DNA of 64,000 bases. Source: Owenia fusiformis. Its lineage: Eukaryota; Annelida; Polychaeta; Sabellida; Oweniidae. Shown one piece after another: positions 1 to 64,000 of this stretch (positions are counted from its first letter, which is position 1; every line of letters starts with the position of its first letter). Both the position numbers and the translations under genes were made by a program. The stretch lies in NCBI GenBank assembly GCA_903813345.2, contig CAIIXF020000002.1, forward strand, positions 16,686,467 to 16,750,466, in the 5' to 3' direction. A model generated the notes under the pieces. The model saw only the letters and a program-made list of their open reading frames with translations. It did not search any database and was not told the origin of the DNA.

Positions 1-13
1 TTACTTCAAATAG

Positions 14-1806
14 GTCCGGCTTCCAGCGGATGAATACTGTTCAATGAAAGCAGACAAGCCAGTCATGATGGTATTGCTATCAATTACAAAGGATCAGTCT
101 GAATCAGAGGGCGACCCTTCAATGACTTTAGTCCCTTGGCTAGAACAGTTCAATTCAAAATACACATTCACTACCCCAGAATATTCCCTTGGCTCGTACT
201 TGAATTACATCATGTTAGTTATTGAGGATCAATACAAGAACGGACTAGTTTTAGATGGTGATAGCACACACGTAAATGGAGTAGCAACTTGGCATAACTT
301 CCCTGGCATAGACGACTACGTAGGGTTGTATTTTGCCATCGGTGAGGGCTCGCATCATATTGAACACTCCAACCCAAATGCGTCGTTTGGCATTTACCTT
401 TATGGAAAGGCTAGTCTTGAATCCTATGGACTCCCAGCTGGGATGAAGATGGTCAAAATCAATGAGGTGTGTTTTAAACAGCATATTACACGACACTATA
501 CTATAAATATACTTCAATACTATACGCTGTGGGCTATTTCGGTGTTTCTAATTAAAGAATATTTCTGATTTTCAAACATTCTTAGTTCGTATGCAGCTGA
601 TTAATCAAACAATACTTGGGCCCAATATTCTTACAACTTATATGCATTTCTCTTCAAGTCATTTGTGGCTGTATAATTTGCCATGATTGTACACATATTC
701 CAGTGTCCTAATAGTGATGGCAGTGCTGTAGACGGAATTGACAACGATTGTGATGGTCTAATAGATGAGGAGGTTTGTGGACCCTCTGCAACAGGTACAT
801 CTAAGTACATACTAGTAAAACATTTAAAACAAGCTAGAAACAATTGGACTACAGATGTTTAAAGTATCTGAGCAAAATAAGTCATATAGTATAAACAAAT
901 TAATGTAATTTACACTTTAGATGACGACATGGATGACAAAATTGATGAAGATTGTGGGTCATTTGAGACCACGACAACTTTAACTACAACAACAACAACA
1001 ACAACAACAACAAATGTACCAACAACAGCAACAGGTGTACATGTACCAACAACAACAGATGCACCAACAATAACAACAGATGTTCCTACCACACCGGATG
1101 TACTGACAACAGCAACAACAACAACAACAGCAACAACAATACATGTATCCACAGCAACAACAACAACAACAACAACAACACATGTACCAACAACAACCTC
1201 AACAGATGTGCCCACAAATACAGCAACAGTGCCAACAACAAATACACCTACTCAAATGACTCCCACAAAAACTGCCCACGTAACAAGTACAAGTACTCCT
1301 AGCCATATTGTTAATACAACTGAAGACCTTGCAGCTTTCAATGAACGGCACATAAGTGAGGTATATATCCATGCTTATCTTACTAACAGGGTGGACCAAA
1401 ACGTACGAAGATGCGGAATGCGGATGCGTATCACCAGAATCATCTCTTAGGATACATTTAAACAAAAGGTTATGCGAAACCTCTCTTCTAGTTGACAAAG
1501 AGCGCTTGACCCATATTTCTATGTGATAATATTTCATTTCTCATAGATCACAATATATTTGTTCATTTCTGGTTGTATGTTATAAACTGAATACCCCTTT
1601 TTCAGGAAAACCTCACAAAGATAGTTCTTGGGACGATGATACCAATTGCCATTCTCACTTTGGTTGGTTGCACTTGTTGTATGGTGGCACTAGTGGTCAA
1701 GAGAAAGCGTAAGCGTAGGAGAGAACAGGAAGAGGGACAAGATTTAATGAAGCCTGGCACACCTCCACCAAGAAATGTTGTGACACCTACGGAACAGAAA
1801 ATCTAA
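14..1806 (+). CDS. IgGFc-binding-like transmembrane protein, copy 1 (3' part; 5' end outside window)
   Basis: Four exons are visible at 14-466, 704-794, 921-1360 and 1606-1806, all with AG/GT borders and compatible phases (0, 1, 0). Exon 14-466 encodes the end of an IgGFc-binding N-terminal type domain. The next exon and the start of the following one encode two acidic MopE-like motifs (DGIDNDCDGLIDEE, then DDDMDDKIDEDCG), which probably bind a divalent metal. A Thr-rich mucin-like stalk of about 125 residues follows. The last exon encodes a juxtamembrane NLT glycosylation site, a hydrophobic helix and a basic tail (KRKRKRRR). The copy is very close to the complete copy at 3196-9905. It has the same exon lengths except for a shorter stalk exon (440 against 719 nt) and one extra Cys codon in the membrane helix. 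The likely role is as a cell-surface binding protein, possibly in immunity. That role is inferred from the family and not shown here. Confidence 0.82.
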
Positions 1807-3195
1807 TTATGATCCTGGAAACACTTCCATTATTAAGAACGTATTATCCTTGGATGTATCAACTGAACATATACACATTATGTATGCTAGATGACCCATA
1901 TATACAAATTGCAACTAAATACATAATCAAGATGACCCTGTACTTATACTAACTAAATATATACTGTAATGTAGATGACCCTGTATATACTAATTCTAAA
2001 AGTATAACCTAGAAGACCGGTGTAAAAGAAATGATGGTCCCCTGGGGATTATTGCCCCCTTTCTTAAAGGCCCTTACTGGCCCTGATTGTGGATACGATA
2101 ATAAAGGAAAGAGTTGTATTTAGGTCACCATATAAATCAATGGAAAGTAGGACCATAATTCGATAGGACCTCCTACCCTTTTACACCTGAGCCGATCTTT
2201 CAGAATGTATGACACCTGCGTTGTTTTCAATTACTTCGAATTCATATCAAAAATCGTTTCCAATAAAATTTCTGAGGTAAAGCAACTTTTACCTTTTAAA
2301 TGTAGTTTGCTAAAGTCATACATATTACATTTCAAAAGTTTCATTTCATCTTTCTATCGTATTATTATTTAAATGTAATCCAAAGTTACCATGCACAGGA
2401 GCGATTATGGAAGTTATCTAGGGCCGGGGTAAGGTGGAAACTGGGAAGTGCTGAAAACTTTTGAAAGCTGTAAGGCAGAGTCCTATTTATAAAATATACA
2501 ATTTGAATGAGTTTCAATTATTATTTTTGGGGTTAGTTCACTGGTTCCGCTGGAACAAAACTTTTGCGTACAATCTGAAGTAATCCTAAAATGAATTATC
2601 TATTAATGCATATATTTCCAAATCATTTTTGAGCATATTCAAGCGAGTTGGCTATTCTGTTGGTACTGTAGGGTCAATCTTGCGTTCTATGGTCAATGTC
2701 AATGTTTGTTTTAATGGCTCGTTCAATAGTTCTGTCTTCTTAATACAAGGTCTGGCCGGCAAAAGTACACTTGGTCAAACTTCCGCCAGTAGGATTTCCA
2801 AATATATATTCCACTCTCTTGTCAATATACAAAACCGTTTTCTTGGTAACAGGGGTTACTGTTCTGAAATTGAAAAGAACGGAATGATTATAAATAAATA
2901 TTAGCAATTATTTATAAATACGATTGTACACAGTTATCTGAATGCACGTCTGCAAATAATTTATATATACACGGGTTACCCAATTACATATGTGTATTTG
3001 ATCCAAACGTGTCGCAGGAAATAAGAAAATGTTTTCTTAATTATAAAGTAAACTTGAAATCTAAAAAGCCTTGGCCTGGACAGAGAGCAATGCCATTGGC
3101 CAGCTTGACGGCGAACTTGCACTTGGCAAACTATTAGACAGCGCATCGATGCTTTAACTTGCTTTTTTTCTGAGAAGACAGCCTACCAGCAGAGT
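1807..3195. other. Intergenic spacer between the two IgGFc-like copies
   Basis: About 1.4 kb with no convincing gene. The part at 1860-2000 holds about three degenerate units (…agatgaccctgta…) related to the 36-bp minisatellite that is expanded behind copy 2, so the 3' flank was duplicated with the gene. An open stretch near 2629-2904 has no recognisable domain and no supporting splice sites. The 120 bases before 3196 should hold the 5' UTR and promoter of copy 2, but I see no clear TATA box. Confidence 0.5.
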
Positions 3196-6100
3196 ATGGA
3201 TTATCTGATTAAAGCCGCGTTAATACTTTTGGTGGCTACATATGTAGCATCAGGTAATTTGTTTGGATTCAGGTCATTTACATTGGGAATCAACTGAAAT
3301 TAGGACATCGTGTCCTCGTTTCGGCATGTGCGCACTTTGACCGTGAAACGGAATTTGACATTTTGAATTCTGTTTTTTAATTTTATCACATTTTGTACTT
3401 TTGATTTCAAAGCATGTAATTCGTGAGTTTCGGTTTTTATTAAAAAATGAATTCGCCCGTTTGAATTTGAACAGGAAACATGAAATAAGAAAATAAGGCA
3501 TAGTTCCATGGACCATAATTCAAAGACACGACATGATCCAATACAAGTTGTTACATATTTTACGAGGCATGGCAAATCGGCCAATTTGTTCAAATATATT
3601 ATATAGTGTATTACATAATGAAGTAGCCTAAAACCTTTCTTTAAAATGCTATCCATTTAACATTAATATAAAATATCAATTTTCGGAATTTTCATGCCTT
3701 TAATTTTAATTAAGAATTGATAAGTTTGTTAACCCCTCAGGGGGGAAGATGAATTAAAATAAAACAAAAGTCAAGATGATAGCTTTTCTAGAACTGAAAT
3801 TATGCACTTTCGAAGATATTGCAGGTATTGCAAAAAACCTTCAAAATCATATTATTGTAACGCGTAATTGATAATCAACAATTTCAAGATCAATTTGTTT
3901 TTGTTTTTGACATTCAAGATGAAATAACCATAATGGATTTAGTACGAAAAAAGATAAATGCTTATATTATTCCGACATAATTTTGGTCCATAATTCTGCT
4001 TAGCAACCGAGTACAAATCGAATTGGTGAAACTGAATTGAAACTGAAATTTGGGGGAAGGGGGAATAAAAAAGCTATATCTAAAATTCGAAGATTATTCT
4101 AATACCAAAGTTTGCATAAACATTCGGCTGTATTCAGTATCCAAGGGTATTCATCACGCAGTTTTTGCTCAAACTTTTGAAGGGAACGCGATTAGCGAAT
4201 ATTTGTCGATTAACGTATTTTACCTTTAAAAATCATAACTTAGTCAATAGTGACTCGAGTAAATTAAAAAAAATGGTGGAACGAGAATGTAATGTGCTAA
4301 ATTGTTATTTATCAAACAAAGCAATAATGATATATTTGTATTGTTGTATGCATATATATTAATTTTAATAAATTGAATTGAATAAATTGAATAATAAAAT
4401 TGATCACTTTGCAAATTTCAACAGCAGTAGAAACAAGTTGCGGTACCAATCAATATTTTTTTATTTTATTTTTATTGACAACAATTTCCATAAGTTCTTT
4501 GCCCCTATAACCTGATTTTTACGCCAAAAAGTGTCTTATATATCTATGGCACAAGTTGAAAAACGATGAAGCCACAAGAAAAACTAGCTATAAAATACTA
4601 TACTATAAGAAAAATCGAAAGGGGGAGGGCAATTTGATCGTCCCCCAACAGACATTGAGGTTAAATATAGTAGAAATTATGTATTCTGCCAGTGTCTGTT
4701 TTACTGGTCTTCTTTAAGGTTTTTTGTCTCTTCAATTCCCAATATGGAGCTTGTGTATAGATATTGGGTATACGAAAAATTTATCGATGAATGTTTTTAT
4801 AACCTCTGGGTCTCTATGTACCCTCGGGGAAATATCGATTGGGACTTCTACTGAATTATTGAATTGAAAACATTTAAAGCAACCAAAAACACAAAGCACA
4901 ACAAAATGTTACACCCCAAATTACTTACAAAAGTGTAACAATTTCTTTCAAAAGTGTAACAATTACTTACAAAAGTGTAACAATTACTTACAAAAGTTTA
5001 ATAATTACCTATAGGAAAGTGTGAAGATTTGTCCCGCCAACTGCTAACATGCGATGTGTATACTTCAGTTACATTTAACATGTATAAGTTCCCCATTGTC
5101 TTTCAAGTCATTCATCAAATCCAAAAGCAAAAGGTTGTACTAAGAAAAAAATAAAATAATCTACACGCTATATGATTAATAGCCAGCTTTTGTGGTAAGG
5201 GGCTCGACCCCCCCCCCCCAATCCACACATGATTTTTTATCATGCTTCATCAACTTCGCATTGTAATTACAAGCAAGGGTGTTATTAAGAAGACACCAGG
5301 GGTTGCCTTGAAAATAAGGGAGGGGTTCCAAACATTTCAGCATGTCATGTTTACTATTTGCAGATGATTTCGATAACCTTGGAACAGAGTTTGTGTTGAC
5401 GTTGATGGAGAATCAAGTTATGGGAACAACAGAATATGATATTGAAGTGTTCATCACAACCTACAAGTCAAACTCAGTATCTGTCCACATCTCTAGCCCT
5501 AAATGGAGCAGCCCGAAGGTTGACCACACTTTCAGCATCACCGCTGGTCAGGTTGAACTCGTGAAATTTTCAAATGATTTACGTATGGTTGGAACAGAAA
5601 AATCCTCGAAGGGAATACTCATACAGGTATATCCGAAGTCAGCATCGACATAGTACTAAAATAGTAAAAAGTAGGCATAACTCCGAAAGTGCATTTTATC
5701 CCTTTCTCCTAATATAGTATACAGGATATATAGTGTAGTACTAGTATGCCTTGTCTTTCTATTAGTTTATTTTCATAAACAGGCGAGTGACGAAGTTGCT
5801 GTTTATGGCTTTAATAAGGAAAAGTACTCTACAGATGGTTTTCTTGGCTTACCCACTGACGTATTGGGGACCGACTACTTCGCTGTAGCATACTATCCTC
5901 CTACGGAACAAACGGAGATCGCGATTGCGGCGGTACATGATAATACCCAGCTTAATATCAAACTGAAAAACTCACTACCGGGCAACATAACATATGATAA
6001 TGTCGCATATTTTGGAGGTGATACGATTACCGTTAGTCTGGATGAATATGAAACATTCCAAATGCATAGCATTGAAGACCTCACTGGCACACGGATACTC

Positions 6101-9100
6101 TCCAATCACCCAATATCAGTGTTCAGTGGAAACAAAAAGACGAGGGTTGCACCAGATGATGTATCAACAATAGGGAATTCACGTGACCACTTAGTATCCC
6201 AGCTACCCCCTGTGGATGTCTGGGGGAACACCTTCGTTACAGTACCCACTCCGGGACGACTGTTTGGTGACATGGTGAAAATTGTAGCAAGTCAGGCCAA
6301 CACCGCTGTAAACATCTCTGGTTTTGACACGCAGTATATTAATGAGAGTGGGGGATTTGTACAGGTGAGTAAAACAATGTGCCGGTAAATTAAATTTGCC
6401 AGTATATTCATGAGAATGGGGTCATTGTTGGTGAGTTAACATTTCTGACTTCATACATTTTGTTTGAATACAATAAATAACGCTAGGATTAGGAGTTATT
6501 AAAAGTTGAAGTTCGAGATTAAAAGGTCCTTTCATTTTATTTTTTGTAACAGAAAAACAATGTTAAATGTTATAGTCCGCTATGGAATCTTTATTTCATG
6601 ATTTAAGTGATCCGCAAGGCGGACAAAACTTAACATTGTTCTTTTGTAAAGGATGACCGCACCGCTCTTGTCTTAGCAATTACATTGTCGTTATTCTGGA
6701 AAAAAGAGAGGAATAATTGTGAGGATTTTGAAGTATTTTTACTCAGAAATAAGTCGACAAAAACCTTCCGACACCGCAATGTGATATAAGACTGGCGTTT
6801 CCATTCCCCAATCATATCTTGGACATAAATATGGGACATCCATATCTTTGTCTCATCAGAGTTTTATATCGTTCCAATAAACAGAAGCTAATTGTGGTTA
6901 GGTTACAAAAGTTTATGATGATATGATATACTGTACCAAAATGTGTACATTACATGATCTATTTTTCTTTAAAAAGGTCCGGCTTCCAGCGGATGAATAC
7001 TGTTCAATGAAAGCAGACAAGCCAGTCATGATGGTATTGTTATCAATTACAAAGGATAAGTCTGAGTCAGAGGGCGACCCTTCAATGACTTTAGTCCCTT
7101 GGCTGGAACAGTTCAACTCAAAATACACATTCACCACTCCTGAATATTCCCTTGGCTCGTACTTGAATTACATATTGTTGGTTATTGAGGATCAATACAA
7201 GAACGGACTAGTTTTAGATGGTGATAGCACACGCGTAAATGGAGTAGCAACTTGGCATAACTTCCCTGGCATAGATGACTACGTAGGGACGTATTTTGCC
7301 ATCGATGAGGGTTCGCATCATATAGAGCATTCTAACCCTAGTGCATCATTTGGCGCTTACCTGTATGGAAAGGCTAACCTTGAATCCTATGGACTACCAA
7401 CTGGAATGAAGATGGTTAAGATCAATGTGGTATGTTTTATATCTTCTGTTTGTAGGATTGTGTTGCATTAGCCATTCACAAACTAAACGCAATCTCCATT
7501 TTATACATTCTTTTTCACTTAGAATCCTACAATAAGGAGTTAGCTTGCAATGTTTTTCACAACTTAAACGCGAACCGAAAATATTTAAGCGATGCATTTG
7601 TATGGGCGATTGGTCATACGTATAGGTTGGCGTTTCAATTTCAATTTCGAGACATGTACATTTTGGTAATTATAAACCACATTCAGTTCAATCGACTTAA
7701 ACATATTCTTAGAGAAATACCCACCGAACGTCACATGGGCAATTTTTGCATGTGTTGCTGAAATAAGAATTAAGCAATCAATGTGCTGTCTTAAAACAAA
7801 AAGTAATTGTTTTTAAAACTTTATCCACTATTTGAAACTTACCATGTCATCTGTTTTTCATAAAGTCACTTTCATGCTTTTCATAGTTAAGCCTCTTAAC
7901 TATGAATAATTTCGATTTCCAAAAATACTCTTTCATTTGACGCTGATTGTGCCTAATTAATCATAATATTATACTTGTGCTCAATATGCTCAAAACGTAT
8001 GCATTTCTATTCAGATCAAGTTATTTTTGGCTGTAAAATTTGGGTTTTCACATATTCCAGTGTCCTAATAGTGATGGCAGTGCTGTGGACGGAATTGACA
8101 ACGATTGTGATGGTCTAATAGATGAGGAGGTTTGTGGACCCTCTGCAACAGGTAGGAAAACATATCCTAGCACAAACAGGCTCAAACTATTTATTTACAG
8201 GTACTTAAATGTATCTATGTATGTAAATAAGTCATACAGTACAAATAAATTTAATTAAAGCAATTTACACTTTAGATGACGATATGGATGATAAAATTGA
8301 TGAAGATTGTGGGTCATTTGAGACCACAACTACCATATATGTGCCGACAACAACAACAACATATGTGCCGACAACCACCACCACCGCTGCGCCTACAACC
8401 ACAACAACTACAGCTGCACCCACAACCACCACCGCTGCGCCTACAACCACAACAACTACAGCTGCACCCACAACCACCACCGATGCGCCTACAACCACAA
8501 CAACAGCTGCACCTACTATAACCTCAACCTCTGTACCGACAACAACAACATCTGTGCCAACATCAACAACATCTGTGCCGACAACAGCATCTGTGTCGAC
8601 ATCAACAACATCTGTGCCGACATCAACAACATCTGTGCCGACAACAGCATCTGTGCCGACATCAACAACATCTGTGCCGACAACAGCATCTGTGTCGACA
8701 TCAACAACATCTATGCCGACATCAACAACATCTGTGCCGACAACAGCATCTGTGTCGACATCAACAACATCTGTGCCGACAACATCTGATGTGCCGACAA
8801 CAGCCCCAGTTGTAACAACTGCAGCAGCAGCTGTTCTTACCACAACAACATTACCGACAACAACACGTACAACTTTACCTGATGAATCTGCTCCCACAAC
8901 AACTGTTACCGTAGAAACTACAAGTACTCCAAGCCATCTTGTCAATACAACTGACGACCTTGCAGCTTCTAACAATCAGAAGCAGATTAGTGATGTATGT
9001 AACCATGCTTATATTACTTAAAGGGTGGGCCGAAAGTGGGACACTAACATAAATCATACTAACCTTGACTTTATTTGACATTTAAATATTTTTATAAACA

Positions 9101-9905
9101 TGGTATGGTGTATTGGTCAATAAAATTCGATTTTCTTCAAATGGTTTAATTTTTTGGTTTATATGATGAGGAATGAATAAAGACACTGGTGGATCCATAA
9201 GCTAACAAGGGGAGGGCCAAATTTTGAGGCAGGATAAAATTCTCCACCAAAACATTATTTTGGTTTGGTCTCCTAAAACCAAAAATTGGGCCCATATTTT
9301 GAAAAATTCAGGCCCAAAATATGCACAAAAAGGCCCATTTTTGAGCCCTTAATTTTCTTGCCCACAAGGGGGGGGATCCGTCAGTGAAAGAAGCAGCATT
9401 TAAATAATCACAGTAACCATTGAAATGACAAATCGAGATATGCTAACGAGCACTGTAAAATAAAAAAATAAAACAAAATATTTACGTTAAATAACGTAAA
9501 CATAATACTGTGATATGGATACGTTTCACCAGAGAAATCTCTCTACATTTTTAAACAAAAAGGTATTATGCCTCTCTGTTAGTTGACTGTGAAGGCTAGT
9601 CCCATATTCCTATGTGATAATATATTTCTCAATAAATTATTTGTTTACAATACTTATTACAGTATTCTTGATTGTACTTGTAAACTGGACAAAACATTTC
9701 TCTTCAGGAAAACCTCACAAACATAGTTCTTGGGACGATGATACCAATTGCCATTCTCACTTTGATTGGTTGCACTTGTATGGTGGCACTAGTGGTCAAG
9801 AGAAAGCGTAAGCGTAGGAGAGAACAGGAAGAGGGACAAGATTTAATGAAACCTGGCACACCTCCACCGAGAAATGTTGTGACACCTACGCAAATTAAAA
9901 TCTAG
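3196..9905 (+). CDS. IgGFc-binding-like transmembrane protein with MopE-like motifs and mucin stalk, copy 2 (complete)
   Basis: Seven exons: 3196-3253, 5364-5626, 5783-6364, 6977-7429, 8061-8151, 8276-8994 and 9708-9905. Phases are consistent throughout and give 787 residues. Residues 1-19 are a signal peptide (MDYLIKAALILLVATYVAS). Residues about 20-452 form the IgGFc-binding N-terminal type region, recognisable by the segments SNHPISVFSGNK and QLPPVDVWGNTFVTVP. Residues 453-494 carry two acidic MopE-like motifs. Residues about 497-705 are a Thr/Pro/Ser stalk built of APTTTT and TSVPTST type units, likely heavily O-glycosylated. Residues about 727-749 are a membrane helix, followed by a short basic tail ending in PPPRNVVTPTQIKI. 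The start is the ATG that opens the signal peptide. In vertebrates this domain occurs in FCGBP, a secreted mucus protein. Here the domain is membrane-anchored, so a surface receptor or adhesion role is my inference. Confidence 0.88.
4919..5012 (+). repeat. Short minisatellite in intron 1 of IgGFc-like copy 2
   Basis: Four imperfect units of about 23-24 bp with the core acttacaaaagtgtaacaat stand in a row. The surrounding 2.1-kb intron (3254-5363) is AT-rich and otherwise shows nothing I can name apart from a C tract near 5210. Confidence 0.7.
8331..8800 (+). repeat. Coding tandem repeats of the Thr-rich stalk
   Basis: The stalk exon of copy 2 has two repeat types in series. First come triplet-rich units encoding (A/D)APTTTTT. 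Then, from about 8530, 18- to 21-bp units encode TSVPTST, TSVPTTA and SVSTST, combined into a higher-order unit of about 60 bp. All lengths are multiples of three, so unit number can change without loss of frame. The antisense strand also stays open across this stretch, which is a by-product of the repeat and not a gene. Confidence 0.85.
9184..9386. mobile_element. MITE, CACTGGYGGATC family, in last intron of IgGFc-like copy 2
   Basis: The element starts CACTGGTGGATCC and ends GGATCCGTCAGTG, which are inverted termini, and is flanked on both sides by a perfect 5-bp duplication, AAAGA (9179-9183 and 9387-9391). The inside is low-complexity with many ggccca/aaattttg runs. The matching intron of copy 1 (1361-1605) lacks it, so insertion followed the gene duplication. 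The 5-bp target site and CA…TG ends would fit the hAT5-like group, but no transposase is present to confirm this. Confidence 0.8.
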
Positions 9906-10064
9906 ATGATCCTGGGAACACCTCCATTGAAAAGAACTTACTAGCCTTGGATGCATCAACTGAACATAAATTATGTAGAGAAGCCTCGAAATGCCAAATT
10001 GTTAAATGATAATGATACTTAACAAGCCAACTAAATACTCTATCTGGATTGCCCTGTATATATC

Positions 10065-10850
10065 AACTAATCTAGATGACCATGTACACTAGTTCTGAAT
10101 ATATGATCTTCACTACTCTGGATATGCCAACTAAATATGTAATCTAATTGACGCTGAATACGTCAACTAAATGTAGTATCTGGATGACCCAGAATTCGTC
10201 AAATAAATGTATTATCTGGATGACCGTGAACACGTCAAATAAATGTATTATCTGGATGACCCTAAATACGTCAAATAAATGTATTCTCTGGATGACCCAT
10301 AATTCGTCAAATAAATGTATTCTCTGGATGACCGTGAATACGTCAAATATATGTATTATCTTAATGACCCTGAATACGTCAAATAAATGTATTCTCTTGA
10401 TGACCCATAATTCGTCAAATAAATGTATTATCTGGATGACCGTGAATACGTCAAATATATGTATTATCTAAATGACCCTGAAAACGTCAAATAAATGTTT
10501 ATCTGGATGACCCTAAATACGTCAAATAAATGTATTATCTGGATGACCGTGAATACGTCAAATAAATACTGAAGGATTGTCTGGATGTGCCGAAATACAT
10601 CAATTAAGCTTAAATCTAAATGACGCTGAATACGTCAACTAGATATATGATCTGGATGAACCTACATACGTCAACTAACTATGTAATCTAGATGACGTTA
10701 AATACATCATCTAAAAGTGTAACCTATAGATGACTTCGAATAGATCAACTAAATATGTAAGGTAGATGATTACGAAATATGTCAATACGTCAACTGAATA
10801 TGTAATGTAGATGACGCTAAATACGTCAACTAAATATTATATGTCGGTGT
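10065..10850 (+). repeat. 36-bp minisatellite downstream of IgGFc-like copy 2
   Basis: About 20 units with the consensus ctggatgaccctgaatacgt followed by caaataaatgtattat. The central units are most alike and the edges are degenerate. Because 36 is a multiple of three, one frame stays open for a 12-residue periodic peptide. I regard that as incidental. The array begins shortly after the stop codon and could lie in the 3' UTR. Confidence 0.85.
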
Positions 10851-10859
10851 GTTATCTCT

Positions 10860-11106
10860 CAGTGGCGGATCCGGGGGTGGGACCCTGAAGAGGGCCCAAC
10901 ATTTTTTTTAGTTTTTGGGCCCCACAATTTTGTTGAGCCTCCAAAAATGTGCCTTTTTGGGCATTATTTGGCCTTTTTGGCCAATTTTTCAAAAAAGGGC
11001 CTTAATTTTTTAAAATTTGGGCCTAATTTTGGGTTATAGGGGCCCAAAATTTTATTCCTGGTTGAAAACTTGGCCCCCACCTTGTCAATTTGTGGATCCG
11101 CCACTG
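10860..11106. mobile_element. MITE, CAGTGGCGGATC family
   Basis: Perfect 13-bp inverted termini, CAGTGGCGGATCC and GGATCCGCCACTG, enclose about 220 bp of ggcccaaaattt-type low-complexity sequence. The flanks TCTCT and CTTCT are only a weak match for a 5-bp target duplication. It lies directly after the 36-bp minisatellite. Confidence 0.8.
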
Positions 11107-12383
11107 CTTCTAGGTGTTCTTTTCTTGGTACGATTTGTGCCATTATTTCAGGGATTCAAGACATTGATCCACCCAAAGTGAACGATGAATTTCTCAGTTT
11201 TATTCATGCGTTGCTCATGATCCTTTTAATAGAGGAGTTTCTAAATAGCTTTGAAATCTCGCTAATTCTCGTTTTTTTCATGTGATTTTAAGAGATTTGC
11301 ACTTATTACCTCCAATGTTTCTTTATTTTTGATAGCATATTTGAATTCAGTGACAATTCTCAAATGATAGCTTTGATTTACACAGTTGTGTCATTTAAAT
11401 CATTTTCCATGACATTTAAAAAAACTTGGGCCAAATATCCATTGACACTTTGGCTTATTCGTATGACAACGAACATTATCATGTTTAAATCATAATATGT
11501 AAATTGACAGAGTCATCAAAGTAGTATTCTATTCGAGTTTCAGACAGATTCAACGAACACTTTTTGATAAATCATGAAATTAAGTGACTATTGCAAGTTT
11601 CTAGCATTAAAGTGAATGGAGGTCTGGCCCAAGAAAATGATCGGTCGTTCGTCTTGTCGATAACTCGAATTTGGGCTCGAATCGAATGTTTTTTTACGAA
11701 TGGGTTCAATAGAGTATGCTTTCCTTCTGAGTTCATTGGGAAATACAATGGTCTTGATGACTTCGAAATATGGCATAAATGTTTATTGGATTTAACAACA
11801 CCAAGCCACTTAAGATAATGCAGCTTCCTCTTTAATATGTATAGTCAATCTTCCAAAGAAATAATTAGAAACATTTTGACCAATGCAGTGTATTTTTAAG
11901 TTTTAAAAGAAGAATAGTACATACTATCCACAACAACAAGAAGAACAAAATAACCTATTGTTGACCCATAAATACAAGTCAATAGAAAATCTAAATCTGA
12001 TCTGTTATTAATTTATACACAAGCAGGTCAAGTACTTTTAATGTCTTGTTAAGTAAAAATATCAACGTTTAATCAAACAACACTTATTTTACAGTTTCAT
12101 CCTCAACAATCTGATTGTATAAAAAAATGACATAAGTCTTAACGAGGACGTTACCCTTGGCGATAACTATGATATCCCATCATGATGATTTCATTTTATT
12201 TTGCTGATATTGAAATATAGACTGGATCAAATGTACTTTCAACCGCATTTGGCATTGCACCTTCTTCACAATATCATTTTGTTTTGACACATTCCAAATA
12301 ATATTTGATTCTGCTAGTCTTTTGGTCTCAATGGCACATAACTGCCAAAACTGTTCAGTTCAGATACAACTGCCCTGTGCGTT
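11107..12383. other. Intergenic, no gene seen
   Basis: This is the gap between the IgGFc-like locus and the 3' end of the ankyrin/SOCS gene. The short open stretch at 11591-11818 (and its antisense) has no recognisable domain. No RNA gene was found. The sequence just below 12384 should hold the 3' UTR of the minus-strand gene. Confidence 0.4.
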
Positions 12384-15300
12384 CTACTTGAACATAAGAT
12401 AACCTTGTATATGCTCAAGATCAGTGAATCTCTTCAGTTTCTTTTGAAAATATCCTCCTTTGGCGAGAACTCCTCTTATATAGCTCCTACACTGATGTTG
12501 TAAACTACATGGTTGAGCTAAGCCCTTGAAGATCACCTTGACATCATCCTTGACATGAATGTCGTCAACATACTCCATCATGCTATTCTTAAATTGTCCC
12601 TCGCTGAGTGATTTCTGAGATTGTGCATTGATCAATATTTCGTATAGTTTGAGAACATGGTTTTTGCAAATCTCTGGGAAGTAATGGTATTCATCGGCGT
12701 CCCAATTGTAGTAGCCTTGGAGCAGAAGATCGGGATCTGCGCCGTGCGCAAGGAGAAGACGAACGGTCGGTTCAGTCTGCGCTGTCTCAAACGCTCGAAA
12801 CAATGGCATTTTGCAATACCTGAAATAAAAAAATACAAGTAAATTTCATTTGTTCCATGATGGGAATTTATGATGTCAAAATATGTTAGCAATCTAACTG
12901 AATTGCGATTTATTTTGTATATAACCTGTTGCTATTTACGATGTCGTGGAGAACATTGAATATATATCGCCCGATCTTTTGTCGAAAACTTGCCAATGAC
13001 ATCAGGCAGAATGAAAATGTTGTATTTCTTCATTATCCATTTACTTATTGGCCGCTTATCACATATGAAACGTTGTGTCACATTATTGTAAAGATAAATA
13101 CATGTTAAATGACAAACTCACCTTCTTGTTCTTGCATATTTCACTGGATTTCTTGTGTCTAAGTTGGGGTCTGCACCTGCATTGAGTAAGGCCTCGAGAC
13201 TGTCATCTCCTCTGGTAGAGTCCCGAGATCTTTCTAAACACGCCATGAGTGGAGTAACACCTAAAAAGAACAGGTAAAAACTACTCATAGGTTCAATTTT
13301 ATATTTTGGAGGTTTATTATTTTCTAGTTATCTGGGAATATTACTTATCTGCGATATATATAACATATAATTCTTGCAAATATTATTTGTCAACAGCAAC
13401 TTAATTGATAAATTGAAAAAAATAAAACATGACGATCATGTGTTGACTTGCAAATTCGGGTTGTCAACATTCTTGTAACAGTGCTGCCACAGTGGGCGGA
13501 ATGTCAAAAATGTTGCATTGTCCCATGCGTCCATGTTTATGTTTACATTAAATAAACTACCTTATTCCAATCTTATCAGTTTTATTAAAATCAACACTTA
13601 CATGGCCGTTATTTTGACCCAAGTACCCATTTTAAAAATTGACTTTCGAAATTTTAAAGAAAATAAATTTAAAGTATCAACAAAATACAGAATCTAGAAA
13701 ACAGCAACTCCACGGAGTAGCAAATCCCATCGAATAAAAAATTTCGTTTTGAACAGAGCTCCTTTGTTCCTAGGTTTCAGCAAACATCTAAAAAGGACCA
13801 CAAGGTATCGCAACAAATTGAAGACAGTCATATGTTGGATTTTGGCTGGTTCTGATGGTTTGAACAGGTGCATATACACTCTATGTGCATATGCATTAAC
13901 TCCAGATCAAGCACTCATAGAGATGATAAAATAATTTGGATTTTGAGACAGGGAAGGTGCAGCGGTGCAAACACCCCATCAACACTTTCCACACCCGTTT
14001 TTTTCAATGTTTGATGCATCAATATGTTGCGTATTGATAAACAGTTAAACAGTTAAAAAAAGGAAAATGGATTAATTTGTGATAAAATGGAAAACAATAG
14101 TTCCCCTGTTATTTTCCGATAGGGAAAACTCATGTGATCGATTGTTTTAAGCTTAATTTTGGTCACAATAATCGATATCTTTAAAGCCCCCCCCCGCATG
14201 GATCATATTTTTCTTTAAACGGTTAACTGTGTCTCAAGATTAACTTTGTCTAAAGATTACATTTTAAGTACAAATGGTAGGCCTAGTCATTTTGATAAAT
14301 TAGCGCCAGTGGCCCTTTCGAAAATTCTTGAGCAGAGCTCCTCTGTTCCTAGGCATCAGCATTTGAAATTTGAACCAAATCAGTCAAATATAGTATTTGA
14401 GTTATCAAAGGTTACGCTTTTTACGAAAAATGGCGGCCATTTTGAAATTCATTGAGGATCTTGAAAATCTCTTCTTGAGCAAAGATCCTTTGTCCCTTAA
14501 CATCAGCATATAAAATTTGAACCAAATCCGCCATAATAGTATTTGAATATCAAAGGATTCGTTTTTTGACAAAAATTGTGGCCATGTCGAATTAAGCAGT
14601 CATATTGAAAATTCCTTCTCGAGCAGAGGTCAAACACCCATAAGACAAAAGCCTTTAAAATTTGAACCAAATCCGTCAACCGGTATTTTAATTATCGCCC
14701 CGAAGCACGAACGGACGAACTGACGTCTTCTCGTTCGGTGGGATATAATGAGGACATTGAGATTTGATTTATAGCACAGACAGAGGTACAGAACAATATG
14801 TGATCCAAAGAATCAGATGACACATATCAGACTTGAAAATGGCATCATACAGTCATACATTAAGAAAGCACACAATGACAGGTTGTGTTCTTGGCTTGCA
14901 CTCTTGTTCAGAGTTATCATCTTTCACGTATTATAATAAATAGTTGAGAGATATGGTTAATTTTTGAATATCTAATGATTTTTATTTTATTGTAAGTTAT
15001 GTTACACAAAGGCAAAGCTGATCAAAATTAATAATAATTTATATATAAACAAGAGTAATATATCTCTGGATTTCTATATAATAATAGTTATGAAGAATGG
15101 TTATATTTTATCTTTTTGTTTAACCTAAGCGTATAATAGGTCTCCATTTATATAATATACAGTGACTTATAATTTCTAATATAGTTACATGTTTTTCATC
15201 GTTACAGTTATATGTATTTCCACCTTATCGTACATGCACATCTCTTAAGCAGATGATTTTTTAGTTTACAGTTCATCTTCTTCATCGCATATTCCATTAT

Positions 15301-18300
15301 CCATAAGATCAAACACAAGGTACTCATTCCTACGATGTTCATTCGTTAGTTCAGCATTGCATGGATTGCCCAGAGTGTCCTTTAGCTTCTGCCAGAACAA
15401 TTTCTGTCTATCTTCCTCCTCGCTCCACTCTATATAGAGGCGGTTCTCTAAGAGAGAGCGTAGTCTTGGCTTGATCAATTGAGCTGGTATCGTATTTAAA
15501 GGCACTCTTAGAAGCAGAACCATACAGTTGCAGCCACGAGTGGCAAGAACTCCGTTTGCAATCTCCATTTCAAAAGTACACCATCTGCTGCGAAGGAAAT
15601 CCTCGGTAATTACAAGGATTATTTTCCTGCTATGATTCATAGCAACAGTAACTAGTTCCTCTAGAACGTGGCCGCCTAAAAAGTTACGTTCATCAAAACA
15701 TAGTTTGTAACCAAAATCACCTTCCAGACGGTGAATCAAAGTATTATGTGAAAAATCGTTGTCCTGGCTGCTATAGCTGAGGAATCCATCGAAGTAGTAT
15801 GCATCATCCACGGCATTCCGGCGACGAAATTGAGCACGCGCGAGTAAACCGAGGTATTGAATTCTAAAACGGTATTTGTAGATTAGAAAGGCACTCATGG
15901 CTATCAGACCTACAGTTAATGTGGTGATTGTTACTGATATTATAACTGGCATTAAGCAGTACTTTCTGAGTTCCTCGTGATCCACCTTTAATATATGAAT
16001 TCGCATGCCGTTTTTATCATTGCAATGCACCAAATAAGGTCGGTAAAAGGTGAAATAGTTTTCCTGTGCCCAATTTATGAAATGGATGTCCCCACACTTG
16101 CATGTCAGTGGATTTCCTTCAAGGTTAATAAGTCCATAGTCGTTCACTCTGATTAGTTCAAGTTCATCCAAAAAAGAACTCCCAAGCTCCTCCAACTTGT
16201 TATGCGAGAGGTTAAGAAAAGTGAGATGTTTCAGCTCAGTTAGTTTCACATCTATATGTGTCAGGATATTGCCACTCAAATCTAAGGTCTTAAGATTTTT
16301 GGCATTTTTGAAGAAATCATGGGGAATGCTATAAAGCTTGTTATAAGACAAATCCAAGTGCTCTAGTTTATTGCAATCATCAAAGGCACCTTTAGAACTG
16401 ATCTCATTCAGTTGAACCATATTGCCCCTCAGACTCAAAATCTTTAGAGATTCAAACCTTCCTTTTGAACACGTCAGTAATGACGAACTAAGGACGCAGT
16501 TATTGTCACCAAAATACAATTCCTGTAGATGTGTGAGGCCTTTGATTTCTCCACCTATTTCACCGAATTTACCTCTTCCCGATATATCTAGAATTCGTAA
16601 ACTGTTTCCATTTTGAAAAACGCACCCACGTTTAAATGAACTTAATATAAAATAGTCGAACACTGCAGATGAGAGCGCAATGTTAACCAACTGCAGCACC
16701 TCTAATTTCCAAATTGACATGTCTATAACACAAGATGTATGAGATTGTTCAATATACTGTTTCACATCCAGTTCTGCTTTCTGTGACGATGAGATCTTAA
16801 AAACTTTGATGTTGCTTTGAGCCAGATATTCAAATTCTGATTCGTATACAAAAAGCAATGGGGCGTTGAAGAGATCTAAACCAATATTTGACATATCAAA
16901 CAGTTCAAGATCTTTGAGAATTAAACTTAAGCTGTTCCACAAAAGACCTACATTTATCCTTTTGAACATACGGTTATACGACACTTTCGTTGAACCATCG
17001 AAAAATAGTTCGTCTATGTAATTGTTTGCAAGGTGTATCTCTCTAATTGGCGTTTTTTTCAATGTCATCATCAGCCATGTCATGTCGAGAGAATGTGGTT
17101 TAGCCGTTCGATGATGTGTCTCGCTAAAGTCTATAACCTCAATCGTGGAGTTTTGTAGATTTTTAAGTTCTGGTATGAGGTATTCGAGAATATTATATCT
17201 GTAGCCAGTAGTGCTTGAGATCATTCGGGACATGTTCAAACGTGTGATATTAGGAAGCTGTTTAAAGATGCCCCATTCCTCGCGTTTGTACATCGTTGTG
17301 AGACTTGGCCTAAGAGAGTTCATGCTCAGGTTGAGTTCACGTATTGCAAGCCCTTTAAAAGCATCTTTCGGGAAACTTTCTAAATCATTCCCAGCAAGAC
17401 TTAAGTATTTCAGGTTCGGATAATATTCATAGAGTGATATATTCCGTTTAACAAAACGTATAAAGTTTAATGGTACCAGTTCACTCAAATGTCGCCTTAG
17501 CTTTAATCCAATAATTCTTTTGAACTCGAGGTTTAATGTCGTTATAGCCGGTGAGATGTCGTTTAGAGGAATGTAGAATAAACCCCAGTTTGGGCCGTAT
17601 ATGTTGGAATACTCACTGTTGCATGTGATAGACGTATTTGTGCAACTCTGACAACTGGATATAAAACTTGTAGAATTGCATACTTCAGAGAGCAACTTCA
17701 CATATTTTCCATGAGGCGCTGTCGTAATTGCTAACAGCGTAACAAACACGTGTATCCATGAAGGCATTCTCTCTCGTGGCTCTTATTCTATCGACTTTGT
17801 ATGACAGATCGTGTCTTTCAGAATATTTCTAATGTAATGAATGTCAAGAATTGCGATGATCGAGTCTGTGTTTCTTTTTGAACATGTGTGTAATTGCCAC
17901 AGTCAATGCATGCCTCTGAGTCACACTTGTTTATTATGAGGAAAACAATAATCTTAATAACCTGACCTATTTTCAAAATCACCATTTAGCCTGAAAATGT
18001 TCAAGATGTTTTGGTTTTTGCATAACCAAACAATACAATATGTTTCATATGTAATTAAAGCGAATCCCTGGCCACAAATTGGTTTTGATTTGTGTTACTA
18101 AGCGCACACAAAATTGCGGATTGGTAAGATATCATTCAACAAGTGGAGTTTCTGTACCTTTATTTTTGATGTGTAATTGTCCGTTGGTAAATCTTTGTAG
18201 GCTTCTTATTTTGACAGATTTCTTTGATTTTGGCTTGAAGTATGCGTAACGCCCGGCGTAACGTTCAATTATAACCATTATCAAATTGATGCAAGACTTG

Positions 18301-21300
18301 TTTTTCCTCGAGCTTCTTTCTCTATTCAACTGATACTAATTAGCAAACTTCCCTGTTCTTTAAACATTTTCCTCTTTTAATCTAAGGATAGCTGGCATTA
18401 ATCTGCTGGTTGTGCTTTATTTTCCTCATTTTAAAATCTGATTTCTTGATGGTAAAAGGGTTTTGTACCTAAAACTGAAATGCAGCATTTTTCCGATCTC
18501 CGATGTTTAATTACTTTGGTTAAGTTTCATATTCATCATCGAAACATGCGATTTTTTCAATTTTGGTATGAGTTACATTTTGTAAATTGTGTAGCAAAGC
18601 ATCTATCCCACCAATGGTATTCCAAGGGAGTAGCACAGCGCAACTAACATACATTACATTACATTGGGTCACTGCACACTCTCCAAATCATGTATTGATA
18701 TAAATCAAAAACGTATTGTCGAAAAGATAAGTTCAGATTAAAATGTTTTCACATTTCACATGACTTCTCTTTGGCCAATACCACAGTATCTACCAAAATA
18801 GTCAAAATACAAAATGTTCCGTACAATTTTGTCCAAAACTGAAAGAGCACGTACTTTTAAGGGCAATATATGTCTTTCAAAATCAAATTTACCTTTATTA
18901 ATTTCAACAAGTGAATAATGATTCCAATACCTCACTACACCAATTTGTTAATGATCTTTGGAAGTACAACAAAGACTTCAGCTGAGCCGAGAGAAACTTA
19001 CTAAAATTGTCGGTGAAATATTGCTTGACATTCCAAAACATTTCAACAGTTTTGACTTCATCATTGATATTTGATTATTCGCCTTTAATTTTGAAATAGA
19101 AGGCCTCTTTTTCAATTCTACTAAATTTGAACACTTTAACTTTTGCATCACTTTTTACACTCTTCGAGCTTCAGTTTGTTTCAGATGTGAGAAAGGGCCA
19201 TTTTTACATCATCATTGTAACAGTCTCAAATAGCTTAATAAACTAAAATAGCCTAAACTAACCTTTACTGTTCATGGCATTAACATCACAAACCCCCAAC
19301 TCTAAGATGGCGTTGGTTTTCTCTAAGGTGGGCCAACATTGGACAGCTTTAGTCAGAAGACTTGCCCCATCCTGGTCCTCAATCTCTGGATCAGCACCAG
19401 CCTCTAGCAACAGTTTAATGTTCTCTATGTTGAGGCTCTCAGCTGCAATGTGAAGTGGTGTCTCACCCGGTGTATCCTTAAACCTTCCTGTAAAAATATA
19501 AATCACATAGCAAAGAAGCATAGAAAAACAGTGACTATAACAATATCGTACCAGTAGAGAAAGATGACGAAGCATCATTATGTACATGTAAAAATGTTAT
19601 AATTTTATTTTACCCCCTCCCGTCAAGAGGAGAGCTAATTTAACATTAGTTCCTTGATTAAATCTATCTTAGATCAGAACGGTGTTTTATTTGCCAACGG
19701 GGTTTTATAACCATGAGAGGTGTTTCAACTTCACCACTACGATGATCATTTACTTCTTGAACTTATAGTATTTGTTAATTGTGAAAGATGGCATTATAAG
19801 GAGAATTACCCGTAATGAGGCTTCTTGCATTGATGTCAGCGCCCTTCCGTATGAGCAGCTTAATGGTGTCTTTATCCGCCCACCTGAACAGCGAAATCAT
19901 TAAAGCAGTAAACTTCACTGTGCATTTAGCGAAATCAGATTGTGTTGAATTCTTGTCACAGCCAATGTATGTGCCCTTTTTCTTCATCAGATCAATTGTG
20001 ACATCTTCACGATCGAGAAGGAATTTCATTGGCTCCACCAGTTGTTCAAACACTGTGAACTGAAGTATGTTCCCTGTTATATCACATATGATATTCGGAT
20101 CTGCACCTTTATCAAGAAGGTATTTCATAAGGACAATATCCTTTTGTTCAGCTGCAATCATTAATGCAGTTCTCTGAATCCTTCCATTATGGTACTCTGA
20201 TTCCTTTCCATAGTGGTTCTTAAGATTTAAGTCCGCTCCCTTGTCGACTAACCATTTCACCAGACCAAGGTTCTTATGGAGAATAGCGTACATTAAGGGA
20301 GTGTAGCACACCTTCTTGCGATCGCGATTGTTTCCACCCGGTACACAACCCATGTTGTATTTAGACACGTTGATGTCACCACCTAAGAAAGAATAAGGAT
20401 GCATTGTTATTGTTTTTCATGAACTGATGGTGAATGCATAATAGAGGAGTACATGTATGATCGAGCTTTTCCAGATATTTTTTTTGAAATCGTCAAAAGC
20501 ACGTGTATTACAAATAATCTATAAAATACATGTATTCAACAAATTCAACAGGTGAAATGTCGTCACAAAATTTAGCTCTACTACATTCCAAGCAGTTACG
20601 AAAACCATAATATAACAGTTTTGGATATCCTCATAGGTTCTGAGCGGATATAAAGAGGGCAGCACCAACAGAATCCAGTATTATATTTTTCTAAATAAAC
20701 ACAGATCGATTATAATGCCATCTTTATTTTAAAATCATTTCTATCGACCTTAGCCTATGGATAACTTGATGAACAGACGGATCGTGTTCTCTACATGTAC
20801 TTCATTCGATGGGATGAATATTATAAAGTTGGATACCTTTGCAAATGAGATACTTGAGCATCTCCTCGAATCCTAAGTAAGCGGCCATATTAGTTGCCCG
20901 GTCCATGACAATCTGCCACTCTTCTTTAGGGCATACTTCAAAGGTAAGGTCAATGCGCAATGACTCCGCAGTTGCTTAAATATAAATATTATAATGGTAG
21001 ATACAGGGTGAGCCAAAAAAGGTAATCCAAACAAATCTTGATAACATATAACATTATCAGTATATTATGTATTCAATCTTGACCAAAATACTCATTCGGC
21101 CTATTAGGCCGGTCGACGGCAGATGAATTGGAGAAAATGTGACTCGGGCATTAATTGCGATTGCATTTGCTTGAATGTTAATGCAATTGCTAAAAATACA
21201 TGCATTGTTACGAGTAAATGCACCTGATTTTGTAAAACCACTGGCGTAAATGAGACAATTTAACCGATTTTTACTACGATGATTAAAGAGCACTCCAAAT

Positions 21301-22159
21301 AACATGCACGCAGATGATAAACACACAGGAACAACAATCAAAGCTTTACATTACAGTGTAGCTGTACTATTGCAGTGTTGCTTCTTTTTGTAAGAAATAA
21401 GCCTCTGGACAGAATTCATGCAATGGCGAGAGATACCCTGCGTGCAGAGTCTAGTTAAACTACGAAGACGAAGCTCTCTTTTAAGAAGTGAAGTCAAACG
21501 AATGCAAAGGGTAGGCGAAAGACGTTTTTAGTAATACTTTACTGAAGCACTGGTGGCTCCGATAGAAGGGGGCATGGACCCCCTTGAGTGTTCCCAGAAA
21601 TAAATGTTGAATTTTGTAGGACCTCGAGTAGAGAGCCAAATTATCAAAAAATAATTTTGATTTGGAATGTGCACCCCCCCCACCCTTGTTAGCTGCTTGA
21701 TCCGCTAGTGAGTAGTATACCTTTAACTGCCTCAATGGTATTATCCTTGACATGTTTCATGAAGACCTTGTACGCTGTACCCCTTGTGCTCCAAGTTTTC
21801 TCCCATGCTGTTTTCTTTGACGCACTGGCGGATCTGGGGGGGGGGCCCAGGGGCCCGGGCCCCCCCCCCCTTGGATGGGCCCAGAAAAAAAAATTTGTGC
21901 CCAAAACAATTTTTGAGCCAAAAAAGGCCTAAAGGCCCCAAAAAGTAGGCCTTTTTGGTCATAAATGGGCCTTCTGGGGCCTTATTTTTTAATTTTAGGT
22001 CAAATTTTGAAGAAAATGGGCCTCAAAATTTCAAAATTTGGGCCCACTTTTGGGTTTTAGGGGCCCAAATTTTCGGACGTTTTTTTCTCAGACCGGACGT
22101 TTGGGCCCCCCCCCCCTTGTTGGTTCCCAGATCCGCCCCTGTGACGGATTTCCCTCCAT
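12384..22159 (-). CDS. Ankyrin-repeat and SOCS-box (ASB-like) protein, first coding exon split by a MITE
   Basis: Minus-strand exons in order: start exon 22159-22142 plus 21817-21721, then 20974-20837, 20382-19810, 19487-19263, 13260-13122 and 12819-12384. Phases (1,1,1,1,2) all agree. Without the insertion the product would be about 541 residues. Ankyrin repeats cover about residues 115-430, seen as TPLMYAILHKNLGLVKWLV, TPLHIAAESLNIENIKLLL and similar. The last 45 residues look like a SOCS box with the BC-box pattern CSLQHQCRSYIRGVL. ASB proteins of this type recruit Elongin B/C and Cullin-5 and act as substrate adaptors for ubiquitin ligases. A 319-bp MITE with its 5-bp duplication sits six codons after the ATG. 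The added 324 bp keep the frame, but the element carries in-frame stops. The fourth intron (13261-19262) contains a TLR gene on the same strand. The choice of ATG is an inference. Confidence 0.8.
14327..14700. repeat. Degenerate ~147-bp tandem repeat, three units
   Basis: Units start near 14327, 14474 and 14622 and share gagcagagctcc, catcagcatttgaaatttga and accaaatc. A lone related piece is at about 13753. The array ends near 14740 in a segment with acggacgaactgacg. It lies in the long intron of the ASB-like gene, downstream of the TLR gene. Confidence 0.65.
15266..17767 (-). CDS. Toll-like receptor, single exon, 833 residues
   Basis: One uninterrupted reading frame encodes a type I membrane receptor. 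A signal peptide covers about residues 1-20 (WIHVFVTLLAITTAP). A cysteine-bearing N-terminal stretch follows. Leucine-rich repeats run to about residue 545, clearest as LEHLDLSYNKLYSIP and LTFLNLSHNKLEEL. One C-terminal LRR cap (NPLTCKCGDIHFINWA) is followed by a membrane helix at about 608-630 and a TIR domain at about 657-800. Box 1 is YFDGFLSYSSQD, box 2 is LCFDERNFLGG, and box 3 is FWQKLKDTL. The single C-terminal cysteine cap is the arrangement found in vertebrate-type TLRs. In box 2 the usual RDxxPG is ERNFLGG, so the proline is absent. The gene is complete and intronless, lies within the ASB-like gene's fourth intron on the same strand, and probably senses microbial ligands through MyD88-type signalling. 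The last point is family knowledge. Confidence 0.93.
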   Translation of the reverse strand: MPSWIHVFVTLLAITTAPHGKYVKLLSEVCNSTSFISSCQSCTNTSITCNSEYSNIYGPNWGLFYIPLNDISPAITTLNLEFKRIIGLKLRRHLSELVPLNFIRFVKRNISLYEYYPNLKYLSLAGNDLESFPKDAFKGLAIRELNLSMNSLRPSLTTMYKREEWGIFKQLPNITRLNMSRMISSTTGYRYNILEYLIPELKNLQNSTIEVIDFSETHHRTAKPHSLDMTWLMMTLKKTPIREIHLANNYIDELFFDGSTKVSYNRMFKRINVGLLWNSLSLILKDLELFDMSNIGLDLFNAPLLFVYESEFEYLAQSNIKVFKISSSQKAELDVKQYIEQSHTSCVIDMSIWKLEVLQLVNIALSSAVFDYFILSSFKRGCVFQNGNSLRILDISGRGKFGEIGGEIKGLTHLQELYFGDNNCVLSSSLLTCSKGRFESLKILSLRGNMVQLNEISSKGAFDDCNKLEHLDLSYNKLYSIPHDFFKNAKNLKTLDLSGNILTHIDVKLTELKHLTFLNLSHNKLEELGSSFLDELELIRVNDYGLINLEGNPLTCKCGDIHFINWAQENYFTFYRPYLVHCNDKNGMRIHILKVDHEELRKYCLMPVIISVTITTLTVGLIAMSAFLIYKYRFRIQYLGLLARAQFRRRNAVDDAYYFDGFLSYSSQDNDFSHNTLIHRLEGDFGYKLCFDERNFLGGHVLEELVTVAMNHSRKIILVITEDFLRSRWCTFEMEIANGVLATRGCNCMVLLLRVPLNTIPAQLIKPRLRSLLENRLYIEWSEEEDRQKLFWQKLKDTLGNPCNAELTNEHRRNEYLVFDLMDNGICDEEDEL
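17768..19262. other. TLR upstream region inside ASB-like intron
   Basis: About 1.5 kb between the TLR start and the fourth ASB-like exon (minus strand). It must hold the TLR promoter. I see no clear repeat, RNA gene or further exon. Confidence 0.4.
21434..21511 (+). repeat. Dispersed repeat, copy A
   Basis: About 75 bp starting accctgcgtgcagagtctag and including aactacgaagacgaagctct and gaagtcaaacgaatgcaaag. It recurs inverted at 45580-45651 with small differences. A partial relative is near 46532. It lies within the first intron of the ASB-like gene. Confidence 0.7.
21548..21710. mobile_element. Degenerate MITE, CACTGGYGGATC family
   Basis: Ends read CACTGGTGGCTCC and GATCCGCTAGTG, the same termini as the other members but decayed. 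The flanks TGAAG and AGTAG give no convincing target duplication. It ends 10 bp before the donor side of the ASB-like start exon. Confidence 0.6.
21823..22141. mobile_element. MITE, CACTGGCGGATC family, inserted in the ASB-like start exon
   Basis: Termini CACTGGCGGATCT and AGATCCGCCCCTG are flanked by a perfect 5-bp duplication TGACG (21818-21822 and 22142-22146). The 319-bp interior is G/C tracts and ggcccaaatttt runs with no coding capacity. The coding text on either side reads continuously when the element and one duplication are ignored, which dates the insertion after the exon's origin. Confidence 0.85.
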
Positions 22160-22647
22160 TATTTGTCACTTTTGCCAGAAATCCCTGCAAAGTGGAATTT
22201 ATATTAAAAATCTACATCATTGGTACGTTAATCAAATTAAAATCCTAAAAACTATTTAAAATGAAAATAATCAGAAGTAAGCTTACTGGTGATATGATAC
22301 GGCTTGCTTCTCTATAATCGGTCACTTATACTACTGGTATCACTTATACAGTCAATGGATCCTGTTACACGATCATTCTCAATTCCCAAATGGATATATT
22401 TATAAATTACAAACCAATATATAAAATATCACAACACTTTATTTTGAAAATTCTTTTTCAAATGGTATAAAGCAGAATTTAAAAAAACAATCAAGATAGA
22501 ATAAGGGTCAACACTAATGGACTGTCTGGAAATATTAGATATTTGGGTATTCCTGCTGATTGTGGGCAGAAGTAATCGAATTAGCTTCAACCAAACTACT
22601 TTTAACACGGGTTGACCCAGCAAATGCTCGTAAATGGCTGAACGGTA

Positions 22648-22954
22648 TCAAGGAGGATTGGCTCCCAGAGTGCACCACCGATATTCTGTCCCATATATGG
22701 GTATGTCGTAATACAAAATTCGAATTCAAACAGCCGCCATTTTGTTCACTTCAACATTTAAATCGTGAATTTTGGTCTTATTTCCAAACGAAAAATTCCA
22801 AAACTCACAAGAAATGATCGAGATATTGGTTCGAATCTTTTGAACTGTTTATTTTGAATTTATAGTCGGTTTTAATTTCAGAAAATAACGACATTTCGAC
22901 GTTTTCATTGTTGGAAAATATCGAGTTTCGATCCTGGGAGCCAATCCTCCTTGA
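22648..22954. repeat. Inverted repeat pair, possible small TIR element
   Basis: A 21-bp arm (core aaggaggattggctcccag) at 22648-22668 recurs as its exact reverse complement at 22934-22954, with 265 bp between. This could be the ends of a small DNA element. No target duplication is evident. Confidence 0.6.
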
Positions 22955-23404
22955 ACGGAGTGTAACAAAGTATGAAATTCAACTCCTTATTTGAAAGCTT
23001 CTAGCTTCAATGACACGACCCATACTATATTGAGACTGCTTGATTTAATTTTGTTCACATCTAAGGGGAGGGATTTAGAGAATGGTGCAGGAATGGCTAT
23101 ATCGTTGTATAGCGATATATATCGCTATACTGCCTCTCATTGACTTACATGTGATATATTCGATATATATCGTAGATATATAAGGCTATATAAAATCTGG
23201 CCAGATATACTTCTCCAGATTTTATCATGTTCCTGGCATTTACCCATGACGATATACACGCTATATTCGATATGTATCCTCTTGCCAAGATATAGAGCGA
23301 TATACACACGATGTATACGCTATATTTGATATATATATATATATCCTGTCTTTAAGATATATATCAGATATATATCCCCAATACATGGGTTTGTTGAATC
23401 AGTT

Positions 23405-24480
23405 CTTACAATTAGCCGTGATGATATACACGATATACACGATATATTCGATATATATCCTATTTTCAAGATATAGAACGATATACACATGATATATACG
23501 CTATATTCGATATATATCCTGTCTTCAAGATATATCGGATATATATCCCCAATACAGGGTTTGTTGAATCAGTTCTTAAAATTATTAATGACGATATACA
23601 CGATATACACGATATATTCGATATATATCCTATTTTCAAGATATAGAACGATATACACAAGATATATACGCTATATTCGATATATATATCCTGTGTTTAA
23701 GATATATATTGGATATATATCCCCAATACAGAGATTGTTGAGTCGGTTCTTACAATTGTCCATGACGATATACACGATATACACGATATATTCGATATAT
23801 ATCCTCTTTTCAAGATATAGAACGATATACACACGATATATACCCTATATTCGATATATATATCCTGTGTTTAAGATATATATCGGATATATATCCCCAA
23901 TACACAGATTGTTGAGTCGGTTCTTACAATTAGCCATGATGATATACACGATATATTCGATATATATCCTCTTTTCAAGATATAAAACGATATACACACG
24001 ATATATACGCTATATTCGATATATATATCCTGTCTTAAAGATATATCGGATATATATCCCCAATACAGGATTTGTTGAATCAGTTCTTAAAATTATACAC
24101 GATGATATACACGATATACACGATATATTCGATATATATCCTATTTTCAAGATATAGAACGATATATACAAGATATATACGCTATATTTGATATATATCC
24201 TGTCTTAAAGATATATCGGATATATATCCACAACACAGGGTTTGTTGAATCAGTTCTTAAAATTATCCATGACGATATACACGATATGCACGATATATTC
24301 GATATCCTCTTTTCAAGATATAGAGCGATATACACACGATATATACGCTATATTCGATATATAACTTCTTTTCAAGATATAGAGCGATAAACTAATGATA
24401 TACACGATATATTTGATACATATCCTCTTTTCAAGATATTGACCGATATACACATGATATATACGATTTATTCCATAGTT
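23405..24480. repeat. ~172-bp higher-order satellite array
   Basis: About six units of roughly 172 bp. Each has gatatacacgatatattcg, a cctcttttcaagatatagaa segment, a tatcctgtcttcaagatat segment, and the non-palindromic block aatacagggtttgttgaatc. Short CGATATAT/ATATATCG palindromes occur many times in each unit. The units are over 90 percent alike by eye, and the last units are truncated. Confidence 0.8.
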
Positions 24481-24989
24481 AGCATGATATTCATAGGATA
24501 ACATGTGAAAATAAAAACGGTATTTTTGTAATCATTGGTAAAATATGATATTTTTGACAAATTTTCACTTAACCATAGCATACAGTTTTTTAGCCATGAC
24601 ATACGGCGTCGTATGCGATGGTTTATGGATTTTTGCTACTTCAGACTCTAAACGACGCTAAGTGTCAACATCGCAGGATCGTTTGGAAAACTCGAATTAA
24701 ATAACTGAATTTCCGTTGATTCTGATGATGACTTTAACTATGGAATAAAAAGAACATCCTCTATATAATCGATATATCCTATAGAGCGATATACTAACGA
24801 TACATACGCTATAGTGACCGAGGGAAATATCGATAATATCCGAGAAAATATCGATATCATCCGAGGGATATTACCCATATCATCCCGACAGGTGAATAAC
24901 GACCTTATACCATGGTCAAGAGCAACATCTACCCAAAATCTTCTGTTGAATGAGAGAAAAAAGGATTGAATCTTAAAAATATTTACGTT

Positions 24990-25805
24990 ACATACACTCC
25001 CCTCCGTAAGTTTGGCAATCTTAGCTCCCTCATTGAACTACGTGTTAAAGCCTCTTTATGTTTGAATTTCTATTTCCATTACCTGCGAGGAAAATACTTA
25101 TAATATTGATGGGAATGTAACTTAATTCATTTCCAATGCCTCCAAATGTTCCCAATTCTTTTCCTCAATTGCAATAGGTTGAAAATTGATGATAAATCTG
25201 ATGAATTTTGGAAAATCGACATTCCCATGTAAACCAATGGGAAATGGTAGGTTTGCCGCAAGTCATATGACAGAATATTTATCCATCTGAGATCTTGCAA
25301 AAAATACAAGTTAGGTGGCCAAAATTGTATTTGCTTACTTTGTTTAATAAAAATTTGATATGTTTCCTCAGTTTTAAAAAGTTATAGGTCTTCAAAGTCA
25401 AATTTATTTTTCTGTTACTTAAGTATTCATAAAGTAAACTGAACACTTAGAGTACAAAAAGTAGACAATTCAATTTTCTATAATTATAAAAATATTTTAG
25501 GTGAGTCTTTTACTGGTTAGATACCCTGAAATCAGATTTGCCCCGAACCCACCATTTGCCATTGGTTTACATAGGAATGACGATTTTCACAAATTTATAA
25601 AGTTTATCATCAATTTTCGACCTATTGTGATTGAGGAAAAAATTGGGAAACCTTGGGGGCATTGGAAATGAAGTCAAGTTACATTTCCATCAATACAATA
25701 ATACAATATTTTCAAAAGGTTATGTTAATAAAAATTCAAACAAAAAGAGCCTTTAATATGTAGTTCAATGAGGGGGTTAGGGTTGCAAAATTTATGGAGG
25801 GTATA
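24990..25805. mobile_element. Foldback element with ~260-bp inverted arms
   Basis: The left arm at about 24995-25260 (cctccgtaagtttggcaatc … cattcccatgtaaaccaatg) is matched in reverse at about 25550-25803 (cattggtttacataggaatg … ttgcaaaatttatggagg). The loop is about 290 bp. A single arm of the same family occurs at 34185-34420. The arms have diverged by roughly 15 percent by eye, so it is old. It interrupts the CGATATAT arrays. Confidence 0.75.
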
Positions 25806-26928
25806 ACCTACTCCCAAGTACATTGAGAAATTAAGTATAAGGGCAAGAAGAACAAAATACTTAAAGAAATTAAAATGTGAAGATAATTTTAATCAAAAAA
25901 TAAAAAATATTAAAAAAACTCATTTTTGGAAAAAAATGAATTTTCGGAAATAAATTTAATTTGTGAAAAAAAGATAGTACCTACTTGATATTTGTCTTGA
26001 TATCAAGATATACACGATTTTTTGGAAAAAATGAAAAATTTGGAAAAAATGAAAATTTTGAAAATATGAAAATTTGTGAAAAACTGAAAAAAATTGAAAA
26101 TGATTTTTTTGGAAAACATGTAAAAAAATTTAATATACCCTGATATCACCCCTCTAATCCTGAATATCTTGAAAAGAGGATATATATCGAATGTATCGTA
26201 TATATGGTGTGTATATCGCTCTATATCTTGGAAAGAGGATATATATCGAATATATCATGTATATCATGCTTAAAAAATATAATAACTGATTTAACAATAT
26301 TGTAAATTGGGAATATATATCCGATATATATCTTGAAGACAGGATATATATCGAATACCCTATTTTTCAAGCACGATATACACGATATATTCGATATATA
26401 TCCTCTTTCCTAGATATAGAGCGATACACACGCGATATATACGCTAAAATCTATATATATCCTGTCTTCAAGATATATATCGGATATATATCTTCAATAA
26501 AGAGGTTTTTTAAAAAAAAGTTCTTATATTTATGGATGACGATATACACGATATATTCGATATATACTAGTATCCTCTTTCCAAGATATAGAGCGATATA
26601 CACATGATAACGATATACACGATATATATCCTCTTTCCTAGATATAGAGCGATACACACACGATATATACGCTATAATCGATATATATCCTGTCTTCAAG
26701 ATATATATCAGATATATATCTTCAATACAGAGGTTTGTCAAAAAGTTCTTATATTTATGGATGACGATATACACGATATACACGATATATTCGATATATA
26801 TCCTACCCCAGAGATATATATCGGATATATTTCGATTTGAGGATGGGGAGAGATAGTTTCACGAATATATCGTCTGAGAGACGATATATATCGCTATACG
26901 ACGATATAGCCATTCCTGCACCTTTATG

Positions 26929-27511
26929 GGGATTTAGGACCTAGATTCTCAAATCAACCCTCAGTTCAGAAAGGATGGCTCGCTAAGAAAAGGGGAAATT
27001 ATTTATTATGAACTATGTATTTTTTCTGTATATTTTCGTCATCCTAGCCTCTTGTCAATATACTGAGCGATCTAATGCTCCTTTATACTCTATAAAATCT
27101 GAAAGTAGTTATCTTATGAAATCATTTACCAGATTTCCAATATTTTTTGGAGGGGATGGAATCCTCGTGCCTATGTAATCCAGATGTAATCACGTGTTAT
27201 TAGAGACTGTAGTTTTCCTGTCTACAGCAAGGAGCTAGCTGGGTCATATGGTCAATAAACAGCTGTAAGTAGATAGAAATGAGATACTACCGGGAAACAT
27301 TTCCATGATACACAATGCTGGGCACTGTCTATAGAAGACGTATTTATTTAGATAACTGTTGTATTATATTCTGGTCAACTGCTAAATCATTAAAAAGATT
27401 AATGTTTAAAAGGCCATGTGGTTGATATGTTTAGGGTGATCTGCTACCAACAAGAAAAGTACTAAGTAAAGTTGATAAAAATGTGGAATGTCAACATAAT
27501 TACATTCCTTA
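26929..27511. other. Non-coding, nothing recognised
   Basis: About 580 bp between two transposon blocks. No exon, RNA gene or repeat is seen. Confidence 0.4.
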
Positions 27512-27775
27512 CAAGGGCGGATCTGGGAACCAACAGGGGGGGGGCAAACTTCTGGTCTGATTAAAAAAACTTCCGTGGGCGCCGGGCCCCTAAAACAAAA
27601 AAGTGGGCCCGAATTTTGAAATTTTGAGGCCCATTTTCTTCAAAATTTGGCCTAAAATTAAAAATAAGACCTTAGAAGGCCCACTTTTTAGGGCCTCAAG
27701 GCCTTTTTCGGCTCAATTTTTTTTGGGCCCAATCTTTTTTTCTGGGGTTGCCCCCCACCCCCAGATCCGCCAGTG
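27512..27775. mobile_element. MITE, CACTGGCGGATC family
   Basis: Ends CAAGGGCGGATCTGGG and CCAGATCCGCCAGTG, with flanks CCTTA (27507-27511) and CCTTG (27776-27780), so four of five duplication bases match. The interior has the same ggcccaaaattt composition as the other copies, in the reverse orientation to 21823-22141. Confidence 0.75.
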
Positions 27776-27883
27776 CCTTGGTAATGTATCTTCCAAAAAA
27801 GTGGAGACTTTATGCAGACAGCAGCTATATTGGACTGCTTCCACGAAACCCAAAATAGGCTGATTAGAGCTTACCTCTGACTG

Positions 27884-28109
27884 CACTGAATAGGGAGGGG
27901 CTGAGGGGGCGGGCACTGGGCTGCAGGCCCAATTAGTGGGCATTTAAGTCATTATTGGGCCATATCTATTCATGTTAGGCCAAATTCTCAGAAAAGGGCC
28001 TCAATTTTCAAAATTTGGGCCCAATTTTTGGTTTAATGGACAAGAAAGATTTTTTCAGACTTGAAATTTGCCCTCCCCCTTGTTAGCCTACTTTCCAGAT
28101 CCGCCTCTG
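27884..28109. mobile_element. Probable degenerate MITE, same family
   Basis: The right end GATCCGCCTCTG and the interior (gggcctcaattttcaaaatt) match the family. The left end is unclear, and I chose cactgaataggg as the nearest candidate. No target duplication was found. Confidence 0.5.
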
Positions 28110-28794
28110 CTGCTTGCTTTATAGGCCTAGCATACTTGTTCTCGATAGTAACCGAGTCAATTGTTGGCTTTACAATCAGCCTTTGGAAGAGGTAAAGCAT
28201 ATTTTGCAAGCAAGATTTTGAAAACTAAATAGGTCCTAGGCCAACAGGATAATTTTCTCCATGCAACTGTAAGACTAAGTCCATGGGCGTAGACTTCGAG
28301 TAGATCTAGACTAGGCAAGCTTAATAATTGTAAATTGATGTGCATGGTGATAAATCTCTGCTCATATAGGTTTATTCATGGCCAATCATGGGACATCGAT
28401 CCATCAAATTAATGTGTTTATTAATTTTGCAAAAAAATATTTCAAATAAATGAGAAATAGCTGGGCCTAGGACTGTAGATTAGATAGAAATAAGCAGAAA
28501 ATATTTTCTCCATCCCAAGGTCGCAATTCAGTAAAAACTTCTGACATTGAACCATAGATCTATACATTATCACGCGGTAGTATCTCTTCGGGACGTATCG
28601 AAACCACTCCGTCCCGAAAAACCGTTAATTTGAATTTAAAACCTACCCCAGTGTTTCAGTGAAAATCAAGGATTGTGAGTCTCACACTCAACAGTGTCAA
28701 GATATAGGGACAGAAAATATTGACATTTTAAAAGTACCGTTTTTTTCGTTTTGTTATTATGGAAAGTCAAACATGACTATAGATGATGTTTTAT

Positions 28795-29560
28795 GTAGGC
28801 ATTTATGTATGATACTTAACCATACTCTACGAAGAATGGATGATTTTTGTAGGCATTTATGTAGGCATTCTTAAAACACGTTACTTTGCCTTAAAAACGT
28901 TACTTTATTGGACTTTAACTTTTCTCCTCGAAGAATGGATGATTTTATATTTAAGCATTTTCAAAACACAGTACTTTGCCAATAAAACGTTACTTTATTG
29001 GACTTTAACTTTTCCCCACAAAAGCCGGAATGTATGATTTTTTATGAAGGCATTCTTAAAACACGATACTTTGCCTTAAAAACGTTACTTTATTGGTCTC
29101 TAACTTTTCTCCTCGAAGAATGGATGATTTTTAGGTAAGCATTTTCAAAACACAGTACTTTGCCAATAAAACGTTACTTTATCGGACTTTAACTTCTCCC
29201 CACAAAGAATGTATGATTTTTTATGTAGGCATTCTTAAAACACGTTACTTTGCCTTAAAAACGTTACTTTATTGGACTTTAACTTTTCTCCTCGAAGAAT
29301 GGATGATTTTATATTAGGCATTTTCAAAACACGTTTCTTTGCCTTAAAAACGTTACTTTATTGGACTCTAACTTTTCTCCTCGAAGAATGGATGATTTTT
29401 AGGTAGGCATTTTCAAAACACAGTACTTTGCCGATAAAACGTTACTTTCGTGGACTCTAACTTTTCTCCTCGAAGAATGGATGATTTTTTAAGTAGGCAT
29501 TTTCAAAACACAGTACTTTGCCGATAAAACGTTACTTTCGTGGACTCGCGTGGACTCTAA
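28795..29560 (+). repeat. Left array of ~87-bp repeat
   Basis: About eight to nine units with the order gaatggatgatttt, aggcattttcaaaacacagt, actttgccaataaaacgtta, ctttattggactttaac, ttttctcctc. At 29560-29790 the pattern continues as more divergent units (aaaaagcgttactttggcc). Confidence 0.85.
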
Positions 29561-31189
29561 CTGTTTCCATGCCAAGTTGTTAAAACACGTTACTTGGCCA
29601 GTTTATTCCTTCAAGTGTCAAACATTTTGGCCTGGCATTTTTAAAAAGCGTAACTTTGGCCGATTTCCGTAACTTTCTTGTACTCTTAAGTTTTCCTCCA
29701 TCGAGCGTTGGTAAATTTTAGGTAGGCATTTTCAAAAAGCGTTACTTTGGCCCTTTTCCGTTACTTTCTTGGACTTAAACTTTTTTCGATGTGTAACTTG
29801 AAAATCTTGTCAGTGAGTGGTATTACTAATTGTTGTAAAAGATAAGATGGACCATAGTGTAAAGAGAGGCTAGTAGTGTTTTCCATCTATTAATTCACAA
29901 CGAATCAAATGACCATATTTAAACAGTTTATGGAAAAATAGAAACTTTTGTACAATGCCTTACTTTTCAGTGTTTTGGTTTGTTTCGTAGTTCGATGATC
30001 GTCCATGTTATTTTCGAAATAATAACATGGATGAAACTCCCTAAATAGGTACAGCTTTACTGCACGTTATACCTAACTATCTGTAATATACAATAGTTAC
30101 GTCTTGTACGTATGTTTATATTTTTATGATTTTCTGTTGCAATATGTTGGTTGCTTATTTAACGTTCAATGTACTCAATTAGGCGGTTAAAAGACCAAAG
30201 TGGATCCCTTTTCATGAATGTACGTTTTTATAGATTAGTTTAGCCGATAACAGTGTTGAATTACTTCAGAGTTGCAATTTTAGCGATTCATACGATAAAA
30301 GATCGATTCATCCCAAACACCCACTTTACCGGAAGGCGCTCTCTGACGTCCGCGCCATTTAGGTCACTTATAACATGGCATTATTTTTCACTTCCCTTTA
30401 TTAGTACGTTTGAATGCAACCATCTTAAACATTGATGCAACAATTTTTACCCTCTTTCCAAAACAAATATTCTTCTTTTCTTCATCCTAGGTCTAATGGT
30501 GTATCTTGTTTATTCGATCTTGTTGTGCCAAGTCATGTTGTATGATACTGAGCGACATCTTTATCAAACACAGTTTTCAATCCGACTATAAGTATGAGTA
30601 ATTCATAAAGATGTCGTTCGCTTCAACTACATCTCATAAATGTCGAACTAAATCACCAGTTTTCAAGAATTATATACACATTGTATTATTAAAAACACGA
30701 GCTAACAAACAATACAATCGTTTGCATCAGAATATCAATGTATATTTCCATTTAATATTGCACTGTGGTATTTTGACTGCTTTTTATCGACTGACGGAGA
30801 CAAAACTGAAGTTCGTCAAAATGCGATTCAAAATCATCTATTGAGTACTTTGAATTTAAAAAATAAGCAATCAAATGACCATATTGCAACTATATTTGGA
30901 GAAATAGAAACCTATGTACAAGGCCTAACTTTAGTATTTCAGATAGTTACAGCAAACGTGTGGCATTCAGTAATTTATTGAGTTTCATCCATGTTAATTT
31001 TTAGTGTCGAAAATGTCATGGCAGAGAAGCATCGAAATATAAGAGGCCACACATATGATAGCTAACTACAATACAAACCAAAATATACAAAAGTTAGGCC
31101 TCGTACAATTGTTTCTACTTTTACAAAATACTGTTCAATATCGTCCTTTGATTCCTTATTTTTTACATTCAAAATACTCAATCGGGCAA

Positions 31190-32775
31190 AAAAGTTAAAG
31201 TCCAAAAAAGTAACGGAAAAGGGCCAAAGTAACGCTTTTTGAAAATGCCTACCTAAATTTCACCAACGCTCGATGGAGGAAAACTAATGGTACAAGAAAG
31301 TTACGAAAATTGGCCAAAGTAACGCTTTTTAAAAACACCAGGCTAAAATGTTCGACACTTGAAGGAATAAAGTTAAAAGTAACGTTTTACTGGCAAAGTA
31401 CTGTTTTTTTAGAATGCCTACATAAAAAATCACCCATTATTCGAGGAGAAAAGTTAAAGTCCACGAAAGTAACGTTTTATCGGCAAAGTACTGTGTTTTG
31501 AAAATGCCTACCTAAAAATCATCCATTCTTCGAGGAGAAAAGTTAAAATCCAATAAAGTTACGTCTTTGAGGCAAAGTACTGTGTTTTGAAAGTGTGTGC
31601 ATAAAATTCATCCATTCTTCGTGGAGATCAGTTAAAGTACAATAAAGTAACGTTTTAAGGCAAAGTAACGTGTTTTGAAAATACCTGCATAAAAAAGTAT
31701 CCATTCTTCGTGGAGATCAGTTAAAGTCCAATAAAGTAACGTTTTTAAGGCAAAGTAACGTGTTTTAAGAAGGCCCTTCATAAAAAACCATCCATTCTTC
31801 GTGGAGTATGGTTAAAGTCGAATAAAGTAACGTTTTACTGACAAAGTACTGTGTTTTGAAAATGCCTAATATAAAATCATCCATTCTTCGTCGAGATCAG
31901 TTAAAGTCCAATAAAGTAACGTTTTTAAGGCAAAGTAACGTGTTTTGAAAAGACTACACAAAAATTCATCCATTCTTCGTGGAGAAAAGTTAAAGTCCAA
32001 TAAAGTAACGTTTTTAAGGCAAAGTACTGTGTTTTGAAAATGCCTGCATAAAAAGCAATCCATTCTTCGTGGAGTATGGTTGAAGTTGAATAAAGTAACG
32101 TTTTACTGACAAAGTACTGTGTTTTGAAAATACCTAATATAAAATCATCCATTCCTCTTGGAGATCAGTTAAAGTCCAATTAAGTAACGTTTTTAAGGCA
32201 AAGTAACGTGTTTGAAAATGCTTACATAAAATTCATCCATTCTTCGTGGAGTATGGTTAAAATCGAATAAAGTAACGTTTTACTGTCAAAATACTGTGTT
32301 TTGAAATTGCCTACATATAAAAATCATCCATTCTTCGTGGAGATAAGTTTAAGTCCAATAAAGTAACGTTTTTAAGGCAAAGCACCGTGTTTTGAAAATG
32401 CTTACATAAAATTCATCCATTCTTCGTGGAGTATTGTTAAAGTCGAATAAAGTAACGTTTTACTGACAAAGTACTTTGTTTTGAAAATGGCCTACATAAA
32501 AAAATCATCCATTCGTAGAGATCAGTTTAAGTCCAATAAAGTAACGTTTTTAAGGCAAAGTAACGTGTTTTAAGAATGCGTACATAAAAAGCATCCAATC
32601 TTATTAGAGAAAGCTTAAAGTCTATTAAGGTAACGTTCTAAAGGCAAAGTAACGTGTTTTAGAAATGGCTACATAAAAAATCATCCATTGACAATGAACG
32701 AACGTTTTAAAGGCAAAGTAACGTGTTTTAAAATGCCTGCATAAAACATAATCTATTCTTCGTAAAGATAATGAT
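31190..32775 (-). repeat. Right array of the same ~87-bp repeat, inverted
   Basis: About sixteen to eighteen units of the reverse complement (aaagtccaataaagtaacgt, ggcaaagtaacgtgttttga, catccattcttcgtggag). The inner divergent units at 31190-31330 mirror those at 29640-29780. Unit number differs between the two arms, so the arrays have expanded independently. Confidence 0.85.
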
Positions 32776-34184
32776 TATATCACCAGGTTTCAACAGCCAA
32801 GGTAGCCAACGTTCCTTAATTACTTTTCATAATAACAAAACGAAATAAACAGTACTTTTAAAATGTCAATATTTTTTGTCCCTATATCGTGACATATATA
32901 CTCACACTTCACCGTTTTTCTTCAAACTTGTTCCGTACAAAGCTTCACAGAAATACCTTTCAGTCGATACATTGTTTTCGTATACAAAGTACCTCGTTTT
33001 AGCGGCGTTTTGGTCCCCAGCTGCGAGATAAAGCAAATTTTCATAACTTTCAACTGTAAGTCAAGTTATCTCGCCAGTCTTTTACCCATTCTCGCTCATG
33101 ATTTCAGAATGGACTCCCATTACAACCTTCCATCGCTACGTTTTGATTTTTGGGCATCAAACGCAGCAGTTTCTAAATCATCCACACATCTCTTAAAATT
33201 TGACTAATACGTCCCGTCACCTTCCACTACGCCCCGCCGAGTCTATGACTACAAACGTGGAGTTGTATTCTAAAACATTTTGTTCATCGTTGTGTAATAA
33301 CGCAGATGCGAGTAGGTAGTTACCAATTTCACCACCAGGTGGCTCGTTCGGGTCAGATAGCATGGCGGGTATGGTAGAAAGTTCCCTTTAACTTAAATTA
33401 CATCTGTTTTGGTGGTTCAATTTTCATATAACCCTCATGTATCTAATAGTTATGTTAATTAAAAAATGTCCAGTAAAGGAAAATGATATTTGTCGATTAC
33501 AAGAAAAGATATTTCACTTTTTGTGACTTTGTAACATGGGGTCTATGGGGATTCAACCCGAACTAGAAATCGCATTTTCAAAATAAATTAAATTTTCAAA
33601 GTTGATAAACAATTTTCGAAACCATATTTCTAGATGTACTTTTACATGTAGATTTCAAATATGACATCACTTTGACTGAGTTTTGAATATTTAATGACGT
33701 AAATCAAGATTATTTCTACTCGCATCTAGTTTATTTTACATAGGTTTGCCTTGGTCGATTCTTAACACCAGTCTTAAGTTTAGCATACATACGGAGTATA
33801 ACTATAACTGATTGCATGAAATTGATAATTTAAATGTTTGTGAAGATGTTGCTTTTTAACTTTAATTATATGTAATTGTCCTGTATTTGATTTTGCAAGT
33901 GTCTGGTTAGAAACACAATAAAATCTGGAATCTTGTTTTGCAACAATAAATGGTCTAACCATCAATACAGTGCTGAATATAGGTCAACAGGATACTAGTG
34001 TACACATAAATGTTATAATTAAACCTGTACATTGATTTTGAAATATCAGATGAATTTATACTTTTTCATGGGGAGGCGGTAATAGAATCTGAAACAGGTC
34101 CTTTACCGGGATAATAGTTTCAATAATGCAGTAGCAGGTTTCGTGTAATTGGAGACAATATACTTTTACATGATACTGTCCTCT

Positions 34185-34420
34185 CCATAAGTTTGGCAAC
34201 CTTAGCTCCCCATTGAACTACGTGTTAAAGCCTATTTATGTTTGAATTTTTATCTACATAACCTGCGGGGGAAATACTTATAAAATTGACGGAAATATAA
34301 CTTGACTTTATTCCCAATACCTCCAAATTTTCTTGATGTTTTTCTCAATTACAATAGATCGGAAATGGATGATAAATCTGATGAATTTTTGAAAATCGAC
34401 ATTCCCATGTAAACAGGCAC
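34185..34420 (+). repeat. Solo arm of the 24990-25805 foldback family
   Basis: Shares ataagtttggcaaccttagc, cattgaactacgtgttaaag and gacattcccatgtaaac with the left arm at 25001-25250. It lies in the central part of the CACGCGG foldback element, and no opposing arm is present nearby. Confidence 0.7.
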
Positions 34421-35778
34421 CACTTTTTTTTAGCTAAATCCATCGGGAAACTTTGCCACGCTTAATTTCAAAATAACGGAGATGTTATCAAAATTGAGCA
34501 ATATTGGCACAAAAACGTTTCTAGATTCATATAAAGAATGCATCATCATACAACACTAATTGGTATATAAACAACATCTACTGACTTGGTCTGATAATGT
34601 AATATAAAGATTTTAACTGTTGTGTGTCAACCTTTCTTCTGTATGATTCCATTGGATTACATCATGAAACGTGAACCATATAAAATGATACATGTTTCTA
34701 ACGTTATGCTGAAAATAATATAATTGACATCACCCATCCTTTCGCATTTTAACATTTTTTCAAGGATAGGGCACTTTAAACGTTTCTTAAAAATATTTTC
34801 AATTGTTCAGTAATTAAAATCTTTATATTGCAATATCGGGAAATCTAAATTTTAGGGAGATTTTGGACCACCCAATTATAGGTATATTGAAAATGGACAA
34901 GAATGGGTAAATCTTAAAACACAATCCGATTAGTATCTAGAATCGACAATGGCAACCTACAAACGGACACATCGATGGACAAATTGTTTTAGAATGCAAC
35001 TCTATGTGTATAGTGATAGACTCGACGGGGCGTAGTGGAAGATGACGGGACGTATTGGTCAAATTTGAAGAGATGTGTGGATGATTTAGAAACTGCTGCG
35101 TTTGATGCCCAAAAATCAAGACGGAAGGTTGTAATGGGAGTCCATTCTGAAATTATGGGCGAGAATTGGTAAAAGACTGGCGAGATAAGTTGACTTACAG
35201 TTGAAAGTTATGAAAATTTGCTTTATCTCACAGCTGGGGACCAAAACGCCGCTAAAACGAGGTACTTTGTACACGAAAACAATGTATCGACTGAAAGGTA
35301 TTTCTGTGAAGCTTTGTATGGAACAAGTTTGAAGAAAAACGGTGAAGTGTGAGACTCACAATCCTTGATTTTCAAACACTGGGGTAGGTTTTAAATTCAA
35401 ATTAACGGTTTTTCGGGACGGAGTGGTTTCGATACGTCCCGAAGAGATACTACCGCGTGATTATAGGCGATACAAATCTTTTGGAAGACAATTCTATGAT
35501 ACGGTCACATGTTTATGAATGATATTTTAAGTTCATGAGTTTATCTTGTAAGAGGGATTAGAGGGTACAAACATACAGAGAAATATTGAACTTACCGCTC
35601 TAATCAAACTTCCGCGATGAGATTGTTTTAATTTCCTTTGATTTGATTGGTCTGTAATGCACTGCATGAAATGTATCGGGTAAAATAAAATGAGACGTAC
35701 TTTTACTGGGGAAACCGTTTCCCCGGGACCCGGGCCCCGGGACCATTTCTAAAGGCAAAACAACCTACTATGCAATAT

Positions 35779-35871
35779 GCATAGGCCAAGGGAAAAGTAA
35801 TAGTAAGCTGTAAATAGAAGACACAGTCTCTTCTTTATACAGCTTACTGTTACTTTTCCCTTGGCCTATGC
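35779..35871. repeat. Near-perfect 34-bp hairpin
   Basis: Arms 35779-35812 and 35838-35871 start gcataggccaagggaaaagt and pair with a single mismatch over a 25-nt loop. It could be a very small MITE or a foldback end, or it could form an RNA hairpin if transcribed. I have no evidence for transcription. Confidence 0.7.
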
Positions 35872-36228
35872 TACTATGCCTACGATAAAGTTACAGGTTT
35901 TATATGGTCTCTGAATAAAGTAAATAGGAGAGAAATCCTAGAATTACCTCAAAATTACCACAGAATTACCAATCTTTCTTACCACCTTCTTCCTGAATAT
36001 CACACATAACTGAATGGGGGGGGGGACATAAACCCGTCGTCGATATGAACATTGAACAACCAATTAAACTTTCATGTGGACCACTGTAGATGTCAGGCCC
36101 TAATACAAGTTCAGAGGCCGGGGGCGTCGGACCTTAGTTGAAAAGGGGTGAGTTCGTTCAGAAAATAAAGGTGGCGCCGCAAGTGATTGTTCGGCAGAAG
36201 GCCGCACATGCTGGGGGACTGGTCGAGG

Positions 36229-36446
36229 TAGGCCCGTAGCTAGAGGGGGGGGGGTGGGGAGCGGAGGGAGCAGCCGCCCCCCCCCCCTTGGTCAGAAATT
36301 CTTTAAAAATGTTCACCATTCTGAGCACTTTTCTCATGATTTTTTCAAAAAACTGTCAAAAAGCTCTCCCCTTGGCAAAAGCTACCCCCTCCCGGGCTAC
36401 CCCTTGGTAAAACCGCTCCCCCAGGTAAATCCTAGCTACGGGCCTG
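36229..36446. mobile_element. MITE, GGCCCGTAGC family
   Basis: Inverted ends GGCCCGTAGCTAG and CTAGCTACGGGCC enclose G/C tracts. It is of the same family as 46310-46468 and 49259-49481. No clear target duplication was found. The sequence after it (36470-36800) is rich in a TGTCACGCA motif and looks repetitive, but I cannot name it. Confidence 0.7.
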
Positions 36447-37256
36447 TTTCATCGTGGAAAATGTTTGCAGGCCTGTCAACTGTCCCGCATTTTGCGTATT
36501 TGTCACGCATTTGCTGAAGAATTTGAAGACACGCCAGTTATTTTTGCGTGACAGAAAATGTCACGCAAATACGCATTTTACCTGGTAATTGTGAAGCAAA
36601 AATATTTCTGCAGAAAAATTTCTAAAAAAGATCGTCTACACAGCAAAAATACGAAAGCCGGAAAAAAATGTACGCATTTCGTTCGGACTTTTCACGCGAA
36701 TTACGTGTACGTCACGCATTCCGTTCGAAATTTTTCGTACCTACCGATTTCCGAGCAGAGGATATCAGTCGCAGCCAAGTTGGCAACGGACCCCGGGCCA
36801 ACACTCTCCTGCCTTTCTGATGCCCATGATGTTCCCGTGAGAACTTATTGATGAATATATTGGATAATTCTTTATATTAATAGGTTAATTGTTCTCATTT
36901 GCATAATAAAGTATTGAATTCATTCACCACATCATGTGAGGTTGTTTTGATTACTCATCTGAATGTTACCCGGGAACTAGATTTTCTAGATTTCACATAT
37001 TTTCGTTCAGTGTGTTCACATGTTTTGATGACGTATTTCACATTGCTTGTTGGCAGATGATCCAAAATTTCTTATAATTGACGTTTATATCCATCATACA
37101 ACAGGTAATCACTTCTTTGATCGATATGCAACATTGGAACTAGTCTAGAACAGACTTAGTAAATCTAGATGCAAGTTATGCTGCATTGACAAGTAGGGAA
37201 AACCGCCTGATGAGAATTTTGAATCAGATTCAAAATCACTCGCAACTCGTCAGATA

Positions 37257-37493
37257 CAGTTGGGGACATAAATAAATGACAGGTGGATTTGCTGAAGTGA
37301 GGATTTCCCATGTTAAAAATAAGAGAATTTACAAGAGGCCATAAATCAGTGAATGAGATTATACAAAATGTAAAATATACAAACTTTAAGGGATATGTAT
37401 CTAGACAATATTGGAAATTATGGGCTTTCAGACCACCATAATTAGGAAATGGTGATCGAAAATCGACCTGTCATTTATTTTTGTCCCCAACTG
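37257..37493. mobile_element. Tc1/mariner-like MITE
   Basis: Inverted ends CAGTTGGGGACATAAATAAA and the reverse, ending GTCCCCAACTG, are flanked by TA on both sides (37255-37256 and 37494-37495). The element is 237 bp with no coding sequence. Confidence 0.75.
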
Positions 37494-38424
37494 TACATGT
37501 ATCCCGATCCACAGTTTAGTATGCAGTAATGATCAGATGCAAATCATAACTGCATACTTACTGTGATAATACCATCTTCTCTCCAAGTTCAGTACCATTT
37601 TCCATTTCTATTGTATTTTGCCATATCAAACAGATGAATATGATCCTAGTCCAATAATGTGAATATATACATGTACCAGGGTCGTGTTGACACAAACTTG
37701 AAAAAATGCAACTTCTGATAGTCAAAACATTTGAAAACTGACTGCCGGACAATTTGTCAAAATTCGCTATTCTGACCAATCAGATTGCAGCATTTTCAAC
37801 CACATCCACTTTTTTGCCAGACACCCGGGGGCCAGACACTCCAGAATTGTCATTGAACTTGGAGAGAAGAAAGTGTAGATCATGATTTGAGCTTGCCCCA
37901 AATCATAACTGCATACTGACTGTTGCTTGATCTGTTATATGATCACCCGTATGATCATGGCTTTCAAAGAGGCAATGGTGATATGCTCCATTGTATTTAT
38001 TGTTGAAATCTTGTTTTTAAGATTTAATTCACTTTCATTTCATGTCTTTTACCAACGATATCGACATTGTCGGGTCCAGTGATATTCGAAAAATGAAAAA
38101 AATTTTGAAGAAAATCCGTCTGAAGTTAAGATTTTCTAGGCTTGTAATTAGCAATACGATGCACAATAGTCATCCTCAGTTGTATGTTTTATATTTAACT
38201 TACAGGTAAACCATGTTCAAGTATCAGATTTTGACGAAAAAGCAATAAATATACATAAAACTACGATTTCTGTTGTTATTTCCGGGCAGCCATTGACAAT
38301 AAATCTCGAGGGTAAATCTCGAGGGCCCCGAGACCTAATTCGAGAGCAGGAAGTCGATCAAAACAAAAAAGAAAATTTGGAAATGTAGGCGGTAAAACTT
38401 CACTAAAATACACCATACAGCAGG

Positions 38425-38873
38425 TAGTGTTGTCGCGATGTGCCATAATCGTACATCGATGCATCGGCAATTTTCAGTAGTAAACATCGATGCACATCGC
38501 GATGTACATCGCGAAAAAGTCCGAGAAAAGTGCACTGAAATACCGAACGATAATGCACTAAAATACCGAACATCCGGTACATCCGGGAACTTCTAGTAAG
38601 GGTGAAATGAAAGCAAAGTAATTTTTTTAGATTAATGGTTCATTTCGACTAGCTAAAACAGTTTTAAAGCGAAATAATATCAGAAAACATTGGAAAATGA
38701 AATAAGACATGAGAAAGGTAAGCGATTTGCGTCAAAATAAGATAAGAAAGGGTGATTTTTAGCAAATTAATTTTTTTTTAAAACATCGATGTTTTGTTTC
38801 AGACATCGATGCATCGCCAGAATCAGCTTTGGCGATGTATATCGCGATGTATCGATTAATCGCGACAACACTA
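38425..38873. mobile_element. hAT-like MITE
   Basis: Ends TAGTGTTGTCGCGATG and ATCGCGACAACACTA are inverted. A perfect 8-bp duplication ACAGCAGG flanks it (38417-38424 and 38874-38881). Subterminal regions are rich in catcgatgcatcg and atcgcgatgta motifs. The length is 449 bp, with no transposase. Confidence 0.85.
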
Positions 38874-39507
38874 ACAGCAGGTAGTAACAAAGATTCTAAT
38901 TCATAGGGAAATAGCTTATTATGTTGTGAGTTCCGACTGTCGATCAAGAGGCGTTGTGTCAACATGGGTGTCGCAGAGAGCATTCGACTGACAATCGACC
39001 ATTCCGACATTTGATGCCAGCTCTAACATTTATACAAAATAAGCAGAATATGAGTTTAAATATTAAATGTTTAGATGTTGACTTAAATTGAATTCAATGA
39101 GGAATAATTTGAACTGGGTACTATTAGTTGAATGCCTGAAATGTTCTAGCATTGAGTTCTGTGATTAAATCCTCAATGCATGGGTTAACTGTATGTCAAA
39201 ACGCAACATACATGTATTGATGAAAGAAAAATTAAAAAATCAGGGGTGGAAGTGGTTGAAAATCAGGATAACATTTCAGAAAAAACATGTGGGTGGGTTG
39301 TTTGCATCTTTCCTGTCTCAATGTTGAAATTATTTTATCATCTCTGCGAGTGCTTTTCCTGGAGGTAATGCATTGATCTAACATATGCACCTGTTTAAAT
39401 CCTCAGAGAATAGCCAAAATCCAGCATATGACTGTCCGAAATCTGTTGCGCTAATTTCCCTCCTCCTTTCTGAATCTTATAATATTACTTGTAGATGGTG
39501 GCTAAAG

Positions 39508-42500
39508 ATGGGAAACATAGAAGCACATGATCTTGCTCCAGTTAGAGATGATGAGCGTAAAGAATGCAACCTGAGTAGAAAAGTGACCTACAAGCAGTAT
39601 GTCAAGGTACAATAATTTCTTTTTGTTAATTTTTAAATGTATTATAATGATCCCTCGTCTTGGGTGTTCTAATTACCCATGTCATCATGAAAGACACACC
39701 CAGGAATCTCTCCTTGAATCAGCCTTGTGTTCTACGCTTTTTATTGTCAACCAGGTTTTGTTGTTCTGAGCATGATAAATATTTAGCTTTATTGTTTTTC
39801 TCATATCTTATTTACAATAGACATGATTTTCTAAAATTTTTAAGAGGGCAGTTTCTTTGTACAGAGCAAAAATGTAAACAAGCAATTTTTTTCAAATCAT
39901 AAACATAAAGCTTGCCCCAAATTAACTAGAGTTACAGAAGGCTAATGTATTTTGATGGCTGTACACCAAGAAAACTTATTTCATAATAATGAACAATAAA
40001 CATGCTGTATGAAATGCTAACATTGATGAATGTGTTGCAGCATCTACAGGGAGATTTCTCAGAGGCCTGTATGCTGGAATGGCCCTGGAACATCCGTGAT
40101 GCAGTGTCTTTGTACGAGCGTTTTGATGCATCGTTTCATCGACTTCCAGACATTCCCCCAGAGCTTCCCTTACGACTTCCACATCTTCACTACATCAATC
40201 TTAGTCATAACCAAATAACTGAAATTCCAGAAAGTTTTGCTTTACTTTTCCATCTACGAACTGTGCTGCTGAATAATAATGCCATCAAAAAAATACCAAT
40301 GTCATTCATACATCTAGTCAAACTTGAAAAATTGGACGTATCCCATAATATCCTAAGAGAGCTTCCTGAAACCATGGGAACGATGGAGTCATTACAGCGG
40401 CTCAATGTAAGCCACAACAAATTGAAAACTCTTCCATTGAGTCTTGGAAATTCTAAGATTATCAAAGTCATAATGGCAAACAATAATAGATTGGAAACCC
40501 CACCACAGAGTTTATGTGATTCTGGTTCAGAAGCCACTATCAAGCACCTCAGGAAAATATGCCCTAAAGAGAACTATGCAAAACCTACTAACGTTAAAGT
40601 GAATGTGTTTAAAAGAGTGCGCGGAAATCAGTTGCTTAGCAGTACAGTGCCTAACCCTCAGTCTGCTCAAACGCAGGTATGTGTTGTCAAAGGCAATGTT
40701 TCGAATCAATTTAGATTAATTTAAAACTGTTTCTGGACATGTGACACTCGGTTGCTTTTAGAAAATCTCTTCAAATAGACTTTACATGGATAAAGAAAAT
40801 TGACACAAAGTTCAAAACCCTCAATTTTATTACTTGCAGCAATTACGGGTGGATTACTGCATTAATGTTTTGAAGACCTTTAGATAATCATTTATAAACT
40901 CGTATAATATGAATAATAAATAGAGCAACAAACACTGCATCAAATGTGGAATTTCTAGTAATTTCTAGACGTGCTTAGTCGGTCTAGGAACTCCGTGTAT
41001 CTAGAGATTTCTAGGCGTGCTTAGACGTGCTTAGAGCTGGCGTGGACAGAGCGTGACTAGAGTTTAGAAATCTCTAGGCACGCCGTGGTTAGACACAAGA
41101 CAAAATTAGTCGTTATTTAATTGCCATGTGAGATTTTGCGCTATATATGGAAACATTTAAATTATAATTTACCGCACGTGTTAATATTTCGTGTTTTGCT
41201 TTAGCTAAATACGGGATATCAAATCAAAAAGAGTATGTTTTCACTTTATATCCGACTTGAGTCACGAAAAGTACATCGCAACATGGCTTCTTAATTGTTA
41301 ACTTGTTATAAATTAAGAGGGTCTGTTTAAATGCGTATTTCCACTAATCAACACCCATTATTTCGCATTGACAAGAACCAGGGCCGAATCCAGCATTTGC
41401 TAAGGGGATGACTTTTGAATTATTCCAGGGGTGAGGTCACATTTAATATTTGCTCAAAAATTACACGAAAACTGCTCAAAATGGTGAAAGATTTATTGGC
41501 CAGGGGATACAGTATTATTTTAAACTAGACATCTCTATCGGCGAGGGGGGGGGCTAACTTATTCCAGGGGTGGGGTCACATTTGATATTTGTTAAAAAAT
41601 CACACGAAAACTGCTCAAAATGGTGAAAGAATAATTGGCCGGTGGATGCAGTATTATTTTAAACAATACATTACTGTCGGCGAAGGGGAGGGGGCTAACA
41701 TATAGTTGAAATTACATAATACGCTACCTTGGTGATCTATAAACATAATCTTGTCATAAACAACTACTGATTATTATGTGAACGGATATTTGTAAATTTG
41801 GTTTAAAAAGAAATTGAATATAGGGTAAAAATGAGGGAGACACAGACGTCGGAAGAGTGGGGATAAAATCTAATCAACACTAAGCTGAGACAGAATGAGA
41901 ATCATATGTCTGGACTCACAAGATTTTCATAAACATATTTGTTGATTGCTCACGAAAACAAAAACAAATTTCAGGGTTCATTGGCATCACACAATATTTG
42001 CAAAATGGGGGAGTGCATTTTCCCAGGATTTTAAACAATGCTTTACTTTAAATGTCGCCCCTCATACTTAGCATAGTACGCTTTAACTATCAGATTCAGT
42101 AGCACCCTGCCCTTGATATATTAATACATAGTTTTCTTGTACCCCTTTTCAAAAATACAACGAACTAAATACATAGTAATAATGATCTTGGAATTGATTT
42201 CTTTGATCTGTAATCTAGATCACACAATAACTAATTAACTGTTTGATTGCGTTTTTGCTTCTTCAAAGACGGGATATCCCAAAATTACCTTGATTACAGC
42301 ATTGGCTTTCAAGAGAGTCCATGATTGCAGTCTACATGGTCTATAGGCTATTTTTAATTCCTCGATATTTTAGTTGTGTATCTTTGAATCTGATTATCAT
42401 ATACAATTTACTTTAACCAATTTTACCCGTTTTTTGAACTTCAAAACTGTCACATACATATTGGTGGTCACTAATCATATTAGGACCAATAACAAATAAC

Positions 42501-45500
42501 ATAATTAAAACTGGAAAACATACAATACATATTCATCATCTCATCTATTTCTCCGGTTTGTATCTCCCGGTAATCTTTATGCCTTGAGCCACCCCCCCCC
42601 CTTACAGATACTTTAGATACACTTATTTTGACGCTACTTAATTTGACGAATTTGCTCAATTTCAAATATTGGCGGCTATTTAATTTGGCGGAATCAGGAC
42701 TGAAGTTTAATTTTTGTCTATGTTTATGCATGGGCTATAAAAAGATTCTCTTGAAAGCCCATGGTTTATGTCATTAGGACGGGTATTTACTAAGATATTT
42801 TCTGTATTTCTTTTGGGATAATGTATGACATGTTGATGACATGCTCAGTTCCCGGCTCAGTTGACAGGAAAAGGGGCCCCACAAGTTTAATTTCTGAAGT
42901 GCATTTGACAAAAATTCCAAACTGAAATTTGACGGATTTTAATTTGGCGGATTTTCTGACTCCGTCAATCCGTCTAATTAAAACGGGAGCCAAATTAAGT
43001 ATCTTCAGTTATATCAATATTATTTTGTATCTATCTGACATTATAATTTCGAAGAGAGATTCTCCGGGGAACATTCTGGATTTCGAACATAATAAACTTA
43101 ATTTGAAATTGAATCTGAAATTCTGTCAGAATGGAATACATGGACCTGGTTACATGGTTTATCTTATTCTAAATGGACAAATAAGATCGCAGGGGCAGGA
43201 AACTCCCCCGTTGTTGACATTTTGTTCATATAAAAGGCATTTGCATTAATCCTTTTGATAACTTTCTTTCGTAGTTGGTCTCTTGACCCGAAACATTCTG
43301 GCTACAACAATACAATTGAGTTTTGGAGAAAAACCGCCCTAAGAGGAACGTTGGAGCTTTTTAAGACCACATTAAGCCCCTACTTTAACTAACATCTTAG
43401 TAACCCATGTTAAGGCCAAGCTTTTCCAGGATATCTTCAATCAATCCTCAACCCCTGTTAAAGACCCATTTTACAGGGTGTCTACACCGGGGCCTTCCCC
43501 CTTGACCCTCGTTAAAATCCTACTTTTGAAGGTAACATACCCCTTCAACCTCCCTTCAAAACCCTACTTGTACAGGGTACCTACCCCTAAATCCCATATT
43601 AAAGCCCTTATATTTGCCGGGTACATACATACCCCCCTCCCTCTCAAGCCGTACTTTTGCTGTTCCCCACAGCTGAATTCATTTGTGAACTATTATTTTG
43701 TATAATGAATCCTGGTGGATGTCACTTGTGATATCTGTAAAATATACAAAATGTACATTATATATGCGGTCTGGGGTGTGAGGGGGCTCACTTTAAAAAA
43801 ACAATTTGGGAGGTCTCACTTTTGACAATCAGAGGCAAAGGTCTCAAATTTGTTAAACAAAGCATGGAATGCCCATGAACCAATTATGAATATTATCATA
43901 TGAAAACAAAATATTAATTCCTTATAATCAAAATACTTCCTTGTTTTTATAACTGCTGAACCACCTTGATTACAGAAGACATACCGTGGAGTAGTCTAGA
44001 AATAGTTTTTCAAGCTTAGGACCTATAGCCATTTATCATGTGGATCGACACTGTTTATTTATTTGCATAGATATGTTACTGGCCTTGGGAGGCACATGAT
44101 GCCTTCTAGCAATTTCAGATTTGTATTGTTTGAACTTCTATTTTGTTTAATGCACACTTCTGATCACCATATCAAATCATTTGAATCGTAAAGATGATCA
44201 TTCAAATAATTTTGATTGAGGAAAATGTTTTCCATGGAAAGCCGTGAGTACGCTTTGCAAACTATCTCTGGACTCTCTCTCTCTCCGGACGGCAGAGGGG
44301 GGGGGGGGGGGGGGTTGCGATGAGCGCGAAGGCACCCCCCCCCAAAAAAAGCTCATAAAAATATAACCATTAGATAGAAGAAATGAGCTTTCAATTTTTT
44401 TATTTGAAGTTTCAATCTCATTTTTGAAGAATTTTGAAAGATGCATCAATTTTTGTAAAATTCAAAATATATCTTAACATTTTTTGGGCTCGCTTAATAA
44501 GTTATGCCACGATCGCACATCATGACATCTCATTTCTTCTCAGTCCTGAGATGATGTTTCAGGTGAAACAGAAAGATGCTATGAGTATCAGAATGGGATC
44601 GCACCACATGGGGAGTAGTTTCCAGAAAGATTAGAATAGGGTGGGTGGGGTAGCCTTGCCCAAGTCGTATCTTTTTCCTATATTGATTTCTATTATTCAA
44701 GATCAGATAAGTAAAAAATACCGACTTGGAAAAGGCCGGGGAAAAGGCTAAGGATGGGGGTGCAAGAAGGTATCCCGGCATAAATAATGTCAGATCAACA
44801 TCCTAGATATAGTGATATCTGGACACCCCCTCCCCCATCTAACGGCCCTGAGATTCAAAGAGCTCTTTGAAAGTGTCCAAAAAATGATGAAAACTGCATG
44901 TGATTGAAATTTTGGCCAGTAAGAGTTCCAGCCCCCCCCCCCCCTCCCCATCTACCCTTGGCTCTTACCATGGACATGGAGGAAATTTAGGAGTCATTTT
45001 CAAATGCCCGATTACAAGATTACAGTGATTTATTTCCGCCCTTACATAACAGTGTTGTTGGTGGGCAGATGAATTCGAGTATGTATTGATCTAGTTAATT
45101 AGTGAATACAGATAGATTAAAGGAAAAGTGACTTGAAAGTGAATTCTCAAAATTGAGAATTCTGATTGTAATCAAAACTATATGAATTGATACTAATCGC
45201 ACGGACATGGACTAGTATTTTGAATCATTTCATATCCTATCCAACAGCAAGTGAAATCAAATGATCAAGCTACATTATTTATTGAAACTTAAATAAGGGA
45301 CAATATTTTTTTTACCTTTTATGTTAGTTTCAGATGTTGCTTGCAATTTCTTGAGTTTTTGAGGCGTACTAATGGCCACTTGTATAATCATTAGAGTTTT
45401 TAATGCGCACTTTTGGTCTATAGGCCTGTCATTGAGGTACATTCTAAAATTGTCTCGGTTTATCAGGTTTAGATTTGGTCATTTTGACTATATATAATTG

Positions 45501-48500
45501 TTAAGTTTTAAGCGCAGTTTTGGTCTATATGCTTATAATAGAAAACTTTAAGGAGATGATTTGGTCTACGCTACACTTTGCATTCGTTTGACTTACTTTC
45601 TTAAAGGAGAGCTTCGTCTTCGTAGTTTAACTAGACTCTGCACGCAGGGTAGGTCTACGCCATAACAAAACCTTTAAAAAGAGGCATACTATTGGTCTAG
45701 AGCGGAAAGTAAGGCGTATTAGAGGTCTTCTTTTAGTTTACGCCTCAAAAACCTATCAAAACGTAATTTGAATAAATGAACGTTAATATCCTCTTTATGG
45801 AACATTAGACCTTGATAACTCTGAGTTACCATATTCGGGTGGGGTACATCTTTTACTTTTTACATTTTATATTGATCATATTTTTGCCCTCCGGCTACTG
45901 GGCAAAGTCCGATTACTGGTACAGAGAAATAGAGCCCAATCTAGAAAATACCCCCCCCCCCCATACATTCACTATAATTAAGTCGTTGGTGAGTTCGGAT
46001 GTTTTTCAAGTTTAAGTTTATGCTCAATCCAGATAACATCTTCTTTATAATAAAAATAAAAAGTACTTTTATGTAGATATATAACTCCGATATCTATACA
46101 TTTCCTGTAAGAATGTGGCAACGAAAATGGGGCAACAAGACCTGGGCCTAATGCAATTCTAGTTATCTGTTTTCCTGGTTTGTTTGACACGGAGACATGT
46201 TTGAAATGGGTAAACATTGCAATCGGTATGTTTCAAGGAGGCCTCGGGGGAATGACGACCCATGAAACCTAGACATGTTTATAAATTATAGATCAAGATA
46301 TAATATTTTCAGGCCCGTAGTCAGGATTTACAGGGGGAGCGGTTTTACCATGGGGGGGGGGGGGTTGCCAAGGGAGTGGGGGGGGGGCTTTTTGACAGTT
46401 TGGGCAAAACATCATTTGGCCAGGAGGGGGAGCGGCCGCTCCCTCCGCTCCCCTTGGCTACGGGCCTGAATTTGGAAAGCAGCTAAAAGGTCGTCGTTTT
46501 GTGAAGAGGGGATGGGTGATTAGCAGCATTAGAAGTCGAACGAATGCAAGGGTAGCCATAGACTATTATGTCATTATGCTAAATCATGTCATCTACATGT
46601 ACATTGGTACACTTACAAAATAAGGAAATAAATTGTTCAATCAATCAATTACTTTTTGCTATCATCTAATGACGCTACAGAACAAATTTGTCTCCGGAAT
46701 AACTGGAAGTTTTAATAACAATCATGTACAATTTTCTGGGAACGATAGATGTATGTGCGATGTCCGAATAAATGATTGTGGCAAAGATTGCGATTTGCTA
46801 GATTCTGATTTTGGAATTTCTTTGATCAAATTGTACCTCACACGCAATGTCAGAAGTGAGATTGAATGTCCAAATAGCATGGTGAAAGCCCGACTAAGAG
46901 ATGCCATTCCATTTTCTTGACTGGAGATTTATCGCTCAATCCCACACTAGACATTTAATGTTAAATAACAGTGAGATCTAAAATTCATATCTTAAAATCT
47001 AAAGTCGAGTTTCAGAGATTATAATTTCATTGGTAAAATGCAATCAGAAAGAACCTTTAGATTGCTGGGTCTAACACCTTAGTAGAGTATACCCCCTCCC
47101 AAATCACAACCACGGTCTATTTTTTAATTAAAACTCTTTCCCTATCCTATAATGAAAATAAATATAATTGGAGTGAATTGCATGCATTTCGAATGAAGTT
47201 ATCATATTTTTAGTATTTTATTAGTTCAAACAGGTTTACATAAGATGCATAGAAGTGACAAAGGGAAACATTTCAATTTCTAACTCTACAATTGTAATCA
47301 TACATGTACATACCAGACACATGTATACATGTGCATCATCATGATCTTCACTGGACATTATAAAAATGGGAGAATAGGGGAGGGGGGACTTGGATTACGT
47401 CCTTTAGAAATGAACGCAGGTTTAGAAAACTGCAATAGATGCCATTTTTCATGATAGGGGGGTTATGAAAGAGCTTGTTCGTAATTTAACGTGCAGAATT
47501 ATGGTCCTTTTGGAATAAGTTCTACCTTTCGTAGTATTATTCCGATTACTAGTAAGTATAAACACGAGGTGCCAACTCCGACCGTTAATTTGAATTTTAT
47601 ACCTACACCTGTTTGGAAATCAAGGATTGTGAATCAATATACTGCACCGTTTTTCTTCAAATTTGCTCCATTAAAAGAAAACAAATTTTTCTGATGGTTA
47701 GATTATACTGTTATACAGACTGAGAGTCCCTCCTTTTAGCGGCGTTTGGATCCCCAGCTGTCAGTGAGAAGCGCTTCACACAGCTTGGGACCGGCCCCGA
47801 CAGCAATGCACCGACAGAGAGGCATTTTTGTTTTGCTTTTAATGGAACAAAAACGGTGCATTATGAGACTCATAATCTTTGATTTTTAAACACATAGTAG
47901 GTTTGAAATTCAAACTAACGGTCGTAGTTAGGACTCTGTGATAAATGTTTAATTAAGGGATATTGAATTATTAGGGGCCCTGGAGGAACCAATGTGGAGG
48001 GGTCATAATATTACAAGTTCACGTGCACTTTGTCTCTAAAACGTTTAGTTCAACTCCTCTCAAATGATAAAGTTAATACATACACTGGAATATTTTGGAT
48101 ATAGGGAATATCCTGAGGGATATACAATATATCTTCCCGAGGGCCCAAAGAGACCAAGGGAAGATATATTGTATATCCCAAGGGATATAATGCGGGTCAT
48201 ACGATTGATATGTCCCGGATCCTTGCTGGAGCGGGACATACGAGAAATATTTACCCGGATCTGAAATATATTCCCGGTTGATGTCTCTGAAACCTCATCA
48301 GGTATTGAATACGTAGTATTATGTACAGCAAGGTCTAGAATAATTTGCGAATCTGGAAGGGAGAGATTGACAAGGGGACATCCCAAGGTGGTTCCGAAGC
48401 AAATAACTAGGGGTGGAATTAAATATCGTAATGGGTAGGGGGTATCTGATCTGCAAACCCGTCTTTTTGGCTCGGTCTTGAAATTCTTTAGCGCAAATGT

Positions 48501-51500
48501 TTTTACGATGTTAGTCCCCGCTTTTTGAAAATTGTTAAAACACACTCAGACCTGAAAGTGGCACGTACAACACAATAAGGAAGTAAAGAACAAAATATCT
48601 CATTAATACGGTTGACTGTATAATTCTCTCAATTTTCCATTTCTCATTGATGTCGAGTGTTATACTGTGCGTTAGTGGTATTGATGGACTGGTAAGGATT
48701 ATGACGACGATAGCATTTTTAAAGCTTTGACTTGTTTGAATTACCCCCCCCCCCCCTCATAAGTCATTCACATTCATTCAAAATATGAAAAATCAAAAAC
48801 TTAGGAAAGCAACTGACTACATCGATCAATATGCCTTTTATAAAATGCCTCTTATAGCAATGCCCCGAGCAATGCAGTAAAACGGTTGAAACTGGAAGCG
48901 TAATTGAATAAAGAAGCACAAAAAGTAAGCTAAGGTTAACTAATAAAAACAAGACAAGCAACATTCTATCTACAATCAAGCTGAAATAAACATGTGCAAT
49001 CTCTTAGCCTGGAGGGGGAGGGGTTAAGAGGATGTGAGCGACCAAACGTTTGTACAAAATCATGGCGTTTTTCTCAGTGATTTTTAAGTGATTTGGGGCC
49101 AAAATGTGACCTCTTGGATTTTGGATTAAAAAGCAAACCACCCCCTTGTCAAACCTGACATTAATAAGTAATAAGAAATCAAAACAATAGATACTTGGAA
49201 AGAAGTAGATCATCACCGCCAACAGAGAGAGCTACATTACTAATTATTATAAATATCTCAGGCCCGTAGCCAGGGGGGGGGGGGTTCGCAGGGTTCGGGC
49301 GAACCCCCCCCCCCCCCCCCTTGGCCAAAAATTCTTTCAAAATCATGCAGTTTTTCACCATTTTGAGCACTTCTCAAGTGATTTTAGCCATATTTGGGCC
49401 AAAATTGTCAAATGTGAACCCCCCCTGGAAATTTTTGAAAAATGAACCCCCCCCCCTTGGCAAATCCTGGCTACGGGCCTGAATAAAAAGATAACGCAAA
49501 GACCATTATTATGAACTTTCAAGTCGTATAACATGTAACTGTTGGCATAACATAACGTATAAACGCCCTGTAGTATAGCCCTGTAACGAAAGATTTCAAA
49601 ACAGCCTTCGTTAAGCTTTAATCAATCGGTCCTGACTTCGACCGTTAATTTGAATTTTTGGCCTTCCAGATGCTCGAAAATCAAGGATTGCGAGTCTCAT
49701 ACTGCACCGTTTTTCTTCAACCTTAAACCATTAAAGCAAAACGAAATTGCCTTTCTGTCGGTGCATTACTTTATTGTAAAGAGTCCCTCGTTCTAGCAGC
49801 GTTTTGGTCCCCAGCTGTTAGAAGGCCTTCTTACACCTGGGGACCAAAATGCCGCTGGAAGTAGGGACTCTGTTTAAGAGAAAAGTGTACTAACAGAAAG
49901 GGATTTTTATTATGCTTTGGATGAAACAAGTTTGAAGAAAAACGGTGCAGTATCGAGACTCGTAATCCTTGATTTTCAAACATCCGATAGGCCAAAAATA
50001 CAAATTAACGTTCGAAGTTAACACCGCGTGTTAATGTACTGTTTAAAACACAATAGGCGTTTGGGTGCGATAACCAATAAAAAATAGAACCATGAGATAG
50101 AAGAAGAAAAGGGTAAAATGTTTTTTATTTTGGGCCTCTATCAATATTTGTAAAATTCAAAATAAATTTAGTGGTCTGTTTTAGCCACAATGGTACCCCC
50201 TGACTGATAACCGAAATTCGTTTGGGCATCACCCCCCCCCCCCCCCCCCCCCCCCGACTGAAAGCTGACATGATTGTACATTTTGAGATTCGATCAACTT
50301 GAGTTCTTCTGGGAATGGTGCATCGACATAACATGGACTGGTGAAATACATGATGGTATCCCGATCATTGGAATGGTTAATGGTGTATTTGAAAAGTGCT
50401 CACAATGGTGAAGAGCTGCACGCTTTTGAAAGATCTAGACTTTTTGGCCGGGGGAGGGGGACTTTCACCAACCCTTCCAAAGGGACACGATACATTTCTC
50501 GAGGGCTCAGAGGGCCAGAGGTTAATATCATGTTGTCACAGTGTATAAAACCATAGGCCATATTCAATTCCGATCATGATATTCCTAACTCTCTTCAATG
50601 AAATCTGAAGTTCGAAGTCCATATCTAAACTTTGCATGATGAAACAAAACCAGAAGTCTTATATCATAAGTCTACAAAATATCCGATGACTTAAAATGAC
50701 ATTTTGAAATATAAAATTTATTGAATAATATAAACACACCAGCATCAAAAAAAATCAACGAAACAATATAACAGCGACCAAACAAAATCGCTTGTTGCTC
50801 AGATGTCTATGACTTTAACTGTGTCAGGGCATGATGATGAAATTACCATTCGCCTGTGTTTAATAGGCTCAAACAGAGCTTCATACTCCTTTCGTTTCAA
50901 AATCTCTTAATTTTGAAATGGGAGATGAATTCAATCTTTGTTAGCGAGTTTTGAGGTGAATGCAATTTTTGTGAGAGGGATTGGTCAGGACAATGCGATT
51001 TTCTTTTCGAGCGATGGACGATGGGCGGTAAACACAATATCGCGTCTTCATTACGTACCCCTTCCATTAGATTGGCAATCGTGTGTTTTCATTTCGAAGC
51101 ATATCAATATTTAAATCTAATTATTTCCTCAAATTGCAATGCTAGATCTAGTAGTTCAGTTATTTGTGATATTTGACGAATTTATCTAAATCGCCAATCA
51201 TAATCGGGCTTTGATTAGATAGGTGGCCGAAAAGGGGATCCTGTTACTAATTTTATGGAGGGGGGGGGGGTGTATGTAATATCGACCACCGTCCAAACAA
51301 TTATTTCCTGTTCAATATGATTCGCAAGTATGATCACTGTGCATCAAATGTGGAATTTCTTGCAATTTCTAGACGTACCTGTAGGATGGTCTAGAAACTC
51401 CACGTATCTACCGGGAGAGGCAACTTAAATGAATATGTTAATTGCGTCCATAGAAAGAAGCAAGGGGGGGGTGCAATAAAGATAAAACCATGAGAAAGAA

Positions 51501-54500
51501 AAAGCTCAATTTTGAAGAAATTTTTGTAAAATTTAAAATAAATCATATTTTTATGGCTTGTTTATGCAACAATCGCATCCCCGTGACTGAAAATCGAGAA
51601 GTTTTTTGCGATCGAAGCCCCCCCCCCATCCTGAATGAAAGCTGGCTTCGCCCCTGCCCTATGATACATTGCAGACACAATAGATGAACACATAGTTTTT
51701 TCATCCATTTGGTCAGACGCACAATAATAATACTATTCTAGTATCTTGCTTGATACCCGGGGTTTGATGTAACAACTTGATAGTTATTACTAATTATCAG
51801 TACAGCTTGTTTGGTATTTTATTATTCAATCATATATGTAAAACGTCATGGCATACGTGAACAGTTCGTTATACAAAATAATAAATAAAATAGATAAAAG
51901 TAATTAGTATATTTCAGTGAAAATATGTCTAAATTATGAATGTTGATCATAATTGCTTATAACAATATACATTCACCTGATTCGATAATTACTTTATTCT
52001 AGATTTCAATCATTAGTCTCAAGGCGTGCCAAGACTTTTTGTCACACTCTAAGCACGTCTTTGCACTGCGTGTGCTTAGACGTGCCTAGAGATGTCTAGA
52101 GTTGGTTTCATCGCGTACCTAGACGTGTCAAAACTAGTCACGCCTAAGCACCTGGCGTGCTTAGACTTAGTTTCTAGACGTGCTTAGTCTAGAAATTCCA
52201 TTTTTCACGCAGTGAAAACACAATATGGTGTTAACTTTTCTAATATATGTGACACCTTCTCTAATATATTTGTATATTACAATCTCCAGTATAAGATTTA
52301 CCTTAATTAGTACAAGTACCTTGCTGTTACCTTTTCAATGTATGTGTTACTTCGAGTACGGTATATGTTTCGTTTTCTAGTACATCCAGCAGCAGACATA
52401 TACAAGCAACACAGTGATTAAAATCAAAACACCTCTCTTGCCACCACTTGGATCTAGTCAGTACCAGGCTTATGAACTTAGAGATAAGATTGTTGGTAAG
52501 TACATTTACTCAAGGATTTCCTGAACAATAATTGAAGCAAACTAAACTAAGCTTCCTAAGAATTGAAATATGCCAAAACGGTTCTTTATGACTCAGCTTA
52601 AGCAGGGGTAGTATCCACACCTTTTATAAACCATAAGTGAGCAAGCCCCCAATGTGGATGTCCACACATTTCCAGCTAAAATAGGAATGCATTCTAGAAC
52701 TGATTATTAGATAGTGCATATGCTTGCTAAATTTTGAGGTCCCTTACACTGTAACTCATGTTCTCAATTTTCGTTTGTGCATTCTGAGCCAACTGATGTA
52801 TTGATTATAAAATTTCAGGGATCCAAGTATGAAAATCTATTTGTATTTTGTATTTTTGCACAAATAACTGTTCATCAATCTGTTAAGGTCAGGGTGCATG
52901 ATGGGAAATTTTCTGCATTCCTCAATTGAGTCACATGTTATTTTTCAAACAAGAATCACTCCTTCCCCACATTGTCTATATCTTCCAGTTTTGCACAAAG
53001 AGTGCACTTATGTACCTAGAAAAGATTTGTGAGAAGAATGTTTTGATAAAGTGTATACAAAACAAGAAAATTCAGTCAAAAAAATCAGAAAATTTTCAGA
53101 ATTTTTTTTCACTGAATTTTCTCATTTTTATACATTTTACAAAGGAAACCTTCTCACAAGGCTTTTCTAGGCACATAAGTGCACTCTTTGTGCAAACTTG
53201 GAAGATGTAGACAATGTGGGGAAGGAGTTATTCTTGTTTGAAAAATAACATGTGACTCAATTGAGGAATGCAGAAAATTTCCCAACATGCACCCTGTCCT
53301 TAAAATCAAATGAAAGGTACAATATATGTACCACATAATGATAATGAAAACAAATAAACATAATATTGATAATTAAGTTAGACATGTTCCCTTGTTTCTA
53401 TTATGAGGAGCAAAATAAACCATTAAATATATTTTAAACATTTGTTTTAACTGATTTCAGGTCTTATCTATGGTGCTGCCATAGGAGATGCAATAGGCAT
53501 TGCAACAGAGTTCATGAGTCGCGATGAGTGCCTTTTCCACTATGACGTCAATTCCTTGAAATACACTGACATAGTACGAGACCAACATAGAGTGCATTGG
53601 AAACAGGGTGATTGGACAGGAGATTTTGACCAATGTGTATGTATGCATATGAATTGATCATCTGGTGATTTAAGCCTTTGGCATTTACTTTAGTTTAGTG
53701 ACTTGATACAATTTCAAAATATTTGCCAACAACTTGACTCGCTCTTCAGAAATACTATCCTGATAGATTTATGAAATGTTACTGGAGTGAATGGCATAAT
53801 ATCTCCCAAAGCATAGATCTATTTTCACATCTGTAACATTCCGTAATTAATTTGTTCATTATTTGCAGGTCTTAGTGCTAGACTCCCTGTTACATTGGGG
53901 TGGTGTCATTGATGAGCTAGACTTTGCTAAGCGCCTAGATGAATGGTACTATCATGGCTTTCCAGAACTCAAGGATGTTGAGGGATTCACCCTGTGCAAT
54001 ACAATTGTAAAGGTATGTACATGTTCAGTACTGTATATATTTTTGTGATACATTAGCTAATATATTGCTTGATATACTGAGCAATAGAAAGCTACATGTA
54101 TACATACATGAACAATACTGAATAGATACAATGAACATAATGTGGAAGACTCACAATTTGACATTTGAGTTTGTGGTTATTTAGAGCCCTTATTGGTGCT
54201 TTGTAGTTTCAAATTCAAAGGATTTAAAAGTTAACAGCTTAATTTTGAATAGAATTAAAGCATGAATGGATATGCTTTAACTTTGTAATTCATGTTAAGG
54301 ATAGTGTTTAAATTTCAAATGAAATGCAATGAAATCTAAAGTTATCAAGTTATAAGAAGAAGCGAAATATTTGGAAATGTGTAGCAGTGAGATCATTTTT
54401 TATTCCCTAGGCTGTCAATGACCCAAGTTTCCTCTCCACCCCATATGTTGTAGCAGACAGCATTATTAATTTTAGAGACTGTCATATATCTGACAAAGAA

Positions 54501-57500
54501 AAGGAATCCTGTGAAGAGTTTGCAGACAATGGCTCTTTGACAAGGTGCCTTATGTTAGGTATGTATGTACATAAGGATAACTGTACCCAAATCAGGATTT
54601 TTCTCAAGAGAAGGTATCATATGTTTTGATCAATACGGATGGCATGTAATTAGAGGAAACGCAACTTATTTGACACCCTGTGGATGATTTTGTATATTAT
54701 GAGGCTTTTAATTTCAAGATCAGGAAAAATGATACTCACATGAAGTACATTGTTATTTTACTAACTTGGGATTTGCAAAAATGTTGTCAATTTATGTCTT
54801 TGCCAGTTTTTCAGAAAAAGTACCCAGGAAGGATTTTCACCTACATGTAGCATCTGCATGTGCATTCAGTAATTTTGCTCCATGTTTTTTTTGTTTTGAA
54901 CAGTTTTCAAAGTTTTTCATCATTGGGTCGTGTCAATTCTAACATAGCTAGGAGAGATGAATGTTGATTGGTCAAATATAATGAGGACTCTAATAGAAAG
55001 ATAAAATAGCAGATATACGACTAGTTGTTAAAGTAATTCGCCAAATTAAATCTTTGCCAATTTTCCAATTAATTTTGCTAAACTTGCCAAATTAAGTAAC
55101 AGTATGGTTCACTCAAAGAGATGGTGGCATAATCAGAGGCCTATCCTATACCCCACACCACTGGTCCAGTTTATCTCTGTCTAATGAGCTGTGTTTTGTG
55201 TGTGAATAATGTCAATCACAGAAACTGTTGCTGTAGTTTATCAATAGTAAGCTATGATATTAATATTGGGTTCATTTCATTACATCCTGAATGTCAATAT
55301 AATGTTCCTCTGTTTCTAGCCATTCCACATTTCCACAATATAGATGAGGTGGTTGCCAATACAGTTAGAATCACCAAGGCAACTCATGCAGATGATAGAT
55401 GCATTGCCAGTGCAGTTACCATAGCAACAATGCTAGCTCTGATGCTTCAGGTATGTGTCTCTACTGTACACATTTTAGGCTAACCGTTGACTTGAATATT
55501 TCAAGCAAACTGTTTTATTTAAATTTACAACTGACTAGGCCAACTTAAATCCCTTACGACAATGATAACAAATAACTCAAACAAGGTTTTAATTTACATG
55601 TATTAATCTTCTCAATACTCTAATTCTGTTCACACTTTTTTATAAAACTCAGATATCTCAAAAGCTGTAATACTTATAAAAATATGTGTGATGTGAATAT
55701 GAGCTTGACCTACAGGTAGATAAAAACTAATGTCCCAGTATGTCTTTCAGGTACTTAAGTCAGGTGCTTAGTAGGAGATAAAGTGGTCAGAATTCGAAGA
55801 ACAAATGAAATAAAATTTCCCACACTCTCTCAATAGGCAAGCATGAATGAACTTTCTATGTGTTATGATTACAGGGACAGCACATATCTAATGTGGATGA
55901 ACTGATAAATGCAGCAAAACAGCAAGGACTGAAATATCTCACAGACATCAGACATATAAAGGATTTTGAAGAATATTGCAGCTACACCGATCTGAACAGG
56001 TGTGTACATATTTGCTCCTTATATGTGCCACTGAATCAAGTTAAATACTGTATATTGCATGTGGATATGCATGTACATTGTAATTACAAATATATTCCAT
56101 TTTTTGTTAAACCACCATGTACACTGTATATTTACCCTAAAGGTTGCATTTGTACCACTATTAAGTCGATAGATTAGTATATATGTACAGTGTACATGTC
56201 CTTATACTTCACAATTAATTTGCATCAAAGTCACCAGACCGTAGCATAATTTTGCAATCAAACAACTTTATTTGAATCATTGAAATATTTTATTCAGTTT
56301 AAATGTAACAGAGCCTGAAAGGATGAGCTTCACCTTCAAGCCATTGGGGGCAGCAGTTGTTAGTCTACGAGAGACAAAAGATTTTAGGTAGGTTCATGAA
56401 GTTAATAGCAAAGTTAAGCTTCAAGCTTCCACTGTTTTTCACAACGTAAATGTGGACAAAAAGATAACATTTTTTCATTTTGATTTTATATGCAAGCTTA
56501 ATCTTCCTAATATTAAATCATACTGTATGACCCAAAGTTTAATAAAATGAGAATACATTACCTCAATTGCGTGCATTAAGCCATATGTATGACTAAGAAA
56601 ACCCATCTTTCAGTCCAGCCCCCAGGGTGTGTCAGACCTGTGGCTTGGTGTGTAATACTGAGTTTCAAGTGTACAATTATTGGACTAATGTGCAGTACTG
56701 AGTTTCAAGAGTACAATTAATGAACTTGTGCACAATACTGAGTTTTAAGTGTACAATTACTGAACTAGTGTGCAATACTGAGTTTTAAGTGTACAATTAA
56801 TGAACTAGTGTGCAATACTGTGTTTTAAGTGTACAGTTATTGAACTAGTGTGCAATATTGAGATTCAAGTGTACAATTAATGAACTAGTGTGCAATACTG
56901 AGTTTTAAGTGTGTACAATTAGTGAACTAGTGTGCAATACTGAGTTTCAAGTGTACAATTAGTGAACTGGTTTGCAAAACTGAGTTTCAATCACAAAAGC
57001 GAATATCTGCAATCATTGATCTAGAGCATGATATTGTAATCAGCTATGCAATCAGTGATCTAGTGCACAATATTGTTTCATGTGCACAAGCAGTGATATG
57101 GTGTGCAATTTTGTGTTTCAGCTGTGCAATCAGTGATATGGTGTGCTCTTTTGTGTTTCAGCTGTGTATCAGTGATATGGTGTGCAATTTTGTGCTTCAG
57201 CTGTGCAATCAGTGATATGGTGTGCAATTTTGTGCTTCAGCTGTGCAATCAGTGATATAGTGTGCAATTTTGTGTTTCAGCTGTGCAATCAGTTATATGG
57301 TGTGCAATTTTGTGTTTCAGCTGTGCAATCAGTGATATGGTGTGCAATTTTGTATTTCAGCTGTGCAATCAATTATGTATTGTGCAATTTTGTGTTTTAG
57401 CTGGGCAATCAGTGATACGGTGTGCTCTTTTGTGTTTCAGCTGTGCAATCAGTGATATGGTGTGCTCTTTTCTGTTTCAGCTGTGCAATCAGTGACATGG

Positions 57501-58058
57501 TGTGCAATTTTGTATTTCAGCTGTGCAATCAGTTATATGTTGTGCAATTTTGTGTTTCAGCTATGCAATCAGTTATATGGTGTGCAATTTTGTGTTTCAG
57601 CTATGCAATCAGTTATATGGTGTGCAATTTTGTGTTTCAGCTGTGCAATCAGTTATATGGTGTGCAATTTTGTGTTTCAGCTGTGCAATCAGTAATATCG
57701 TGTGCAATTTTGTGTTTCAGCTGTGCAATCAGTGATTTGGTGTGCAATTTTGTATTTCAGCTGTGCAATCAGTGATATGGTGTGCTCTTTTGTGTTTCAG
57801 CTGTGCAATCAGAGATATGGTGTGCAATATTGTGTAGTAATCATTGTATCAATATTGTTTTTCAGGTGTGCAGTCAGTGACCTCCTTATGTGTGGAGGAG
57901 ACAGTAATACAAACTGCTGTGTGACTGGGGCCCTGCTAGGCTGTAAGGTGGGCTTTGCTAGCCTACCCATGGAATGGGTTGAGGGAATTAGACCCAAGCA
58001 AAAAGACTGGTTGAATGAGAAAATCAACTTGCTTTTGGACATGATGGGAATACCTTAA
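39508..58058 (+). CDS. Leucine-rich repeat / ADP-ribosylglycohydrolase fusion protein
   Basis: Ten exons: 39508-39606, 40041-40676, 52381-52495, 53461-53636, 53869-54012, 54411-54558, 55320-55450, 55875-55999, 56298-56387 and 57866-58058. All phases agree, giving 618 residues. Residues about 75-200 contain leucine-rich repeats of the LPxxL type (LHYINLSHNQITEIPESF, LEKLDVSHNILRELPETM). Residues about 275-610 are an ADP-ribosylglycohydrolase (ARH/DraG) fold, seen as VGLIYGAAIGDAIGIATEF, DNGSLTRCLML, THADDRCIASAV and GGDSNTNCCVTGALLG. Such enzymes remove ADP-ribose from proteins or other acceptors using two metal ions. Two usual ligand aspartates are replaced (WTGDFD for WTDDxD, DSNT for DxDT), so activity is doubtful. 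The LRR and ARH halves are joined across an 11.7-kb intron by phase only, so two adjacent genes are the alternative. Upstream of the chosen ATG the frame stays open but is not conserved-looking. Confidence 0.75.
40934..41105. repeat. CTAGACGTGCTTAG-rich repeat, left-end fragment
   Basis: Starts cactgcatcaaatgtggaat, matching the left end of the element at 51335, and is rich in ctagacgtgcttag-type words on both strands. I could not place a right end, so it is probably truncated. Confidence 0.55.
41416..41705 (+). repeat. Two-unit tandem duplication
   Basis: The segment ttattccaggggtgaggtca … ctgctcaaaatggtgaaaga … cagtattattttaaac occurs twice, about 138 bp apart, each time followed by a short G-rich tract and ggctaac. 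Confidence 0.7.
42600..43010. repeat. Repeat with TACTTAATTTGGCG words at both ends
   Basis: The left part carries gctacttaatttgacgaatt and atttaatttggcgg. The right part carries the inverted motif gccaaattaagtatc. Similar words (cgccaaattaa) occur near 55030 in another intron of the same gene. This is probably a degenerate DNA element without clear borders. Confidence 0.4.
43011..46309. other. Repeat-rich intron interior
   Basis: Part of the long LRR-ARH intron. At 43370-43640 there are degenerate units around a ccctacttgtacagggta word. At 44290-44345 a G17 tract faces a C9 tract. A related G/C-tract repeat occurs at 50050-50300 and 51470-51660. No host exon was recognised. Confidence 0.45.
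45580..45651 (-). repeat. Dispersed repeat, copy B (inverted)
   Basis: Reverse complement of the repeat at 21434-21511, including gagcttcgtcttcgtagttt and ctagactctgcacgcagggt. It lies in the long intron of the LRR-ARH gene. Confidence 0.7.
46310..46468. mobile_element. MITE, CAGGCCCGTAG family
   Basis: Ends CAGGCCCGTAGTCAGG and GGCTACGGGCCTG. The 159-bp element has two G tracts. The flanks ATTTT and AATTT are a weak 5-bp match. Confidence 0.7.
47563..47940. mobile_element. Short foldback element, CACGCGG family
   Basis: Self-palindromic 378-bp element with ends CACGAGGTGCCAACTCCGAC and the reverse ending CTCTGTG. A perfect 5-bp duplication ATAAA flanks it (47558-47562 and 47941-47945). Internal blocks ccgttaatttgaattt, atcaaggattgtga, gcaccgtttttcttcaa and gcggcgttt are shared with the 6.9-kb element. 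The arms have diverged, so it is older than that one. Confidence 0.85.
48117..48179. repeat. Perfect 22-bp hairpin
   Basis: Arms 48117-48138 and 48158-48179 (gggatatacaatatatcttc …) are exact reverse complements around a 19-nt loop. It is inside the long LRR-ARH intron. It may be a foldback element core. Confidence 0.75.
49259..49481. mobile_element. MITE, CAGGCCCGTAGCC family
   Basis: Perfect 16-bp inverted ends CAGGCCCGTAGCCAGG and CCTGGCTACGGGCCTG. The interior holds G and C tracts and ttcaccattttgagcac text shared with 36229-36446. No target duplication is evident. Confidence 0.78.
49623..50030. mobile_element. Short foldback element, CACGCGG family
   Basis: Self-palindromic 408-bp element. 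The right end CCGCGTG and the slightly changed left end CAATCGG are flanked by a perfect 5-bp duplication TTAAT (49618-49622 and 50031-50035). The centre is ggtccccagctgttagaagg facing its complement. It shares all arm blocks with 28571-35459. Confidence 0.85.
51335..52214. mobile_element. 880-bp element with CACTG ends and CTAGACGTGCTTAG motifs
   Basis: The left end CACTGTGCATCAAATGTGGA and the right end, ending ttccatttttcacgcagtg, are imperfect inverted repeats sharing AAATGTGGAATTTCT. Subterminal cttagacgtgc words repeat on both sides. No target duplication was found. Related to the fragment at 40934. Confidence 0.55.
52887..53299. mobile_element. Foldback MITE with TTAA target site
   Basis: About 160-bp inverted arms (GGTCAGGGTGCATGATGGGA at the left, the reverse ending CACCCTGTCC at the right) are flanked by TTAA on both sides (52883-52886 and 53300-53303). 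It sits in the intron before the first ARH-core exon. The TTAA site would fit a piggyBac- or Kolobok-related element, and the termini do not decide between them. Confidence 0.8.
56655..56990 (+). repeat. Minisatellite A in the last intron of the LRR-ARH gene
   Basis: About eight units of 40-43 bp with tgtgcaatactgagttttaa and gtgtacaattaatgaactag. They lack the CAG acceptor word but are recognisably related to array B just downstream. Confidence 0.8.
57077..57840 (+). repeat. Minisatellite B: tandem 40-bp splice-acceptor-like units
   Basis: About 19 units of tgtgcaattttgtgtttcag then ctgtgcaatcagtgatatgg. Each carries a T-rich tract and TTTCAG directly followed by CTGTGCAATCAGTGA. The true acceptor of the last exon, 25 bp after the array, reads TTTTTCAG then GTGTGCAGTCAGTGA. 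Forty is not a multiple of three, so the frame cycles through the array. The open frames it creates are incidental. Confidence 0.88.
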
Positions 58059-59597
58059 TGGTTAATAACAAGAGTTGTTCGATTTTTACAAACACTGTTT
58101 GCAAGGTACATGTATATGTATATATATACATGTACATGTATATGTACTGGATGAGATGATACAGGGTGGACCATTAAAATGAGAGGTGCTAATGAGAGGC
58201 AATAAAATTTGATATATCATACACATATTTGAAAGGGAGTGCACAAACATGAAAAGGTATACTTAATACCTTTACCTTTAAAGGACATCCATAGGATTAA
58301 TTAATGGCATATTTATTTCTTCTGAGAGGATTGGTAACTGACAGGAGGAAAGGCCATTTTTGATATTTTAGTTTTTTCTTCAATTTCATTTTTACACAAT
58401 ATGCCTTCCTAAGTGTGATATTTAATTCTCACTGTGTTATTTTTGTTATATTATTATTTAAGGAAAACATGAAAAATGGTTATCTAGACATAACAGTATT
58501 ATATAGTAGTATAATATACTATGGATATATTTAGCTGTTTATATGTACAACTGTACATGCACATGTGCAATGTTTGGGTATGGTGACAATATGGATTGGT
58601 AAATCTGGAGCTTTCAGAAAACACTCGGAGGATGTTTTATATAATCTAGTCTTTAGTTAGTTATTAATTATTCTGAAATGAGAAATCAAATACAAAATGC
58701 AGTTTTAATAAATTGTGATTTGTAAGTGAAATAAATAATTTATATACCCACCACCATGATGCAGTTTCAATTGTAAAAGTTCAAAAAATTGACAGGATAT
58801 TTTTGAAAGCCTGAATAGAAATATCCAATTAACTGAAAATGTAGAAAAATGTTGATGTGATATTTAGTTATTTACAGGTAATAAGGACAATTGGCCCTAC
58901 CTAGCCATGATCTCATTATTCTGTATCTACATGTAGTATCTTGCCATTCTTTACACATAAAATTATACAGTGCTTCGCAAATTTAAGTCAGTATTTTTCA
59001 ACTATATTGTTCTTCAAAACAAATGATTTGTACAGATATGCAAGAATATATATATTTCTTTCAAATGGGTTGTGAGATTTTTGAGAAATATAGTAAATAT
59101 ATTTTTATGGTTACTTTCTTCAAATGTTACCTCTTATAGTTCTGTTGAATATGTTACAAGTTTACTGGTGTCTTTGCATTTTCTTTGTGAACAAGGTCCT
59201 TTACTTTCAAAATCAGAACTGTCAGTTTGACACATATGGGCAGACATTTTTGCAACATATTGAATCAAAAGTTTTAGTTAAAATACGTTTTCAACATTCA
59301 AAGCTCAGTCCAACTTATATCAACTTTATTTATGCATAGTCACAAAATAATAACACAAACTACATGTAATATAAAGCTTTTATCCAATCGTGGAGTCACT
59401 GTCATATGTTGAACTGAATCTTTACTGGTTATTCCCTGCAGATTTTGATTGTCATCTCATATGGCCGTTAATAACATTGGGGCCATGTTTTCCTCAAGAC
59501 TGCTATAGGTTTACCTAGAACCATTTTCTTGTAATTTCTGTTGTTATATTAGATATATCATACAAGAAGCGTTTTCCAGTCGAACCACCTACATTAT
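58059..59597. other. Convergent intergenic region
   Basis: About 1.5 kb between the 3' ends of the LRR-ARH gene (+) and the LPMO gene (-). It should hold both 3' UTRs. AATAAA-like words occur (for example near 58204 and 58730), but I cannot assign a polyadenylation site. A palindromic catgtatatgtatatatataca stretch lies near 58110. Confidence 0.45.
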
Positions 59598-62186
59598 TTA
59601 AGAACAAGTGCAGTGTGAAGGAGGACAGTACCCTCCGGCACAGTTAGCAACACACCACGCATTCATCCCTGATTTTGTCGCCCACACTCCAACTGCGTGG
59701 CATCCTCTCCCGGCACGATTGGCAACACGACCTCGAGTCTGTGTTGATCCTCCGCGTCCTGTTCCTCTGTACCTTGTCCTTGAACCGCGATCATTTTGTC
59801 GAACTCTTGGGCGGACCGCCTCGTTGCCCGTTTCAGGCTCAGGGTTTGAGTCGCGCCATGGAGTGGAAGGTTCTCCGTCTCCGATAGAGACATCTGCACA
59901 ACCATAGAACTGTTCCTGTCGCCCGCATCCTATGCAACCCCGGCCGTTTTCGGTTCCCCAGTTGTTACCTAAAATTCAGTGGTTCCGAACATCATTTGAA
60001 AATCTCTTTTGTAGCAGTGGCACTCAGGGGTGCGTCAATATTTACATATACATGCTTATAGATAATCATTTGTATTAATTAAATCATTACATAGTAAGAC
60101 ATACTTCTACAGTAAATTCATAAAAACAGATTGAAATCAAACAGTGCTGTGTTTCACACATACTGCACGTTTTTTAACAATATTTTTACACAGATATCAA
60201 CATTTCAACCATTGTCGTGCCTCAAAATTGATTACACATTTATGGACATTAGTTTTAAAAGTTGGTCAAACGATGTCAAAAGTAAACCAAGCCAAACATG
60301 TTTTCAATACTTTAGTTATTCAGAACAGATGCTCGTGTTAGGTACATATGTATCTGTACACTCTTCAGAATATTCTTTGAAAAAGGGAGAGTACTAACAT
60401 TTTTATCGCGGTTCGGAGTCTCATGATCCCTTACGACCAACCTGGCTTTCGTCTCAAAATCAGACGCTTACTGTATATCGTACATGGACAAAAATATTCA
60501 GTTTTACGAGTTATTCGTCTATATGGAATATTTGGCGCTTAAAAAAGATAATGTAAAGTTACCGCAAAGTTTTAATTGTTAAGAATCATGTGAAACTGAG
60601 TGTTCTAAGATATTTTATTAATATGAAATCATTTGATGTTATATTCTATTTACTCCCAATGTTAGTTACTATTTCAAGGTAGCTTGATAGAGAATGAGGA
60701 ATATAACACTGAGAAATGAAACAAATATTTCATTCTTTTTTCGGTAAATACTGCTGTCAATTTATTCACTCTCCTTTTTGCTTCGTAGAATTTTACTTGT
60801 GAAAGATGAATATGGATGCTCCGCAATATATTATTGTCATATCATCTGGATGGAGAAATGTCGAATACTTACCAGCGTTCCACTTCCACTGTAAGACGCA
60901 TTGGCTACACGTCAGGTCTTGCGGCAGCTTCAGTGCAATGTTCACATTTCCCTTACGTGTACCTAAATTGAATCTCGTCCCTCCATTCGTCATGGTGAGC
61001 AGGTTACTGTCGAGACATTCCTGGGTGATACGCTGGGTGGGATCATTGTTGGGGCACAGATGGAATTCGAACCAGCCTGGAACGAGTATACATTAAGTTT
61101 AGTACCGTCGTGTGCAATGGTTTGAGCCCGGAATGGAATTTCCAATACAACAGCTCAATTTAAAATGAACGCCGTCGTCAAACTGTTATCTTTGAATACC
61201 GCTTGTCGGATTTGTTTTTTCTTTCTGGTTTGAAATCTCATATTGAAATTAATTCTCACAATCACAGTTTTTTTAAGAATGAAATACATTTAATGTTATC
61301 TTAATCTAGTTAACCATCTGTTTTGGGTGAAAAACTCATCTTCGACTTCCAAAGTTGTGCAATTGAAACCTTGAGATTCAAGATGAAACTGGTAGATAAA
61401 CATTCCCGAAACGTACATGTAATATGGCTGCCTAAATTCGGTCAAATATAACTTTGAAATCGAGCCTTTTTGCCACATACTTTGCAGTTAGTTTATTAAT
61501 TTATATTACCTTTATGATTTGCCGTGATCTGCACTCGGACGTTTATTGTTTGGCCTTTCCTGTAGTTTTTTACGATAATTCCTTTCGCGTAACGTCCACC
61601 CGCTTCGTTAGGACGTGAGGAGTCATAAGGGTCTCCACATAGCCCACACCTGCCCCCCATCCTGTCCCACTGATGCTACAAAATATCGATATGCATCGTT
61701 AAGCAAAAGAAAGTTTTAATTTAAATTCATTTCTACTTTTATACAGTTCATTTCTATTCTGTATTCAATGGGAGGAGCTTAGTAAAACAATCTGAAGAGT
61801 ATCTAACGTTTTAAGAAAAAATGTGACAATTGTTCATTATTGTTTTCATATGATTGCATACCTTTTTACAGATAGCCCTACAACAGTTGTGCCTTTAGCC
61901 TATTAGTTCCGGATAATTCTTCAATTTTATTGTTCATTATTTTAATTCATAAAAAATTATATCATGATGATTAAGAAATATTAATGGTAAATTATTGCGC
62001 ACTTACCCCGAATCCTCCACAGTTCAAACCATTGTCATCGTAATTTGCTGGCGTTGGGAATTCAAATCTGAACATACTTGAGCGTGATGGAGGATCTACT
62101 AGTCTACCGTGTCCAGTACAGACTGCTACAAGCGTATACACAACAATCACCCCTCCCACCACGTAACGTAAACGTTGCCCTGTCAT
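59598..62186 (-). CDS. AA15-family lytic polysaccharide monooxygenase, secreted
   Basis: Four minus-strand exons: 62186-62007, 61675-61510, 61076-60873 and 59968-59598. Phases 0, 1, 1 agree, giving 306 residues. Residues 1-25 are a signal peptide ending in CTG. Cleavage would expose His26 in HGRLVDPPSRSSM, the N-terminal copper-brace histidine typical of AA15 enzymes. The second brace histidine is most likely in ITANHKGWFEFHLCP. Other AA15 hallmarks are NGLNCGGFG, HQWDRMGGRCGLCGDPYD, LTCSQCVLQWKWNAG and GCGRQEQFYGCADVSI. A low-complexity Arg/Gly/Pro linker leads to a C-terminal cysteine-rich module (GCHAVGVWATKSG … CPPSHCTCS) that I have seen on other invertebrate secreted proteins of this kind. 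AA15 enzymes cleave chitin or cellulose oxidatively using copper and a co-substrate. Substrate here is unknown. The gene is complete. Confidence 0.92.
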
Positions 62187-63285
62187 CTTTTAGGGTCGAT
62201 CAGCGTTTACGTATAAAGCTCTCGACTCAAGTTCAAGTTCAACGCGCTTTTCAGAGAAATCACTGAAATCTGTTTTCACGGTTTGTATCAGATGATACAG
62301 TATATTCCTAAGGATGACGGGAGGACGGGAACGTGTGCATCAGATTTACGAATAAAGCGTACAACGATCCTGTTCCTGATAATCCACGTTAACCGATGCT
62401 TTTTAGAAACATAGATGTGTTTATATACGATTCGTAGACCTCAAGTTGATGAATAATTCTTAGAGATGCGGAAGTTTGGGTATCAATTGAACACGAGGTG
62501 TTAGTCATAGGTCATTAGTGGAATCGTTTTTTTATAAAGTGGAAACGAAGTCATGAAGAGTGATGACAGCTTCTGCTTGGAGCTGTCAAAATAATCATCA
62601 CAGTCACGGGGTGGGATCTGAAGATTTGTTCATTATAGGGATCACGCTAGTTTTTGTCAAAATACTAAGATAAAAAAACTCTTTTAACTCGGATGTCTCG
62701 TTGTGTCAAATGGAATAGCCTCAACTAAAGTGTTCAGCTTTGTGCTAGATATATATTTCGTGATATCACACTTTTCAAAAAATGAGTTTTTACTTTATAC
62801 TGATACTTTTGATGGATTTACAAAGTAATGGCATTTTAAAATGTATTTCTGTTGCACTTTGGTACATAATTAGCAACATACTAAACAAAAAACATACGGA
62901 ATGTTGTATTTTTTAAAGAGCAATAGTAACAAAAACTAAGCCGGTAATTTATCATTGTCATTCCAGACATTACAAGTTCAGAGAGTGCCTTTAGCAGCGC
63001 AACCGTTAGAGAGCCAGCTACAATGATAGCATGCTGGGGAAAAGGGAGAGGATCGAGGCATTACTGGTTTGACATATTATTGTTGATATGAACATAAATC
63101 TAATTAATTAAAACAGTTTTATTCCATGTAATCATCCATTGATGCTAGCCATAATACCATGCATTGGCACTGGGCAGCACTTTCAACAATTTTTTTGTAT
63201 AGAATACAATGAATAAAAACAAAAACAAACAGCTGACGAATACCTGTAGTTTTATAACATATCTAAAAGTGTGCACTGACAAAAT
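62187..63285. other. LPMO upstream region, nothing else recognised
   Basis: About 1.1 kb upstream of the LPMO start, presumably including its promoter. No further exon, RNA gene or named repeat was seen. Confidence 0.4.
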
Positions 63286-63872
63286 CAGCCATATATTGTC
63301 TATAATATGAGGTCAAAATGACATCCAAATATCTAGTAAATTGTGTAAAGTGACCATTTTATGGCCAAGGGGGGGGGGGGGGGGGTGGCAATATCTTTCA
63401 AATTATACCAATATAAATATGATATGATAAAATATCAATGATATGATAAAACCTGTAATAGATTGAAAGAATTTGGTGCGTTATATATCAATATGATAAA
63501 ATAGAAATATCAATATGATACAATAAAAATACCAATATGATATAATGAAAAATATCAATATGATATCGAACAAAGTCAATACCAGCCATATATTGTATAT
63601 AATATGAGGTCAAAATGACATCCAAATATCTAGTACATTGTGTAAAGTGACCATTTTATGGCCAAGGGGGGGGGGGCAATATCTTTCAAATTATACCAAT
63701 ATAAATATGGTATGATAAAATATCAAGGATATGATAAAACCTGTACTAGATAAAAAGAATTGGGTGCGTGATATATCAATAAGATAAAATAAATAAAATA
63801 ATATCAATACGATATAATAAAAATATCAATATGATATAATGAAAAATATCAATATGATATCGAACAAAGTCT
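63286..63872 (+). repeat. 297-bp direct tandem duplication
   Basis: cagccatatattgt … gaggtcaaaatgacatccaa … gtgaccattttatggccaag … atgatatcgaacaaagtc occurs twice in a row, from 63286 and from 63583. The first copy has a longer G tract (about 17 against 9). AT-rich caatatgata units continue to the window end. Confidence 0.85.
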
Positions 63873-64000
63873 GTAAAAATATGCACATAATGGTAATATA
63901 CAAATATATGATAAAATATCAATACGATATGATATAATATTGAGATATGATTAAAACACATTTTTATCTCGGGAGAGCACAAATCAGTGTTAACAGCATT

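What the first reader, a model, noticed from the sequence alone, without database searches (positions are those of the whole stretch)
57077..57866. About 19 tandem decoy 3' splice sites directly before the real acceptor of the last exon
Each 40-bp unit repeats a T-rich tract, TTTCAG and CTGTGCAATCAGTGA. This closely matches the true acceptor and first exon bases (TTTTTCAG, GTGTGCAGTCAGTGA). The array most likely arose by tandem amplification of the splice-acceptor segment itself. If spliced, the decoy at 57801 would give a stop after about 11 codons. The decoy at 57761 is in frame and open, and would add 35 residues before the second metal motif. This could act as a tunable splice selector or a mutational hotspot for protein variants.
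Basis: partly seen in the sequence, partly recalled or inferred. Interest (0 to 1): 0.85.

Follow-up and report, generated by a model that had tools for sequence, protein, structure and literature searches.

The report
Splice-acceptor minisatellite ("mirage") in an annelid
In the marine worm Owenia fusiformis, the short stretch of DNA that marks where the last part of a gene begins has been copied over and over just upstream, leaving 18 look-alike splice signals in front of the real one; similar structures are known from amphioxus, and nothing yet shows that these copies are used.

Summary
The last intron (56388-57865) of an Owenia fusiformis LRR + ADP-ribosylglycohydrolase-like gene is mostly one 40-bp tandem array: 8 distal units whose acceptor is broken, a degenerate stretch, and 18 proximal units (57102-57820), each with an acceptor AG (17 CAG, 1 TAG). 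The authentic acceptor is the terminal copy: 26 of 30 bases match the unit in register, against at most 18 of 30 at 2911 other YAG sites. No copies were found elsewhere in the genome. The codon facing exon Val558 is Ile in 24 of 25 units scored, and Ile is the commonest residue in the aligned family (27 of 47 rows), so the array seems to preserve an older exon edge. Amplification of the gene's own acceptor module is therefore well supported. Use as a splice selector is not: no RNA was available, a search found no protein with the in-frame insert, and the annotated protein uses 57866. Amphioxus genes have the same kind of structure, called 'mirages' (minisatellite-like duplications of intron/exon boundaries), reported not to disturb regular splicing. 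I therefore read this as a mostly passive, many-copy, short-unit mirage in an annelid: a new member of a known kind.

The parts
39508..58058 (+). Host gene, 10 coding exons: LRR + ADP_ribosyl_GH protein, 618 aa (P0001, Owenia fusiformis)
   Evidence: tblastn of P0001 on the window; Pfam PF03747 E 5.7e-49; name and 100% match
56388..57865 (+). Last intron, 1478 bp, phase 2, between exon 56298-56387 and the last exon
   Evidence: GT..AG ends and joined reading frame identical to P0001
56649..56970 (+). Distal (D) subfamily, 8 units of 40-42 bp in the same register; aligned CAG is CAA or TAA. An AAG lies one base on, but with only 5 AG-free bases upstream in 7 of 8 units (19 in one)
   Evidence: D consensus agrees with P at 29 of 40 positions; no unit site with 20 AG-free bases
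56971..57101 (+). Degenerate units between the subfamilies (one weak AG site, exon start 57044, score -0.5)
57102..57820 (+). Proximal (P) subfamily, 18 units, each with T-rich tract, AG and a copy of the first exon bases; a branch-like CAGTGAT or variant at the same distance in most
57761..57865 (+). Extension made by decoy 57761: in frame, open, +35 aa
   Evidence: no such protein found
57801..57865 (+). Extension made by the nearest decoy, 57801: frame-shifted, stop after 12 codons
57811..57835 (+). Truncated penultimate module, 15 bp short and without its acceptor AG (spacing to the real exon 65 = 40 + 25)
   Evidence: a 25-bp insertion is the alternative reading
57835..57841 (+). Best branch-point-like motif of the real acceptor, TAGTAAT, A at 57840, 25 nt before the last intron base
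   Evidence: recalled weight matrix
57836..57875 (+). Authentic 40-bp 3' splice-site module, flanked by AGTAATC (57836) and AGTGACC (57876) exactly one period apart; likely seed of the array
57866..58058 (+). Last coding exon, CAVSDLLMCGGDSNTN... to TAA
   Evidence: aligned with relatives

Best explanation
A mirage-type minisatellite seeded by the gene's own 3' splice site. A 40-bp module (branch point, T-rich tract, AG, first ~10-15 exon bases) at the last intron/last exon boundary was tandemly duplicated by slippage or unequal exchange, possibly between the similar AGTAATC (branch point) and AGTGACC (exon) that lie exactly 40 bp apart. A diverged distal subfamily lost its usable acceptor; 18 proximal units keep it. 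Splicing most likely still joins to the terminal, authentic copy at 57866, which has G at +1, an unbroken T5 tract and a TAGTAAT branch motif; decoys may be used at low level. Because this is the last intron, decoy use would put the stop codon in the last exon and so should escape junction-dependent decay. Shown: anatomy, register, homology, no copies found elsewhere, codon pattern. Inferred: seed mechanism, site preference, lack of function.
For: Register match and statistics. Matches found only here: 8 DNA matches and 17 forward pattern matches at <=3 mismatches, 0 for the control. The real module agrees with 21 of 23 positions shared by both subfamilies, and at the 8 where they differ has one or the other state (6 P, 2 D, 0 neither): an ancestor-like position. 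Exon edge present in 47 of 53 aligned rows. Codon facing Val558 is Ile in 24 of 25 units scored; Ile is commonest in the family, 27 of 47 rows, Val 5. Annotated protein uses 57866. Amphioxus mirages: same structure, regular splicing not disturbed (PMC3087553 passages). CBS 844ins68: duplicated intron/exon junction, distal copy favoured (PMC2630376 passages).
Against: By the generic matrix P decoys score 5.4-9.8; one (57481) beats the real site (9.0) and all 18 beat the weakest of 8 authentic sites (3.9-12.0), so passive tolerance is not explained by site strength alone. AG has 0 changes in 18 units, though 22 of 40 positions have none, so this shows no selection either way. Matrices are recalled, not fitted to Owenia. 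No orthologous intron DNA was available, and the C5 paralogue has its intron elsewhere, so the age of this intron is unknown. The family rows include Owenia itself and several near-duplicate tick and spider rows.
Confidence: 0.78

Rival explanations
1. Same origin, but functional: the tandem acceptors are used as a splice selector. Decoy joining makes NMD-immune proteins cut before the last 63 residues, and unit number tunes the dose; 57761 makes a +35 aa isoform.
For: 18 of 18 P units keep AG; 16 of 18 have the same 26-nt AG-free zone with the best branch-like motif 25 nt upstream, as the real site has (motif scores 0.8-3.5 against 3.4); acceptor scores within the authentic range.
Against: No protein with the insert found; annotated model uses 57866; D units lost the aligned CAG; 17 of 18 P decoys run into an early stop; amphioxus mirages reported not to disturb splicing. 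No RNA evidence either way here.
Confidence: 0.11
2. Reverse direction: the acceptor and exon edge were captured from, or homogenised by, a pre-existing array.
For: The real acceptor is in register with the array.
Against: The exon edge encodes a segment alignable from cnidarians to chordates; the array, not the exon, carries the family-typical Ile codon; no other copies found.
Confidence: 0.06
3. Unrelated minisatellite whose resemblance to the acceptor is chance plus generic splice consensus.
For: Acceptor-like sites in array units are not rare: 3 of 40 array-strands in this window have one, this array included.
Against: 13 of the first 15 exon bases match, where generic consensus predicts little beyond +1; next best of 2911 sites is 10 of 15.
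Confidence: 0.03

Closest known systems
Amphioxus 'mirages' (BflGb6, BflGb9, Adh3; PMC3087553, abstract and passages seen; the source paper Canestro 2002 seen only as a reference entry, not held)
   Same: Minisatellite-like tandem duplication of an intron/exon boundary; in BflGb6 the 3' end of an intron plus the 5' part of the next exon; many units keep splice signals; edge units left out of homogenisation
   Different: BflGb6 units are 150-160 bp, 6 and 3 copies in two haplotypes (Adh3 10-72 bp); here 40 bp, 18 + 8 full units, in an annelid. Length and somatic instability and undisturbed splicing are reported there, unknown here
ABCA7 intron 18 VNTR, human (PMC5954066; passages seen)
   Same: Short-unit intronic VNTR starting at an authentic splice site (first two bases are the exon 18 donor GT), 23.7 copies of 25 bp in the reference; a donor one unit in is used
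   Different: Donor, not acceptor; polymorphism (about 12-427 units) and splicing effects measured there
CBS c.844_845ins68, human (PMC2630376; passages seen)
   Same: Duplicated intron 7/exon 8 junction; the distal copy is strongly favoured
   Different: One extra copy of 68 bp
CBS 31-bp VNTR c.1444_1467+7(16_21) (PMC2630376 passages; Lievers 2001 seen only as a reference entry)
   Same: By its name the unit spans an exon/intron boundary; 16-21 copies
   Different: Donor side
Introns from tandem duplication (Drosophila: PMC2891723 passages; Zhuo 2007 seen only as a reference entry, not held)
   Same: Tandem duplication multiplies splice signals
   Different: Those create new introns; none is predicted here

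Membership tests
Mirage (minisatellite of an intron/exon boundary) | Tandem repeats spanning an intron/exon boundary: intron 3' end plus exon 5' part | tested here: met
   26/30 in register across 57866, 13/15 on the exon side; 40 bp x 20.0 and x 8.5
Mirage (minisatellite of an intron/exon boundary) | Many, not all, units keep the splice signal | tested here: met
   18 of 18 P units, 0 of 8 D units at the aligned place
Mirage (minisatellite of an intron/exon boundary) | Boundary unit left out of homogenisation | tested here: met
   P units average about 2 of 40 changes from consensus (38 in 18 units); the real module differs at 4 of 30
Mirage (minisatellite of an intron/exon boundary) | Length instability | not testable with these tools
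   one assembly only
Mirage (minisatellite of an intron/exon boundary) | Regular splicing not disturbed | not testable with these tools
   no RNA; annotated protein uses 57866
Dispersed repeat or transposon | Copies elsewhere in the genome | tested here: not met
   8 DNA and 17 pattern matches, all at this locus; the DNA search skips very common words and scores only the best candidates
Regulated tandem alternative acceptors | More than one acceptor used in RNA | not testable with these tools
   no transcripts held
Active ADP-ribosylglycohydrolase (host protein) | Metal-binding TDD and GDxD motifs (recalled) | tested here: not met
   TDD in 1 of 53 rows, D567+D569 in 0 of 47; Owenia has TGD and GGDSN; the domain match itself is strong

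The most novel reading that the evidence does not exclude
A natural 3' splice-site ladder: some 18 near-identical branch-point/tract/AG modules compete with the true acceptor, unit number varies between worms, and decoy use sets the dose of an NMD-immune, C-terminally cut form of an LRR/pseudo-ADP-ribosylhydrolase protein.
Probability: 0.08. Interest if true: 0.72.

Novelty: new member of a known kind. Interest (0 to 1): 0.35.

Why it matters
Cells must choose one AG among similar ones; here a series of near-identical, evenly spaced acceptor modules stands before the true one in a single intron, a natural test of how the terminal copy wins. It also takes the amphioxus mirage phenomenon to an annelid and suggests that such arrays can preserve the older state of an exon edge.

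Tried and rejected
RNA structure hiding the decoys: 57701-57900 folds no better than shuffles (z 0.58). Dispersed repeat: rejected. A decoy-derived protein: none found (one candidate shared words and did not score). The Owenia paralogue on C5 has its intron just before GGDADTN, so it is no outgroup for this acceptor. A 25-bp insertion upstream of the real acceptor was considered (19/20 match after removal); a 15-bp loss in the penultimate module explains the same spacing and keeps the branch-point segment aligned (an alignment as good in 0.8% of window 14-mers). I prefer the second but cannot exclude the first. A unit tree joins the real module to the D stem with weak support (0.35), so I rest on site counts. 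EBV IR1 repeats (PMC12451641 passages): 3-kb units with whole exons, not close. A survey of other Owenia arrays for the same phenomenon was not done.

One search showed that the D units are not free of AG, as I had first written, but have it one base on in poor context.

Full report
Where it is. The window lies in a 498-Mb assembly, and the joined exons are 100% identical to an Owenia fusiformis protein (P0001, 618 aa). It has leucine-rich repeats and an ADP-ribosylglycohydrolase domain (PF03747, E 5.7e-49). Ten coding exons map at 39508-58058 (the boundaries 39606, 40041 and 40676 read by eye). The last intron is 56388-57865 and the last exon 57866-58058.

The array. TRF reports two adjacent 40-bp arrays, 56648-56990 (8.5 copies) and 57040-57835 (20 copies). 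Wraparound alignment puts them in one register: 8 distal (D) units, a degenerate stretch, 18 proximal (P) units and a truncated last module. P and D consensuses agree at 29 of 40 positions. P units carry TTTCAG|CTGTGCAATCAGTGA; the D consensus is TTTCAA|GTGTACAATTAATGA. In D units the aligned CAG is CAA or TAA; an AAG lies one base on, with 5 AG-free bases upstream in 7 of 8 units and 19 in the eighth, so these are poor acceptors. From 56649 to 57835 the array is 1187 of the intron's 1478 bp.

The real acceptor is the last copy. In register, 26 of 30 bases (15 intron, 15 exon) match the P unit; 2911 other YAG sites on both strands reach at most 18. On the exon side alone 13 of 15 match, next best 10. 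The local alignment covers 57836-57880 with score 43; the best of 9602 control windows is 24, of 3000 shuffles 27. Two of three scoring schemes stop at AGTGA; the laxest adds a short stretch after a 6-base gap. The authentic module 57836-57875 is itself 40 bp and is flanked by AGTAATC and AGTGACC exactly one period apart, a plausible slippage pair (suggestive only). The spacing of 65 between decoy 57801 and the real exon is one unit plus 25.

Direction. Searches of the genome found the repeat only here. The exon edge encodes CAVSDLLM, alignable in relatives from cnidarians to chordates; 47 of 53 rows have residues there (Owenia included, several arthropod rows nearly alike). In 31 aligned sites the real module agrees with 21 of the 23 where P and D agree; at the 8 where they differ it has the P state 6 times, the D state twice and a third state never. 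The codon facing Val558 (GTC) is ATC in 17 of 17 P units scored (one with an indel left out) and ATT in 7 of 8 D units (the eighth GTT, Val); two degenerate units were not scored. The family has Ile in 27 of 47 rows, Leu 11, Val 5, Met 4. The simplest reading is that the exon still had Ile when it seeded the array.

Could the decoys work? With recalled generic matrices P decoys score 5.4-9.8; 8 of the gene's 9 acceptors were scored, 3.9-12.0, the real one 9.0. In 16 of 18 the AG-free zone is 26 nt with the best branch-like motif 25 nt upstream, as at the real site (motif scores 0.8-3.5, real 3.4). The real site differs by G at +1 and an unbroken T5. Sites scoring at least 6.4 with 20 AG-free bases occur at 1.59 per kb per strand outside the region, and 3 of 40 array-strands in the window, this one included, have one per unit, so an acceptor-like unit alone is not surprising. 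P units show no special protection of AG: 0 changes there, but 22 of 40 positions have none. Only decoy 57761 is open into the last exon (+35 aa); the other 17 P decoys stop after 12-98 codons. Such stops would lie in the last exon, which from general knowledge escapes exon-junction-dependent decay. A word-based search of 5.8 billion proteins found none with the insert, but P0001's cluster has one member and I saw no Owenia transcript, so this is weak. Local RNA folding is ordinary.

Literature, as abstracts or passages. [quoted passage not shown] many units keep splice signals, RT-PCR suggests regular splicing is not disturbed, and length and somatic instability are reported (PMC3087553). This is the same kind of structure. 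The ABCA7 intron 18 VNTR starts with the exon 18 donor, and a donor one unit in is used (PMC5954066). CBS 844ins68 duplicates an intron/exon junction and the distal copy is favoured; the paper writes of donor sites, although an intron 7/exon 8 junction is an acceptor (PMC2630376). Selection against spurious AG upstream of acceptors is described for Drosophila (PMC10946897).

Verdict. Observation confirmed; origin well supported; function unproven and probably slight. New member of a known kind, in a new phylum as far as the one paper seen goes.

Noticed in passing
53461-58058 (residues 333-341 and 565-571 of P0001): The LRR-fused ADP-ribosylglycohydrolase family looks like a pseudoenzyme: TDD in 1 of 53 rows and both second-site aspartates in 0 of 47.
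   Followed up: partly
28856-29547 and 31376-32689: Two 89-bp-unit satellite arrays whose consensus units look by eye like reverse complements, so the arrays lie in opposite orientation about 1.8 kb apart.
   Followed up: no
23249-24477 and 26372-26830: Two nearby arrays of similar-looking GATATA-rich units.
   Followed up: no
57825-57857: The self-complementary CAATATTG occurs twice, 25 bp apart, around the real branch-point motif and pairs in the predicted fold; the fold of the region is not more stable than shuffles.
   Followed up: partly
L035 1500-2110: An Owenia paralogue on C5 encodes GGDADTN with an intron directly before this motif (read by eye), about 10 codons downstream of the intron position in the window gene.
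   Followed up: partly
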